Shown here piece by piece: positions 1 to 39,069 of a stretch of DNA of 39,069 bases. The position numbers and the translations under genes were made by a program. The notes beneath the pieces were generated by a model. It worked only from the letters and a program-made list of their open reading frames with translations. It was not told the origin of the DNA and made no database searches. Source of the DNA: Aeromicrobium sp. (GTDB taxonomy: Bacteria; Actinomycetota; Actinomycetes; Propionibacteriales; Nocardioidaceae); the NCBI GenBank assembly GCA_025965115.1, contig JAOPXO010000050.1, positions 1-39,069 of the forward strand, read 5' to 3'. How positions within the stretch are numbered: the stretch's first letter is position 1; every line of letters begins with the position of its first letter.

Positions 1-1878
<1,878 letters not shown>

Positions 1879-1883
1879 CCTCC

Positions 1884-2855
1884 GTGGTCGACGTCGCGGC
1901 CCTCGCCGATGACGTACGCGTCGGCAAGCGTGCGGCGATCTCACGGGCCATCACGCTGGTCGAATCCAGCCGCTCAGACCATCGCGCGGAGGCCCGCGAG
2001 CTGCTCAGCATCCTGGCGCCCGATGCCGGAGGTGCGGTGCGCGTCGGCATCTCCGGCGTTCCCGGTGTCGGTAAGTCGACATTCATCGAGGCGCTCGGCA
2101 CCTACCTCGTCGATGAGGGTCATCGGGTCGGTGTGCTCGCGGTCGACCCGTCGAGCGTACGTACCGGTGGATCCGTCCTCGGTGACAAGACCCGGATGGC
2201 CAGGCTGTCGGTCAACCCCGACGCGTACATCCGGCCCTCGCCGAGCGCCGGCACCCTCGGTGGAGTCGCGCGAGCCACCAACCAGGCGATGACCGTGCTC
2301 GAAGCGGCCGGCTTCGATGTCGTGCTGATCGAGACGGTCGGCGTCGGCCAGTCCGAGATCACCGTGGCCGGCATGGTCGACACGTTCTGTTTCCTCACGC
2401 TGGCGCGTTCCGGTGACCAGCTCCAGGGCATCAAGAAGGGCATCCTCGAGATCGTCGACGTCGTTGCGGTCAACAAGGCCGACGGCGACCGCGCCCAGGA
2501 GGCCACGGCCGCCGCCAAGGATCTCGCCGGCGCGCTCCGCCTGGTGTTCGGCGGTTCAAAGGAATGGGTGCCGCCGGTGCTGACCTGCTCGGCGCTCGAG
2601 GGCACCGACATCGACACCGTGTGGGACCGCATCCTGCAACACCGAGACTCGCTCGGCCCGGGCGGCCTGAAGTCCAAGCGTGCCCAGCAGCAGCTCGACT
2701 TCACCTGGGCACTCGTACGCGATGAGCTCGACCAGCGACTGCGCACCGACTCCAAGGTCGCGGCGATGCGTGCCGAAATACGCGAAGCCGTGCTTTCCGG
2801 CGAGCTCCCCGCCGCGACGGCCGCCGATCAGATCCTCGCCGCCTACGACTCCTGA
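1884..2855 (+). CDS. meaB: Methylmalonyl-CoA mutase-associated GTPase MeaB
   Basis: G3E-family P-loop GTPase (MeaB/ArgK) of 323 aa that gates cofactor loading and protects or reactivates methylmalonyl-CoA mutase. Walker A is GVPGVGKST at residues 58-66, the switch/Walker B region is ETVGVGQSE at 150-158, and the guanine-specificity motif NKAD is at 197-200. The start is GTG, 5 nt after the mutase stop and without a clear Shine-Dalgarno, so translation is probably coupled to the mutase. Length and order are typical of actinobacterial mutA-mutB-meaB operons. After the stop, a GGCC-containing inverted repeat lies in the short gap to the convergent gene and may help terminate transcription, but no U-run is present. 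Confidence 0.97.
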   Translation: MVDVAALADDVRVGKRAAISRAITLVESSRSDHRAEARELLSILAPDAGGAVRVGISGVPGVGKSTFIEALGTYLVDEGHRVGVLAVDPSSVRTGGSVLGDKTRMARLSVNPDAYIRPSPSAGTLGGVARATNQAMTVLEAAGFDVVLIETVGVGQSEITVAGMVDTFCFLTLARSGDQLQGIKKGILEIVDVVAVNKADGDRAQEATAAAKDLAGALRLVFGGSKEWVPPVLTCSALEGTDIDTVWDRILQHRDSLGPGGLKSKRAQQQLDFTWALVRDELDQRLRTDSKVAAMRAEIREAVLSGELPAATAADQILAAYDS

Positions 2856-2879
2856 TCAGGTCGTAGGCCGCGTGGCCGC

Positions 2880-3371
2880 TTAAAGGCGCTTGTCGATTTC
2901 CCCCAGCCCTTCCTCGACGGCAGATGCCTCGGGGCTGTATGGAAGTTCTGCAACCTCGTTGAACAGGGTGTGTGCCTCGTAGTCGTGCCCCGGTGTCAGC
3001 GTGACGCTGTCGGTGCCTATCTCGGACACCGTCCAGACGCGGTCTCCGATCTGAAACTTCTCGTGGAGCTTTCCGTGGATGTACGCGACCGGCAGTGTGA
3101 AGGTGTCCACCGGGATCGGCTTCTCGGGAAGATGGAGTTTGTCTCTCCAACGATTGCTGTTCTCAACGCTTTCCAGGTTGTCCCAGATCAAGCCACCGAC
3201 CATCTCGTCGTGTTTTGCCTCCGGGTTGTGAAGTTGGAAGGTCGCAGTGTCCTTAGCTGCACTGAATTCAACGAGCGTGAAAGTCAGCTCGTGTTCTGCG
3301 GCAAGAGAATGTGGGAACGATTTCGCATCGCCAAGTTTGAACGTGATGGCTTCTGCGTCGTGCTGTCCCAT
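2880..3371 (-). CDS. Orphan hypothetical protein (163 aa), AT-richer than surroundings
   Basis: Unrecognised soluble protein of 163 aa. There is no signal peptide, no membrane segment and no cysteine. It is acidic and rich in Asp, Glu, His and Lys, with predicted beta character (alternating hydrophobics such as HELTFTLVEF and VWTVSEIGTDSVTLTPG). The ATG is preceded at a normal distance by a GGAGG Shine-Dalgarno (complement of 3376-3380), which supports real translation. Codon use differs from its neighbours: more A/T third positions and more Lys and Phe codons, so the gene looks like a recent acquisition. It converges on meaB with a 24-nt gap. No function is proposed. Confidence 0.75.
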   Translation of the reverse strand: MGQHDAEAITFKLGDAKSFPHSLAAEHELTFTLVEFSAAKDTATFQLHNPEAKHDEMVGGLIWDNLESVENSNRWRDKLHLPEKPIPVDTFTLPVAYIHGKLHEKFQIGDRVWTVSEIGTDSVTLTPGHDYEAHTLFNEVAELPYSPEASAVEEGLGEIDKRL

Positions 3372-3569
3372 TGTGCCTCCAGAAAGTTCGTGCTGAGCGT
3401 GCGTTCAATGTTCCATAGGCATCCCAACGTGTCACCACGGCGGCCGAAGGAGGTGGGGCGAAGCGGGACAGGCAATCGCGCGCGCCACGGCACACTCCGA
3501 GAAAATCAGCGCCGGTGGACCAACCGAAGTCGCTCGTCAGCGGCGCCCTTCGAGGTGTGAAACGATCGG

Positions 3570-4367
3570 GTGGTGAAGCGAACCGTCTCAGCCCACCTCG
3601 AGCTTCAGCTTCACGACACCGCTGACCTCGTATTCTCCGTCGCCGTCGCCCAAGGCAACCCGGTCAGGTCCGAAACCCTCTCGATCGTCGCCAACGGCAC
3701 TGAGCTGGAGCCGACCGAGTTGGTCAGCGACCACGGCACGCGCTTGCACCGCATCACCGGCCACAAAGGCCCCATGACGATGGACTACGAGGCTGTCATC
3801 GACGGTCTGGCCGACCCGGCGCCCAATCACGAGCTGGACGTGATCACCTACCGGCGCCCGAGCCGCTACGCGGAGTCCGACACCTTGTTCTCGACCGCGA
3901 ACCACGAGTTCGCCGGGCTGACCGGCAAGGCCCTGCTCGACGGTGTCTCATCGTGGGTCGGTGAGCACCTGTCCTACGTGCCGGGCACGAGCCAGCCGAC
4001 CGACGGCGCCGTTGCGACGATGTTGGCGCGCCAGGGAGTCTGTCGTGACTACGCCCATCTCGTCATTGCCTTGCTGCGCGGACTCGACGTGCCGGCCCGG
4101 CTGGTCTCGGTCTACGCGCCGGGTCTGTTTCCGATGGACTTCCATGCTGTGGCCGAGGCCTGGTTCGATGGGCGTTGGTATGTCCTTGACGCCACCACCC
4201 TCGCCCCACGCAGCAGCCTGGTGCGCATAGCGACCGGCCAGGATGCATCGGAGACGGCATTCCTGTCGCAGTACGGCGCCGCGGTCGACCTGCTCGGAAT
4301 CAACGTCACCGCTGTCGTCGATGAGCTGCCGAACGATGACTTGTCCGAACTCGTGCAATTGCGCTGA
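3570..4367 (+). CDS. Transglutaminase-like (cysteine protease fold) protein
   Basis: 265-aa cytosolic protein with an N-terminal beta-sandwich (residues 1-100, bacterial transglutaminase N-terminal type) and a transglutaminase core (about 105-215). The catalytic triad is visible: Cys158 in GVCRDYAHL, His192 in FHAVAEAWF and Asp207 in VLDAT. Proteins of this family can be peptidases, amidases or cross-linkers; in many bacteria they accompany circularly permuted ATP-grasp and alpha-E proteins, but none of these is beside it here, so the substrate is unknown. Two tandem GTG codons (3570 and 3573) could start it; an AACGAT hexamer 6 nt before the second would fit a leaderless start at 3573. A long stem-loop follows 21 nt after the stop. 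Confidence 0.9.
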   Translation: MVKRTVSAHLELQLHDTADLVFSVAVAQGNPVRSETLSIVANGTELEPTELVSDHGTRLHRITGHKGPMTMDYEAVIDGLADPAPNHELDVITYRRPSRYAESDTLFSTANHEFAGLTGKALLDGVSSWVGEHLSYVPGTSQPTDGAVATMLARQGVCRDYAHLVIALLRGLDVPARLVSVYAPGLFPMDFHAVAEAWFDGRWYVLDATTLAPRSSLVRIATGQDASETAFLSQYGAAVDLLGINVTAVVDELPNDDLSELVQLR

Positions 4368-4388
4368 TCAGGCGGCAGAAGAGTGGAT

Positions 4389-4422
4389 GCGACGCGGGAA
4401 CTAGGGAGCGTCCCCGCGTCGC
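4389..4422. terminator. Stem-loop between convergent genes, terminator-like
   Basis: Perfect 10-bp inverted repeat, GCGACGCGGG (4389-4398) and CCCGCGTCGC (4413-4422), with a 14-nt loop, 21 nt past the transglutaminase stop. It has no U-run, as is common for actinobacterial hairpin terminators. It could serve the gene on either strand. Confidence 0.6.
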
Positions 4423-4461
4423 GACGGGATCGTCCCTCCGATGAGGAAGTAACTCAGAAGG

Positions 4462-4490
4462 ACTAGATCCACCTAGTTCTTAGTAACTAG
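4462..4490. repeat. CTAG-rich overlapping inverted repeats
   Basis: An AT-rich patch in otherwise GC-rich DNA carries three CTAG cores: ACTAG (4462-4466), CTAGTT (4473-4478) and AACTAG (4485-4490). The last two form a perfect 6+6 inverted repeat with a 6-nt spacer; the first also pairs with the second. It lies in the 4368-4594 convergent gap. It could be a protein-binding site or a remnant; nothing else is seen in that gap apart from the stem-loop upstream. Confidence 0.45.
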
Positions 4491-4594
4491 ATATGCGAGC
4501 AAAGTCAAGACTGCACCTTTCGCCCAAGATCAGTTAACGTCGTCGGCAGCGGGGCCGGCCGGTTCGGGGGTACGGCCGGACCTGCGAACTCTTG

Positions 4595-5506
4595 TCAGCC
4601 CCTCTTGATGGTGAGCGGAGCGAAGCTCGACGAGTGACTGGTGATGGTCCAGGTGTCGACCTTCCAGCTCGATCCGCTGCGGACCAGGGTGAATGTCGCG
4701 TTCGTCGGCACGGTGATCATCTCGTCCTGGCTGGTGCTGGAGTTGAAAACTGGCATCGACGCGGTCGCCGTGAGAGTCGCCACCAGTCGCGGTGTCGACC
4801 TGGCGTGGTCGACAGCCAGTGCGACGGTCGACCATCCCGGATCGATCCAGGCTGCCCGGTCCGCATAGCCCCTCGTCGTGAACGCCTTGCCATAGAAGAC
4901 TCGGCCCAAGCCCGCGGACGCTTGCTTGGCTCCCGCCGGGGTGCCCGCCCCGCTGAACAGGACGATCCCGAGGGCTCCGCGCGCCGTGGAGTTGGCAGGG
5001 TTGCTGACGAATGCGTTGACCCGAGCCCGATAGACGCCGGAGCCGGTCGACGAGGTCAGCGCCGAGCGTACGAAATTGAAGTCGGACGCCCGGTAGGAGC
5101 GGCGCGGGATCGCGAGCCGCGAGTAGCGCTGCTCGAACACGAATCGCACAGCCGCACACGCGCCGGCCTTGGCGGATGACGCGCCGAACACGCGTGTGGC
5201 CTCGGACGCGCCGCTCACACGGACTGCGGGGCACCAGTTGACCTTGCCATCCTGGACGTTCGCGGCCTTGGGATGACCGGGCCATGTGCCTCGGACGGCG
5301 AGCGGTGCGAGTGCGGCGCTGGGAGCAGGCGGTTTCGTCGTTGTCGCGCTCGGCGTCGGTGTCGCTGTCGTCTTGTGCGTGGCAGTCGCGGACGGTGAGG
5401 ACGTGCCGCCGACCGAGCCATCCGGGCTCGACAAGCCGAGCGCAACGCTCACCGCGACCACCACCGCAACCGTGCCCGCAAGCACGGCAACCCCCTTCGA
5501 CATCAC
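4595..5506 (-). CDS. Secreted or membrane-anchored Ser/Thr/Ala-rich hypothetical protein
   Basis: 303-aa exported protein. Residues 4-24 are a hydrophobic uncleaved anchor or signal segment (VAVLAGTVAVVVAVSVALGL), followed by a low-complexity Ser/Thr/Pro linker (about 25-70) and an extracytoplasmic globular domain (about 75-300) with two cysteines (Cys92 in NWCPAV and a second in GACAAV) that could form a disulfide. It ends in a predicted beta-strand region (SSWKVDTWTITSHSSSFAP) resembling small NTF2- or lipoprotein-like folds, but I do not recognise the family. The start is GTG at 5506 or ATG at 5503; a TATGCT -10 box exactly 6 nt before the GTG supports a leaderless GTG start. Confidence 0.8.
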   Translation of the reverse strand: MMSKGVAVLAGTVAVVVAVSVALGLSSPDGSVGGTSSPSATATHKTTATPTPSATTTKPPAPSAALAPLAVRGTWPGHPKAANVQDGKVNWCPAVRVSGASEATRVFGASSAKAGACAAVRFVFEQRYSRLAIPRRSYRASDFNFVRSALTSSTGSGVYRARVNAFVSNPANSTARGALGIVLFSGAGTPAGAKQASAGLGRVFYGKAFTTRGYADRAAWIDPGWSTVALAVDHARSTPRLVATLTATASMPVFNSSTSQDEMITVPTNATFTLVRSGSSWKVDTWTITSHSSSFAPLTIKRG

Positions 5507-5518
5507 GGCGTCAGCATA
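5507..5518 (-). promoter_or_regulatory. Leaderless promoter of the secreted protein (-10 TATGCT)
   Basis: TATGCT (complement of 5513-5518) lies 6 nt before the GTG start at 5506, so transcription should begin at or beside the start codon. No -35 was assigned. Confidence 0.5.
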
Positions 5519-5564
5519 GGCGAGTTGGTCCGGATGAGTCTGGTCAGCGAGTGCCGGATCCCCC

Positions 5565-5576
5565 TAATGTGTCGGG
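5565..5576 (+). promoter_or_regulatory. Leaderless promoter of the 165-aa membrane protein (-10 TAATGT)
   Basis: TAATGT (5565-5570) is 6 nt before the ATG at 5577. There is no Shine-Dalgarno, consistent with a leaderless mRNA. Confidence 0.5.
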
Positions 5577-6074
5577 ATGGATCAGGCAGCGTTCTACGGA
5601 GTGGTCTCGGCAATCAACTTCACCTTGCTCGGCCTGTGGTGGGTCGCCGTCAAGGACAGGATCAGCGTCGGCAGCACCAGCGCCGGTTTCCACCGCATGG
5701 CATACTTCGTGTCTTTGCAGTTCGTGATCCCGGCGACGGTCTCCCTGCTGGCCCAGGTCGCCCCAGACCGGTCGGAGGTATGGAGGTCCGCCTTTGCGAT
5801 TGCCGGCGTTGCGGGCGCAGTCGGCATCGGGATGCTGGCGCGCGAGATGACCCATCATTCGGCGTCGACGTACGTGCCGAAGGTTTTCGGCCTTCTGGGT
5901 GTCCCGCTGTACGTCTTGGTGCTTGTCGTCGCGTTGTGGCCCGGGGTCATCTCCGACATCGGAATCGATCTTGCGCCGATCGAGGTGGAGGGGCTGCTGC
6001 TCAGCGTGCTGATATTCCTCGGGGTGCAAGAGGCGTGGTTCGTCTCGATGACACCACCGCCCGCCGCTCAGTGA
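5577..6074 (+). CDS. Hypothetical integral membrane protein, about 5 TM segments
   Basis: 165-aa inner-membrane protein with five predicted transmembrane helices: around residues 5-26 (YGVVSAINFTLLGLWWVAV), 43-62, 73-92, 103-124 (FGLLGVPLYVLVLVVALWP) and 138-158. No catalytic or transport motif is recognisable. It is divergent from the secreted protein gene, with 70 nt between starts, and its stop lies 6 nt before the convergent citrate synthase stop. Function unknown. Confidence 0.8.
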   Translation: MDQAAFYGVVSAINFTLLGLWWVAVKDRISVGSTSAGFHRMAYFVSLQFVIPATVSLLAQVAPDRSEVWRSAFAIAGVAGAVGIGMLAREMTHHSASTYVPKVFGLLGVPLYVLVLVVALWPGVISDIGIDLAPIEVEGLLLSVLIFLGVQEAWFVSMTPPPAAQ

Positions 6075-6080
6075 CTCGCG

Positions 6081-7193
6081 TCAGCTGATTGCCCACTTGG
6101 GGTCCCAGCCCTCGACCTCATCGGCTCGGCGGGAGGGCGGCCCGACATAGATCGCGGACGGGCGGATCAACCGACCGGTGCGCTTCTGCTCGAGGATGTG
6201 AGCACTCCAGCCGGCGGTGCGGGCCGATGTGAACATCGCGGTGAACATGTGCGGCGGCACCTCGGCGTAGTCGAGGACGATCGCTGCCCAGAACTCCACA
6301 TTGGTCTCGAGCACGCGATCGGGACGCCGCTCGCGCAGCTCCTTCAGCGCGGCCTGCTCGAGCGCCTCGGCGACCTCGGCGCGCGGTGCGTTGAGCTCCC
6401 GGGCGGTACGGCGAAGGGTGCGGGCGCGAGGATCCTCGGCGCGGTAGACGCGGTGGCCGAAGCCCATCAGGCGGTCACCGCTGTCGAGGACCTTCTTGAC
6501 GTACGCCGTGGCGTCGCCGGTCTTTTCGACCTCTTCGATCATGGTGAGCACGCGGGCCGGGGCGCCGCCGTGCAGCGGGCCGGACATCGCGCCGACGGCT
6601 CCGGAGAGCGCCGCGGCGACATCGGCACCGGTGGAGGTGATCACGCGAGCCGTGAAGGTCGACGCGTTCATGCCGTGCTCGGCAGCCGACACGAGGTAGG
6701 CATCGATCGCCTTGGCGTGGTCGGGGTTGACCTCGCCGCGCCAGCGGGTGAGCATACGGCCGATGATCGAGTCGTTCTTGTCGATCTCTGCCTGCGGCAC
6801 CATCGGCTTGCCGACTCCGCGCGCGGCCTGGGCGACATAGGAAAGGACCATGACCGCGGTGCGGGCAAGGTCCTCACGTACCTGGACGTCGTCGATGTCA
6901 TACGTCTGACGAAGGCCCCAGGCGGGAGCGGTCAGCGCAATCGCGGACTGTACGTCGGCGCGAATGTCGCCGGAGTGAACAGGGATCGGGAACGGCTCAG
7001 CCGGGGGGAGGCCGGGTTCGTACGAACCGTCGACCAGCAGACCCCAGATCTTCTCGAATGGCACGCGGCCAACGAGGTCGTCGATGTCGACACCGCGATA
7101 GCGCAGTGCGGACCCTTCCTTGTCAGGTTCGGCAATCTCGCTCTCGAATGCGATGACGCCTTCAAGTCCGTGGTGCACTTCCACATCAGTCAT
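6081..7193 (-). CDS. citA: Citrate synthase, type 2 (CitA-like)
   Basis: 370-aa citrate synthase: oxaloacetate plus acetyl-CoA to citrate plus CoA, entry to the TCA cycle, cytosolic. Active-site landmarks are His173 (HGMNAS), His208 (SGPLHGGA) and His247 (GFGHRVYRAEDPRA). The position of the usual catalytic Asp (NVDFY in the E. coli enzyme) is Glu300 here (NVEFW), which I believe is a trait of the short actinobacterial CitA group. The frame stays open far upstream into the antisense of pdxH; the start at 7193 is chosen because homologous N-termini begin near VEVHHGLEGV and because CAGAAT lies 7 nt before this ATG. An ATG at 7202 is the alternative. It is divergent from pdxH with 36 nt between starts. 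A 2-methylcitrate synthase role is possible given the nearby propionate genes. Confidence 0.93.
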   Translation of the reverse strand: MTDVEVHHGLEGVIAFESEIAEPDKEGSALRYRGVDIDDLVGRVPFEKIWGLLVDGSYEPGLPPAEPFPIPVHSGDIRADVQSAIALTAPAWGLRQTYDIDDVQVREDLARTAVMVLSYVAQAARGVGKPMVPQAEIDKNDSIIGRMLTRWRGEVNPDHAKAIDAYLVSAAEHGMNASTFTARVITSTGADVAAALSGAVGAMSGPLHGGAPARVLTMIEEVEKTGDATAYVKKVLDSGDRLMGFGHRVYRAEDPRARTLRRTARELNAPRAEVAEALEQAALKELRERRPDRVLETNVEFWAAIVLDYAEVPPHMFTAMFTSARTAGWSAHILEQKRTGRLIRPSAIYVGPPSRRADEVEGWDPKWAIS

Positions 7194-7217
7194 ACCCAGC
7201 ATTCTGCCCTGCGCCGC

Positions 7218-7229
7218 TAGCGTGGGCTC
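7218..7229 (+). promoter_or_regulatory. Leaderless promoter of pdxH (-10 TAGCGT)
   Basis: TAGCGT (7218-7223) is 6 nt upstream of the pdxH ATG at 7230, with no Shine-Dalgarno. The oppositely oriented citA -10 candidate (CAGAAT, complement of 7201-7206) lies in the same 36-nt gap. Confidence 0.5.
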
Positions 7230-7874
7230 ATGGAGTCCCCGGATCTGGCGCACATGCGATCCGAGTACGCGCGTACCGGCCTCGATGAGGCGGCGGCGGG
7301 CGACGATCCACTGGCATTGTTCGGGCGCTGGCTCGATGAGGCGGTGGCTTCCCAGCTGCATGAGCCCAATGCGATGGCCCTCGCCACGGCGACTCCCGAC
7401 GGTCGGCCATCCGTACGCATCGTGCTGCTCAAGGGGTTCGATGCCGGCGGTCTGAGGTTCTTCACGAACTACGACTCCCGGAAGGGTCTCGAGCTCGGCG
7501 CCAATCCACGTGCGGCCGCGGTCCTGTTGTGGCACCCACTTCAGCGGCAGGTGCGTGTCGAAGGTCCGGTGTCCGTCCTCGACGGCGCCGACTCCGATGC
7601 CTATTTCGCATCCCGGCCCCGGGGCGCACAGATCGGCGCGGTGGCATCACCGCAGTCGCAGCCGATCGAGGGTCGAGAGGCGTTGGAGGAGCGGGTCGCC
7701 GAGGTTGAGCGACTCTTCGAGGGGACTGGGGTCGAACGCCCTCCGGTGTGGGGTGGCTACCGGCTCGGGCTCGAGTCGGTCGAGTTCTGGCAGGGCCGCG
7801 AGGACCGTCTGCACGATCGACTGCGATTCGAGCGCCGGGGCGACGGCTGGACTCGTGAACGCCTGGCGCCCTGA
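7230..7874 (+). CDS. pdxH: Pyridoxamine 5'-phosphate oxidase
   Basis: 214-aa FMN enzyme that oxidises pyridoxamine or pyridoxine 5'-phosphate to pyridoxal 5'-phosphate (vitamin B6 synthesis and salvage). The split-barrel flavin fold carries family signatures: NAMALATATPDGRPSVRIVL (about 48-67), FFTNYDSRKGLEL (77-89), the RPRGAQIGAVAS segment and the C-terminal dimerisation/PLP motif VEFWQGREDRLHDRLRFER. Full length. It stands alone on this strand, divergent from citA. Confident. Confidence 0.96.
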   Translation: MESPDLAHMRSEYARTGLDEAAAGDDPLALFGRWLDEAVASQLHEPNAMALATATPDGRPSVRIVLLKGFDAGGLRFFTNYDSRKGLELGANPRAAAVLLWHPLQRQVRVEGPVSVLDGADSDAYFASRPRGAQIGAVASPQSQPIEGREALEERVAEVERLFEGTGVERPPVWGGYRLGLESVEFWQGREDRLHDRLRFERRGDGWTRERLAP

Positions 7875-7990
7875 TCCCGACCAGTCGGTGCAGGTCAGCG
7901 GTGGTCGGCCACGGGGAGTGTCGTCGGGTGTTCACCCGGAATCCACCCTGAGGGACGCCCCGCGCCATGTCCTGGCGTCACGCTCAACGC

Positions 7991-8668
7991 ATGACTGGTA
8001 TCGCGCTGACCCTCGCCCTCGGGCTCGGTCTGGCCTTCGCCGAGTCGGGTCTCGGCCTCGGAATGCTGCTGCCCGGTGAAACCGCGATCGTCGTGCTGGC
8101 CGCGACGATGCGCTCCGGGCCAGAGATGGTGATGCTCGGCATCGCCGTCATGGTGGGCGCCACGCTTGGCGACCATGTCGGCTACCTTCTGGGCCGGCGC
8201 TTCGGCGAGTCCCTCCGCGAGACCACGGTGGTGCGGCGCCTCGGTGTGAGTCACTACGACCGGGCGACCGCTCTGCTGCATCGTCGCGGAGGGCTCGCCG
8301 TCTTCCTGACCCGACTCGTACCGATCATTCGCACCCTCACGCCGGCCGCCGCAGGCGCCTCCGGGCTGGAATATCGCCGCTTCGCTCCCGCCTCACTCGC
8401 CGGTTCGGCGACCTGGTCAGCGGCCTACGTCGGCGGCGGCTCGATCGTCGCGACGCTCACCTCGGTGACGACCGACGCGCTCGGTCGCGCCACCTGGCTG
8501 TTGGTGGTGCTGATCGCTCTGGCGGTGATCCCGGTGCTGTTGATTCGTGCCGTCGTGGGCGTACGACCGGAGGCTGCGGCTCCGGACGTGACATCGCTCG
8601 AACTTGCCGCAGGAATCGGCCACCGCGCCCCTGCGTACACGCCGCTCACCAGCGACATGTTTGTCTGA
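7991..8668 (+). CDS. DedA-family (SNARE-associated/VTT) membrane protein
   Basis: 225-aa integral membrane protein of the DedA/VTT family, whose best studied members act as lipid flippases for undecaprenyl phosphate or phosphatidylethanolamine and affect envelope homeostasis. The N-terminal re-entrant hallmark is visible (AESGLGLGMLLPGETAIVVL), then GATLGDHVGYLLGRRFG, the conserved Arg region FLTRLVPIIRTLTPAAAGAS, and further membrane helices to about residue 190. An ATG at 7967 would extend it, but the one at 7991 is preferred because CACGCT lies 6 nt upstream. Stands alone. The exact lipid is unknown. Confidence 0.9.
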   Translation: MTGIALTLALGLGLAFAESGLGLGMLLPGETAIVVLAATMRSGPEMVMLGIAVMVGATLGDHVGYLLGRRFGESLRETTVVRRLGVSHYDRATALLHRRGGLAVFLTRLVPIIRTLTPAAAGASGLEYRRFAPASLAGSATWSAAYVGGGSIVATLTSVTTDALGRATWLLVVLIALAVIPVLLIRAVVGVRPEAAAPDVTSLELAAGIGHRAPAYTPLTSDMFV

Positions 8669-8680
8669 CGGGCCGAGTGT

Positions 8681-8977
8681 CTAGAGGACGACGAATGCAG
8701 CTGCGATCGCCGGCAGCGCGCCGCACAGGACCCACGGCGACAACGGCGGGACGCGGTGGACGAGGCGGATGACGATCAGCGCGAGGATGCCGATCACCGC
8801 CATCACGCACAGCAGAATCGTGGCATCTGAGGTGCGACCGTTGTCATCGATCGTGTGGCCTACCGCGACGAGCGCTCCGAGCGGGAACAACGAGACAGCG
8901 GTGACCAGGAACGTGATGACCCAACGCTGGACCTGCTCGATGCTGAGCTGCTTGCGAATCTTTGTCGGACGACTCAT
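8681..8977 (-). CDS. Small hypothetical membrane protein, 3 TM segments
   Basis: 98-aa protein: a basic cytosolic N-terminus (SRPTKIRKQLSIEQVQRW), a helix at about 20-42, a second at about 52-71 (ILLCVMAVIGILALIVIRLV) and a third at about 77-97. No motif is recognised. The ATG has an AGGCAGGG ribosome-binding region, and the whole leader is occupied by a nine-codon micro-ORF starting MSERQR (8985-9014). It is convergent with the DedA gene and 12 nt from it. Confidence 0.75.
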   Translation of the reverse strand: MSRPTKIRKQLSIEQVQRWVITFLVTAVSLFPLGALVAVGHTIDDNGRTSDATILLCVMAVIGILALIVIRLVHRVPPLSPWVLCGALPAIAAAFVVL

Positions 8978-8984
8978 CCCTGCC

Positions 8985-9014
8985 TCAATGATTCGTTCGC
9001 TGGCGCTCGCTCAT
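8985..9014 (-). CDS. Micro-ORF MSERQRTNH upstream of the small membrane protein
   Basis: Nine codons plus TGA. CATACT lies exactly 6 nt before its ATG, suggesting a leaderless transcript. The stop is 7 nt (GGCAGGG, a Shine-Dalgarno) before the next ATG, so ribosomes could re-initiate. Its first 18 bases are identical to those of the micro-ORF before ideR at 21884. No experimental evidence is available, so it remains a prediction. Confidence 0.5.
   Translation of the reverse strand: MSERQRTNH
8995..9014 (-). repeat. Dispersed element, copy 1 (ATGAGCGAGCGCCAGCGA)
   Basis: Copy 1 of an 18-base identical sequence found also at 21884-21901 on the + strand; downstream bases remain loosely similar. 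Both copies start at an ATG in a gene leader. Confidence 0.7.
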
Positions 9015-9047
9015 GGCCTCAGTATGGGCGCCGTGCGTCGGGTGACT

Positions 9048-9512
9048 TCACCCGGTGACGAGCAGCTGGTCCTCGTCGACGGTGTGGCCCTCGGCGCAAT
9101 GCATGACGACGTCGACCGTGGCGCCGCAGCCTTCATGCGTCACGGTCGGCGTGCCGCGGCGAACTGCGTGCTTGCGTCCCCAGGCGCCGAGCGCGACGAG
9201 CGCCGGGATCAGGTCGTGGCCACTGTCGGTCAGGACGTACTCCTGGCGCGTGCGTTGGCCCTCCTCGCGATAGGGGCGGCGCTCGAGCAGGCCCGCGTCG
9301 ACCAGCTCGCGGAGGCGTGAGGCGGCGATCGCGTCGGTGATCCCGACCCGGGTGGCGAAGTCGTCGAACCGGGTGGTGCCGTAAGCGGCCTCGCGCATGA
9401 TCAGCATCGCCGAGCGCGTGCCCACGACCTGCATCGCGCGATCGATCGGACAGAAGTCGCCCGGTGAACGGCGATCGGAACGGGCCAGGCGGCCGGAGAG
9501 CTGGACGGTCAT
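9048..9512 (-). CDS. HxlR-family winged-helix transcriptional regulator
   Basis: 154-aa DNA-binding protein. The HxlR signature is clear: FCPIDRAMQVVGTRSAMLIM (near residues 20-39), FDDFATRVGITDAIAASRLRELV as recognition helix region, then the wing LLERRPYREEGQRTRQEYVLTDSGHDLIPAL. The C-terminal extension contains Cys and His (EGCGATVDVVMHCAEGH) that could bind metal or sense redox. The start at 9512 is supported by TATGCT 7 nt upstream; a longer start at 9524 is possible. It is divergent from a drug exporter and probably represses it through the inverted repeat at 9546-9575. Confidence 0.93.
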   Translation of the reverse strand: MTVQLSGRLARSDRRSPGDFCPIDRAMQVVGTRSAMLIMREAAYGTTRFDDFATRVGITDAIAASRLRELVDAGLLERRPYREEGQRTRQEYVLTDSGHDLIPALVALGAWGRKHAVRRGTPTVTHEGCGATVDVVMHCAEGHTVDEDQLLVTG

Positions 9513-9525
9513 GGAAGAGAGCATA
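9513..9525 (-). promoter_or_regulatory. Leaderless promoter of the HxlR regulator (-10 TATGCT)
   Basis: TATGCT (complement of 9520-9525) is 7 nt before the ATG at 9512. No Shine-Dalgarno is present. Confidence 0.5.
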
Positions 9526-9535
9526 CGCCTCTGAC

Positions 9536-9564
9536 TTGGCAAATACATAGTCAGCCTCTAGAGT
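9536..9564 (+). promoter_or_regulatory. Promoter of the DHA2 exporter: -35 TTGGCA, 17 bp, -10 TAGAGT
   Basis: TTGGCA (9536-9541) and TAGAGT (9559-9564) have an ideal 17-bp spacing. The -10 ends 8 nt before the ATG, so the mRNA should be leaderless. The operator 9546-9575 covers the spacer, the -10 and the start. Confidence 0.65.
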
Positions 9565-9575
9565 CTCTGACTATG
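9546..9575. promoter_or_regulatory. Operator-like inverted repeat between hxlR gene and exporter
   Basis: Perfect 9+9 inverted repeat, CATAGTCAG (9546-9554) and CTGACTATG (9567-9575), 12-nt spacer. Its right arm ends on the exporter ATG. An extra direct half-site CTCTGACT occurs at 9529-9536 and again at 9565-9572. Likely binding site of the adjacent HxlR protein. Confidence 0.65.
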
Positions 9576-10976
9576 CAGAACTCAAGTCAGCGCACCCGGC
9601 TCATCGTCCTGGTCTCGATCGGGGCCGCTTTCATGTCGAGCCTTGATCTGTTCGTCGTCAACGTGGCATTCGATGACATCGGACGTGATCTCGGCATCGG
9701 TCGGCCCGGCGGCCCGAGTGCGGCCGACCTGAGCTGGGTGCTCAATGCGTACGCGGTGGTGTTTGCCGCGCTGCTGGTGCCATTCGGCCGACTCGCCGAT
9801 CGATATGGCCGCAAGCGACTCTTCGTGGCCGGCCTGGCGGTGTTCGTGCTGGCCAGCGCGGCCTGTGCGGCCAGCGGCGACGTGTGGTCGCTCGTCGGTT
9901 TCCGCACCTTGCAGGCAGCAGGTGCTGCGGCGATGACCCCGACCAGTCTCAGCATCCTGATGGCGGCCCTACCTCCCGAGAAGCGGGTCGGTGCCGTACG
10001 CCTCTGGGCCGCCACCGGAGCGCTCGCGGCGGCCTTTGGTCCAACCGTCGGCGGCGTGCTGACCCAGATCTCGTGGCACTGGGTCTTCCTGATCAACATC
10101 CCAGTCGGTGTCGTGCTGCTCTGGCTTGCGGTGACCGAGGTCCGCGAGGTCAAGCCCGATGATGACGCCGAGCGTCCCGATCTGGCCGGGGCCGTGGTCT
10201 TCGCCGGCTCAGTCGCGCTGCTCGCACTGGGCCTGGTCAAGAGCCCAGAGTGGGGTTGGGGGAGCGGCCGAACCCTGCTTTCGTTCGCCGGCTCGCTTCT
10301 GCTCGCCCTGCTGTTCACCTGGCAGTCGCGCCGTCACATCTCACCGGTGATCCATCCAGCGCTGCTGCGGGTCCGGTCGTTCCGGTACGCCAACCTGGCG
10401 ATGCTGACGTTCAACGTCGCCTTCGCCGCGCAGCTGCTGGTCGGCATTCTGTGGCTCCAGCAGATCTGGGGCTACTCGGCGATGCGTACGGGCTTCGCGA
10501 TCGCCGTCGGACCTGCGCTGGTGCCGGTCACCGCCGCGCTGACCCACCGGTTGCTGCCGAACATGACACCTGCACGCCTGGTGGTGATCGGCTCCGTCAT
10601 CTGTGCTCTCGGCAACGTCTTCCTCATCTCGCAGATGGGTACGCACCCGGCGTACGTGAGTGCGTACCTCCCCGGGTGGGCACTCGGCGGAATCGGCGTG
10701 GGCTTCGCGCTGCCCAACCTGATGGCAGGCGGAACTCGCGACCTCGCACCGGATCAGACCGCGACCGGCAGCGGCATCGTCTCGATGTCTCGCCAGATCG
10801 GCTTCGTGATCGGCATCAGCATGCTGTTCGCAATAGTCGGCACCGATCAGGGCGTGGCCGCCCAAGACGGCTTCCTGCAGACGTGGACCGTCTCGGCCGG
10901 AGTGCTGTTGCTCGCCGCGATCACGGCTCTCGGGATGTCGGCGAGGACGAAGGAGCCGGTCCAGGTCAGCGGGTGA
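9573..10976 (+). CDS. MFS drug exporter, DHA2 (14-TM, EmrB/QacA-like) family
   Basis: 467-aa proton-coupled antiporter of the inner membrane. Markers are LDLFVVNVAFDDIGRDLG in helix 1 (motif D1), WVLNAYAVVFAALLVPFGRLADRYGRKR (helix 2 and motif A loop), and the antiporter motif C region AFGPTVGGVLTQISWHWVF in helix 5. Length and hydrophobicity fit 14 helices. It is regulated by the divergent HxlR gene through an operator that overlaps its promoter and start codon; the mRNA appears leaderless. Its stop overlaps the convergent second MFS gene by 11 nt. The substrate is unknown; a toxic organic compound is the usual inference. Confidence 0.93.
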   Translation: MQNSSQRTRLIVLVSIGAAFMSSLDLFVVNVAFDDIGRDLGIGRPGGPSAADLSWVLNAYAVVFAALLVPFGRLADRYGRKRLFVAGLAVFVLASAACAASGDVWSLVGFRTLQAAGAAAMTPTSLSILMAALPPEKRVGAVRLWAATGALAAAFGPTVGGVLTQISWHWVFLINIPVGVVLLWLAVTEVREVKPDDDAERPDLAGAVVFAGSVALLALGLVKSPEWGWGSGRTLLSFAGSLLLALLFTWQSRRHISPVIHPALLRVRSFRYANLAMLTFNVAFAAQLLVGILWLQQIWGYSAMRTGFAIAVGPALVPVTAALTHRLLPNMTPARLVVIGSVICALGNVFLISQMGTHPAYVSAYLPGWALGGIGVGFALPNLMAGGTRDLAPDQTATGSGIVSMSRQIGFVIGISMLFAIVGTDQGVAAQDGFLQTWTVSAGVLLLAAITALGMSARTKEPVQVSG

Positions 10977-12240
10977 TCCGGTAGCGCACGAACGACGGCA
11001 CGGCGAGCGTGGCGATGACCACTCCGATGATGACCAGGACGCCACCCCCGGCCGCGGTGGCGGAGGCACCGACTGCCGCGGCAGTCGTCCCGTGGAGGGT
11101 GTCCGCGATGCGTGGGCCGCCGGCCACGACCACCGTGAATACGCCCTGCAACCGACCGCGCATGGCGTCGTCGGCAGCGGACTGGAGCATCGTGGACCTG
11201 AACGACGCAGAGGCCGTATCGGCTGCGCCACCAATGACGAGCGCCAGCAGCGCGGCGAGGAGCATGGGCGTCTGCCAGCGGTCGGCGAGCGACACGGCGA
11301 CGCCGAATCCCGTCATGGCCGCCCCCCAGAACAGGATGCACACAACGACGGCAAGACCGTGGCGCTCGACACGGGACACCCAGCCGCTGAACACTCCACC
11401 GATCACGGCGCCGGCCGGTATCGCGGCAAACAACAGGGCGAAGACGATCCCGCCGTTGTTTGGCCCGTGGAAGTTGAGGTGCGCAATCTCGGGGAACAGG
11501 GCGCGAGGCATGCCGAACACCATCGCGATGAGGTCCACGAGGAAGGACATGAGCAGTACGGGTTGGGTGCGCAGGTAGACGAGACCGTCGGCGATCGCGC
11601 GAATGCCCGGGGTCGCGGTGGCGGCGTCGAGAACGCGGAGCGGCGGGAGCCGGATCACGGCACCCAGTGTCGCGAACAGCGTGAACGTGTCGATGAGGTA
11701 CATCCACTGGAAGCCGATGACTGGGATCAGCACGCCCGCGACCATGGGGCCGGCGATCGAGCCCGCCATCAGCACGGTCGTGTTGAGCGAGTTGGCTGCC
11801 GGGAGCAACGAGCGGTCGATCAGCCTGGGCAGGATCGCGCTGCGAGTCGGCTGGTTGACCGCGAAGAACGCCTGTTGCAGGGAGAACAGCGACAACAGCA
11901 GCCAGACATTCGTGTTGCCGGCGGCGGCCTGGAGCCAGAACAGGCCGCTGGTCACGATCAGCCCGGTCGTCGTGATGACCAGCAGCGTGCGGCGGTCGAA
12001 GACATCGGCGAGCGCTCCGCCGTACAACCCGAAGACGATCAGCGGCACCAGGCCGAAGACCCCGGCAAGCCCGACATACGCCGAGGACCCGGTGTCCGCG
12101 TAGAGCTGGGCCGGCACGGCGACGACGGTCAGCTGAGCACCGACCACCGTGACGATGTTGGCAAGCCACAGGCGGCGGAAGTGCTCGTTGCGGAGCGGCC
12201 GGGTGTCGGCGAACAGGTGAGTGAAGGATCGCCGTGGCAC
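10966..12240 (-). CDS. MFS transporter (MFS_3, EntS-like exporter family)
   Basis: 424-aa, 12-TM major facilitator. The N-terminus FRRLWLANIVTVVGAQLTVVAVP and the loop GGALADVFDRRTLL after helix 2 are typical of the MFS_3 group that includes the enterobactin exporter EntS and macrolide exporters; NQPTRSAILPRLIDRSLLPAANSLN and AGSIAGPMVAGVLI in helix 5 also fit. The start is GTG at 12240, with TAAGTT 8 nt upstream. It ends convergently against the DHA2 exporter. Substrate unknown. Confidence 0.9.
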   Translation of the reverse strand: MPRRSFTHLFADTRPLRNEHFRRLWLANIVTVVGAQLTVVAVPAQLYADTGSSAYVGLAGVFGLVPLIVFGLYGGALADVFDRRTLLVITTTGLIVTSGLFWLQAAAGNTNVWLLLSLFSLQQAFFAVNQPTRSAILPRLIDRSLLPAANSLNTTVLMAGSIAGPMVAGVLIPVIGFQWMYLIDTFTLFATLGAVIRLPPLRVLDAATATPGIRAIADGLVYLRTQPVLLMSFLVDLIAMVFGMPRALFPEIAHLNFHGPNNGGIVFALLFAAIPAGAVIGGVFSGWVSRVERHGLAVVVCILFWGAAMTGFGVAVSLADRWQTPMLLAALLALVIGGAADTASASFRSTMLQSAADDAMRGRLQGVFTVVVAGGPRIADTLHGTTAAAVGASATAAGGGVLVIIGVVIATLAVPSFVRYRITR

Positions 12241-12254
12241 GTCAGGAGAACTTA
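12241..12254 (-). promoter_or_regulatory. Leaderless promoter of the MFS_3 transporter (-10 TAAGTT)
   Basis: TAAGTT (complement of 12249-12254) lies 8 nt before the GTG at 12240. It sits in the 25-nt gap after the thioesterase-like gene. Confidence 0.4.
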
Positions 12255-12265
12255 CGGCACGAGGT

Positions 12266-12973
12266 CTAGCCGAAGTCGGCGAGATCGATCAGGATCCAGG
12301 TCTGCTCGGCCCGGCCCAGCAGCTCGCCGTCCCCGGTATACAGCGCGGTGTCGGTCAGGAACTTGCGACCCTCCTGGGCGTGCAGGCGCCCCACCGAGAG
12401 GCACGGTTCGCCCGTCGCGGGTCGGCGCAGGATCTCGGCGGTCATCCGGCCCAACACGATCGTGTTGCGGGTGAAGTCGGCGGCCCAACCGCCCGGGCAG
12501 TCCAGTGCGGCCCACATGACGGGTACGTCGATCGTGCCGTCCTCGCCGGCGAAGGCTTCGTGTGCGGTCCACGGTCCGGCGGTGAGGCCGTCGCCGATCG
12601 GTCCGGTGAACAGCCGGAGCCCGTCGCCGGGATCGCGCTGCGTGCCACAGGTGAAGCAGCGGTCGAACGGGTGGTGGTGGAATCCGGGATAGGCCGCGAG
12701 TCCCTCGACAGCCTGATCGGGAGTCGGGCACGGCGGAGCCTTTCGTACGAACTCGCCGGGCTTGGCTGTGCCCACGACAGCGCCGCCCGCGGTGAGCAGC
12801 CGCAGCTCGTCGGCGTCGCGCTCCCAGCTCAGCGGCACATTGAGCGGCGGCGGGACGCGCAGCGTCGAGGTGGCCGGCCCGGCTGAGCCAAGCTCGCCAC
12901 CCAACATCCCGGCGACGTATCCGCCATTGCCGCTGCTGTCAGGCCCGTTGAACTGCGCCGCGATCGTCACCAT
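12266..12973 (-). CDS. Hotdog-fold thioesterase-like protein
   Basis: 235-aa cytosolic protein resembling the acyl-CoA thioesterase group with two hotdog repeats: AAQFNGPDSSGNGGYVAGML at the N-terminus is the first core strand-helix, and VMWAALDCPGGWAA (middle) is the second. Between them is a conserved Cys-rich turn, FDRCFTCGTQRDPGDGLRLF, known from uncharacterised actinobacterial members and possibly structural. The ATG lies 9 nt after the photolyase stop on the same strand, so the two are co-transcribed. The substrate is not inferable and the activity is unproven. Confidence 0.8.
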   Translation of the reverse strand: MVTIAAQFNGPDSSGNGGYVAGMLGGELGSAGPATSTLRVPPPLNVPLSWERDADELRLLTAGGAVVGTAKPGEFVRKAPPCPTPDQAVEGLAAYPGFHHHPFDRCFTCGTQRDPGDGLRLFTGPIGDGLTAGPWTAHEAFAGEDGTIDVPVMWAALDCPGGWAADFTRNTIVLGRMTAEILRRPATGEPCLSVGRLHAQEGRKFLTDTALYTGDGELLGRAEQTWILIDLADFG

Positions 12974-12982
12974 GGCGCCAAC

Positions 12983-14299
12983 CTATCGAGGACGGATCTC
13001 GTCGTACCTGCGCAACGACTCCAGCCGCTCCTCCGCGTGGTCGACCAAGGGCGGTGGATATCCGGGCGGTGGCTCGTCGAGCTCCCACGGCGTGTGGATG
13101 TGCTTCGCCGGCACGTGCGCGATCTCGGAGACCCACCGGCGTATGTACTCACCATCGGGGTCGAATTTCTTGCCCTGGGTCGTCGGGTTGAAGATCCGGA
13201 AGTATGGAGACGCGTCCGTGCCGCAGCCGGCGACCCATTGCCAGCCGTGTTGGTTGGACGCAAGATCGGCGTCGACGAGCAGGTCGAGGAAGTGCCGCGC
13301 CCCGTACTGCCATTCGAGGTGCAGGTCCTTGACCAGGAAGCTCGCCACGATCATCCGGACGCGATTGTGGATCCAACCCTCGGCGAGCAGCTGACGCATA
13401 CCGGCATCGACGATCGGGATTCCCGTGCGGCCCTGCTTCCACGCCTCGAAGTCGGCGCCGGGCTCGTCGTACTGCATCGCCTCGAACGATCGGTTGTAGT
13501 AGCCGAAAGCCGAATCCGGGCGATGATGGAGGACGTCGGCGTAGAACTCGCGGAACGCCAACTCGCGCCGATAGGCGTCATCGCCCGGACCGAGGTCGGC
13601 GAGCATGGTCCGGGGATGGATTTCACCGTGCGCCAAGGCCGCCGACATGCGGGACGTACGGTCGACGCCGGGGAGGTCGCGCGTCGCGGCGTAACCGGCG
13701 AGGTCGCCTGCCACGTAGGCGCGCCAACGCTCCCGGGCGGCTGCTTCGCCGGATTCGGAAAGGTGGAGGCCCGCCGGGGTTCGGACTGCGGGGAGCTCCT
13801 CTCCGCCGGTAGGCAGCACCCAGTCGACCGCGACCGGTTCGGACGGCGCACGCCAACCGTGCTCGAGCCAAGCGGCGTAGAACGGTGTGAACACCCGATA
13901 TGGGGTGCCGTCGCCCTTGACGACGCGTCCGGGCGAGACGGCGTAGGCCGAACCCGTGACGGTGAGGTGGCATCGCTCAGCCACGGCGGCGTCCCGGGCC
14001 ACGGCATACGGTACGGAGTCGCCAGCCACATGGACCCTGGCGCCGAGCTTGGCCGCCAGCTCAGGAACGACATCGATCGGGTTGCCGTGCCGTACGTGAA
14101 GGCCGCCGATCTGTCGGCGGAGGGCATCGAGCGAGGCACTCAGGTACGCCTTCTGTGGTCCGCCGAGTCTGGCCCATTCGGCGGGGTCGACAACGTACAG
14201 CGGCACGACGGTCCCGGATCCCTCATCGACCGCGGCGCTCAGGGCCGGATTGTCGCTGAGCCGCAGGTCCCGCCGAAACCAAAGAATCGAAGGGGACAT
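12983..14299 (-). CDS. phr: Deoxyribodipyrimidine photolyase (cryptochrome/photolyase family, class I)
   Basis: 438-aa flavoprotein that uses blue or near-UV light to split cyclobutane pyrimidine dimers. Domains: N-terminal antenna alpha/beta domain starting SPSILWFRRDLRLSDNPAL, then the FAD domain with GIPIVDAGMRQLLAEGWIHN (helix contacting FAD), RMIVASFLVKDLHLEWQYG and the signature CGTDASPYFRIFNP followed by Q and KKFDPDGEYIRRW. The frame is open upstream to 14533, but the conserved N-terminus fixes the ATG at 14299; CACAAT lies 5 nt before it. It heads a two-gene operon with the thioesterase-like protein. A cryptochrome role cannot be excluded. Confidence 0.95.
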   Translation of the reverse strand: MSPSILWFRRDLRLSDNPALSAAVDEGSGTVVPLYVVDPAEWARLGGPQKAYLSASLDALRRQIGGLHVRHGNPIDVVPELAAKLGARVHVAGDSVPYAVARDAAVAERCHLTVTGSAYAVSPGRVVKGDGTPYRVFTPFYAAWLEHGWRAPSEPVAVDWVLPTGGEELPAVRTPAGLHLSESGEAAARERWRAYVAGDLAGYAATRDLPGVDRTSRMSAALAHGEIHPRTMLADLGPGDDAYRRELAFREFYADVLHHRPDSAFGYYNRSFEAMQYDEPGADFEAWKQGRTGIPIVDAGMRQLLAEGWIHNRVRMIVASFLVKDLHLEWQYGARHFLDLLVDADLASNQHGWQWVAGCGTDASPYFRIFNPTTQGKKFDPDGEYIRRWVSEIAHVPAKHIHTPWELDEPPPGYPPPLVDHAEERLESLRRYDEIRPR

Positions 14300-14384
14300 G
14301 GAGCCATTGTGGATGTGGGTGGAAAATTCGGCGATTTGTTTCGGAATCGTGACAGTGACGTTTTCCCTGAGAACTTGGAGATTG

Positions 14385-14400
14385 TGACCAATTTCGGTCA
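14385..14400. promoter_or_regulatory. Inverted repeat TGACC-N6-GGTCA in the photolyase/Ig-protein divergent gap
   Basis: A 5+5 palindrome in an AT-richer 218-nt gap. On the minus strand it contains TTGACC, which with CAAGTT 18 nt downstream could be a photolyase promoter. Possible operator; weak evidence. Confidence 0.35.
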
Positions 14401-14453
14401 ACCGGCCCAAAATGATTGTCCGCCGAAACCATTCCCCTGGTGCTCTCAGGACT

Positions 14454-14461
14454 GCTATACA
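14454..14461 (+). promoter_or_regulatory. Extended -10 (TGCTATACA) before the first Ig-repeat protein
   Basis: The TATACA hexamer at 14456-14461 is preceded by TGC (14453-14455), an extended -10. No good -35 is visible. It would give an approximately 50-nt leader to the ATG at 14518. Confidence 0.4.
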
Positions 14462-14517
14462 ACTCCTGCGAACGATTTCTTCGCGAGTTCGGGGCCGCGT
14501 TATGAACTGGATGACCG

Positions 14518-17500
14518 ATGCCAAAACTCCCACCCGTTCGTCTCCGCCATGCCACCACGCGCGCCCGTCGCTCGGTTGCCCGAAGGTCCGTCGTGGCCAT
14601 CCTGGCTCTCGTGGCCAGTGGCCTGGTCGTCGGTCTGGCGCCCTCAGCGTCCGCCACGCAGGCGTCCGGTGACGATGTCGCGGCGTGGTCGAACGGCTGG
14701 TCGTGGACCTACGCGACGGTGTTCCACTATGTCGACTCGACGAGTGACACCGACGCGTCGATCAACGAGAACGTCACGTACACCGTCGCGGGTTCGACCA
14801 CGTTTGGTGGCCAGGACGCCTACCAGCTGAACATCACTGGCAACATCACCGGCGGCAGCGGTCACACGGTCATCGAGGGCACCGGCACCGTCAACCTGTC
14901 GGGCTTCTCCGGCTCGGTGAGCGGTACGCGAATCGTCCGCAAGTCCGACCTGGCGCTCCTGCAGGAGAACCAGGCCCAGACACTCGCCGGCTCGGCGAAA
15001 TACAGCATCTTCACGATCGGCGTCAACGCCAACATCAACCTCCAGCTCACGCCGTCTCCCGGCTGGCGGAGCCGTGACTTCCCGCTCAACGCCGGAGACT
15101 CCTGGCAGAACAACGAGTCGCTCGCCTACACGGGCGGGTTCAGCTACACGAGCTCACTGGCCAACGGCTCGTCCCCCTTCGACGGCGCATTCGACTTCGA
15201 TGGACCGTCAACCGTCGCCAACCAGACCATCTCGGTGGGTGCCGGATCGTTGAGTACTAAGGCGATCAGCGCCCAGTCGAACACTCCCGACGGTCTCGCC
15301 GTCGACAACATCTGGTGGTCGGCTGACCGCAAGAACGACGCCCAGGAGCACCTGCAGCTGCCGCTCGACTCGGCGACGCTGACGATCGACCGCAGCCTCA
15401 GCTCGTCGTCCACCCCGGCGCCGAGCACCTCGCTCACCGCGACTGCCACCCCGTCGCTGACCTGCGCCGGTGGCCAGGTCACCGTGGCCGGCAAGCTCGG
15501 CAACGCGAGTGGCGTACCGGTGTCGATCTATCTCGACAAGTCCCAGATCAGCGCCGGCCAGCAGGTCACGGCGAACACAGTCACCGGCACGAACGGCGCC
15601 TACGCGGCTACCCTGACCGCTCCCGCCGAGAGCGACGGCCTGGCCAAGAATGGTTCGCGCGGCAACTGGGGCATCTACGTCTCGGGCGGCGGCGTCAACG
15701 CGGCCACGACTCTCGTCGTCACCCCCAAGGACTGCACAACCCTCGAGTACACCGGGGCAACCACGGCACCTCGCGCGACCAACGCGTCCGTGAGCGCAAA
15801 GCTGACGAACCTGGCGGGCAGCTCGGTGAACGGGCGCACGGTCACCTTCAGTCTCGATGGCGGCGCATCGGTGGACGCCACCACGAACAGCAGCGGGATC
15901 GCCACGGCAAATCTGCCGGTCGGCGACACAGCGCGCACCACCACCGTCCGCGCCCACTACGCCGGGTCGGCGACATCGGAGGCCGCTGACACCTCGACCG
16001 CGTTCGTCGTCGGCAAGGTCGGCACCGTCACGTCGGTCTCGCCCTCAGTCCCGAGCGTGGAGATCAATGACCCGGTGACGTTCACCGCAGACGTGACGAC
16101 CACCCAGTCCGGCGTGGGCACACCCGACGGGTCTGTCCAATTCACGATCGATGGTACGAACTTCGGCGCCGCAGTGTCGGTCGCGAGCGGCTCGGCGACG
16201 AGTGCGGCATTCTCGACCAGCAGCATTGGCAACCACACCGTCCAGGCGATCTACAGCGGCAGTGCCGGCTTCAGCTCGAGCACGTCGACGGACTCGACGT
16301 TCGCGGTGACGCCGTCACGCGCGCCGACCACGACAACTGCATCGGCCGCGCCGTCATCGAGCGTCTTCGGACAGTCGGTGACCCTGTCGGCGACGGTCAC
16401 GCCGAATGGCGGCGGAGCCACTCCGACCGGCAGCGTGACCTTCAAGCGTGGCGCCACCGTGATCGGCTCGGCCGACCTCGACGGTGACGGCAAGGTCACC
16501 CTCGCGACCGACGCGCTCCCCGTGGGCACGATCGCGGTCGTGGCCACGTACTCCGGTGACGACACGTACCGGAGCAGTGCCTCGAGCCCACAATCGGTCG
16601 TGGTCTCCAAGGCGGCCGTGAGCGTCGATCTGCAGTCCTCGAAGTCGCCGACCGTCACCGGTGAGGGCGTTGACTTCACCGCTTCGGTCAGCCCGGTCGC
16701 ACCTGGCGCCGGCTTGCCCAGCGGCAGCGTCCAGCTCCAGGTGGACGGCGCCGACGTGGGCGCGCCAGTGGCCCTGACCGGTGGCGTCGCGACATTCGAT
16801 GCCGTGACCTCGCTGCACGCCGGCGGTCACACGGTCAAGGCGGTTTATAGCGGTTCCTCGAGCTTCGAAGGCGACACCGACTCGATCTCCCAGGACGTGA
16901 ACAAGGCAGACACGACCACCACGGCGATCACCTCGCCGGAGGTCTCCAACGAGAACTCACCGTTCACCATCACGGCGACGGTCGTGGCCAATGCACCCGG
17001 CTCGGGCACACCGACCGGCAATGTGACCTTCTCGGCGGACGGTTCTGACATCGGGGCGTCCTCATTGGGTACCGACGGTCAGGCGTCCATCTCGGTCGAC
17101 AATCTGCCGCCCGGTGACCATGCGATCACGGTCAGCTACGTCGGCAGTTCCGACTACGGCGACAGCGCGAGCGAAAGCGTGAACCACTCGGTCATCGAGG
17201 GCGCAGCCGTCGTGCCGACGAGCCTGGACCTCAGCTCCTCGGAGAACCCCACCACGTACGGTCGGCTGATCTCGTTCAGTGCACAGGTGAATGCCGAGAA
17301 CGGCAGCACGCCGGCAGGGACTGTCCAGTTCTCCGTCGACGGCACCAACATCGGTGACCCGGTCACGGTCGGCGGTGACGGGATTGCGACGAGCGCGCTG
17401 CTGGCGGCCCCGGAACCCGGCGATCACACGGTGATCGCCGCATTCCAGGCCGATGCCGGATATGCCGGTAGTGGCGCGATCATCACCCAGACAGTGACCG

Positions 17501-18396
17501 ACGCAGGGGTCGTACTGGACCTCGGCTCGTCGGACGCGAACAGCGACTACGGCCAGTCCGTGCACTTCACGACCCATGTGGCCTCAGCGCAGGCCGGCAC
17601 CGCGACACCGACCGGATTCGTCCAGTTCCGTGTCGATGGCGCCGATCTCGGTGACGCGGTCGAGGTTCACGACGGCGCCGCCGTCAGCCCGGCTGTCTCG
17701 GATCTGGCTCCGGGCGACCACCAGGTCACCGCGGTCTACTCCGGCGATGCGCACTTCGTGTCGGACCAGACGACGCTGACCCAGAAGGTCGCCAAGATCG
17801 GGACCACCACGAGCCTCGTAGTCTCACCGACCACGAGCATGTACGGCGATCCGCTCGACCTGACCGCGACCGTCGCCCCGAGCCAGAACGGGCTCAGTGC
17901 GCCGACCGGATCGGTCGACTTCATGGACGGCAGCACCACGCTGGCCACCGTGCCGCTCGCGGCGAGCGGAGGCAATGGCACGGCGCACGTGGTGCTCCAT
18001 GATCTCGGGGCCGGCGCGCATTCGATCAAGGCGGTCTATGCAGGTACGGCGAACTTCGCGGGCAGCAACTCGGCGTTGAAGGCGATCAGCATCGCGAAGC
18101 GAGCGACGTCCGTCAAAGCCGAACCGGCAGTCGTGAAGGTGCTCCCGCTCGGTCTGCCCCTCGGCCGCCTGCAGGTCAAGGTCAGCTCATCGCTCGGCCC
18201 GCTGGTCGGCGTGCCAGTCACGTTCACGATCGGGTCGAAGACGGTGGGGACGTCGACGACTGACGTCAATGGAGTCGCCAGCGTGAACGCCTCCAGTCAG
18301 CTGGTGCAGCTGATTCTGGCCGGCGGCTACACGGCGACCTTCAACGGCACTTCCAACTTCGAGGGCTCGTCGGCCCACGGCGCGATCCTCCAATGA
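14518..18396 (+). CDS. Giant secreted bacterial Ig-like repeat protein 1
   Basis: 1292 aa. A basic n-region and hydrophobic core (RRSVVAILALVASGLVVGL) with an ASA cleavage site near residue 43 form a Sec signal peptide. Residues ~45-300 are a unique beta-rich domain (WSWTYATVFHYVD ... FPLNAGDSWQNN ... IWWSADRKN) that I do not recognise. Two Ig-like modules follow (~300-500), the second Big_1-like (NGRTVTFSLDGGASVDATTN). Seven Big_3_5-type modules of about 100 aa run from ~500 to 1196, each with the pattern GQxVxFTATV - PTGxVxFxxDG - L.xGxHxVxAxYSGxxxF. A divergent Ig-like cap ends in HGAILQ. There is no sortase motif or C-terminal membrane helix, so it is released or held non-covalently. Likely a surface, adhesion or matrix protein; ligand unknown. 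Confidence 0.88.
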   Translation: MPKLPPVRLRHATTRARRSVARRSVVAILALVASGLVVGLAPSASATQASGDDVAAWSNGWSWTYATVFHYVDSTSDTDASINENVTYTVAGSTTFGGQDAYQLNITGNITGGSGHTVIEGTGTVNLSGFSGSVSGTRIVRKSDLALLQENQAQTLAGSAKYSIFTIGVNANINLQLTPSPGWRSRDFPLNAGDSWQNNESLAYTGGFSYTSSLANGSSPFDGAFDFDGPSTVANQTISVGAGSLSTKAISAQSNTPDGLAVDNIWWSADRKNDAQEHLQLPLDSATLTIDRSLSSSSTPAPSTSLTATATPSLTCAGGQVTVAGKLGNASGVPVSIYLDKSQISAGQQVTANTVTGTNGAYAATLTAPAESDGLAKNGSRGNWGIYVSGGGVNAATTLVVTPKDCTTLEYTGATTAPRATNASVSAKLTNLAGSSVNGRTVTFSLDGGASVDATTNSSGIATANLPVGDTARTTTVRAHYAGSATSEAADTSTAFVVGKVGTVTSVSPSVPSVEINDPVTFTADVTTTQSGVGTPDGSVQFTIDGTNFGAAVSVASGSATSAAFSTSSIGNHTVQAIYSGSAGFSSSTSTDSTFAVTPSRAPTTTTASAAPSSSVFGQSVTLSATVTPNGGGATPTGSVTFKRGATVIGSADLDGDGKVTLATDALPVGTIAVVATYSGDDTYRSSASSPQSVVVSKAAVSVDLQSSKSPTVTGEGVDFTASVSPVAPGAGLPSGSVQLQVDGADVGAPVALTGGVATFDAVTSLHAGGHTVKAVYSGSSSFEGDTDSISQDVNKADTTTTAITSPEVSNENSPFTITATVVANAPGSGTPTGNVTFSADGSDIGASSLGTDGQASISVDNLPPGDHAITVSYVGSSDYGDSASESVNHSVIEGAAVVPTSLDLSSSENPTTYGRLISFSAQVNAENGSTPAGTVQFSVDGTNIGDPVTVGGDGIATSALLAAPEPGDHTVIAAFQADAGYAGSGAIITQTVTDAGVVLDLGSSDANSDYGQSVHFTTHVASAQAGTATPTGFVQFRVDGADLGDAVEVHDGAAVSPAVSDLAPGDHQVTAVYSGDAHFVSDQTTLTQKVAKIGTTTSLVVSPTTSMYGDPLDLTATVAPSQNGLSAPTGSVDFMDGSTTLATVPLAASGGNGTAHVVLHDLGAGAHSIKAVYAGTANFAGSNSALKAISIAKRATSVKAEPAVVKVLPLGLPLGRLQVKVSSSLGPLVGVPVTFTIGSKTVGTSTTDVNGVASVNASSQLVQLILAGGYTATFNGTSNFEGSSAHGAILQ
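16018..18105 (+). repeat. Seven tandem Ig-like modules (~300-bp period) in protein 1
   Basis: Protein-level repeats with period 97-100 residues. Nucleotide identity between modules is modest, so the array is old rather than freshly duplicated. The best conserved core is the YSG(D/S) strand near each module end. Confidence 0.8.
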
Positions 18397-18422
18397 TGTT
18401 CTCCCGAGAAGGAAGTACCACC

Positions 18423-21400
18423 GTGCGCAGACTGATCATTGTCCTCACTGCCCTCATCACGGCGCTCGGACTCACCCTGGTGTTCGCCGAGACTGCCAAC
18501 GCGAACGTGACTGCGCCGGCAAGTGGCGCGATCCTCACCGGGAACACCACCCTCTCCGAGTCAGGTGGGTATGACGACTCGACGATCAACCACTGCACAC
18601 TGACGAGCGGCAGTGGCTCCACGACTCTCCAGCTGATCAACTCCGGTGGGACCGTGGTCTTCAGCCAGCACTGGGACGGCGAGGGAGCGCGAACCACCGA
18701 CACGATCGACACGCACAACTATCCGAACGGCAGCTACACCGTCCGCGGCACCATCGGGATCATGAAGAACAGCGGATTCCTGGGCCTCGGGTGCTCGACA
18801 ACCACGGTCATATCGAACCAACCGGTGACGATCAGGAACATCAGCTCGATCGCGTACTCAGGGGCCACTTCCGGTGCGGCGACGACCTCGGCCACGGCCA
18901 CGGCCACGCTGACCGACCCGAACAAGTCGCCGGCAGGGATCAACGGAAAGACCGTCACCTTCGCCCTGTCTGGCGGTACTTCGGTGACTGGCACCACCAA
19001 CTCGAGCGGTGTCGCGACGGCGGTCCTACCGATTTCGGGACCACCGCGCAGCGCAACCATCACCGCGAGCTTCGCCGGCGACACGTTCTTCGTCGCCTCC
19101 TCGACACCCACCGCGTTCACCGTGACGAAGCAGGCGTCGAAGACGACCGTGGATTCGCCACCTGATGTCGTGCACGGTCAGGCGACGCACTTCACGGCAC
19201 ACCTCACCGCAGCCGAGGGAACCGGCACGCCGAACACCGGCACGGTGCAGTTCACCGTGGATGGCTCGAACTTCGGCGCACCCGTTGCCATCTCGAGCGG
19301 CAGTGCGACGAGCACGTCGACGTCCACGTTGAGCACCGGCGACCACACCGTCGGTGCGGTCTACAGCGGTGACGCGAGCTTCCTCGGCAGCACCGCGACG
19401 ACAACCACGCAGCACGTTGCCAAGGCCCAGACCACGACGTCGCTCGTGCAGGACATCAACCCGACGACTCATGGCCAGACGGTGACGTTCACCGCGACCG
19501 TCGCCGTTGTCGCGCCCGGAGTGGGCGGTCCCGGCGGCGCTGTGCAGTTCACGATCGACGGCAACCCGGTCGGTACCGCGGTGTCGATGACCGGCGATCA
19601 CGCGACGCTGCAGACGTCTTCATTGCATGCCGGCAACCACGACGTTGTGGCGACCTACAACGGCAATGGCGACTTCGCCTCGAGCGACTCCGCGACGATC
19701 GTCCACGGTGTCGACCAGTCGCAGACCCACGTCAGCCTCACGTCATCCGACGCCAGCGCGGTGTCCGGCCAGCCACTGACATTCACTGCCCACGTGTCAC
19801 CGACCGGCAATGGCGCGGGCGACCCGAGCGGGACCGTGACATTCTTTGCCGGTGGCGAGCAGATCGGCTCCCCGGTCGCCGTCGTGGACGGCTCGGCGAC
19901 TTCGAGCACGACCAGCCTCGACGCCGGCACCCACGAGATCACCGCCACCTACAGCGGTGACGATGACTTCGCCGGCTCCTCGACGTCGATCGACCAGGCA
20001 GTCGCCGCGGCCGCGACCACGACGACGGTCAGCTCCTCGCCCAACCCGTCGGTGTTCGGTCAGTCGGTCTCGGTCCACGCCGAGGTCACCCCGGTGAGCC
20101 CGGCCACCGGACACCCCGTCGGAACCATCAAGTTCAATGTCGACGATGGCGCGAACGTCATCTACGTCGACCTCACGGACGGCGCCGCCGATTCGACGCT
20201 CAACGGCCTTGCCGTCGGCGACCACACGATCAAGGCGACCTATCTGAGCGGTGACACCAACTTCGTCACCAGCACGTCCGCACCGCGAACCCAGACCGTC
20301 AACAAGGCGGCCACGGAGACCACCGTGGCGAGCTCGGCACCGACATCGGTGTTCGGTCAGCCGGTCACCTTCACCGCGACGGTCTCACCTGTCGCGCCGG
20401 GTGCCGGATCGCCCGCCGGGACGATCACGTTCAAGGACGGTTCGCAGGTTCTGGGGACCGCGCCGGTGAGCTCCGCAACTGACGAGCAGGCCTCGATCCA
20501 GGTGTCGAACCTGTCCGTGGCACAGCACGCGATCGTGGCGACGTACGACGGCGACGGCTCCTTCCAGGGCAGCAATGGATCCGTCGCGCAGAAGGTCGAG
20601 AGGGCACACACGTCCACGCTTGTCACCTCGTCGGCTAACCCGGCGAAGTCTGGCCAGGCGATCACCTTCACGGCCAACGTTTCTCCCGTCGCTCCGGGCG
20701 CCGGTGATCCGCTGGGAACCGTGACATTCACGATCAACGGCGCTCAGCTTGGCAACGCGGTGATGGTGGCCAACGGCCAGGCGACGAGCTCGGCCTTCGC
20801 GACGCTGTCGCCCGGGACCTACCAGGTCAAGGCGACGTACAGCGGTGACGGACACTTCGTGGGAAGCAACGGCGGCTTCGACCAGGGCGCGGGACTGGAT
20901 GTCGTCAAGGCGGCGACCACGATGACGTTGGGCTCCTCGGCCACTCCGGCGGACTACGGCGCGCCGGTGACGTTCACGTCGACGGTTGCCGCGGTCGCCC
21001 CGGCGACCGGCCGACCTTCTGGAGTGGTGCAGTTCTGGGAGGGTGCCAAGCTGCTGGGGGCAAGCAACCTTGCTGCCGCATCTGCTGCAAACACCTCCGC
21101 GGCGGACTTCGTGACCTCGACGCTGGCTCCAGGACCTCACGCGATACGTGCGGTGTATGTCGGCAACTTCAACTTCGACGGCCAGACATCAACCACGTCG
21201 CAGGACATCGGTCAGGCATCAACCGTCACCGGAATCTCTTTGACGCCGGCATCCTCGACGTTCGGTGATGACGTCACGTTCACCTCGACGGTCACCGGCA
21301 CGCCGGGTGCTCCGGGATCGCCGTCAGGCACGGTCACGTTCCGCGAGGGGTCAACGGTGCTGGGAGTGGCACCGTTGAGCACTGTGGACGGCAGCCGACA

Positions 21401-21839
21401 GGCATCCGTGGTGGTCTCTGGCCTGCACGGTGGCGATCACGCTGTCACCGCGACGTACTCCGGCGACACCTCGTTCGCACACAGCGCGTCGGCCGAATAC
21501 GTCCACCATGTCGATCGGGCAGCCAGCACGGTCGAGGCCGCGAAGCTGATAACGATCAACGGCGATGGCGTCGACGCAAAGATCGGTGTCGTCAAGGCGA
21601 CCGTCACCGGACTCGATGGAGGTCCGCTCGCCGGCGAACCAGTGGTCTTCACGACCATCCGTGAGGGTGACCACCTCGTGCTGCCGGTGTGTCAGGCAGT
21701 GACGAACGACCACGGAGTTGCCACCTGCACCTCGGAGATCAAGGAGGTCGTCCGGGTGTCCGTCCTGGAGGGATACGACGCGACGTTCTTGGGCAACGCC
21801 GACTACCTGCCCGATGCCGACCACGGAGCCCAGTTCTGA
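18423..21839 (+). CDS. Giant secreted bacterial Ig-like repeat protein 2
   Basis: 1138 aa from the GTG at 18423, chosen because GAAGGAAG (18406-18413) is well placed as Shine-Dalgarno and the product then begins with a clean signal peptide (RRLIIVLTALITALGLTLVF, ANA cleavage site). An ATG at 18393 overlapping the previous stop would add ten residues. Layout: an N-terminal Ig-like domain with two Cys (~30-145), a Big_1-like module (NGKTVTFALSGGTSVTGTTN), eight Big_3_5-type modules (~240-1034) and a divergent C-terminal cap ending in HGAQF. It lies 26 nt after protein 1, and the two share architecture, so they are ancient tandem paralogues, co-expressed and exported. No sortase signal or anchor. 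Adhesion or matrix role inferred only. Confidence 0.88.
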   Translation: MRRLIIVLTALITALGLTLVFAETANANVTAPASGAILTGNTTLSESGGYDDSTINHCTLTSGSGSTTLQLINSGGTVVFSQHWDGEGARTTDTIDTHNYPNGSYTVRGTIGIMKNSGFLGLGCSTTTVISNQPVTIRNISSIAYSGATSGAATTSATATATLTDPNKSPAGINGKTVTFALSGGTSVTGTTNSSGVATAVLPISGPPRSATITASFAGDTFFVASSTPTAFTVTKQASKTTVDSPPDVVHGQATHFTAHLTAAEGTGTPNTGTVQFTVDGSNFGAPVAISSGSATSTSTSTLSTGDHTVGAVYSGDASFLGSTATTTTQHVAKAQTTTSLVQDINPTTHGQTVTFTATVAVVAPGVGGPGGAVQFTIDGNPVGTAVSMTGDHATLQTSSLHAGNHDVVATYNGNGDFASSDSATIVHGVDQSQTHVSLTSSDASAVSGQPLTFTAHVSPTGNGAGDPSGTVTFFAGGEQIGSPVAVVDGSATSSTTSLDAGTHEITATYSGDDDFAGSSTSIDQAVAAAATTTTVSSSPNPSVFGQSVSVHAEVTPVSPATGHPVGTIKFNVDDGANVIYVDLTDGAADSTLNGLAVGDHTIKATYLSGDTNFVTSTSAPRTQTVNKAATETTVASSAPTSVFGQPVTFTATVSPVAPGAGSPAGTITFKDGSQVLGTAPVSSATDEQASIQVSNLSVAQHAIVATYDGDGSFQGSNGSVAQKVERAHTSTLVTSSANPAKSGQAITFTANVSPVAPGAGDPLGTVTFTINGAQLGNAVMVANGQATSSAFATLSPGTYQVKATYSGDGHFVGSNGGFDQGAGLDVVKAATTMTLGSSATPADYGAPVTFTSTVAAVAPATGRPSGVVQFWEGAKLLGASNLAAASAANTSAADFVTSTLAPGPHAIRAVYVGNFNFDGQTSTTSQDIGQASTVTGISLTPASSTFGDDVTFTSTVTGTPGAPGSPSGTVTFREGSTVLGVAPLSTVDGSRQASVVVSGLHGGDHAVTATYSGDTSFAHSASAEYVHHVDRAASTVEAAKLITINGDGVDAKIGVVKATVTGLDGGPLAGEPVVFTTIREGDHLVLPVCQAVTNDHGVATCTSEIKEVVRVSVLEGYDATFLGNADYLPDADHGAQF
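19140..21524 (+). repeat. Eight tandem Ig-like modules (~300-bp period) in protein 2
   Basis: Modules share GQxVTFTATVSPVAPGAG and ATYSGD cores with those of protein 1; the string VSPVAPGAG recurs in modules of both proteins, evidence for common ancestry or exchange between the genes. Confidence 0.8.
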
Positions 21840-21871
21840 CGCTCAGGTAGGAGATTCGTGGATCCATGCGA

Positions 21872-21883
21872 CAGAATGGACGC
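21872..21883 (+). promoter_or_regulatory. -10-like CAGAAT before the ideR micro-ORF
   Basis: CAGAAT (21872-21877) is exactly 6 nt before the ATG at 21884, inside the inverted repeat CATGCG (21865-21870) / CGCATG (21881-21886). The same hexamer precedes citA at 7 nt. Confidence 0.4.
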
Positions 21884-21903
21884 ATGAGCGAGCGCCAGCG
21901 AGT
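21884..21903 (+). repeat. Dispersed element, copy 2 (ATGAGCGAGCGCCAGCGA)
   Basis: Second copy of the 18-base element seen at 8995-9014 (minus strand), again beginning at the first codon of a leader ORF. Confidence 0.7.
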
Positions 21904-21970
21904 GAACAACGAGGCTGGATTCAGGCCGTTGCATCCGTATCTTTGCTCTTCCACGGAGGGAACGGCGTGA
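21884..21970 (+). CDS. 28-codon micro-ORF overlapping the ideR start
   Basis: Begins MSERQRVNNEAGF and ends STEGTA; its TGA (21968-21970) overlaps the ideR GTG (21967-21969) in a GTGA junction. CAGAAT 6 nt before the ATG fits leaderless initiation. The ideR Shine-Dalgarno GGAGGG lies inside it. The first 18 bases repeat those at 9014-8997 on the other strand. It may be a regulatory leader peptide or simply a coupling device. Confidence 0.5.
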   Translation: MSERQRVNNEAGFRPLHPYLCSSTEGTA

Positions 21971-22656
21971 GCGACCTGATCGACACCACCGAGATGTATC
22001 TCCGCACGGTCTACGAGCTCGAGGAGGAGGGCATCGTCCCGCTGCGCGCTCGCATCGCTGAGCGCCTCCACCAGAGCGGACCGACCGTCAGCCAGACCGT
22101 TGCCCGCATGGAGCGCGACGGTCTGCTAACGGTCAAGGGTGATCGACACCTCGAGCTCTCGCCCAAGGGCCGCCAGCTCGCCACCCGCGTCATGCGCAAG
22201 CACCGCCTGGCAGAGCGCCTGCTGACCGACATCATCGGCCTCGAGATCGAGTACGTCCACGAGGAAGCCTGTCGCTGGGAACACGTCATGTCCGAGCAGG
22301 TCGAGCGCCGCCTCGTCGAGCTGCTCAACCATCCGAGCGAGTCCCCATACGGCAATCCGATCCCCGGCCTGTCAGAGCTCGGCGAAACCCTTGGAGACAC
22401 CGACTTCCTCGAGGGAGTCGTGCCCATGACCAAGGCCGTCAGCGGATCGATCGAGCCGCTCCGTCTCGTCGTGCGCCGCATCAGCGAACCCCTGCAGACC
22501 GACACCGAGGTCATGTCGGTGTTGCGCCGAGTCGGTGTGCTGCCCGGCAATGACGTACTGGTGTCGCAGGGTCACGACGGCGTGATTGTCGCGCGACAGG
22601 GCGAGACCGCCGAGATCGACTCGGAGTCAGCCGCGCACATATTCGTATCAAGCTGA
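21967..22656 (+). CDS. ideR: Iron-dependent repressor IdeR/DtxR
   Basis: 229-aa Fe(II)-activated repressor of iron uptake and storage genes. N-terminal winged helix (about 1-72; the recognition helix is GPTVSQTVARMERDGLL), dimerisation and metal domain (73-140), and C-terminal SH3-like domain. All DtxR ligands are present at canonical numbers: Met10, His79, Glu83, His98, Cys102, Glu105 and His106, so it is iron- rather than manganese-type. The GTG start is fixed by GGAGGG 6 nt upstream and by the conserved N-terminus DLIDTTEMYLRT; the open frame further upstream is not coding. A 28-codon ORF overlaps the start by 4 nt, which suggests translational coupling. No iron-uptake gene and no IdeR box (TTAGGTTAG type) was noticed nearby. 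Confidence 0.97.
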   Translation: MSDLIDTTEMYLRTVYELEEEGIVPLRARIAERLHQSGPTVSQTVARMERDGLLTVKGDRHLELSPKGRQLATRVMRKHRLAERLLTDIIGLEIEYVHEEACRWEHVMSEQVERRLVELLNHPSESPYGNPIPGLSELGETLGDTDFLEGVVPMTKAVSGSIEPLRLVVRRISEPLQTDTEVMSVLRRVGVLPGNDVLVSQGHDGVIVARQGETAEIDSESAAHIFVSS

Positions 22657-22674
22657 GTTTCGTCTCGAGCTGAG

Positions 22675-23478
22675 CTACTTCTTCGGGGGTAGCGGCACGA
22701 ATCCGCTGGTACGACGTACGTACTCGTCATAGCCGGGCTTGCTCTTCCTCATGCCCTTTTCGTTGAGGGCTGCGCCGGTGACCTTGGTGAGGAACACTGT
22801 CATCGCGATCGGGCTGATCACGGTGGCGACGCCGGCCCAGGAGCCGGCCGCGACGATCCAGACCCCGGTCCATACGCAGGCGTCGCCGAAGTAGTTGGGG
22901 TGGCGGGTGTAGCGCCACAATCCCTGGTCCATCAGCTTGCCCTTGTTGGCGGGGTCGGCCTTGAAGTCCGCGAGTTGGGCGTCACCGACCCCTTCGAACA
23001 CGTTGCCAAGCGTGAAGACCGCGAGGCCGAGGCCGACGAGCCACCACACGATGTCCTCGTTGTTGGCGCCCACCATGATCGGCGTGGCGACCAGGAACAT
23101 CGCAATGCCCTGCGGGAGGAACACCCGGTTGAGAGCCACCTGCGCGAATGGCCGACCGTCGGCCTCGGCCAGCTCGGCGTAGCGCGGGTCTTCGGGCAAC
23201 TTGGAGTTGCGGCGGTGCAGGTGCCAGGCGAGACGCAGACCCCATACGGCCGTCATTCCCAACAGGATCCAGTGGATCGCCGGGTCCCCGTCGCCGCCCG
23301 ATGAGACCAGCACCGTCTCGGCGGCGATCAGGACGAAGCCGATGCCCCACATCGTGTCGACGACCGTGAGCTTCTTCTGGCGCTGAGCGATCGCGAGCCC
23401 GATGCCCATGAACGCGATGACCACCCCGAGACCTCCGAGAAGCGTCGTCCCGGTCTGGCCAAGATCATTGGGGGTCAT
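22675..23478 (-). CDS. DUF1295 (steroid 5-alpha-reductase-like/isoprenylcysteine methyltransferase fold) membrane protein
   Basis: 267-aa polytopic membrane protein. Family hallmarks are VDTMWGIGFVLIA at helix 2, WGLRLAWHLHRRN, and the C-terminal GLWRYTRHPNYFGDACVWTGVW motif that binds cofactor in this superfamily, ending in YDEYVRRTSGFVPLPP. Enzymatic role undetermined (a reductase or methyltransferase acting on a lipid is plausible). The ATG overlaps the TGA of the fatty-acid synthase gene (ATGA), so the two are translationally coupled and presumably act on the same lipid pathway. Confidence 0.9.
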   Translation of the reverse strand: MTPNDLGQTGTTLLGGLGVVIAFMGIGLAIAQRQKKLTVVDTMWGIGFVLIAAETVLVSSGGDGDPAIHWILLGMTAVWGLRLAWHLHRRNSKLPEDPRYAELAEADGRPFAQVALNRVFLPQGIAMFLVATPIMVGANNEDIVWWLVGLGLAVFTLGNVFEGVGDAQLADFKADPANKGKLMDQGLWRYTRHPNYFGDACVWTGVWIVAAGSWAGVATVISPIAMTVFLTKVTGAALNEKGMRKSKPGYDEYVRRTSGFVPLPPKK

Positions 23479-24833
23479 GCGAGCCAAGATAGCGGCGACG
23501 ACGGCATACCGCTGACACCGTTGACACTGGGCTTGACCGCGAGGATCTGGTCGACGCCCATCCGGTTCTCCTCGAACGCCAGCGCACCGCCGGCGAGGTA
23601 GAGCCGCCACACCCGGGCGTTCTCCTCGCCGATAAGGGCCACCGCGGTCGACCAGTTGCTCTCCAGGTTGTCGGCCCAGCCGGCCACGGTCTGCGGATAG
23701 TGCTCACGCATGGCCTGGACGTCCCGGATCTCCAGCCCGGCCCCGGCGATCAGGCCGATCGTCTTGGCCAGTGGCTTCATGTGCATGTCCGGTGCGATGT
23801 ACGTCTCGATGAACGGCCCACCCCCGGGGCGGTCGCCGACAGCGTCGTTGCTGCGCGACATCTGCTGGATCAGGACGCGTCCGCCCGGCCGGAGGTAGCG
23901 GTGGATCGACTCGGTGAACACGACGTACTCCTTGTCACCGACGTGCTCGCCCATCTCGATCGAGGCGATCGCGTCGATCTGGTTGTCGCCGACGCCGGAT
24001 GCCTCGAGGTCGCGGAAGTGGCGCAGGCTGACGCTGACCCGGTCCTCGAGCCCTCGCTCGGCGGCCTTCTTCATGACGTAGTCGCGCTGCTCCGACGACA
24101 GGGTGACGCCGGTGACGTGGACACCGTAGTGCTCGGCGGCGTACAAGGTCAGCGAACCCCAGCCCGACCCGATGTCGACGACCCGCATCCCCGGTTCGAG
24201 CGCGAGCTTGCGGCAGATCAGCTCGAGCTTGGCGGTCTGCGCCTCTTCGAGGGTCATCTCCGGCGTCAGATGGAAGCCGCTGGAGTAGGCCATGTTGGGG
24301 TCGAGGATCAGCTCGTAGAAGTCATTCGACAGGTCGTAGTGGTGCGAGATCGCTGCCTGGTCGCGCTCCTTGCTGTGCAGCTCACCGGTCAGATTGGACT
24401 CGGCCAGCGGCTTGGGCGGCCGGCGTCCGATCGCGCCGAGTCGCAGGGCCAGGGCGGCACCCTTGGCGACCTGCTTCGGCCCGATCTTGGGACGTCCGGC
24501 GGTCGCGTCAGCCACGCGGGCGTCGCGTACGGCATTCCAGATCGCCCGCAGGCCGTCGGCGAGGTCGCCCTCGATGTCGAGATCGCCCTGGACGTACGCC
24601 CGTGCGACGCCGAGCTCGCCGGGCTGCCAGATGATGTGGCGCAGCGCGCGCTTGCTGCGGATCACGACGACCGGCGCTCTGGGCACACCTGCCTCGCTGC
24701 CGTCCCAGGTCCGAAGGCGGATCGGCAGCTTCAGGCCGAGCGTCTCTTCGGCGAGGTCAAGCAGGGCTGACGCGCGGTTGATGCGTAGAGGGTTCACGGG
24801 CCAATTGTTTCCCGGGCCATGGGGTTGCGCCAT
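23475..24833 (-). CDS. Cyclopropane/methylene fatty-acyl-phospholipid synthase family methyltransferase
   Basis: 452-aa SAM-dependent enzyme that adds a methylene or methyl group to the double bond of membrane phospholipid acyl chains. SAM motif I is VVDIGSGWGSL (218-228); HHYDLSNDFY (164-173) and MAYSSGFH are typical of Cfa/UfaA1/BfaB proteins. The N-terminal lipid-binding region spans ~15-140. In actinobacteria relatives make either cyclopropane or 10-methyl branched acids; the FAD reductase partner (bfaA/tmsA) needed for the latter is not adjacent here, and a DUF1295 gene follows instead. The start is uncertain: ATG 24833, or GTG 24797 matching the homologous N-terminus NPLRINRAS. Confidence 0.92.
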   Translation of the reverse strand: MAQPHGPGNNWPVNPLRINRASALLDLAEETLGLKLPIRLRTWDGSEAGVPRAPVVVIRSKRALRHIIWQPGELGVARAYVQGDLDIEGDLADGLRAIWNAVRDARVADATAGRPKIGPKQVAKGAALALRLGAIGRRPPKPLAESNLTGELHSKERDQAAISHHYDLSNDFYELILDPNMAYSSGFHLTPEMTLEEAQTAKLELICRKLALEPGMRVVDIGSGWGSLTLYAAEHYGVHVTGVTLSSEQRDYVMKKAAERGLEDRVSVSLRHFRDLEASGVGDNQIDAIASIEMGEHVGDKEYVVFTESIHRYLRPGGRVLIQQMSRSNDAVGDRPGGGPFIETYIAPDMHMKPLAKTIGLIAGAGLEIRDVQAMREHYPQTVAGWADNLESNWSTAVALIGEENARVWRLYLAGGALAFEENRMGVDQILAVKPSVNGVSGMPSSPLSWLA

Positions 24834-24855
24834 CTCAAATGTGGGGGGCTGCTGT

Positions 24856-24867
24856 CATCATTGAGCC
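24856..24867 (+). promoter_or_regulatory. Leaderless -10 candidate CATCAT before the PGPGW gene
   Basis: CATCAT (24856-24861) lies 6 nt before the ATG at 24868; the layout equals CATACT-GAGGCC-ATG at 9026-9012. Weak without a -35. Confidence 0.3.
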
Positions 24868-25341
24868 ATGGGCGTCGGGAGCACGGTGGCGTCGTGGCTT
24901 CGCCGCACCGGTGTGGAGATCGTCGGCTGGATCTTGATCCCGCTCGGGATCTTCCTGATGCCCGCGCCCGGCCCCGGCACACTGGTGCTCGTCGCCGGCA
25001 TCTCGCTGCTCGCGCGCCGCTATGTCTGGGCTCAGCGGATCCTCGATCCACTCGAGCGACGTGCCATCGCCGCGGCCAAGTATGGCGTCGCGACGTGGCC
25101 ACGAATTCTGTTCAGCTTCCTCGGCGGTGTGTGGCTCGTGGCGCTCGGGTTCATCTGGTGGAACAGCCCGAAGATCCCGGAGTTCACCTTCCTCAGCGTC
25201 GGCTTCGGCCCTCAGCTCCCTGCGCACGGCTGGGCGACGGCGCTCGGCCTCTGGGCCTCTGCGCTGGCAGCCTGGGGCCTGCTGGCATACAGCGTCGTCC
25301 GCTGGCACGAGTCGAGCGGCAATGCTCACTCGAATGCGTAG
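24868..25341 (+). CDS. PGPGW-family (TIGR02611) transmembrane protein
   Basis: 157-aa membrane protein. The name-giving motif is present as PAPGPGTLVLVAGISLLARR (about 31-50), flanked by helix 1 (VEIVGWILIPLGIFLM) and a basic loop; helices at about 82-99 and 126-148 follow. Function of the family is unknown. It is divergent from the fatty-acid synthase (34 nt between starts). Its last 16 nt overlap the 3' end of the convergent DUF1707 gene. Confidence 0.85.
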   Translation: MGVGSTVASWLRRTGVEIVGWILIPLGIFLMPAPGPGTLVLVAGISLLARRYVWAQRILDPLERRAIAAAKYGVATWPRILFSFLGGVWLVALGFIWWNSPKIPEFTFLSVGFGPQLPAHGWATALGLWASALAAWGLLAYSVVRWHESSGNAHSNA

Positions 25342-26204
25342 CGGAAGATCTCCTTGCCGGCGAGGCTGAAGACCCAGTAGCCGGTCTCGTGGAAGTCATT
25401 CGAGACATAGATCGACATCGCCGGCTGACCTTCCCAGGCGTTGAGGATCACGTACGTGGTGTCGACATTCTCGACGCCCAGCACTGAAGGCGACCGCTTG
25501 ATGGCGCTGGCCATTGCGGCGGTGTTGACCTGCGCAAGGTCGATCAGGGGCGTGTTTGGGGCAGTCGTGCCCTTGCTGGGACTCCCCTCATATCCCTTGG
25601 CGAAGTACCACCGTTCGGTGTGCCTCGGATTGGCCGCCGTCGCAATGTTGACGCTGGCGTAGTCGGGATAGAGCGCTGCCGACTCGACCAGGGTGGTGCC
25701 GAACTTCGCGTGGGTCAGGTCGACGAACTTGGCGAAGCCAGTAGCCGTGTGCAGGGCGAGCTTGCCCTTCAGGACAGGTGGTTGCGGAGTGATCGTGGGT
25801 GCTGACGTCGCCGGCAGGCTCGGGAACGAGGGGTCGGGGCCGGCGTCCTTGTCGCCCGTGCCGGAGAAGGCCCAGATCACCAGCGCGATGAACGCGACGA
25901 CCGCCGAGACGACGAGGACCACCAGCAGCGCACCCCGCGAGATGACATGAGCCGGAGGATCCGGTGAAAGGCTGGGGAGCTCCTCGAACTTCGGCGTGGG
26001 AGGCGCCTTGGGCCTGGGCGTCGTCTTGGTCTCGGGACGCAGGTCCGCCACGAGGGCAGACAGCTCGCCGAGGGTCGTGGCCTGCAATGCCGACTGCGTG
26101 CGCGACTCCCGCTCGGGATCGTTGATGCGCCCATCGGCGAACGCGGACTCGATGTCCTCTACGCAGGCGTCGCGGTCAGCGTCGCTTGCCCGGGTGCCCG
26201 CCAT
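25326..26204 (-). CDS. DUF1707 domain protein with single TM anchor and extracytoplasmic domain
   Basis: 292 aa. Residues ~1-58 form a DUF1707 domain (ASDADRDACVEDIESAFADGRIN ending LVADLRPE, shown in part), a short helical module near the N-terminus of many actinobacterial membrane proteins. A Pro/Lys linker follows, then one membrane helix (LLVVLVVSAVVAFIALVIWAF, about residues 92-112), a Pro/Ser linker and an extracytoplasmic beta-rich domain to the end that I do not recognise. The start at 26204 is set by the DUF1707 alignment and by TATCGT 7 nt upstream. It is divergent from the subtilase gene. Envelope sensing is a guess only. Confidence 0.82.
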   Translation of the reverse strand: MAGTRASDADRDACVEDIESAFADGRINDPERESRTQSALQATTLGELSALVADLRPETKTTPRPKAPPTPKFEELPSLSPDPPAHVISRGALLVVLVVSAVVAFIALVIWAFSGTGDKDAGPDPSFPSLPATSAPTITPQPPVLKGKLALHTATGFAKFVDLTHAKFGTTLVESAALYPDYASVNIATAANPRHTERWYFAKGYEGSPSKGTTAPNTPLIDLAQVNTAAMASAIKRSPSVLGVENVDTTYVILNAWEGQPAMSIYVSNDFHETGYWVFSLAGKEIFRYAFE

Positions 26205-26217
26205 GACGAGCACGATA
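26205..26217 (-). promoter_or_regulatory. Leaderless promoter of the DUF1707 gene (-10 TATCGT)
   Basis: TATCGT (complement of 26212-26217) is 7 nt before the ATG at 26204; no Shine-Dalgarno. Confidence 0.5.
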
Positions 26218-26317
26218 GCGGCAAATTTCGCGGCGGTGTCGGCTTCGCCAGACCCCCATCGCGTAACGCCTCCGGCCCTGGAGCGTTGATCGATAGGACG
26301 CATTCGAAAGGCGACTC

Positions 26318-27553
26318 ATGGGTGCAGTACTTGCAGGCTCGCACCTCCGGCGCGCCGCGGTGATCCTGTCCGCCGCGACCATGATTCTCGCGACGACCGG
26401 CACGGCCGCACTGGCGAGCGAGCCGACGCCTCTTCAACGGCTGGCGGCGTCAATCCTGGCCACGGCACAGCCGGGGCAACCCCTGCGAGTTGTCGTCACC
26501 ACCCGCACCACCGCGGCTCCACAGATCGTGGGCACCACCGCGGCATCGCGCTCACAGGCGCTCAAGCTCATCACCGCCGGGTTGTCGAAGAAGTCGACCG
26601 TCGGCGTCGATATCGCCCACACCGTACGCGCAACGGCCTCGACTTCGAATGACACCTACCGGTCCAAGCAATGGGCACTGACCCGCTTCCATGCCGAGTC
26701 GGTGTGGAAGAAGTCGACCGGTAGCGGGGTCGTGGTCGCAGTTGTCGACACCGGCGTCAGCGCGAGCCATCCCGACCTGAAGGGTCGTGTGCTCAGCGGC
26801 ACGGACCTGGTGGCCCCGGGCACCTCGGCCAACGATGAGAACGGACACGGCACCCATGTCGCGGGCATCATCGCAGCCGTCGCGGGCAACAAGCGCGGTA
26901 TCGCCGGGCTCGCCAACAATGCGCGGATCCTGCCGGTCCGGGTGCTGGACTCCAAGGGATCCGGCTCGTCGGACGATGTGGCCAACGGCATCATCTGGGC
27001 GGTCAAGCACGGTGCCGATGTCATCAACCTCTCGCTCGGCTCGACGCAGACCGACACGGCCGAACAGGCCGCGGTCGCCTACGCCGTCTCCAAGAACGTC
27101 GTCGTCGCAGCGGCAGCCGGCAATGACGGGTGCCGCGCAGGGCTGCTGGGCCTTGGCCGCACACGACCGAGCTATCCCGCCGCCTACCCGAGCGTGTTGG
27201 GTGTCGGAGCAATCTCCTCAGACGGCAGCCTGGCGTCGTACTCCGACTGCGGGTCGTGGGTAGACGTCGTCGCTCCCGGCAACGGCATCCTGTCGACCAT
27301 GATCAACAAGCCCAGCTCAGACCTGGGTTGCTCTGCCGGGAGCGGTTACTGCACCCTCTCCGGCACCTCGATGGCGACGCCGTATGCATCCGCCGCAGCC
27401 GCGCTCGAGATCGCCAAGCTCGGCAAGGGCTGGAAGCAGAGCACCGTACGAAGTCGCCTCCAGTCCTCGGCTGACAACCTCGGGCCGTCCGGCCGTGACG
27501 ACAACTCCGGCTATGGCGTCATCGATCCAGCTCGTCTCCTGGCGTCGAACTAG
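26318..27553 (+). CDS. Secreted subtilisin-like serine protease (S8 family)
   Basis: 411-aa extracellular endopeptidase. Signal peptide about 1-33 (RRAAVILSAATMILATTGTA, ALA cleavage), then a propeptide (about 35-115), then the S8 domain. Catalytic triad: Asp144 (VAVVDTGVSASHPDL), His177 (NGHGTHVAGI) and Ser351 (GTSMATPYASAAAAL), with oxyanion Asn269 (AAAAGND). Four Cys in the catalytic domain (271, 311, 338, 345) may form disulfides. It has no C-terminal membrane helix, so it is not a mycosin of type VII secretion. A GAAAGG Shine-Dalgarno precedes the ATG. Its stop overlaps the convergent MFS gene by 4 nt. It could process neighbouring surface proteins, but that is unproven. Confidence 0.95.
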   Translation: MGAVLAGSHLRRAAVILSAATMILATTGTAALASEPTPLQRLAASILATAQPGQPLRVVVTTRTTAAPQIVGTTAASRSQALKLITAGLSKKSTVGVDIAHTVRATASTSNDTYRSKQWALTRFHAESVWKKSTGSGVVVAVVDTGVSASHPDLKGRVLSGTDLVAPGTSANDENGHGTHVAGIIAAVAGNKRGIAGLANNARILPVRVLDSKGSGSSDDVANGIIWAVKHGADVINLSLGSTQTDTAEQAAVAYAVSKNVVVAAAAGNDGCRAGLLGLGRTRPSYPAAYPSVLGVGAISSDGSLASYSDCGSWVDVVAPGNGILSTMINKPSSDLGCSAGSGYCTLSGTSMATPYASAAAALEIAKLGKGWKQSTVRSRLQSSADNLGPSGRDDNSGYGVIDPARLLASN

Positions 27554-28755
27554 TCGGGTTTCGAAGCCAGCAGGACCGGGTCGTACCTCGGCACATACAC
27601 CCGCAACCAGCCCGCCCCGACGTACGACACCACGCCCATCGCGACACTCGCCGCGGCCAGCGGGAAGGCGATCGTGATCGCGCTCATCAGCAACGGACCA
27701 AGGGCAGCGCCGCTGTCCGACATCAACCGCCAACAAGCCAGGAACTGGGCTCGACCGACGGCCGGCGCCGCATCGGCGGAGAGCGTCATGATCAGCCCCG
27801 AGCCGATCCCGTTGCCGATGCCGAGCAACACCCCGACCCCCACGAGTGACCAGAAATCGTTCGTGAAGACGATGGCGATCATCCCGGTGCCCAGCAGCAG
27901 CATGCTCGGAATCGCCACCGCGACTCGACCGCGCCGGTCCATCATCGCGCCGCCCGGATAGAACAGCAGCATGTCGACACCGCCCGCGATGCCGACGATC
28001 AGCGAGGCATGGGCCGCGTTGAGACCCAGCGACGCCGCCCACAACGGCACGATCGCGATGCGGGCGTTGCGCGCGGCTGACAGCAGCATCACGCCGATGC
28101 CCAGCGTGAGGAAGATCTTGCGGTTCCGTACGAAGGATCGAAGCACTGACAACCGGTTCTGGTGCTCCGGGCCGGTGCGCTCGCCAGCGGTGATGTCCGT
28201 GCTCGCCACGACCAACGCGAAGGCAGCCACGGAGGCGAACATGTCGACGGCGTACGCGCCATGGATCCCGAACGACAGGATCACGACAGCACCGATGAAC
28301 GGCCCGATGAATGCGCCGATCCGGCTCACGCCGCCGAGCGTTGACATCGCGCGGGCCCGGAGCGGGACGGGAACCACGACCGCCATGTACGACTGACGCG
28401 CCAGGCTGAAGATCGACGACGCGACACCGATGACCAGGATCGATGCCGCCAGCACACCGATGTCGCGGGCAAGCAGGCAGCCGAACCCACCGAAGAACTC
28501 GAGGACCGAGGCGAACAACAGCGCCCGCTTCTCGCCGAATCTCGCGGCGATGGCGCCGGCCGGGACATCGCCGATCAGCTGACCGACGCCCAGCAGCGCC
28601 ACCATGAGGGCCGCCGTCCCGACACTCGCTCCGAAGCTGCGGGCGGTGAGGGCGATGACCGGGATGATCGCCCCGGTGCCGATCGCGGAGAAGAACACCG
28701 GGCCGTATGCCGCGATCGCGATCGGCTTCAGATCCCGAAACGACGGCTCACTCAC
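27550..28755 (-). CDS. MFS transporter
   Basis: 401-aa, 12-TM major facilitator. Markers: AAYGPVFFSAIGTGAIIPVIAL (helix 1, shown in part), GVGQLIGDVPAGAIAARFGEKR (motif A, shown in part) and GGVSRIGAFIGPFIGAVVI (helix 5). The open frame continues upstream with arginine-rich nonsense; the true start is GTG at 28755 (VSEPSFRDLKP), with TATTGT 6 nt upstream. It is divergent from the disulfide oxidoreductase. Substrate unknown. Confidence 0.9.
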   Translation of the reverse strand: MSEPSFRDLKPIAIAAYGPVFFSAIGTGAIIPVIALTARSFGASVGTAALMVALLGVGQLIGDVPAGAIAARFGEKRALLFASVLEFFGGFGCLLARDIGVLAASILVIGVASSIFSLARQSYMAVVVPVPLRARAMSTLGGVSRIGAFIGPFIGAVVILSFGIHGAYAVDMFASVAAFALVVASTDITAGERTGPEHQNRLSVLRSFVRNRKIFLTLGIGVMLLSAARNARIAIVPLWAASLGLNAAHASLIVGIAGGVDMLLFYPGGAMMDRRGRVAVAIPSMLLLGTGMIAIVFTNDFWSLVGVGVLLGIGNGIGSGLIMTLSADAAPAVGRAQFLACWRLMSDSGAALGPLLMSAITIAFPLAAASVAMGVVSYVGAGWLRVYVPRYDPVLLASKPD

Positions 28756-28767
28756 AGATCCACAATA
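28756..28767 (-). promoter_or_regulatory. Leaderless promoter of the MFS transporter (-10 TATTGT)
   Basis: TATTGT (complement of 28762-28767) is 6 nt before the GTG at 28755. Confidence 0.5.
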
Positions 28768-28838
28768 GTTGCAGGCTGCCACGACTCTGACGGCCGTTGC
28801 CGCTGGCGGCCCGGCCGCGCGTGCCGGAGGATGAAGGT

Positions 28839-30179
28839 ATGAGCTCCAAGAGTTGTGACGTCGTTGTCGTCGGTCTCGGACCCGGCGGGGAGGCGCTCGT
28901 CGCCCGCCTCGCCAAGGCCGGCCTCTCCGTGGTGGCGGTCGAAGCCGAGCTCGTGGGCGGAGAATGCCCATACTGGGGCTGCATCCCGTCCAAGATGTTC
29001 ATCCGTGCGGCCAACGCTTTGGAGGAAGCCCGACGGGTCGAGAAGCTGGCCGGCTCGGTCTCGGTGACTCCCGACTTCTCGATCGTGGCGAAGCGCATCC
29101 GCCAGGAAGCCACGGACAACTGGGACGACACCGTCGCCGCCGATCGCATCACCGCCGCCGGCGCCACGCTGGTCCGCGGGCACGGCCGACTCGTCGGCGA
29201 CCGTACGGTGGAAGTGGACGGCGACCGATTCGAAGCGTCGAAGGGGGTCGTGCTCAACACCGGCACCACCGCGTCCGTACCGCCGATCCCGGGCCTGGCC
29301 GACACCCCGTACTGGACCAATCGCGAGGCGCTCAAGGCCGAGGCCGCGCCGGCATCGCTGATGGTGATCGGCGGCGGCGCGATCGGTCTCGAGCTGGCCC
29401 AGGCGTACTCGCGTTTCGACACGCAGGTCACGGTGCTCGAGGTCGGGCCGCACATCCTTGGACCGGAGGAGCCCGACTCGTCGGCGCTGCTCGCAAAGGT
29501 CTTCGAGGCCGAAGGCATCGGGGTGCACGCTGGGATCACGATCGACCGGGTCGACCACGACGGCGAGCGGTTCACCGTCACCTGCGGCGATGCGACGTAT
29601 GACGCCGAGCAACTGCTCGTCGCTGCCGGGCGCAAGTCGCGCGTCGACGACATCGGACTGGAGACGGTCGGCGTGGAAATCGGCCGATTCCTCACCGTCG
29701 ACGACTCGATGCAGGTCAAGGATGGACTGTGGGCGATCGGCGACATCGTCGGCCGCGGAGCCTTCACACACTTGTCGATGTATCACGCGGAGCGCGCCGC
29801 GCGTTCGATCCTGGGCGAGGAGCAGAGCGAGTACGACTCGAGCTTCCCGCGCGTGACGTTCACCGATCCGGAGGTCGGGGGAGTCGGGCTGACCGAGAGC
29901 CAGGCGCGCGACAAGGGCATCAACGTCCGCATCGGCCTGACCGACCTCGCCGCGAGCAGCCGCGGCTTCGTGCACGGCGTCGGTAATGACGGCCTGATCA
30001 AGATCATCATCGACGAGGATCGCGACATCATCGTCGGAGCGACGAGCGCCGGTCCGGCCGGCGGCGAGACGCTCGCCGCATTGGCCTTCGCGGTGCGCGC
30101 CGAGATCCCGGTGGCGACGCTCAAGAACACGGTCTACGCCTACCCGACGTTCTGGCGCGCCATTGAATCGGCACTGTGA
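28839..30179 (+). CDS. FAD/NAD(P)-dependent pyridine nucleotide-disulfide oxidoreductase (Lpd/MerA-like)
   Basis: 446-aa flavoprotein. FAD motif VVVGLGPGGEA (9-19), redox-active disulfide Cys43-Cys48 in GGECPYWGCIPSK, NAD(P) motif VIGGGAIGLELA mid-chain, second FAD motif LWAIGDIVGRGAFTH, and a dimerisation domain. In dihydrolipoamide dehydrogenase the C-terminus has HAHPT, with the His forming the catalytic dyad; here it is VYAYPTF, with Tyr433 and Tyr435 in both His positions. So classic lipoamide dehydrogenase activity is unlikely; a MerA-like or quinone/thiol reductase is more plausible. GGAGG 8 nt upstream fixes the start. No pyruvate-dehydrogenase or mercury genes are nearby. Confidence 0.9.
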   Translation: MSSKSCDVVVVGLGPGGEALVARLAKAGLSVVAVEAELVGGECPYWGCIPSKMFIRAANALEEARRVEKLAGSVSVTPDFSIVAKRIRQEATDNWDDTVAADRITAAGATLVRGHGRLVGDRTVEVDGDRFEASKGVVLNTGTTASVPPIPGLADTPYWTNREALKAEAAPASLMVIGGGAIGLELAQAYSRFDTQVTVLEVGPHILGPEEPDSSALLAKVFEAEGIGVHAGITIDRVDHDGERFTVTCGDATYDAEQLLVAAGRKSRVDDIGLETVGVEIGRFLTVDDSMQVKDGLWAIGDIVGRGAFTHLSMYHAERAARSILGEEQSEYDSSFPRVTFTDPEVGGVGLTESQARDKGINVRIGLTDLAASSRGFVHGVGNDGLIKIIIDEDRDIIVGATSAGPAGGETLAALAFAVRAEIPVATLKNTVYAYPTFWRAIESAL

Positions 30180-30195
30180 GTCCGCGCTCTGACCC

Positions 30196-31191
30196 TCAGG
30201 CCCGTCGCAGTATGCGCAGCACCTGACGCTCGAGCGTTCGACTGATCGTGGCGCCCGGTGCCACCGGCCGGTGATCGGGCTTCACCGTGACGCCGTCGTT
30301 GAACAGGTCCACGACGCGCGGATCCACGTAGGCCGACCTGGCGATCGCCGCGGTGTTGCCCAGGTGGTCCGACACGGCTTGCATCGCGGCCGTCACCGAG
30401 CGCTTGCGTGCTGTCGGGGTGGCGCGATCGGCACGGGCGAGCGACAGAGCCGCGATCGCCGTGCCGCGCCAGGTGCGGAAGTCCTTGGCCGAGTAGGGCT
30501 CGCCGAGCAGGTCCTTGACGTAGGCGTTGACGTCGTCGGCGTCGAGCTGGCGCCAACGGTTGCCGGCCTTGTACGCGAGCAGTCGATCGCCACCGCCCCG
30601 ACGACGCCGGAGTGCCTGAAGCACATCGCACACCCGGTCGTCACGCACGGTCACCTCGACCTCCTGCCCTGACTTCGCCGGGTAGGAGAACGACACCCCG
30701 CGTCCGGACGCGTGCACGTGCTGCTTCTCCAAGGTGGTCAGCCCGTAGCTGCCGTTCTCCTCAACGTAGCGATCGGACCCGATGCGGAACATCCCGAGAT
30801 CGAGCAGGCTGAATGCGGTCGCGACGACTCGCTCGAGGCCGAGGTCCTCACCGCCGAGATCGCGGCGAGAGGCTGCGCGATGCTTCAGCAGCGAGGCGGC
30901 AAAGCCCTCCATCCTCTCGAACTTCTCGAGATCACGACGGATCCGCCAGTCCGGGTGATACAGGTACTGCCGCCGACCGGCCGCATCGGTCCCGACCGCC
31001 TGGAGATGGCCGTTCTCGATCGGGCAGATCCACACCTCGGTCCACGCCGGCGGAATCACCAGTCGGCGACAGCGCTCGATGTCGATCTCTGAGAGACTCG
31101 CACCGTCTTCGTCGAGATAGCGAAAGCCGCGACCGTGCCGTACGCGCGCCCACCCCGGCGAGCTCGATGACGTACGACGCAGGCGGACCAT
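30196..31191 (-). CDS. DNA topoisomerase IB (eukaryotic/poxvirus-like)
   Basis: 331-aa type IB topoisomerase that relaxes supercoils by transient 3'-phosphotyrosine cleavage. N-terminal domain VIPPAWTEVWICP and HLQAVGTDAAGRRQYLYHP (45-80). Catalytic domain: Arg136 in MFRIGSDRYVEENGSYGL, the KDFRTWRGT motif (Arg239), and the nucleophile Tyr288 in NTAAIARSAYVDPRV. Length is normal for bacterial members. The start ATG at 31191 has TAGCGT 8 nt upstream. It is a stand-alone gene converging on the oxidoreductase. Confidence 0.95.
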   Translation of the reverse strand: MVRLRRTSSSSPGWARVRHGRGFRYLDEDGASLSEIDIERCRRLVIPPAWTEVWICPIENGHLQAVGTDAAGRRQYLYHPDWRIRRDLEKFERMEGFAASLLKHRAASRRDLGGEDLGLERVVATAFSLLDLGMFRIGSDRYVEENGSYGLTTLEKQHVHASGRGVSFSYPAKSGQEVEVTVRDDRVCDVLQALRRRRGGGDRLLAYKAGNRWRQLDADDVNAYVKDLLGEPYSAKDFRTWRGTAIAALSLARADRATPTARKRSVTAAMQAVSDHLGNTAAIARSAYVDPRVVDLFNDGVTVKPDHRPVAPGATISRTLERQVLRILRRA

Positions 31192-31205
31192 GATGCATCA
31201 CGCTA
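31192..31205 (-). promoter_or_regulatory. Leaderless promoter of topoisomerase IB (-10 TAGCGT)
   Basis: TAGCGT (complement of 31200-31205) lies 8 nt before the ATG at 31191. Confidence 0.45.
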
Positions 31206-31246
31206 GGCCGACGGGACGAACGTCGCACGCCGATCGAGCGCCCACG

Positions 31247-31323
31247 TGGTGCCCCCGACAGGAATTGAACCTGTGACCTACCGCTTAGGAGGCGGTCGCT
31301 CTATCCAACTGAGCTACGGGGGC
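31247..31323 (-). tRNA. tRNA-Arg (anticodon CCU)
   Basis: Complete cloverleaf: acceptor GCCCCCG pairs with CGGGGGC, D-arm AGCTCAGTTGGATAGAGC, anticodon stem ACCGC/GCGGT around the loop CTCCTAA giving anticodon CCU (reads AGG), T-arm with GGTTCAATTCC. CCA is encoded at the 3' end (complement of 31247-31249). TAACCT (complement of 31335-31340) may be its -10. Confidence 0.96.
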
Positions 31324-31361
31324 GTCGAGGAATCAGGTTATCGAGTCTTGGCCCGGGCCCC

Positions 31362-31374
31362 TACGATCGCCTCT
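31362..31374 (+). promoter_or_regulatory. -10 TACGAT before the lpqC-like micro-ORF
   Basis: TACGAT (31362-31367) is 7 nt before the ATG at 31375, which starts a 15-codon ORF rather than the esterase itself. Confidence 0.45.
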
Positions 31375-31422
31375 ATGTTCTGCGCGTCTCGCTGGTTGCG
31401 TTCCTCGAGGATCGTGTCGTGA
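31375..31422 (+). CDS. 15-codon micro-ORF overlapping the esterase start
   Basis: Encodes MFCASRWLRSSRIVS; its TGA (31420-31422) overlaps the esterase GTG (31419-31421) as GTGA. TACGAT 7 nt upstream fits leaderless initiation. The esterase Shine-Dalgarno (CGAGGA) lies inside it. Prediction only. Confidence 0.45.
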   Translation: MFCASRWLRSSRIVS

Positions 31423-32357
31423 CGCGCCGGCTCGGTGCACTGATCGCTGTGCTGCTCACCTGCGCGACGCTGGTGTCGTGTGGCAAGACCGACGCACTGC
31501 GGCAATCGAGCGATGCCTGCTTCCCGGCGCGATCGTTGGCGACGGGCACGACGTACATGTCGATGGACGATGTCAGTGGCAAGCGCACGTACTTGCTGCA
31601 TGTGCCACCCGGATACGACGGCACGACCCGCACCCCCGTTGTCGTGTTGTTCCACGGGCTCGGCGGCAATTCGGCGGCCGTGGCCGGCTCGACACACATG
31701 GTCGCGCTCTCCGACAAAGCCGGCTTCATCTTGGTGGCACCGCAGGGACTGGGCAAGCTCTCGAGATGGGACTTCCGATCCCCGCCAACGGCGACGCACT
31801 CAGACCTCGGATTCGCCAACCGCCTGGTGACGTCGATCAAGCGCAGTGCCTGCATCGACCCTCATCGGGTGTACGCCGCTGGGTTCTCCAATGGTTCCGC
31901 ACTGACTCTTGCCCTGGCTTGTGAGGGCAAGACCGACTTCGCGGCGTACGGGGCGGTGGCAGCGCCCTATTTCGACAAGATGTGCACCACGGCGCCGGCC
32001 GCATCGATCATCTACTTCCACGGAACGGCCGACAGGGTCATCCCGTTCGGCGGCGGCAACACCGTGATCGGACCGCTGCCGGGGGTCATCACGGCGCTGC
32101 AGGGCTGGGCCGGGCACGACGGCTGTGCATCGCGTCGGGCAGACACCACCGTGGCGCCCCACGTCCGCCACTTCGGCTGGTCCTCATGTCGCGGCGGCAG
32201 CAGCGTCGAGGCCTATGAGGTCATCAACGGCGGCCATGCCTGGCCGGGTCAGGCCACCGGATCTCTGGGCCGCGTGCAGGGTGTCCAGACCCAGGAAGTC
32301 GATGCGTCCGAGCTGATCTGGCGATTCTTCGAAGCTCACGTTTCTGGTGGACAATAG
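31419..32357 (+). CDS. Lipoprotein esterase of the PHB-depolymerase/LpqC family
   Basis: 312-aa alpha/beta-hydrolase. The lipoprotein signal ends in LVSC with the lipidated Cys21, so the enzyme sits on the outer face of the membrane. Oxyanion region VVLFHGLGG (75-83), nucleophile Ser157 in GFSNG, acid Asp205 in HGTADRVIPF and base His273 in NGGHAWPG complete the triad. The family includes feruloyl esterases, acetylxylan esterases and polyhydroxybutyrate depolymerases as well as mycobacterial LpqC; the substrate here is undetermined. A CGAGGA Shine-Dalgarno precedes the GTG, which overlaps a micro-ORF stop. Confidence 0.92.
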   Translation: MTRRLGALIAVLLTCATLVSCGKTDALRQSSDACFPARSLATGTTYMSMDDVSGKRTYLLHVPPGYDGTTRTPVVVLFHGLGGNSAAVAGSTHMVALSDKAGFILVAPQGLGKLSRWDFRSPPTATHSDLGFANRLVTSIKRSACIDPHRVYAAGFSNGSALTLALACEGKTDFAAYGAVAAPYFDKMCTTAPAASIIYFHGTADRVIPFGGGNTVIGPLPGVITALQGWAGHDGCASRRADTTVAPHVRHFGWSSCRGGSSVEAYEVINGGHAWPGQATGSLGRVQGVQTQEVDASELIWRFFEAHVSGGQ

Positions 32358-32361
32358 AGGC

Positions 32362-32382
32362 ATGACACTGGGTGCACGATGA
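32362..32382 (+). CDS. Six-codon micro-ORF overlapping the HAD phosphatase start
   Basis: Encodes MTLGAR; its TGA (32380-32382) overlaps the HAD ATG (32379-32381) as ATGA. GACAAT (32350-32355) is 6 nt before its ATG. The HAD gene itself has no Shine-Dalgarno, so coupling would explain its translation. Confidence 0.4.
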   Translation: MTLGAR

Positions 32383-33158
32383 CAAAGCCGATCGAGACCT
32401 GGCTCACCGACATGGACGGTGTGCTCGTCCACGAGGAGAAGGCGATCCCCGGCGCAGCCGACTTCATCGCGCGCCTTCGCGAGACCAATCGCAAGTTCCT
32501 GGTGCTCACCAACAACTCGATCTTCACGCCGCGAGACCTCTGCGCGCGACTTCGGGTGGCCGGCATCGACGTGCCCGAGTCGGCGATCTGGACCTCCGCG
32601 CTTGCCACCGCCAAGTTCCTCAGCGAGCAGCGGCCCGAAGGCACCGCATACGTCATCGGCGAGGCCGGTATGACCACTGCACTGCACAACGTCGGCTACA
32701 TCATGACCAGTCAGGAGCCGGACTATGTCGTACTCGGCGAGACCCGGACGTACTCATTCGAGGCCATCACCCGCGCGATCCAGCTGATCGAGAACGGTGC
32801 CCGATTCATTGCCACCAATCCGGACGCCACCGGCCCCTCGCCGAGTGGCTCGCTGCCCGCCACCGGATCCGTGGCGGCGCTCATCACCAAGGCCACCGGC
32901 GTCGCTCCGTACTTCGTCGGCAAGCCCAATCCGCTGATGATGCGCAGCGCGCTCAACCAGATCGAGGCGCACTCCGAGACGACGGTCATGATCGGCGACC
33001 GGATGGACACCGACGTGCTCTCGGGACTCGAGTCCGGACTCCGCACGATCCTGGTGCTGACCGGATCGACCGCGGCCAGCGAGGTCGAACGCTTCCCGTT
33101 CCGGCCGACCCATGTGTTCGACTCGATCGCCGACGTCACACCCCTCATCCAGGCCTGA
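32379..33158 (+). CDS. HAD-superfamily phosphatase, subclass IIA (NagD-like)
   Basis: 259-aa cytosolic phosphohydrolase. Motif I DMDGVLV with nucleophile Asp11 and acid Asp13, motif II TNNS (44-47), motif III Lys182 in GKPNP, and motif IV GDRMDTD (206-212) that binds Mg2+. The IIA cap lies between motifs II and III. NagD-type enzymes dephosphorylate nucleotides, sugar phosphates or p-nitrophenyl phosphate; the true substrate is unknown. It follows the esterase gene by 21 nt and may be co-transcribed, or transcribed from the micro-ORF promoter within the esterase 3' end. Confidence 0.93.
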   Translation: MTKPIETWLTDMDGVLVHEEKAIPGAADFIARLRETNRKFLVLTNNSIFTPRDLCARLRVAGIDVPESAIWTSALATAKFLSEQRPEGTAYVIGEAGMTTALHNVGYIMTSQEPDYVVLGETRTYSFEAITRAIQLIENGARFIATNPDATGPSPSGSLPATGSVAALITKATGVAPYFVGKPNPLMMRSALNQIEAHSETTVMIGDRMDTDVLSGLESGLRTILVLTGSTAASEVERFPFRPTHVFDSIADVTPLIQA

Positions 33159-33243
33159 ATTCACCCGCCGGTGTGCACATATCGGCCGGAACGTTATCCT
33201 TTTGTAACCATTCGGTCGGCGACACCACTGTCGGTCGGAAAAT

Positions 33244-33260
33244 CCCCGGCCACGCCGGGG
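33244..33260 (+). other. 5'-leader hairpin of the SDR gene
   Basis: Perfect 7-bp stem CCCCGGC / GCCGGGG with a CAC loop, 10 nt before the Shine-Dalgarno GGGAG. Could be a terminator of the HAD gene or a leader structure. TATCCT at 33195-33200 is a possible -10 upstream. Confidence 0.5.
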
Positions 33261-33281
33261 CACCCATTCAGGGAGTGAAGA

Positions 33282-34178
33282 GTGAAGGTATTCCTCACGG
33301 GTGCAAGCGGAGTGATGGGCCGATCGTCCATCGAAGCGCTGCACCAAGCGGGCCACAGCGTTGTCGGCCTTGCACGTACACCCACGTCAGCCGCACGGAT
33401 CGAGGCACTCGGTGCCCAATCCTGTCTCGGCGACATCTATGACATCGGTGCCCTCACCGCGGGTATGCGCGGCTGTGACGCCGTCGCCAATCTCGCCACC
33501 AAGGTGCCGGTCGGGACAGCGGCACTGATGCCGGGTTCGCTCCGGGCGGTCGATCGCATCCGCGAACGCGGCTCGAAGGTCGTCGCCGATGCCGCGCGGC
33601 AGGCCGACGTCGGCCGCATCATCCAGCAGAGCCTGAGCTTCATCTACGCCGACCAGGACGATGACTGGGTCGACGAGCACAGCCCGATCGACGTCACCAA
33701 GGCCTCCGAGCCGGTCGTCGTGGCCGAGGACACGGTGCTCGGGTTCACCGCGTCGGGCGGCACGGGGGTCAGCCTGAGATTTGGTCTGATCACCGGTGAT
33801 GACCGCAACTCGGCATGGTTGTTCAAACGTGCCGCCGCCGGCAAGCCGATCGGCCTGGGAGCGGAGTCATCCTGGATGCACGTCGTGCACCCCGACGACA
33901 TCGGCTCTGCCGTGGTGCACGCACTGACCGCACCCGGCGGCGTCTACAACGTCGGCGCTGAGCCGGTGCAGCGCCGCGACTACGTCGACACGATGGCTCA
34001 GGCGGCCGGACGCAAGAACGGACGCTTCATGCCGTCCTGGGTGCTGCGCCTCGGGTCGGAGAAGCTCGAGATCCTGACCCGTTCGCAGCGGGTCAGCTCG
34101 CAGCTGTTCAGCGACCGTACGGGCTGGCATCCGCAATATCCCAAGCTGACGCCGGACTGGTTCGATGCCCTCATCTGA
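33282..34178 (+). CDS. NAD(P)-dependent epimerase/dehydratase (extended SDR)
   Basis: 298-aa Rossmann-fold protein. The cofactor motif is TGASGVMG (6-13), with an Asp in GDIYD at the adenine site; HPDDIGSAVVHAL is the C-terminal motif of epimerase-like SDRs. The catalytic Ser is in QQSLSFIYA, but the usual YxxxK is not obvious: the segment reads FIYADQDDD, so activity may be altered. The GTG start is fixed by GGGAG 6 nt upstream. The small gene after it overlaps its 3' end. Substrate unknown. Confidence 0.88.
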   Translation: MKVFLTGASGVMGRSSIEALHQAGHSVVGLARTPTSAARIEALGAQSCLGDIYDIGALTAGMRGCDAVANLATKVPVGTAALMPGSLRAVDRIRERGSKVVADAARQADVGRIIQQSLSFIYADQDDDWVDEHSPIDVTKASEPVVVAEDTVLGFTASGGTGVSLRFGLITGDDRNSAWLFKRAAAGKPIGLGAESSWMHVVHPDDIGSAVVHALTAPGGVYNVGAEPVQRRDYVDTMAQAAGRKNGRFMPSWVLRLGSEKLEILTRSQRVSSQLFSDRTGWHPQYPKLTPDWFDALI

Positions 34179-34359
34179 GCCGGCGCCGGAGTCTTCCGAC
34201 TCAGAACGCGAGGCCGAACGTCGCCGCCGAGCCGCCGAGCTGCTCGGTGACCTGCTCCCCACCACGACGACGGATGACACCGACGAGGGTTGGGGCGAGC
34301 AGGCAGCACCGACCAGTGACGAAGAGTTCCTGCGCGACGTACCTCCGCACCACGGCTGA
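34165..34359 (+). CDS. Small acidic actinobacterial protein (64 aa)
   Basis: Begins 14 nt inside the end of the SDR gene, suggesting coupled translation. The sequence has a charged helix (EREAERRRRAAELLGDLLP) and a conserved-looking tail with TDDTDEGWGE, FLRDVPPHHG. I recall similar short proteins with DDTDxGWGE and a terminal PPHHG/PPHW in other Actinobacteria, without known function. Not an artefact of the antisense strand: the convergent mscL starts its 3' end 12 nt later. Confidence 0.7.
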   Translation: MPSSEPAPESSDSEREAERRRRAAELLGDLLPTTTTDDTDEGWGEQAAPTSDEEFLRDVPPHHG

Positions 34360-34371
34360 GCCGACTGGCGG

Positions 34372-34764
34372 CTAGGCCCGGCGCTGCAGCGAGTCCCGGA
34401 TCTCGCGCAGCAGCGCGATGTCCTCGGGCACGGCCTCCGGCTCGGGATCGCCGGGCTTGCGCAGCGACTGCAGCTTCTGGACGGGTACGACGATCGCGAA
34501 GTAGATCACGGCCATCGTCACCACGAACACGATCAGCGCGTTGATGATGCCGCCGATGTCGACGAAGGTCGCCGCGCTGTCCCTGATGTGGAAGCCGAAC
34601 CCCTTCGAGTCGGCTCCGCCTCCGCCGATACTGGCAACGATCGGCTTGACGAAGTTGTTGCCGAAGGCTCCGACGAGAGTGGTGAACGCAACGCCGATCG
34701 CGATGCCGACGGCGAGGTCGACGACATTGCCGCGCATCAGGAAGTCCTTGAAGCCTTTGATCAT
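34372..34764 (-). CDS. mscL: Large-conductance mechanosensitive channel
   Basis: 130-aa MscL that opens under membrane tension to release solutes on osmotic downshock; homopentamer in the inner membrane. Amphipathic N-terminus MIKGFKDFLMRGNVVDLAVG, pore helix TM1 (AVGIAIGVAFTTLVGAFGNN), periplasmic loop with an unusually glycine-rich stretch (IGGGGADSKG), TM2 (IINALIVFVVTMAVIYFAIV) and the C-terminal cytoplasmic helix (EDIALLREIRDSLQ). The GGGGGA Shine-Dalgarno is close to the ATG. Full length. Confidence 0.97.
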   Translation of the reverse strand: MIKGFKDFLMRGNVVDLAVGIAIGVAFTTLVGAFGNNFVKPIVASIGGGGADSKGFGFHIRDSAATFVDIGGIINALIVFVVTMAVIYFAIVVPVQKLQSLRKPGDPEPEAVPEDIALLREIRDSLQRRA

Positions 34765-34824
34765 GATTCCCCCAGTGGGTCTGATGTGAATGACACGTCG
34801 ACCCTAGCCATCGCCGATCGGCGA

Positions 34825-35298
34825 TCACCAGAGGCGTACGGGTGGCAGCTCGCCAGATTCCAGTCCCAGAACGCGAGTGATTGTCGCCCGAAGATGGTCC
34901 ACCTCGACCTGACCAACCACCGTCGCCCACTCCTGCTCGAGGTCGGCATAGATCTCATCGACGACAGCAAGGAGCTCGCGGCCGCGGGTGGTGAGCGCAA
35001 CCGGTCGCTGGCGAGCGTCACTCGTGTCGACCGTGCGCGCGAGGTAACCGGCCGCGTCCATCGTGTCGATCAACTTGGAGGCAGCCTGCTTGGTCATGCC
35101 CATCAGCTGGGCGAGTGCGGTCGTACTCGTCGGTTCATACCTGCACGCGAGCAGCACCGGCCCGAATGCTGGGCGTACGTCGTTCCACCCACGGTCGCGA
35201 AGCGCAACATGCAGGCCGTCGACCAGCGAGCGGAAGGCGACGGCGAACAGTCTGGCCAGGGGTTGGCTGGTGGGCGTTGGAGTGTTCACTTGGCCCAT
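34825..35298 (-). CDS. MarR-family transcriptional regulator
   Basis: 157-aa winged-helix protein. The MarR fold is visible: helices ~15-40, recognition region TTALAQLMGMTKQAASKLID (58-77) and the wing GYLARTVDTSDARQRPVALTTRGREL. The first codon lies 13 nt inside the upstream cupin gene, so both are one operon and coupled. It very likely binds the two matching inverted repeats at 35678-35694 and 35721-35737 in front of the operon and autoregulates it. No conserved ligand or Cys redox site is evident. Confidence 0.92.
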   Translation of the reverse strand: MGQVNTPTPTSQPLARLFAVAFRSLVDGLHVALRDRGWNDVRPAFGPVLLACRYEPTSTTALAQLMGMTKQAASKLIDTMDAAGYLARTVDTSDARQRPVALTTRGRELLAVVDEIYADLEQEWATVVGQVEVDHLRATITRVLGLESGELPPVRLW

Positions 35299-35660
35299 GG
35301 TGGCGTGAAGGCCGTGCCGTCGGCGAGCCGGGCTTGTCCGCCGACCGGGAGGCAGCAGATGAGGCGTAGCGTGCGCTCGCCGCGGTTGGCAAGCTCGAAG
35401 GGCACCTCCGCCGGGACGACGATCGCATCGCCTGGTCCCGCCGTGCCGGCGTCGCCGTCGATCACCGTCGCGGCATGGCCGGCGAGGACGACGAAGATCT
35501 CTTCTCTGGTCAGCGAGTGCGGCGTCGGCTCAGTGCCTGGCGCAATCTCGACAACCCAGATGGCAGTGTCCTGGGATCCTCGGGATGGTGTCGCGAGCGA
35601 TGTGAAGGTTGTCCCCTCCAGAGAGTGGGTGGGCGTGATGGGTGCAGGGAGCACGGGCAC
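35286..35660 (-). CDS. Small cupin-domain protein
   Basis: 124-aa single-domain cupin. Cupin motif 1 is GTEPTPHSLTREEIFVVLAG, with a His and a Glu as potential metal ligands; motif 2 is PGDAIVVPAEVPFELANRG, in which the usual His is replaced (VPFEL), so metal binding may be incomplete. The start is GTG at 35660: AGGAGG 6 nt upstream decides it over the longer open frame, which would include both operators. It heads the marR operon. It may act as a small-molecule sensor or isomerase; function not known. Confidence 0.85.
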   Translation of the reverse strand: MPVLPAPITPTHSLEGTTFTSLATPSRGSQDTAIWVVEIAPGTEPTPHSLTREEIFVVLAGHAATVIDGDAGTAGPGDAIVVPAEVPFELANRGERTLRLICCLPVGGQARLADGTAFTPPWAK

Positions 35661-35677
35661 GGGATTCCTCCTGATGT

Positions 35678-35694
35678 AGTCAACGTGGTTGACC
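35678..35694. promoter_or_regulatory. MarR operator 1
   Basis: GTCAAC-GTG-GTTGAC inverted repeat (core 35679-35693). It covers the predicted transcription start of the cupin-marR operon. 15 of 16 core bases match operator 2 (AGTCAAC.TGGTTGAC). Confidence 0.7.
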
Positions 35695-35697
35695 AAT

Positions 35698-35726
35698 AGC
35701 GTGGCCGAACGTGCCGGGAAAGTCAA
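35698..35726 (-). promoter_or_regulatory. Promoter of cupin-marR: -35 TTGACT, 17 bp, -10 CACGCT
   Basis: TTGACT (complement of 35721-35726) lies within operator 2; CACGCT (complement of 35698-35703) is 17 bp downstream. Transcription would start near 35690 in operator 1. Confidence 0.55.
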
Positions 35727-35737
35727 CTTGGTTGACT
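35721..35737. promoter_or_regulatory. MarR operator 2
   Basis: Perfect 7+7 inverted repeat AGTCAAC-TTG-GTTGACT. Centre-to-centre distance to operator 1 is 43 bp, about four helical turns. It overlaps the stop codon of the upstream SAF gene. Confidence 0.7.
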
Positions 35738-36332
35738 ATCTGGCTGACGACACCACAGAGAACCGGGACTCCAAGGCGGCCGTGGCAAGCACCAAAGCCA
35801 CGTGTTCGCTGGTCACGATGCCGAGCGGAGTGGCCTCGTTGTCGCTGGTGGCCGACGGGACGGCGACGACCTCGACCCCACGGGCCAGCACCGTCGCCTT
35901 GGTCTCGCCGTTGGGATCGACCGCAATCACGTCGATGCGGTCGCCGACCTGGATGCCGGTCAGGCCGTCGGCCTCGGCGACGCGCACGGTGGTGAGTACG
36001 GAGCCGGGGCCGTAGCCCTTGAGGGCGTCTGGCCGCAGCACTCGATAGTCGGTCAGCGCCTCACCCTGCCGCATCGGACCGGCGATCCGACGACCCACGG
36101 CGTCCGACCTGCTGAGCTGATGGTCGGGCGCGCTGCCCGCGGGTACGAGACTCGTGTCGAGATCGGCCGCGGTGATGACGTGTCCGCTGGCGAGATCACG
36201 GCTGGCGACGACGATCGCGCTGCCGGACGGCGAGCCACGTACGGCGCTCAGGGCAGCCAACACTGCGAGGCCCGCGCAGATCGCGGCCAGGACTCGGCGG
36301 TGCTCAAAGACGAATCGGTGCAGTTGGTTCAT
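35736..36332 (-). CDS. SAF-domain protein (CpaB/RcpC-like)
   Basis: 198 aa. A membrane anchor (VLAAICAGLAVLAALSAV, about residues 14-31) is followed by a SAF domain (AIVVASRDLASGHVITAADL ... GRRIAGPMRQGEALTDYRVL) and a CpaB/RcpC-like C-terminal domain (TVRVAEADGLTGIQVGDRID). In Flp/Tad pilus systems such proteins sit at the assembly platform, but no tad genes are here; single copies beside fmdB and mscL are familiar in Actinobacteria, function unclear. TAGAGT 6 nt before the ATG supports a leaderless mRNA. Confidence 0.88.
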   Translation of the reverse strand: MNQLHRFVFEHRRVLAAICAGLAVLAALSAVRGSPSGSAIVVASRDLASGHVITAADLDTSLVPAGSAPDHQLSRSDAVGRRIAGPMRQGEALTDYRVLRPDALKGYGPGSVLTTVRVAEADGLTGIQVGDRIDVIAVDPNGETKATVLARGVEVVAVPSATSDNEATPLGIVTSEHVALVLATAALESRFSVVSSAR

Positions 36333-36344
36333 GGCCGGACTCTA
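36333..36344 (-). promoter_or_regulatory. Leaderless promoter of the SAF gene (-10 TAGAGT)
   Basis: TAGAGT (complement of 36339-36344) is 6 nt before the ATG at 36332. Confidence 0.5.
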
Positions 36345-36382
36345 GGAAGATCCGGGGCGGTATGCAGACCGCCGTCCACAGC

Positions 36383-36706
36383 TCAGGCGGCGGAGTCGGA
36401 ACCCGTCTTCTTGGCCGCAGCGGGTGTGGAACTGGGCGTCGACGGCTCCGCTGACTTCGCCGGCGTCGACGACTCCTTGCTGCCCGACTCCTTGCTGCCC
36501 GCCTTCGCCGGCTCGCCCGAACTGGTGGTCTGGCGGCTGTCGTTGCGGTAGAAGCCGGAACCCTTGAACACCACACCGACGGCATTGAAGACCTTGCGCA
36601 ACCGGCCGCCACAATTGGGGCAGACGGTCAGCGCATCGTCGGTGAAGCTCTGCTGGACTTCCAGCGGTTCTCCACACTCGGTGCACTGGTATTGGTAGGT
36701 CGGCAC
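36383..36706 (-). CDS. FmdB-family zinc-ribbon protein
   Basis: 107 aa. The N-terminal zinc ribbon has CTEC and CPNC pairs (VPTYQYQCTECGEPLE ... LTVCPNCGGRLRKVF), then FKGSGFYRNDSR, the family signature, and a disordered Ser/Ala/Lys/Glu tail that contains a duplicated pentapeptide GSKES. The start is GTG at 36706 with AGGAG 6 nt before it; the longer open frame (ATG 36757) lacks support. Probably a regulatory or nucleic-acid-binding protein; function unknown. It is divergent from the CNNM gene: its -10 candidate TACCCT (complement of 36740-36745) overlaps the TACAGT of the other direction. Confidence 0.9.
   Translation of the reverse strand: MPTYQYQCTECGEPLEVQQSFTDDALTVCPNCGGRLRKVFNAVGVVFKGSGFYRNDSRQTTSSGEPAKAGSKESGSKESSTPAKSAEPSTPSSTPAAAKKTGSDSAA
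36471..36500. repeat. Perfect 15-bp tandem duplication in the FmdB tail
   Basis: GACTCCTTGCTGCCC twice in a row (36471-36485, 36486-36500), encoding GSKES-GSKES on the minus strand. In frame, so it only lengthens the disordered tail; a replication-slippage site. Confidence 0.85.
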
Positions 36707-36743
36707 TGCCTGCTCCTGGTCGATTGAAACTGCCTCCCAAGGG

Positions 36744-36758
36744 TACAGTTGCCGCATC
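36744..36758 (+). promoter_or_regulatory. -10 TACAGT before the CNNM micro-ORF
   Basis: TACAGT (36744-36749) lies 9 nt before the GTG at 36759. It overlaps the oppositely oriented TACCCT of fmdB. Confidence 0.4.
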
Positions 36759-36842
36759 GTGGCCGATCACTTCCCTTGGCGGGCCAGTCCTCGACGACTC
36801 TGTCTCCCTCGACGACACTGTCCTCCCCGAGGCCAGCGATGA
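36759..36842 (+). CDS. 27-codon Arg-rich micro-ORF overlapping the CNNM gene start
   Basis: GTG start, product begins MADHFPWRASPRRLC and ends PPRGQR; 8 of 27 residues are Arg. Its TGA (36840-36842) overlaps the ATG of the CNNM gene (36839-36841) as ATGA. Prediction only; its role could be coupling or attenuation. Confidence 0.4.
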   Translation: MADHFPWRASPRRLCLPRRHCPPRGQR

Positions 36843-38209
36843 CCGAATGGCTGCTTCTGGCCACGTCCGTCCTTCTGATGGTCGTCTGCGGTGCGTTCGG
36901 AGCCGCCGAATACTCGTTCGTGACGGTGGACCGCGCGACCGTCGAGCGGGCGGCCGAAGCCGGCGACAAACGCGCCCAGGGCACGCTGGCGGCACTGCGT
37001 ACGCTCTCCACTCAGCTGAGTGGCGCGCAGCTCGGCATCACGATCACCAATCTGGCGATCGGCTTCCTCGCGGAGCCGGCCCTCGGCACGATCCTGCGCG
37101 ACCCGCTCAAGCAGCTCGGGCTGGACGGTGGTGCGCTCAAGGCAGTGGCGTACGGCATCGCCCTCGCCAGCAGCACGATCGTGACGATGCTGATCGGGGA
37201 GCTGGTGCCCAAGAAGCTTGCGCTGGCGCTGCCGTTGCAGATCGCCAACCGAACCCAGCTGCTCCAGCGATTCTTCACCAGGGTCATGGCGTGGCCGATC
37301 CGGATTCTGAACGCGATCGCCAACGCGATCCTGCGTTCGGTCGGGGTCGAGCCCCAGGAGGAGCTGCGATCGGCGCGCTCACCAGTCGAGCTGCGTTCCT
37401 TGGTGATGCGGTCGGCGTCCCAGGGAGAGCTTGACGACGAGACGGCTGACCTCGTGGCTCGCAGCATTGCCTTCGGTGATCGGACAGCCGCGGACGTACG
37501 CACGCCACGGGTGCGGGTGCACTTCCTCGAGGGTCGAGACACCGCGCACGATGTCATCGAGGCCGCCCGGCAAACCGGGCACTCGCGTTTTCCGGTCATC
37601 GGCCGCAGCCCCGACGACGTGCTCGGCGTCGTCCACGTCAAGCAGGCCGTCGCCGTCGCGCCCGACCGCCGTCGCAACGTACGCGTGTCCGACATCGCCG
37701 ATCCGGCGACGACGGTGCCCGACAGCATCGAGCTCGACCCGCTGCTGACGCTGTTGCGGGAGCAGGGCATGCAGCTGGCGATCGTCGTCGACGAGTACGG
37801 CGGCACCGACGGCGTCGTCACACTCGAGGACCTGGTCGAGGAGATCGTGGGCGATATCGCCGATGAGCACGACCGTCTCTCTGCCCGCAGCAGACACCGG
37901 CGCGACGGCACCTGGTCGCTGTCGGGGCTCCTTCGACCCGACGAGGTCGAGGAACAGACCGGAGTCGCCCTCCCCGAGAGCGAGGACTACGAGACCATCG
38001 CCGGCCTGATCAACGCCGAGCTCGGTCGCATCGCCGTGCGAGGTGACGTCATCACCCTGACCCTCGATCGCACCCCTGATGATGACGTCGACGATCCCGA
38101 GCCGCTCCTGGTGACCCTCGCGGTCGAACGCATGGAGGGTCGGAGGATCGATCGGGTCTCATTGACCGTCGACGACTCGCCCGAGCCCCTGGCGGGTGGT
38201 GACTCATGA
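36839..38209 (+). CDS. CNNM/CBS-pair/CorC-HlyC membrane protein 1 (hemolysin-C family)
   Basis: 456 aa. N-terminal CNNM (DUF21) transmembrane domain (about 1-190; FGAAEYSFVTVDRATVE, GAQLGITITNLAIGFLAEPAL and the EL.PKKLAL motif GELVPKKLALALPLQIA). Two CBS domains follow (HFLEGRDTAHDVIEAARQTG to VVDEYGGTDGVVTLEDLVEE), then a CorC_HlyC domain near the C-terminus. Structural work on the family shows Mg2+/Na+-linked divalent cation export; the 'hemolysin' label is historical. GAGG 6 nt upstream supports the ATG at 36839. Its stop overlaps the next gene's ATG (ATGA), so the paralogues are co-translated and may form a heteromer. Confidence 0.94.
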   Translation: MTEWLLLATSVLLMVVCGAFGAAEYSFVTVDRATVERAAEAGDKRAQGTLAALRTLSTQLSGAQLGITITNLAIGFLAEPALGTILRDPLKQLGLDGGALKAVAYGIALASSTIVTMLIGELVPKKLALALPLQIANRTQLLQRFFTRVMAWPIRILNAIANAILRSVGVEPQEELRSARSPVELRSLVMRSASQGELDDETADLVARSIAFGDRTAADVRTPRVRVHFLEGRDTAHDVIEAARQTGHSRFPVIGRSPDDVLGVVHVKQAVAVAPDRRRNVRVSDIADPATTVPDSIELDPLLTLLREQGMQLAIVVDEYGGTDGVVTLEDLVEEIVGDIADEHDRLSARSRHRRDGTWSLSGLLRPDEVEEQTGVALPESEDYETIAGLINAELGRIAVRGDVITLTLDRTPDDDVDDPEPLLVTLAVERMEGRRIDRVSLTVDDSPEPLAGGDS

Positions 38210-39069
38210 GCCCGGTCGCCGCGCTGCTGTTGACGGTCACGCTGCTGGCCCTCAATGCGGTGTTCGTCGCCGCGGAGTTCGCCCTCATCTCGGCGCGCCG
38301 CACTCAGCTCGAACCTCGCGTCGCGGCTGGCTCGCGGCCTGCCCGCATGGCGTTGCGGGCGATCGAGAACATCACGCTGGTCATCGCGGCCGCCCAGCTG
38401 GGCATCACGATCTGCTCGCTGGGCCTCGGTGCGGTGGGGGAACCGGCCATCGCCCATCTGCTTGAGCCCATCTTCGACGCGGTCAATCTGCCCGAGGGCG
38501 TCGTGCATCCGGTCTCCTTCGTCATTGCCATGACGGTCGTGGTGTTCGCGCATGTGGTGCTCGGCGAGATGGTGCCCAAGAACCTCGCGCTCGTCGGTCC
38601 TGATCGTGCAGCCCTGATCCTCGGCCCCTTCATGCTGGCGATCGTCGCGATCCTCAGGCCATTCGTCATCGTGCTCAACGGAGCCGCCAACCTCATCGTC
38701 CGGTCGCTTCGGGTCGAGCCCAAGGAGGAGGTGGCGTCGACATACAGCCATGACGAGGTGGCCGGTTTGGTCGAGGAGTCACGCCGCGAAGGCCTGCTCG
38801 ACGAGCACGAGTACGGCCTGGTGTCCGGCGCACTCGACTTCTCGGACGGCACGGTCGACCAGGTGTTGCTGCCGCTCGACGGCCTTGTCACGATCCCTCC
38901 GACCGCCACACCTGTCGACATCGAGGAGGCGTGCGCCGAGACCGGCTTCTCGCGCTTTCCGGTCACCGACGCCGCGGGCGACATCAACGGCTACCTGCAC
39001 ATCAAGGATGTGCTGGAGACCGACGAGGCCTCGCGCCACGAGACGATTGCCGACAAGTGGGTGCGGCCG
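38206..39069 (+). CDS. CNNM/CBS membrane protein 2 (hemolysin-C family), 3'-truncated by window
   Basis: Open for 288 codons to the window edge, starting MSPVAALLLTVTLLALNAVF. It repeats the layout of its neighbour: CNNM domain with FVAAEFALISARRTQLE, AAAQLGITICSLGLGAVGEPA and LGEMVPKNLALVGP, followed by EVAGLVEESRREGLLDEHE and the beginning of the first CBS domain (ATPVDIEEACAETGFSRFPV). The rest (second CBS, CorC_HlyC) lies outside. The ATGA overlap with the preceding gene shows translational coupling. Paired CNNM genes like this are common in Actinobacteria. Confidence 0.93.
   Translation, partial: MSPVAALLLTVTLLALNAVFVAAEFALISARRTQLEPRVAAGSRPARMALRAIENITLVIAAAQLGITICSLGLGAVGEPAIAHLLEPIFDAVNLPEGVVHPVSFVIAMTVVVFAHVVLGEMVPKNLALVGPDRAALILGPFMLAIVAILRPFVIVLNGAANLIVRSLRVEPKEEVASTYSHDEVAGLVEESRREGLLDEHEYGLVSGALDFSDGTVDQVLLPLDGLVTIPPTATPVDIEEACAETGFSRFPVTDAAGDINGYLHIKDVLETDEASRHETIADKWVRP

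Follow-up and report, generated by a model that had tools for sequence, protein, structure and literature searches.

Fibrillar adhesins consist of an adhesion region, a stalk and an anchor, and most FA-like proteins predicted in Actinobacteria are those for which no localisation could be predicted (PMC9210967). Ig-stalk surface proteins are described as anchored and often changeable in length (PMC9210967, PMC9704523), and the number of Rib repeats is linked to rod length (PMC6936399). Here, we analyze a pair of genes in a 39,069-nt stretch of DNA from Aeromicrobium sp. (hereafter, the window), both on the forward strand with intact frames: gene 1 (14518..18396, stop included) encodes a predicted secreted Ig-repeat rod of 1292 aa and gene 2 (18423..21839, GTG start) encodes one of 1138 aa. 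A search of an open literature library returned no paper joining Nocardioides and fibrillar adhesin, and among the papers found with Nocardioides and Ig-like domain, none was, by its title, about these proteins.

Like fibrillar adhesins and FA-like proteins, both proteins are long and secreted, with an N-terminal module without an assigned family followed by a stalk of repeated domains, whereas, unlike fibrillar adhesins, they have no anchor that could be found and no recognised adhesive domain, occur as two paralogues together and are of fixed length in the homologues read (PMC9210967). Seven and eight stalk domains score above the Big_3_5 cut-off, from which a rod shape would follow, and no anchor was found in 32 intact pairs (for wall-binding domains, in the window proteins). 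By analogy, the pair would work like a fibrillar adhesin in plan, and we do not class it as one. With Periscope Proteins, the pair shares tandem folded domains, an expected rod and a separate N-terminal module, but it differs from them in lacking near-identical repeats and a C-terminal wall tether and in having a nearly constant length across three genera (32 pairs from different genomes) (PMC9704523). Thus, the highly identical tandem repeats that serve as a criterion for Periscope Proteins are absent here. In all, 15 domains pass the cut-off for Big_3_5 (PF16640), a family that names only the bead, and the N-termini of the pair are not those of the further Big_3_5 proteins examined at 10 loci. 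The first and last Ig modules are sub-threshold Invasin_D3 and Big_1-like, recalling the Ig domains of invasin and intimin, but, unlike those proteins, the pair has no beta-barrel or LysM Pfam match, so that the resemblance is at the domain level only.

By a mechanical rule, open reading frame 2 would run from the ATG at 18393 to 21839 and overlap the stop of the first frame. The likely start of gene 2 is the GTG at 18423, where the signal peptide begins, and a Shine-Dalgarno-like GAAGGA, read by eye, precedes it on the same strand (18408..18413, +). Counted from this GTG, the intergenic gap is 26 nt, the spacing given in the preliminary description. At 25 of the 33 loci read, a possible in-frame start would place gene 2 in a 4-nt overlap with the stop of gene 1. 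There are no frameshifts in the window genes, which come from an assembly of 3.03 Mb in 293 contigs, 88% complete. Cytoplasmic location and frameshift decay, which the preliminary description had named as observations that would speak against it, were examined: export signals are present in the sequence and both frames are intact. Its word “giant” is generous for proteins of about 1,300 and 1,100 aa. A scan for sigma-70-type promoters gave no match, and terminator-like sites numbered one, fewer than the 2.8 expected. A candidate conserved upstream motif was rejected, the best 9-mer with one free position occurring in 6 of 15 loci versus at most 5 in three shuffles.

Gene 1 opens with a predicted signal peptide (14518..14655, +) that has an Arg-rich n-region, a hydrophobic core and an ASA site. 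It is followed by an N-terminal head of about 250 aa, N1 (14656..15420, +), without a convincing Pfam family; the best match in the Pfam scan was Gmad2 (9e-5, 3 of 14 members), which may fall in the next Ig-like module. This module (15421..15735, +) carries a conserved Cys pair, C316 and C406, and the structural model from residue 255 onward matches Ig-type stacks. Next comes an Invasin_D3-like Ig domain below the Pfam cut-off, A_D3 (15736..16029, +), whose closest relative is B_D3 of gene 2, then the seven Big_3_5 Ig domains A1 to A7 (16030..18099, +), all seven above the curated cut-off, and, finally, a divergent C-terminal Ig-like domain, A_C (18100..18393, +), which is below the Pfam cut-offs and has no Cys pair in the window. 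A Cys pair is present in A_C of 30 of 32 homologues and absent from the window and from the same-genus locus L039. N1 is as conserved as the stalk (mean pairwise identity 0.61), and its motifs may resemble DUF3108/TapB-type domains. The Pfam model DUF3108_like (PF21347) gave no matches in 148 genomes and in control genomes, which is uninformative, the controls being silent too.

Behind its signal peptide, gene 2 encodes an Ig-like head of about 120 aa with a Cys pair, N2 (18498..18854, +), which weakly resembles Big_7 (8 of 17 members in the Pfam scan). The stalk consists of an Invasin_D3-like Ig domain below the Pfam cut-off, B_D3 (18855..19148, +), and eight Big_3_5 Ig domains, B1 to B8 (19149..21521, +; 8/8 above the curated cut-off), and the protein ends in a C-terminal Big_1-like domain with a Cys pair, B_C (21522..21836, +), which is below the Pfam cut-offs and closest to A_C. 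Within the pair, conservation is highest in the mid-rod domains B2, B5 and B6, with mean identities of 0.70, 0.71 and 0.67, respectively, compared with 0.48-0.62 for the remaining repeats, and this conservation might mark a possible contact face.

The Pfam model for Big_3_5 matches gene 1 with E = 2e-110 (362 bits) and gene 2 with E = 8e-137 (446.6 bits) against a cut-off of 35.5. Because seven and eight domains individually exceed the curated cut-off, these counts are exact and far above chance, and they agree with the seven and eight canonical Ig modules first proposed for the two proteins; additional Ig-like modules, beyond those listed then, flank both ends of each repeat array. The shared plan with differing N-terminal domains also stands, N1 and N2 being unrelated. 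In averages over 15 loci, A_D3 and B_D3, A1 and B1, A3 and B3, and A_C and B_C are reciprocal best matches between the proteins, A7 is closest to B8 and not vice versa, and within gene 2, B2 and B4 as well as B5 and B8 are reciprocal best matches. Such cross-protein pairing is what gene duplication followed by divergence would leave, and, judged by sequence, genes 1 and 2 are paralogues that encode putative rods with unrelated N-termini. Each protein has its Cys sites at two places, two of them close to the N-terminus and two within the C-terminal Ig domain, with exactly four Cys in 30/32 gene-1 products and 32/32 gene-2 products. Both proteins are acidic (pI 4.1-4.9 across 32 pairs).

We modeled the N-terminal parts with AlphaFold2, using three-row alignments; the mean pLDDT was 59 for gene 1 and 45 for gene 2, too poor to decide the folds. 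The low-confidence model of N1 has long antiparallel strands. The best Foldseek matches had TM-scores near 0.2, and the VIA-align matches cover model residues 253-456, that is, two Ig-like modules of gene 1, with N1 barely covered. The VIA-align partners are generic tandem Ig-type stacks, for example, the macroglobulin domains of complement C3 and the adhesin repeats of 6xi3. Searching the PDB by sequence gave no convincing relative, the best being 7c7u, a biofilm-associated surface protein, with E = 0.04 to N2.

At all 33 loci read, both genes begin with a hydrophobic stretch and an A-x-A-like site ahead of the mature region, a call made with a simple rule and not a signal-peptide predictor. 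The suggestion that both proteins are exported thus holds as a prediction throughout. Among the 32 intact pairs, no sortase signal with a hydrophobic stretch was found; the sole sortase-like motif, LPSTG in the gene-1 tail of L054, has no subsequent hydrophobic stretch. Likewise, no membrane segment was detected in these pairs, the highest 19-aa hydropathy being 1.84. The missing sortase and membrane anchors reported for the window are, therefore, a feature of the homologues as well. For both genes, no lipobox was seen at the loci read, there being no Cys at the cleavage site, and, in the window proteins, Pfam detected no wall-binding domain.

A profile of the gene-1 N-module, built from three rows, matched 35 of the 341 genomes of the family, in 3 of its 26 genera, and the gene-2 N-module profile matched the same 35 genomes at at least 115.9 bits, with the next best match at 69.5 bits. 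The comparison of presence and absence across related genomes that had been called for thus found the pair together in 35 of 35 carriers. The remaining 306 of 341 genomes, some of them incomplete, had no gene-1 match. We read 33 of the 35 loci (the window, L002, L003 and L033-L062), leaving out G103 and G108, which are interrupted at contig ends, and genes 1 and 2 are adjacent, in the same order and on the same strand, at all 33. Over its N-terminal 360 aa, gene 1 is 65% identical to a relative in a Marmoricola MAG (L002), and a relative in Nocardioides sp. J54 (L003) has 50% identity; these named relatives point to Nocardioidaceae as the family. The pair is rare within the window's own genus, given that a single query with the window sequence matched only its own genome among 58 (37 from this genus) and the profile added just one further genome of the genus, G069. 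Full-length N-modules outside the window's family were not found in 391, 394 and 296 genomes sampled from the order, class and phylum, respectively (the samples overlap), where matches to the gene-1 N-module profile were below 26 bits and mostly on the Ig part.

The chromosomal sites differ, which identifies the pair itself as the conserved unit. The gene prfB lies within the stretch read at 19 of 33 loci (upstream at 18, downstream at L048), TetR and ligA are near the pair at 8, and 6, the window included, have neither these nor prfB. The window neighbours photolyase, DtxR, DUF1295 and CMAS were found at none of the other 32 loci, and no third gene common to all 33 was seen, in both cases within the stretches read. 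In L052, gene 1 is broken, its frame ending after 891 aa, and the end of gene 2 is altered, which means either that loss takes place or that this assembly is in error; the 32 intact pairs are the 33 loci read minus this one.

In the intact pairs, mature gene 1 has a length of 1246 aa (sd 7.8, range 1230-1271) and mature gene 2 of 1104 aa (sd 8.0, range 1094-1121), at pairwise identities of 47 to 99.8% and 48 to 99.7%, respectively. Counted with our own profile, Big_3_5-type domains number 7-9 in gene-1 products and 8-9 in gene-2 products, a spread that we read as borderline matches because the lengths hardly differ. Between loci, the best match of a Big_3_5 repeat was the repeat at the same position in 3123 of 3150 tests, which covered 15 of the 33 loci, and, with the end domains included, 113 of 114 tests over three loci gave a positional match. 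Different repeats in the window share a mean identity of 40%, and Tandem Repeats Finder detected no arrays in 14518-21839; the repeats are thus old and diverged, and they offer little basis for a change in number by recombination. Big_3_5 is commonplace in these genomes, 10 of which gave 27-57 matches each, and, as a control, we compared other Big_3_5 proteins from the same genomes. In one related group, the repeats number 5, 5 and 4 across three genomes; 2 are kept by each of five homologues and 4 by a near-identical pair. Constant repeat number is, as far as this small and mixed control goes, not unique to the pair.

Across eight comparisons between diverged homologous pairs, dN/dS (NG86) was about 0.18-0.35 (0.34 and 0.35 for the window versus L039), indicating that the genes are constrained and under purifying selection; a ninth, near-identical comparison gave dN of 0.001 and dS of 0.006-0.010. 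The divergence of gene 1 is correlated with that of gene 2 (r = 0.93, 32 pairs). Over 18 loci with prfB, r was 0.87, and the partial r given prfB was 0.85, with prfB being too conserved, that is, varying too little, for strict control. The nearly constant length and the preserved order of the beads in three genera, with no separation of the two genes observed among the 341 family genomes searched, suggest a function to which both length and pairing contribute.

We consider it about 45% probable that the pair is a two-subunit extracellular rod system of fixed length, for attachment or for a surface structure, in which the lengths and the pairing matter. Under this scheme, a two-gene operon, with transcription as a unit assumed, would yield two sister rods that work as one system, both exported by signals of the general secretory type. 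At about 4 nm per Ig bead, each rod would measure about 40 nm. Each rod would carry its own head, N1 or N2, on some ten Ig domains, and most homologues have Cys pairs, one towards either end, that might form disulfides; in place of an anchor, the rod would end in the conserved C-terminal Ig domain. The rods could bind one another, either laterally or end to end, or could share a target, and may be retained on the cell or in the matrix with no covalent anchor, where their two heads would serve attachment or the structuring of the surface. The conjecture that one protein may bind the other gains from co-occurrence in 35/35 genomes and adjacency at 33/33 loci, without being proved by them. On this reading, the two proteins would offer a small, testable system in which to ask how anchorless fibres might be kept at the surface of a Gram-positive cell.

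The linkage and the correlated divergence would also follow from co-inheritance, and it is possible, if somewhat unlikely, that the products are two independent anchorless proteins resembling fibrillar adhesins, tandem duplicates that are only co-transcribed, have their own targets and never touch. Paralogues with unrelated heads are what this would produce, and the missing anchor would not be odd, given that most actinobacterial FA-like proteins have no predicted localisation (PMC9210967); however, the genes were not found apart in any of the 35 genomes despite several chromosomal sites, where single losses or duplications would be expected. A stronger version of the two-subunit system, which we regard as unlikely, is an obligate two-chain extracellular fibre acting as a molecular ruler of set length, with the rods apposed through the conserved mid-rod domains of gene 2, Cys pairs stapling them towards their ends, retention on the cell with no covalent anchor and two different heads, one of them of an undescribed fold. 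To date, such a fibre would be limited to a single actinobacterial family.

That the proteins form a secreted binding or enzyme scaffold, with N1 as a ligand-binding or catalytic part, the Ig strings as spacers and attachment not the purpose, appears quite improbable: N1 is large and, at 0.61, more conserved than the fast-changing tip expected of an adhesin, and the long antiparallel strands of its low-confidence model could suit this role, but no Pfam family of enzymes or ligand-binding proteins matches it convincingly. Phage proteins can contain Ig-like domains, and this, together with the patchy distribution and differing chromosomal sites, would be compatible with a surface or tail decoration derived from a phage or mobile element. 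This origin is already disfavoured and very improbable, considering that the gene-1 N-module had no matches in 72,556 plasmid records, 50,697 phage records and a scan of viral contigs, that 19 of the 33 loci share the prfB neighbourhood and that no third gene is common to the loci. The two-subunit rod system, in which length and pairing would matter, is the most economical account.

Two further candidates were tried and rejected. A third Ig gene at L003 (17365-18567) is not a conserved member of the locus, since its matches elsewhere start at gene 1. The gene-2 N-module profile also detected a second tier of 13 matches at 45.7-69.5 bits (14 weaker matches, at most 27.3 bits, were left out), which we discarded as a wider partnered family because all 13 loci read have single genes for which no partner was found. 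These second-tier genes have open frames of 1208-1307 aa with at most one Big_3_5-type domain, and what they have in common with gene 2 is the N2-type Ig module.

The ~120-aa N-terminal Ig-like head of gene 2 represents a module type that is common to gene 2 and to the single-gene family found at 13 other loci (L071–L083), in which each protein contains at most one Big_3_5-type domain. The members of this separate family are secreted-type proteins, each encoded by a single gene, with open frames of 1208–1307 aa, and by visual inspection they share a C-terminal pattern, GTG...C...DAxCxV.

In eight of the pair loci (L002, L055, and L057–L062), the same eight that have the common ligA neighbourhood, the pair is adjoined by a divergent gene for a regulator that, judged by eye, is TetR-family-like. 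This gene is a possible candidate regulator of the pair in those eight loci only. In Nocardioides sp. J54, the pair is directly followed by a third, smaller Ig-type ORF of 400 aa (L003:17365–18567), whose C-terminal domain resembles that of gene 1. No such third member was observed beside the pair elsewhere.

The pair is not intact at one locus in a single-contig genome (L052:5998–13624), where the frame of gene 1 is broken after ~891 aa and the gene 2 frame continues beyond its usual end, alterations that reflect either decay or assembly errors. In the window, a Subtilase-family (Peptidase_S8) protein is encoded ~4.5 kb downstream of the pair (26318–27550).
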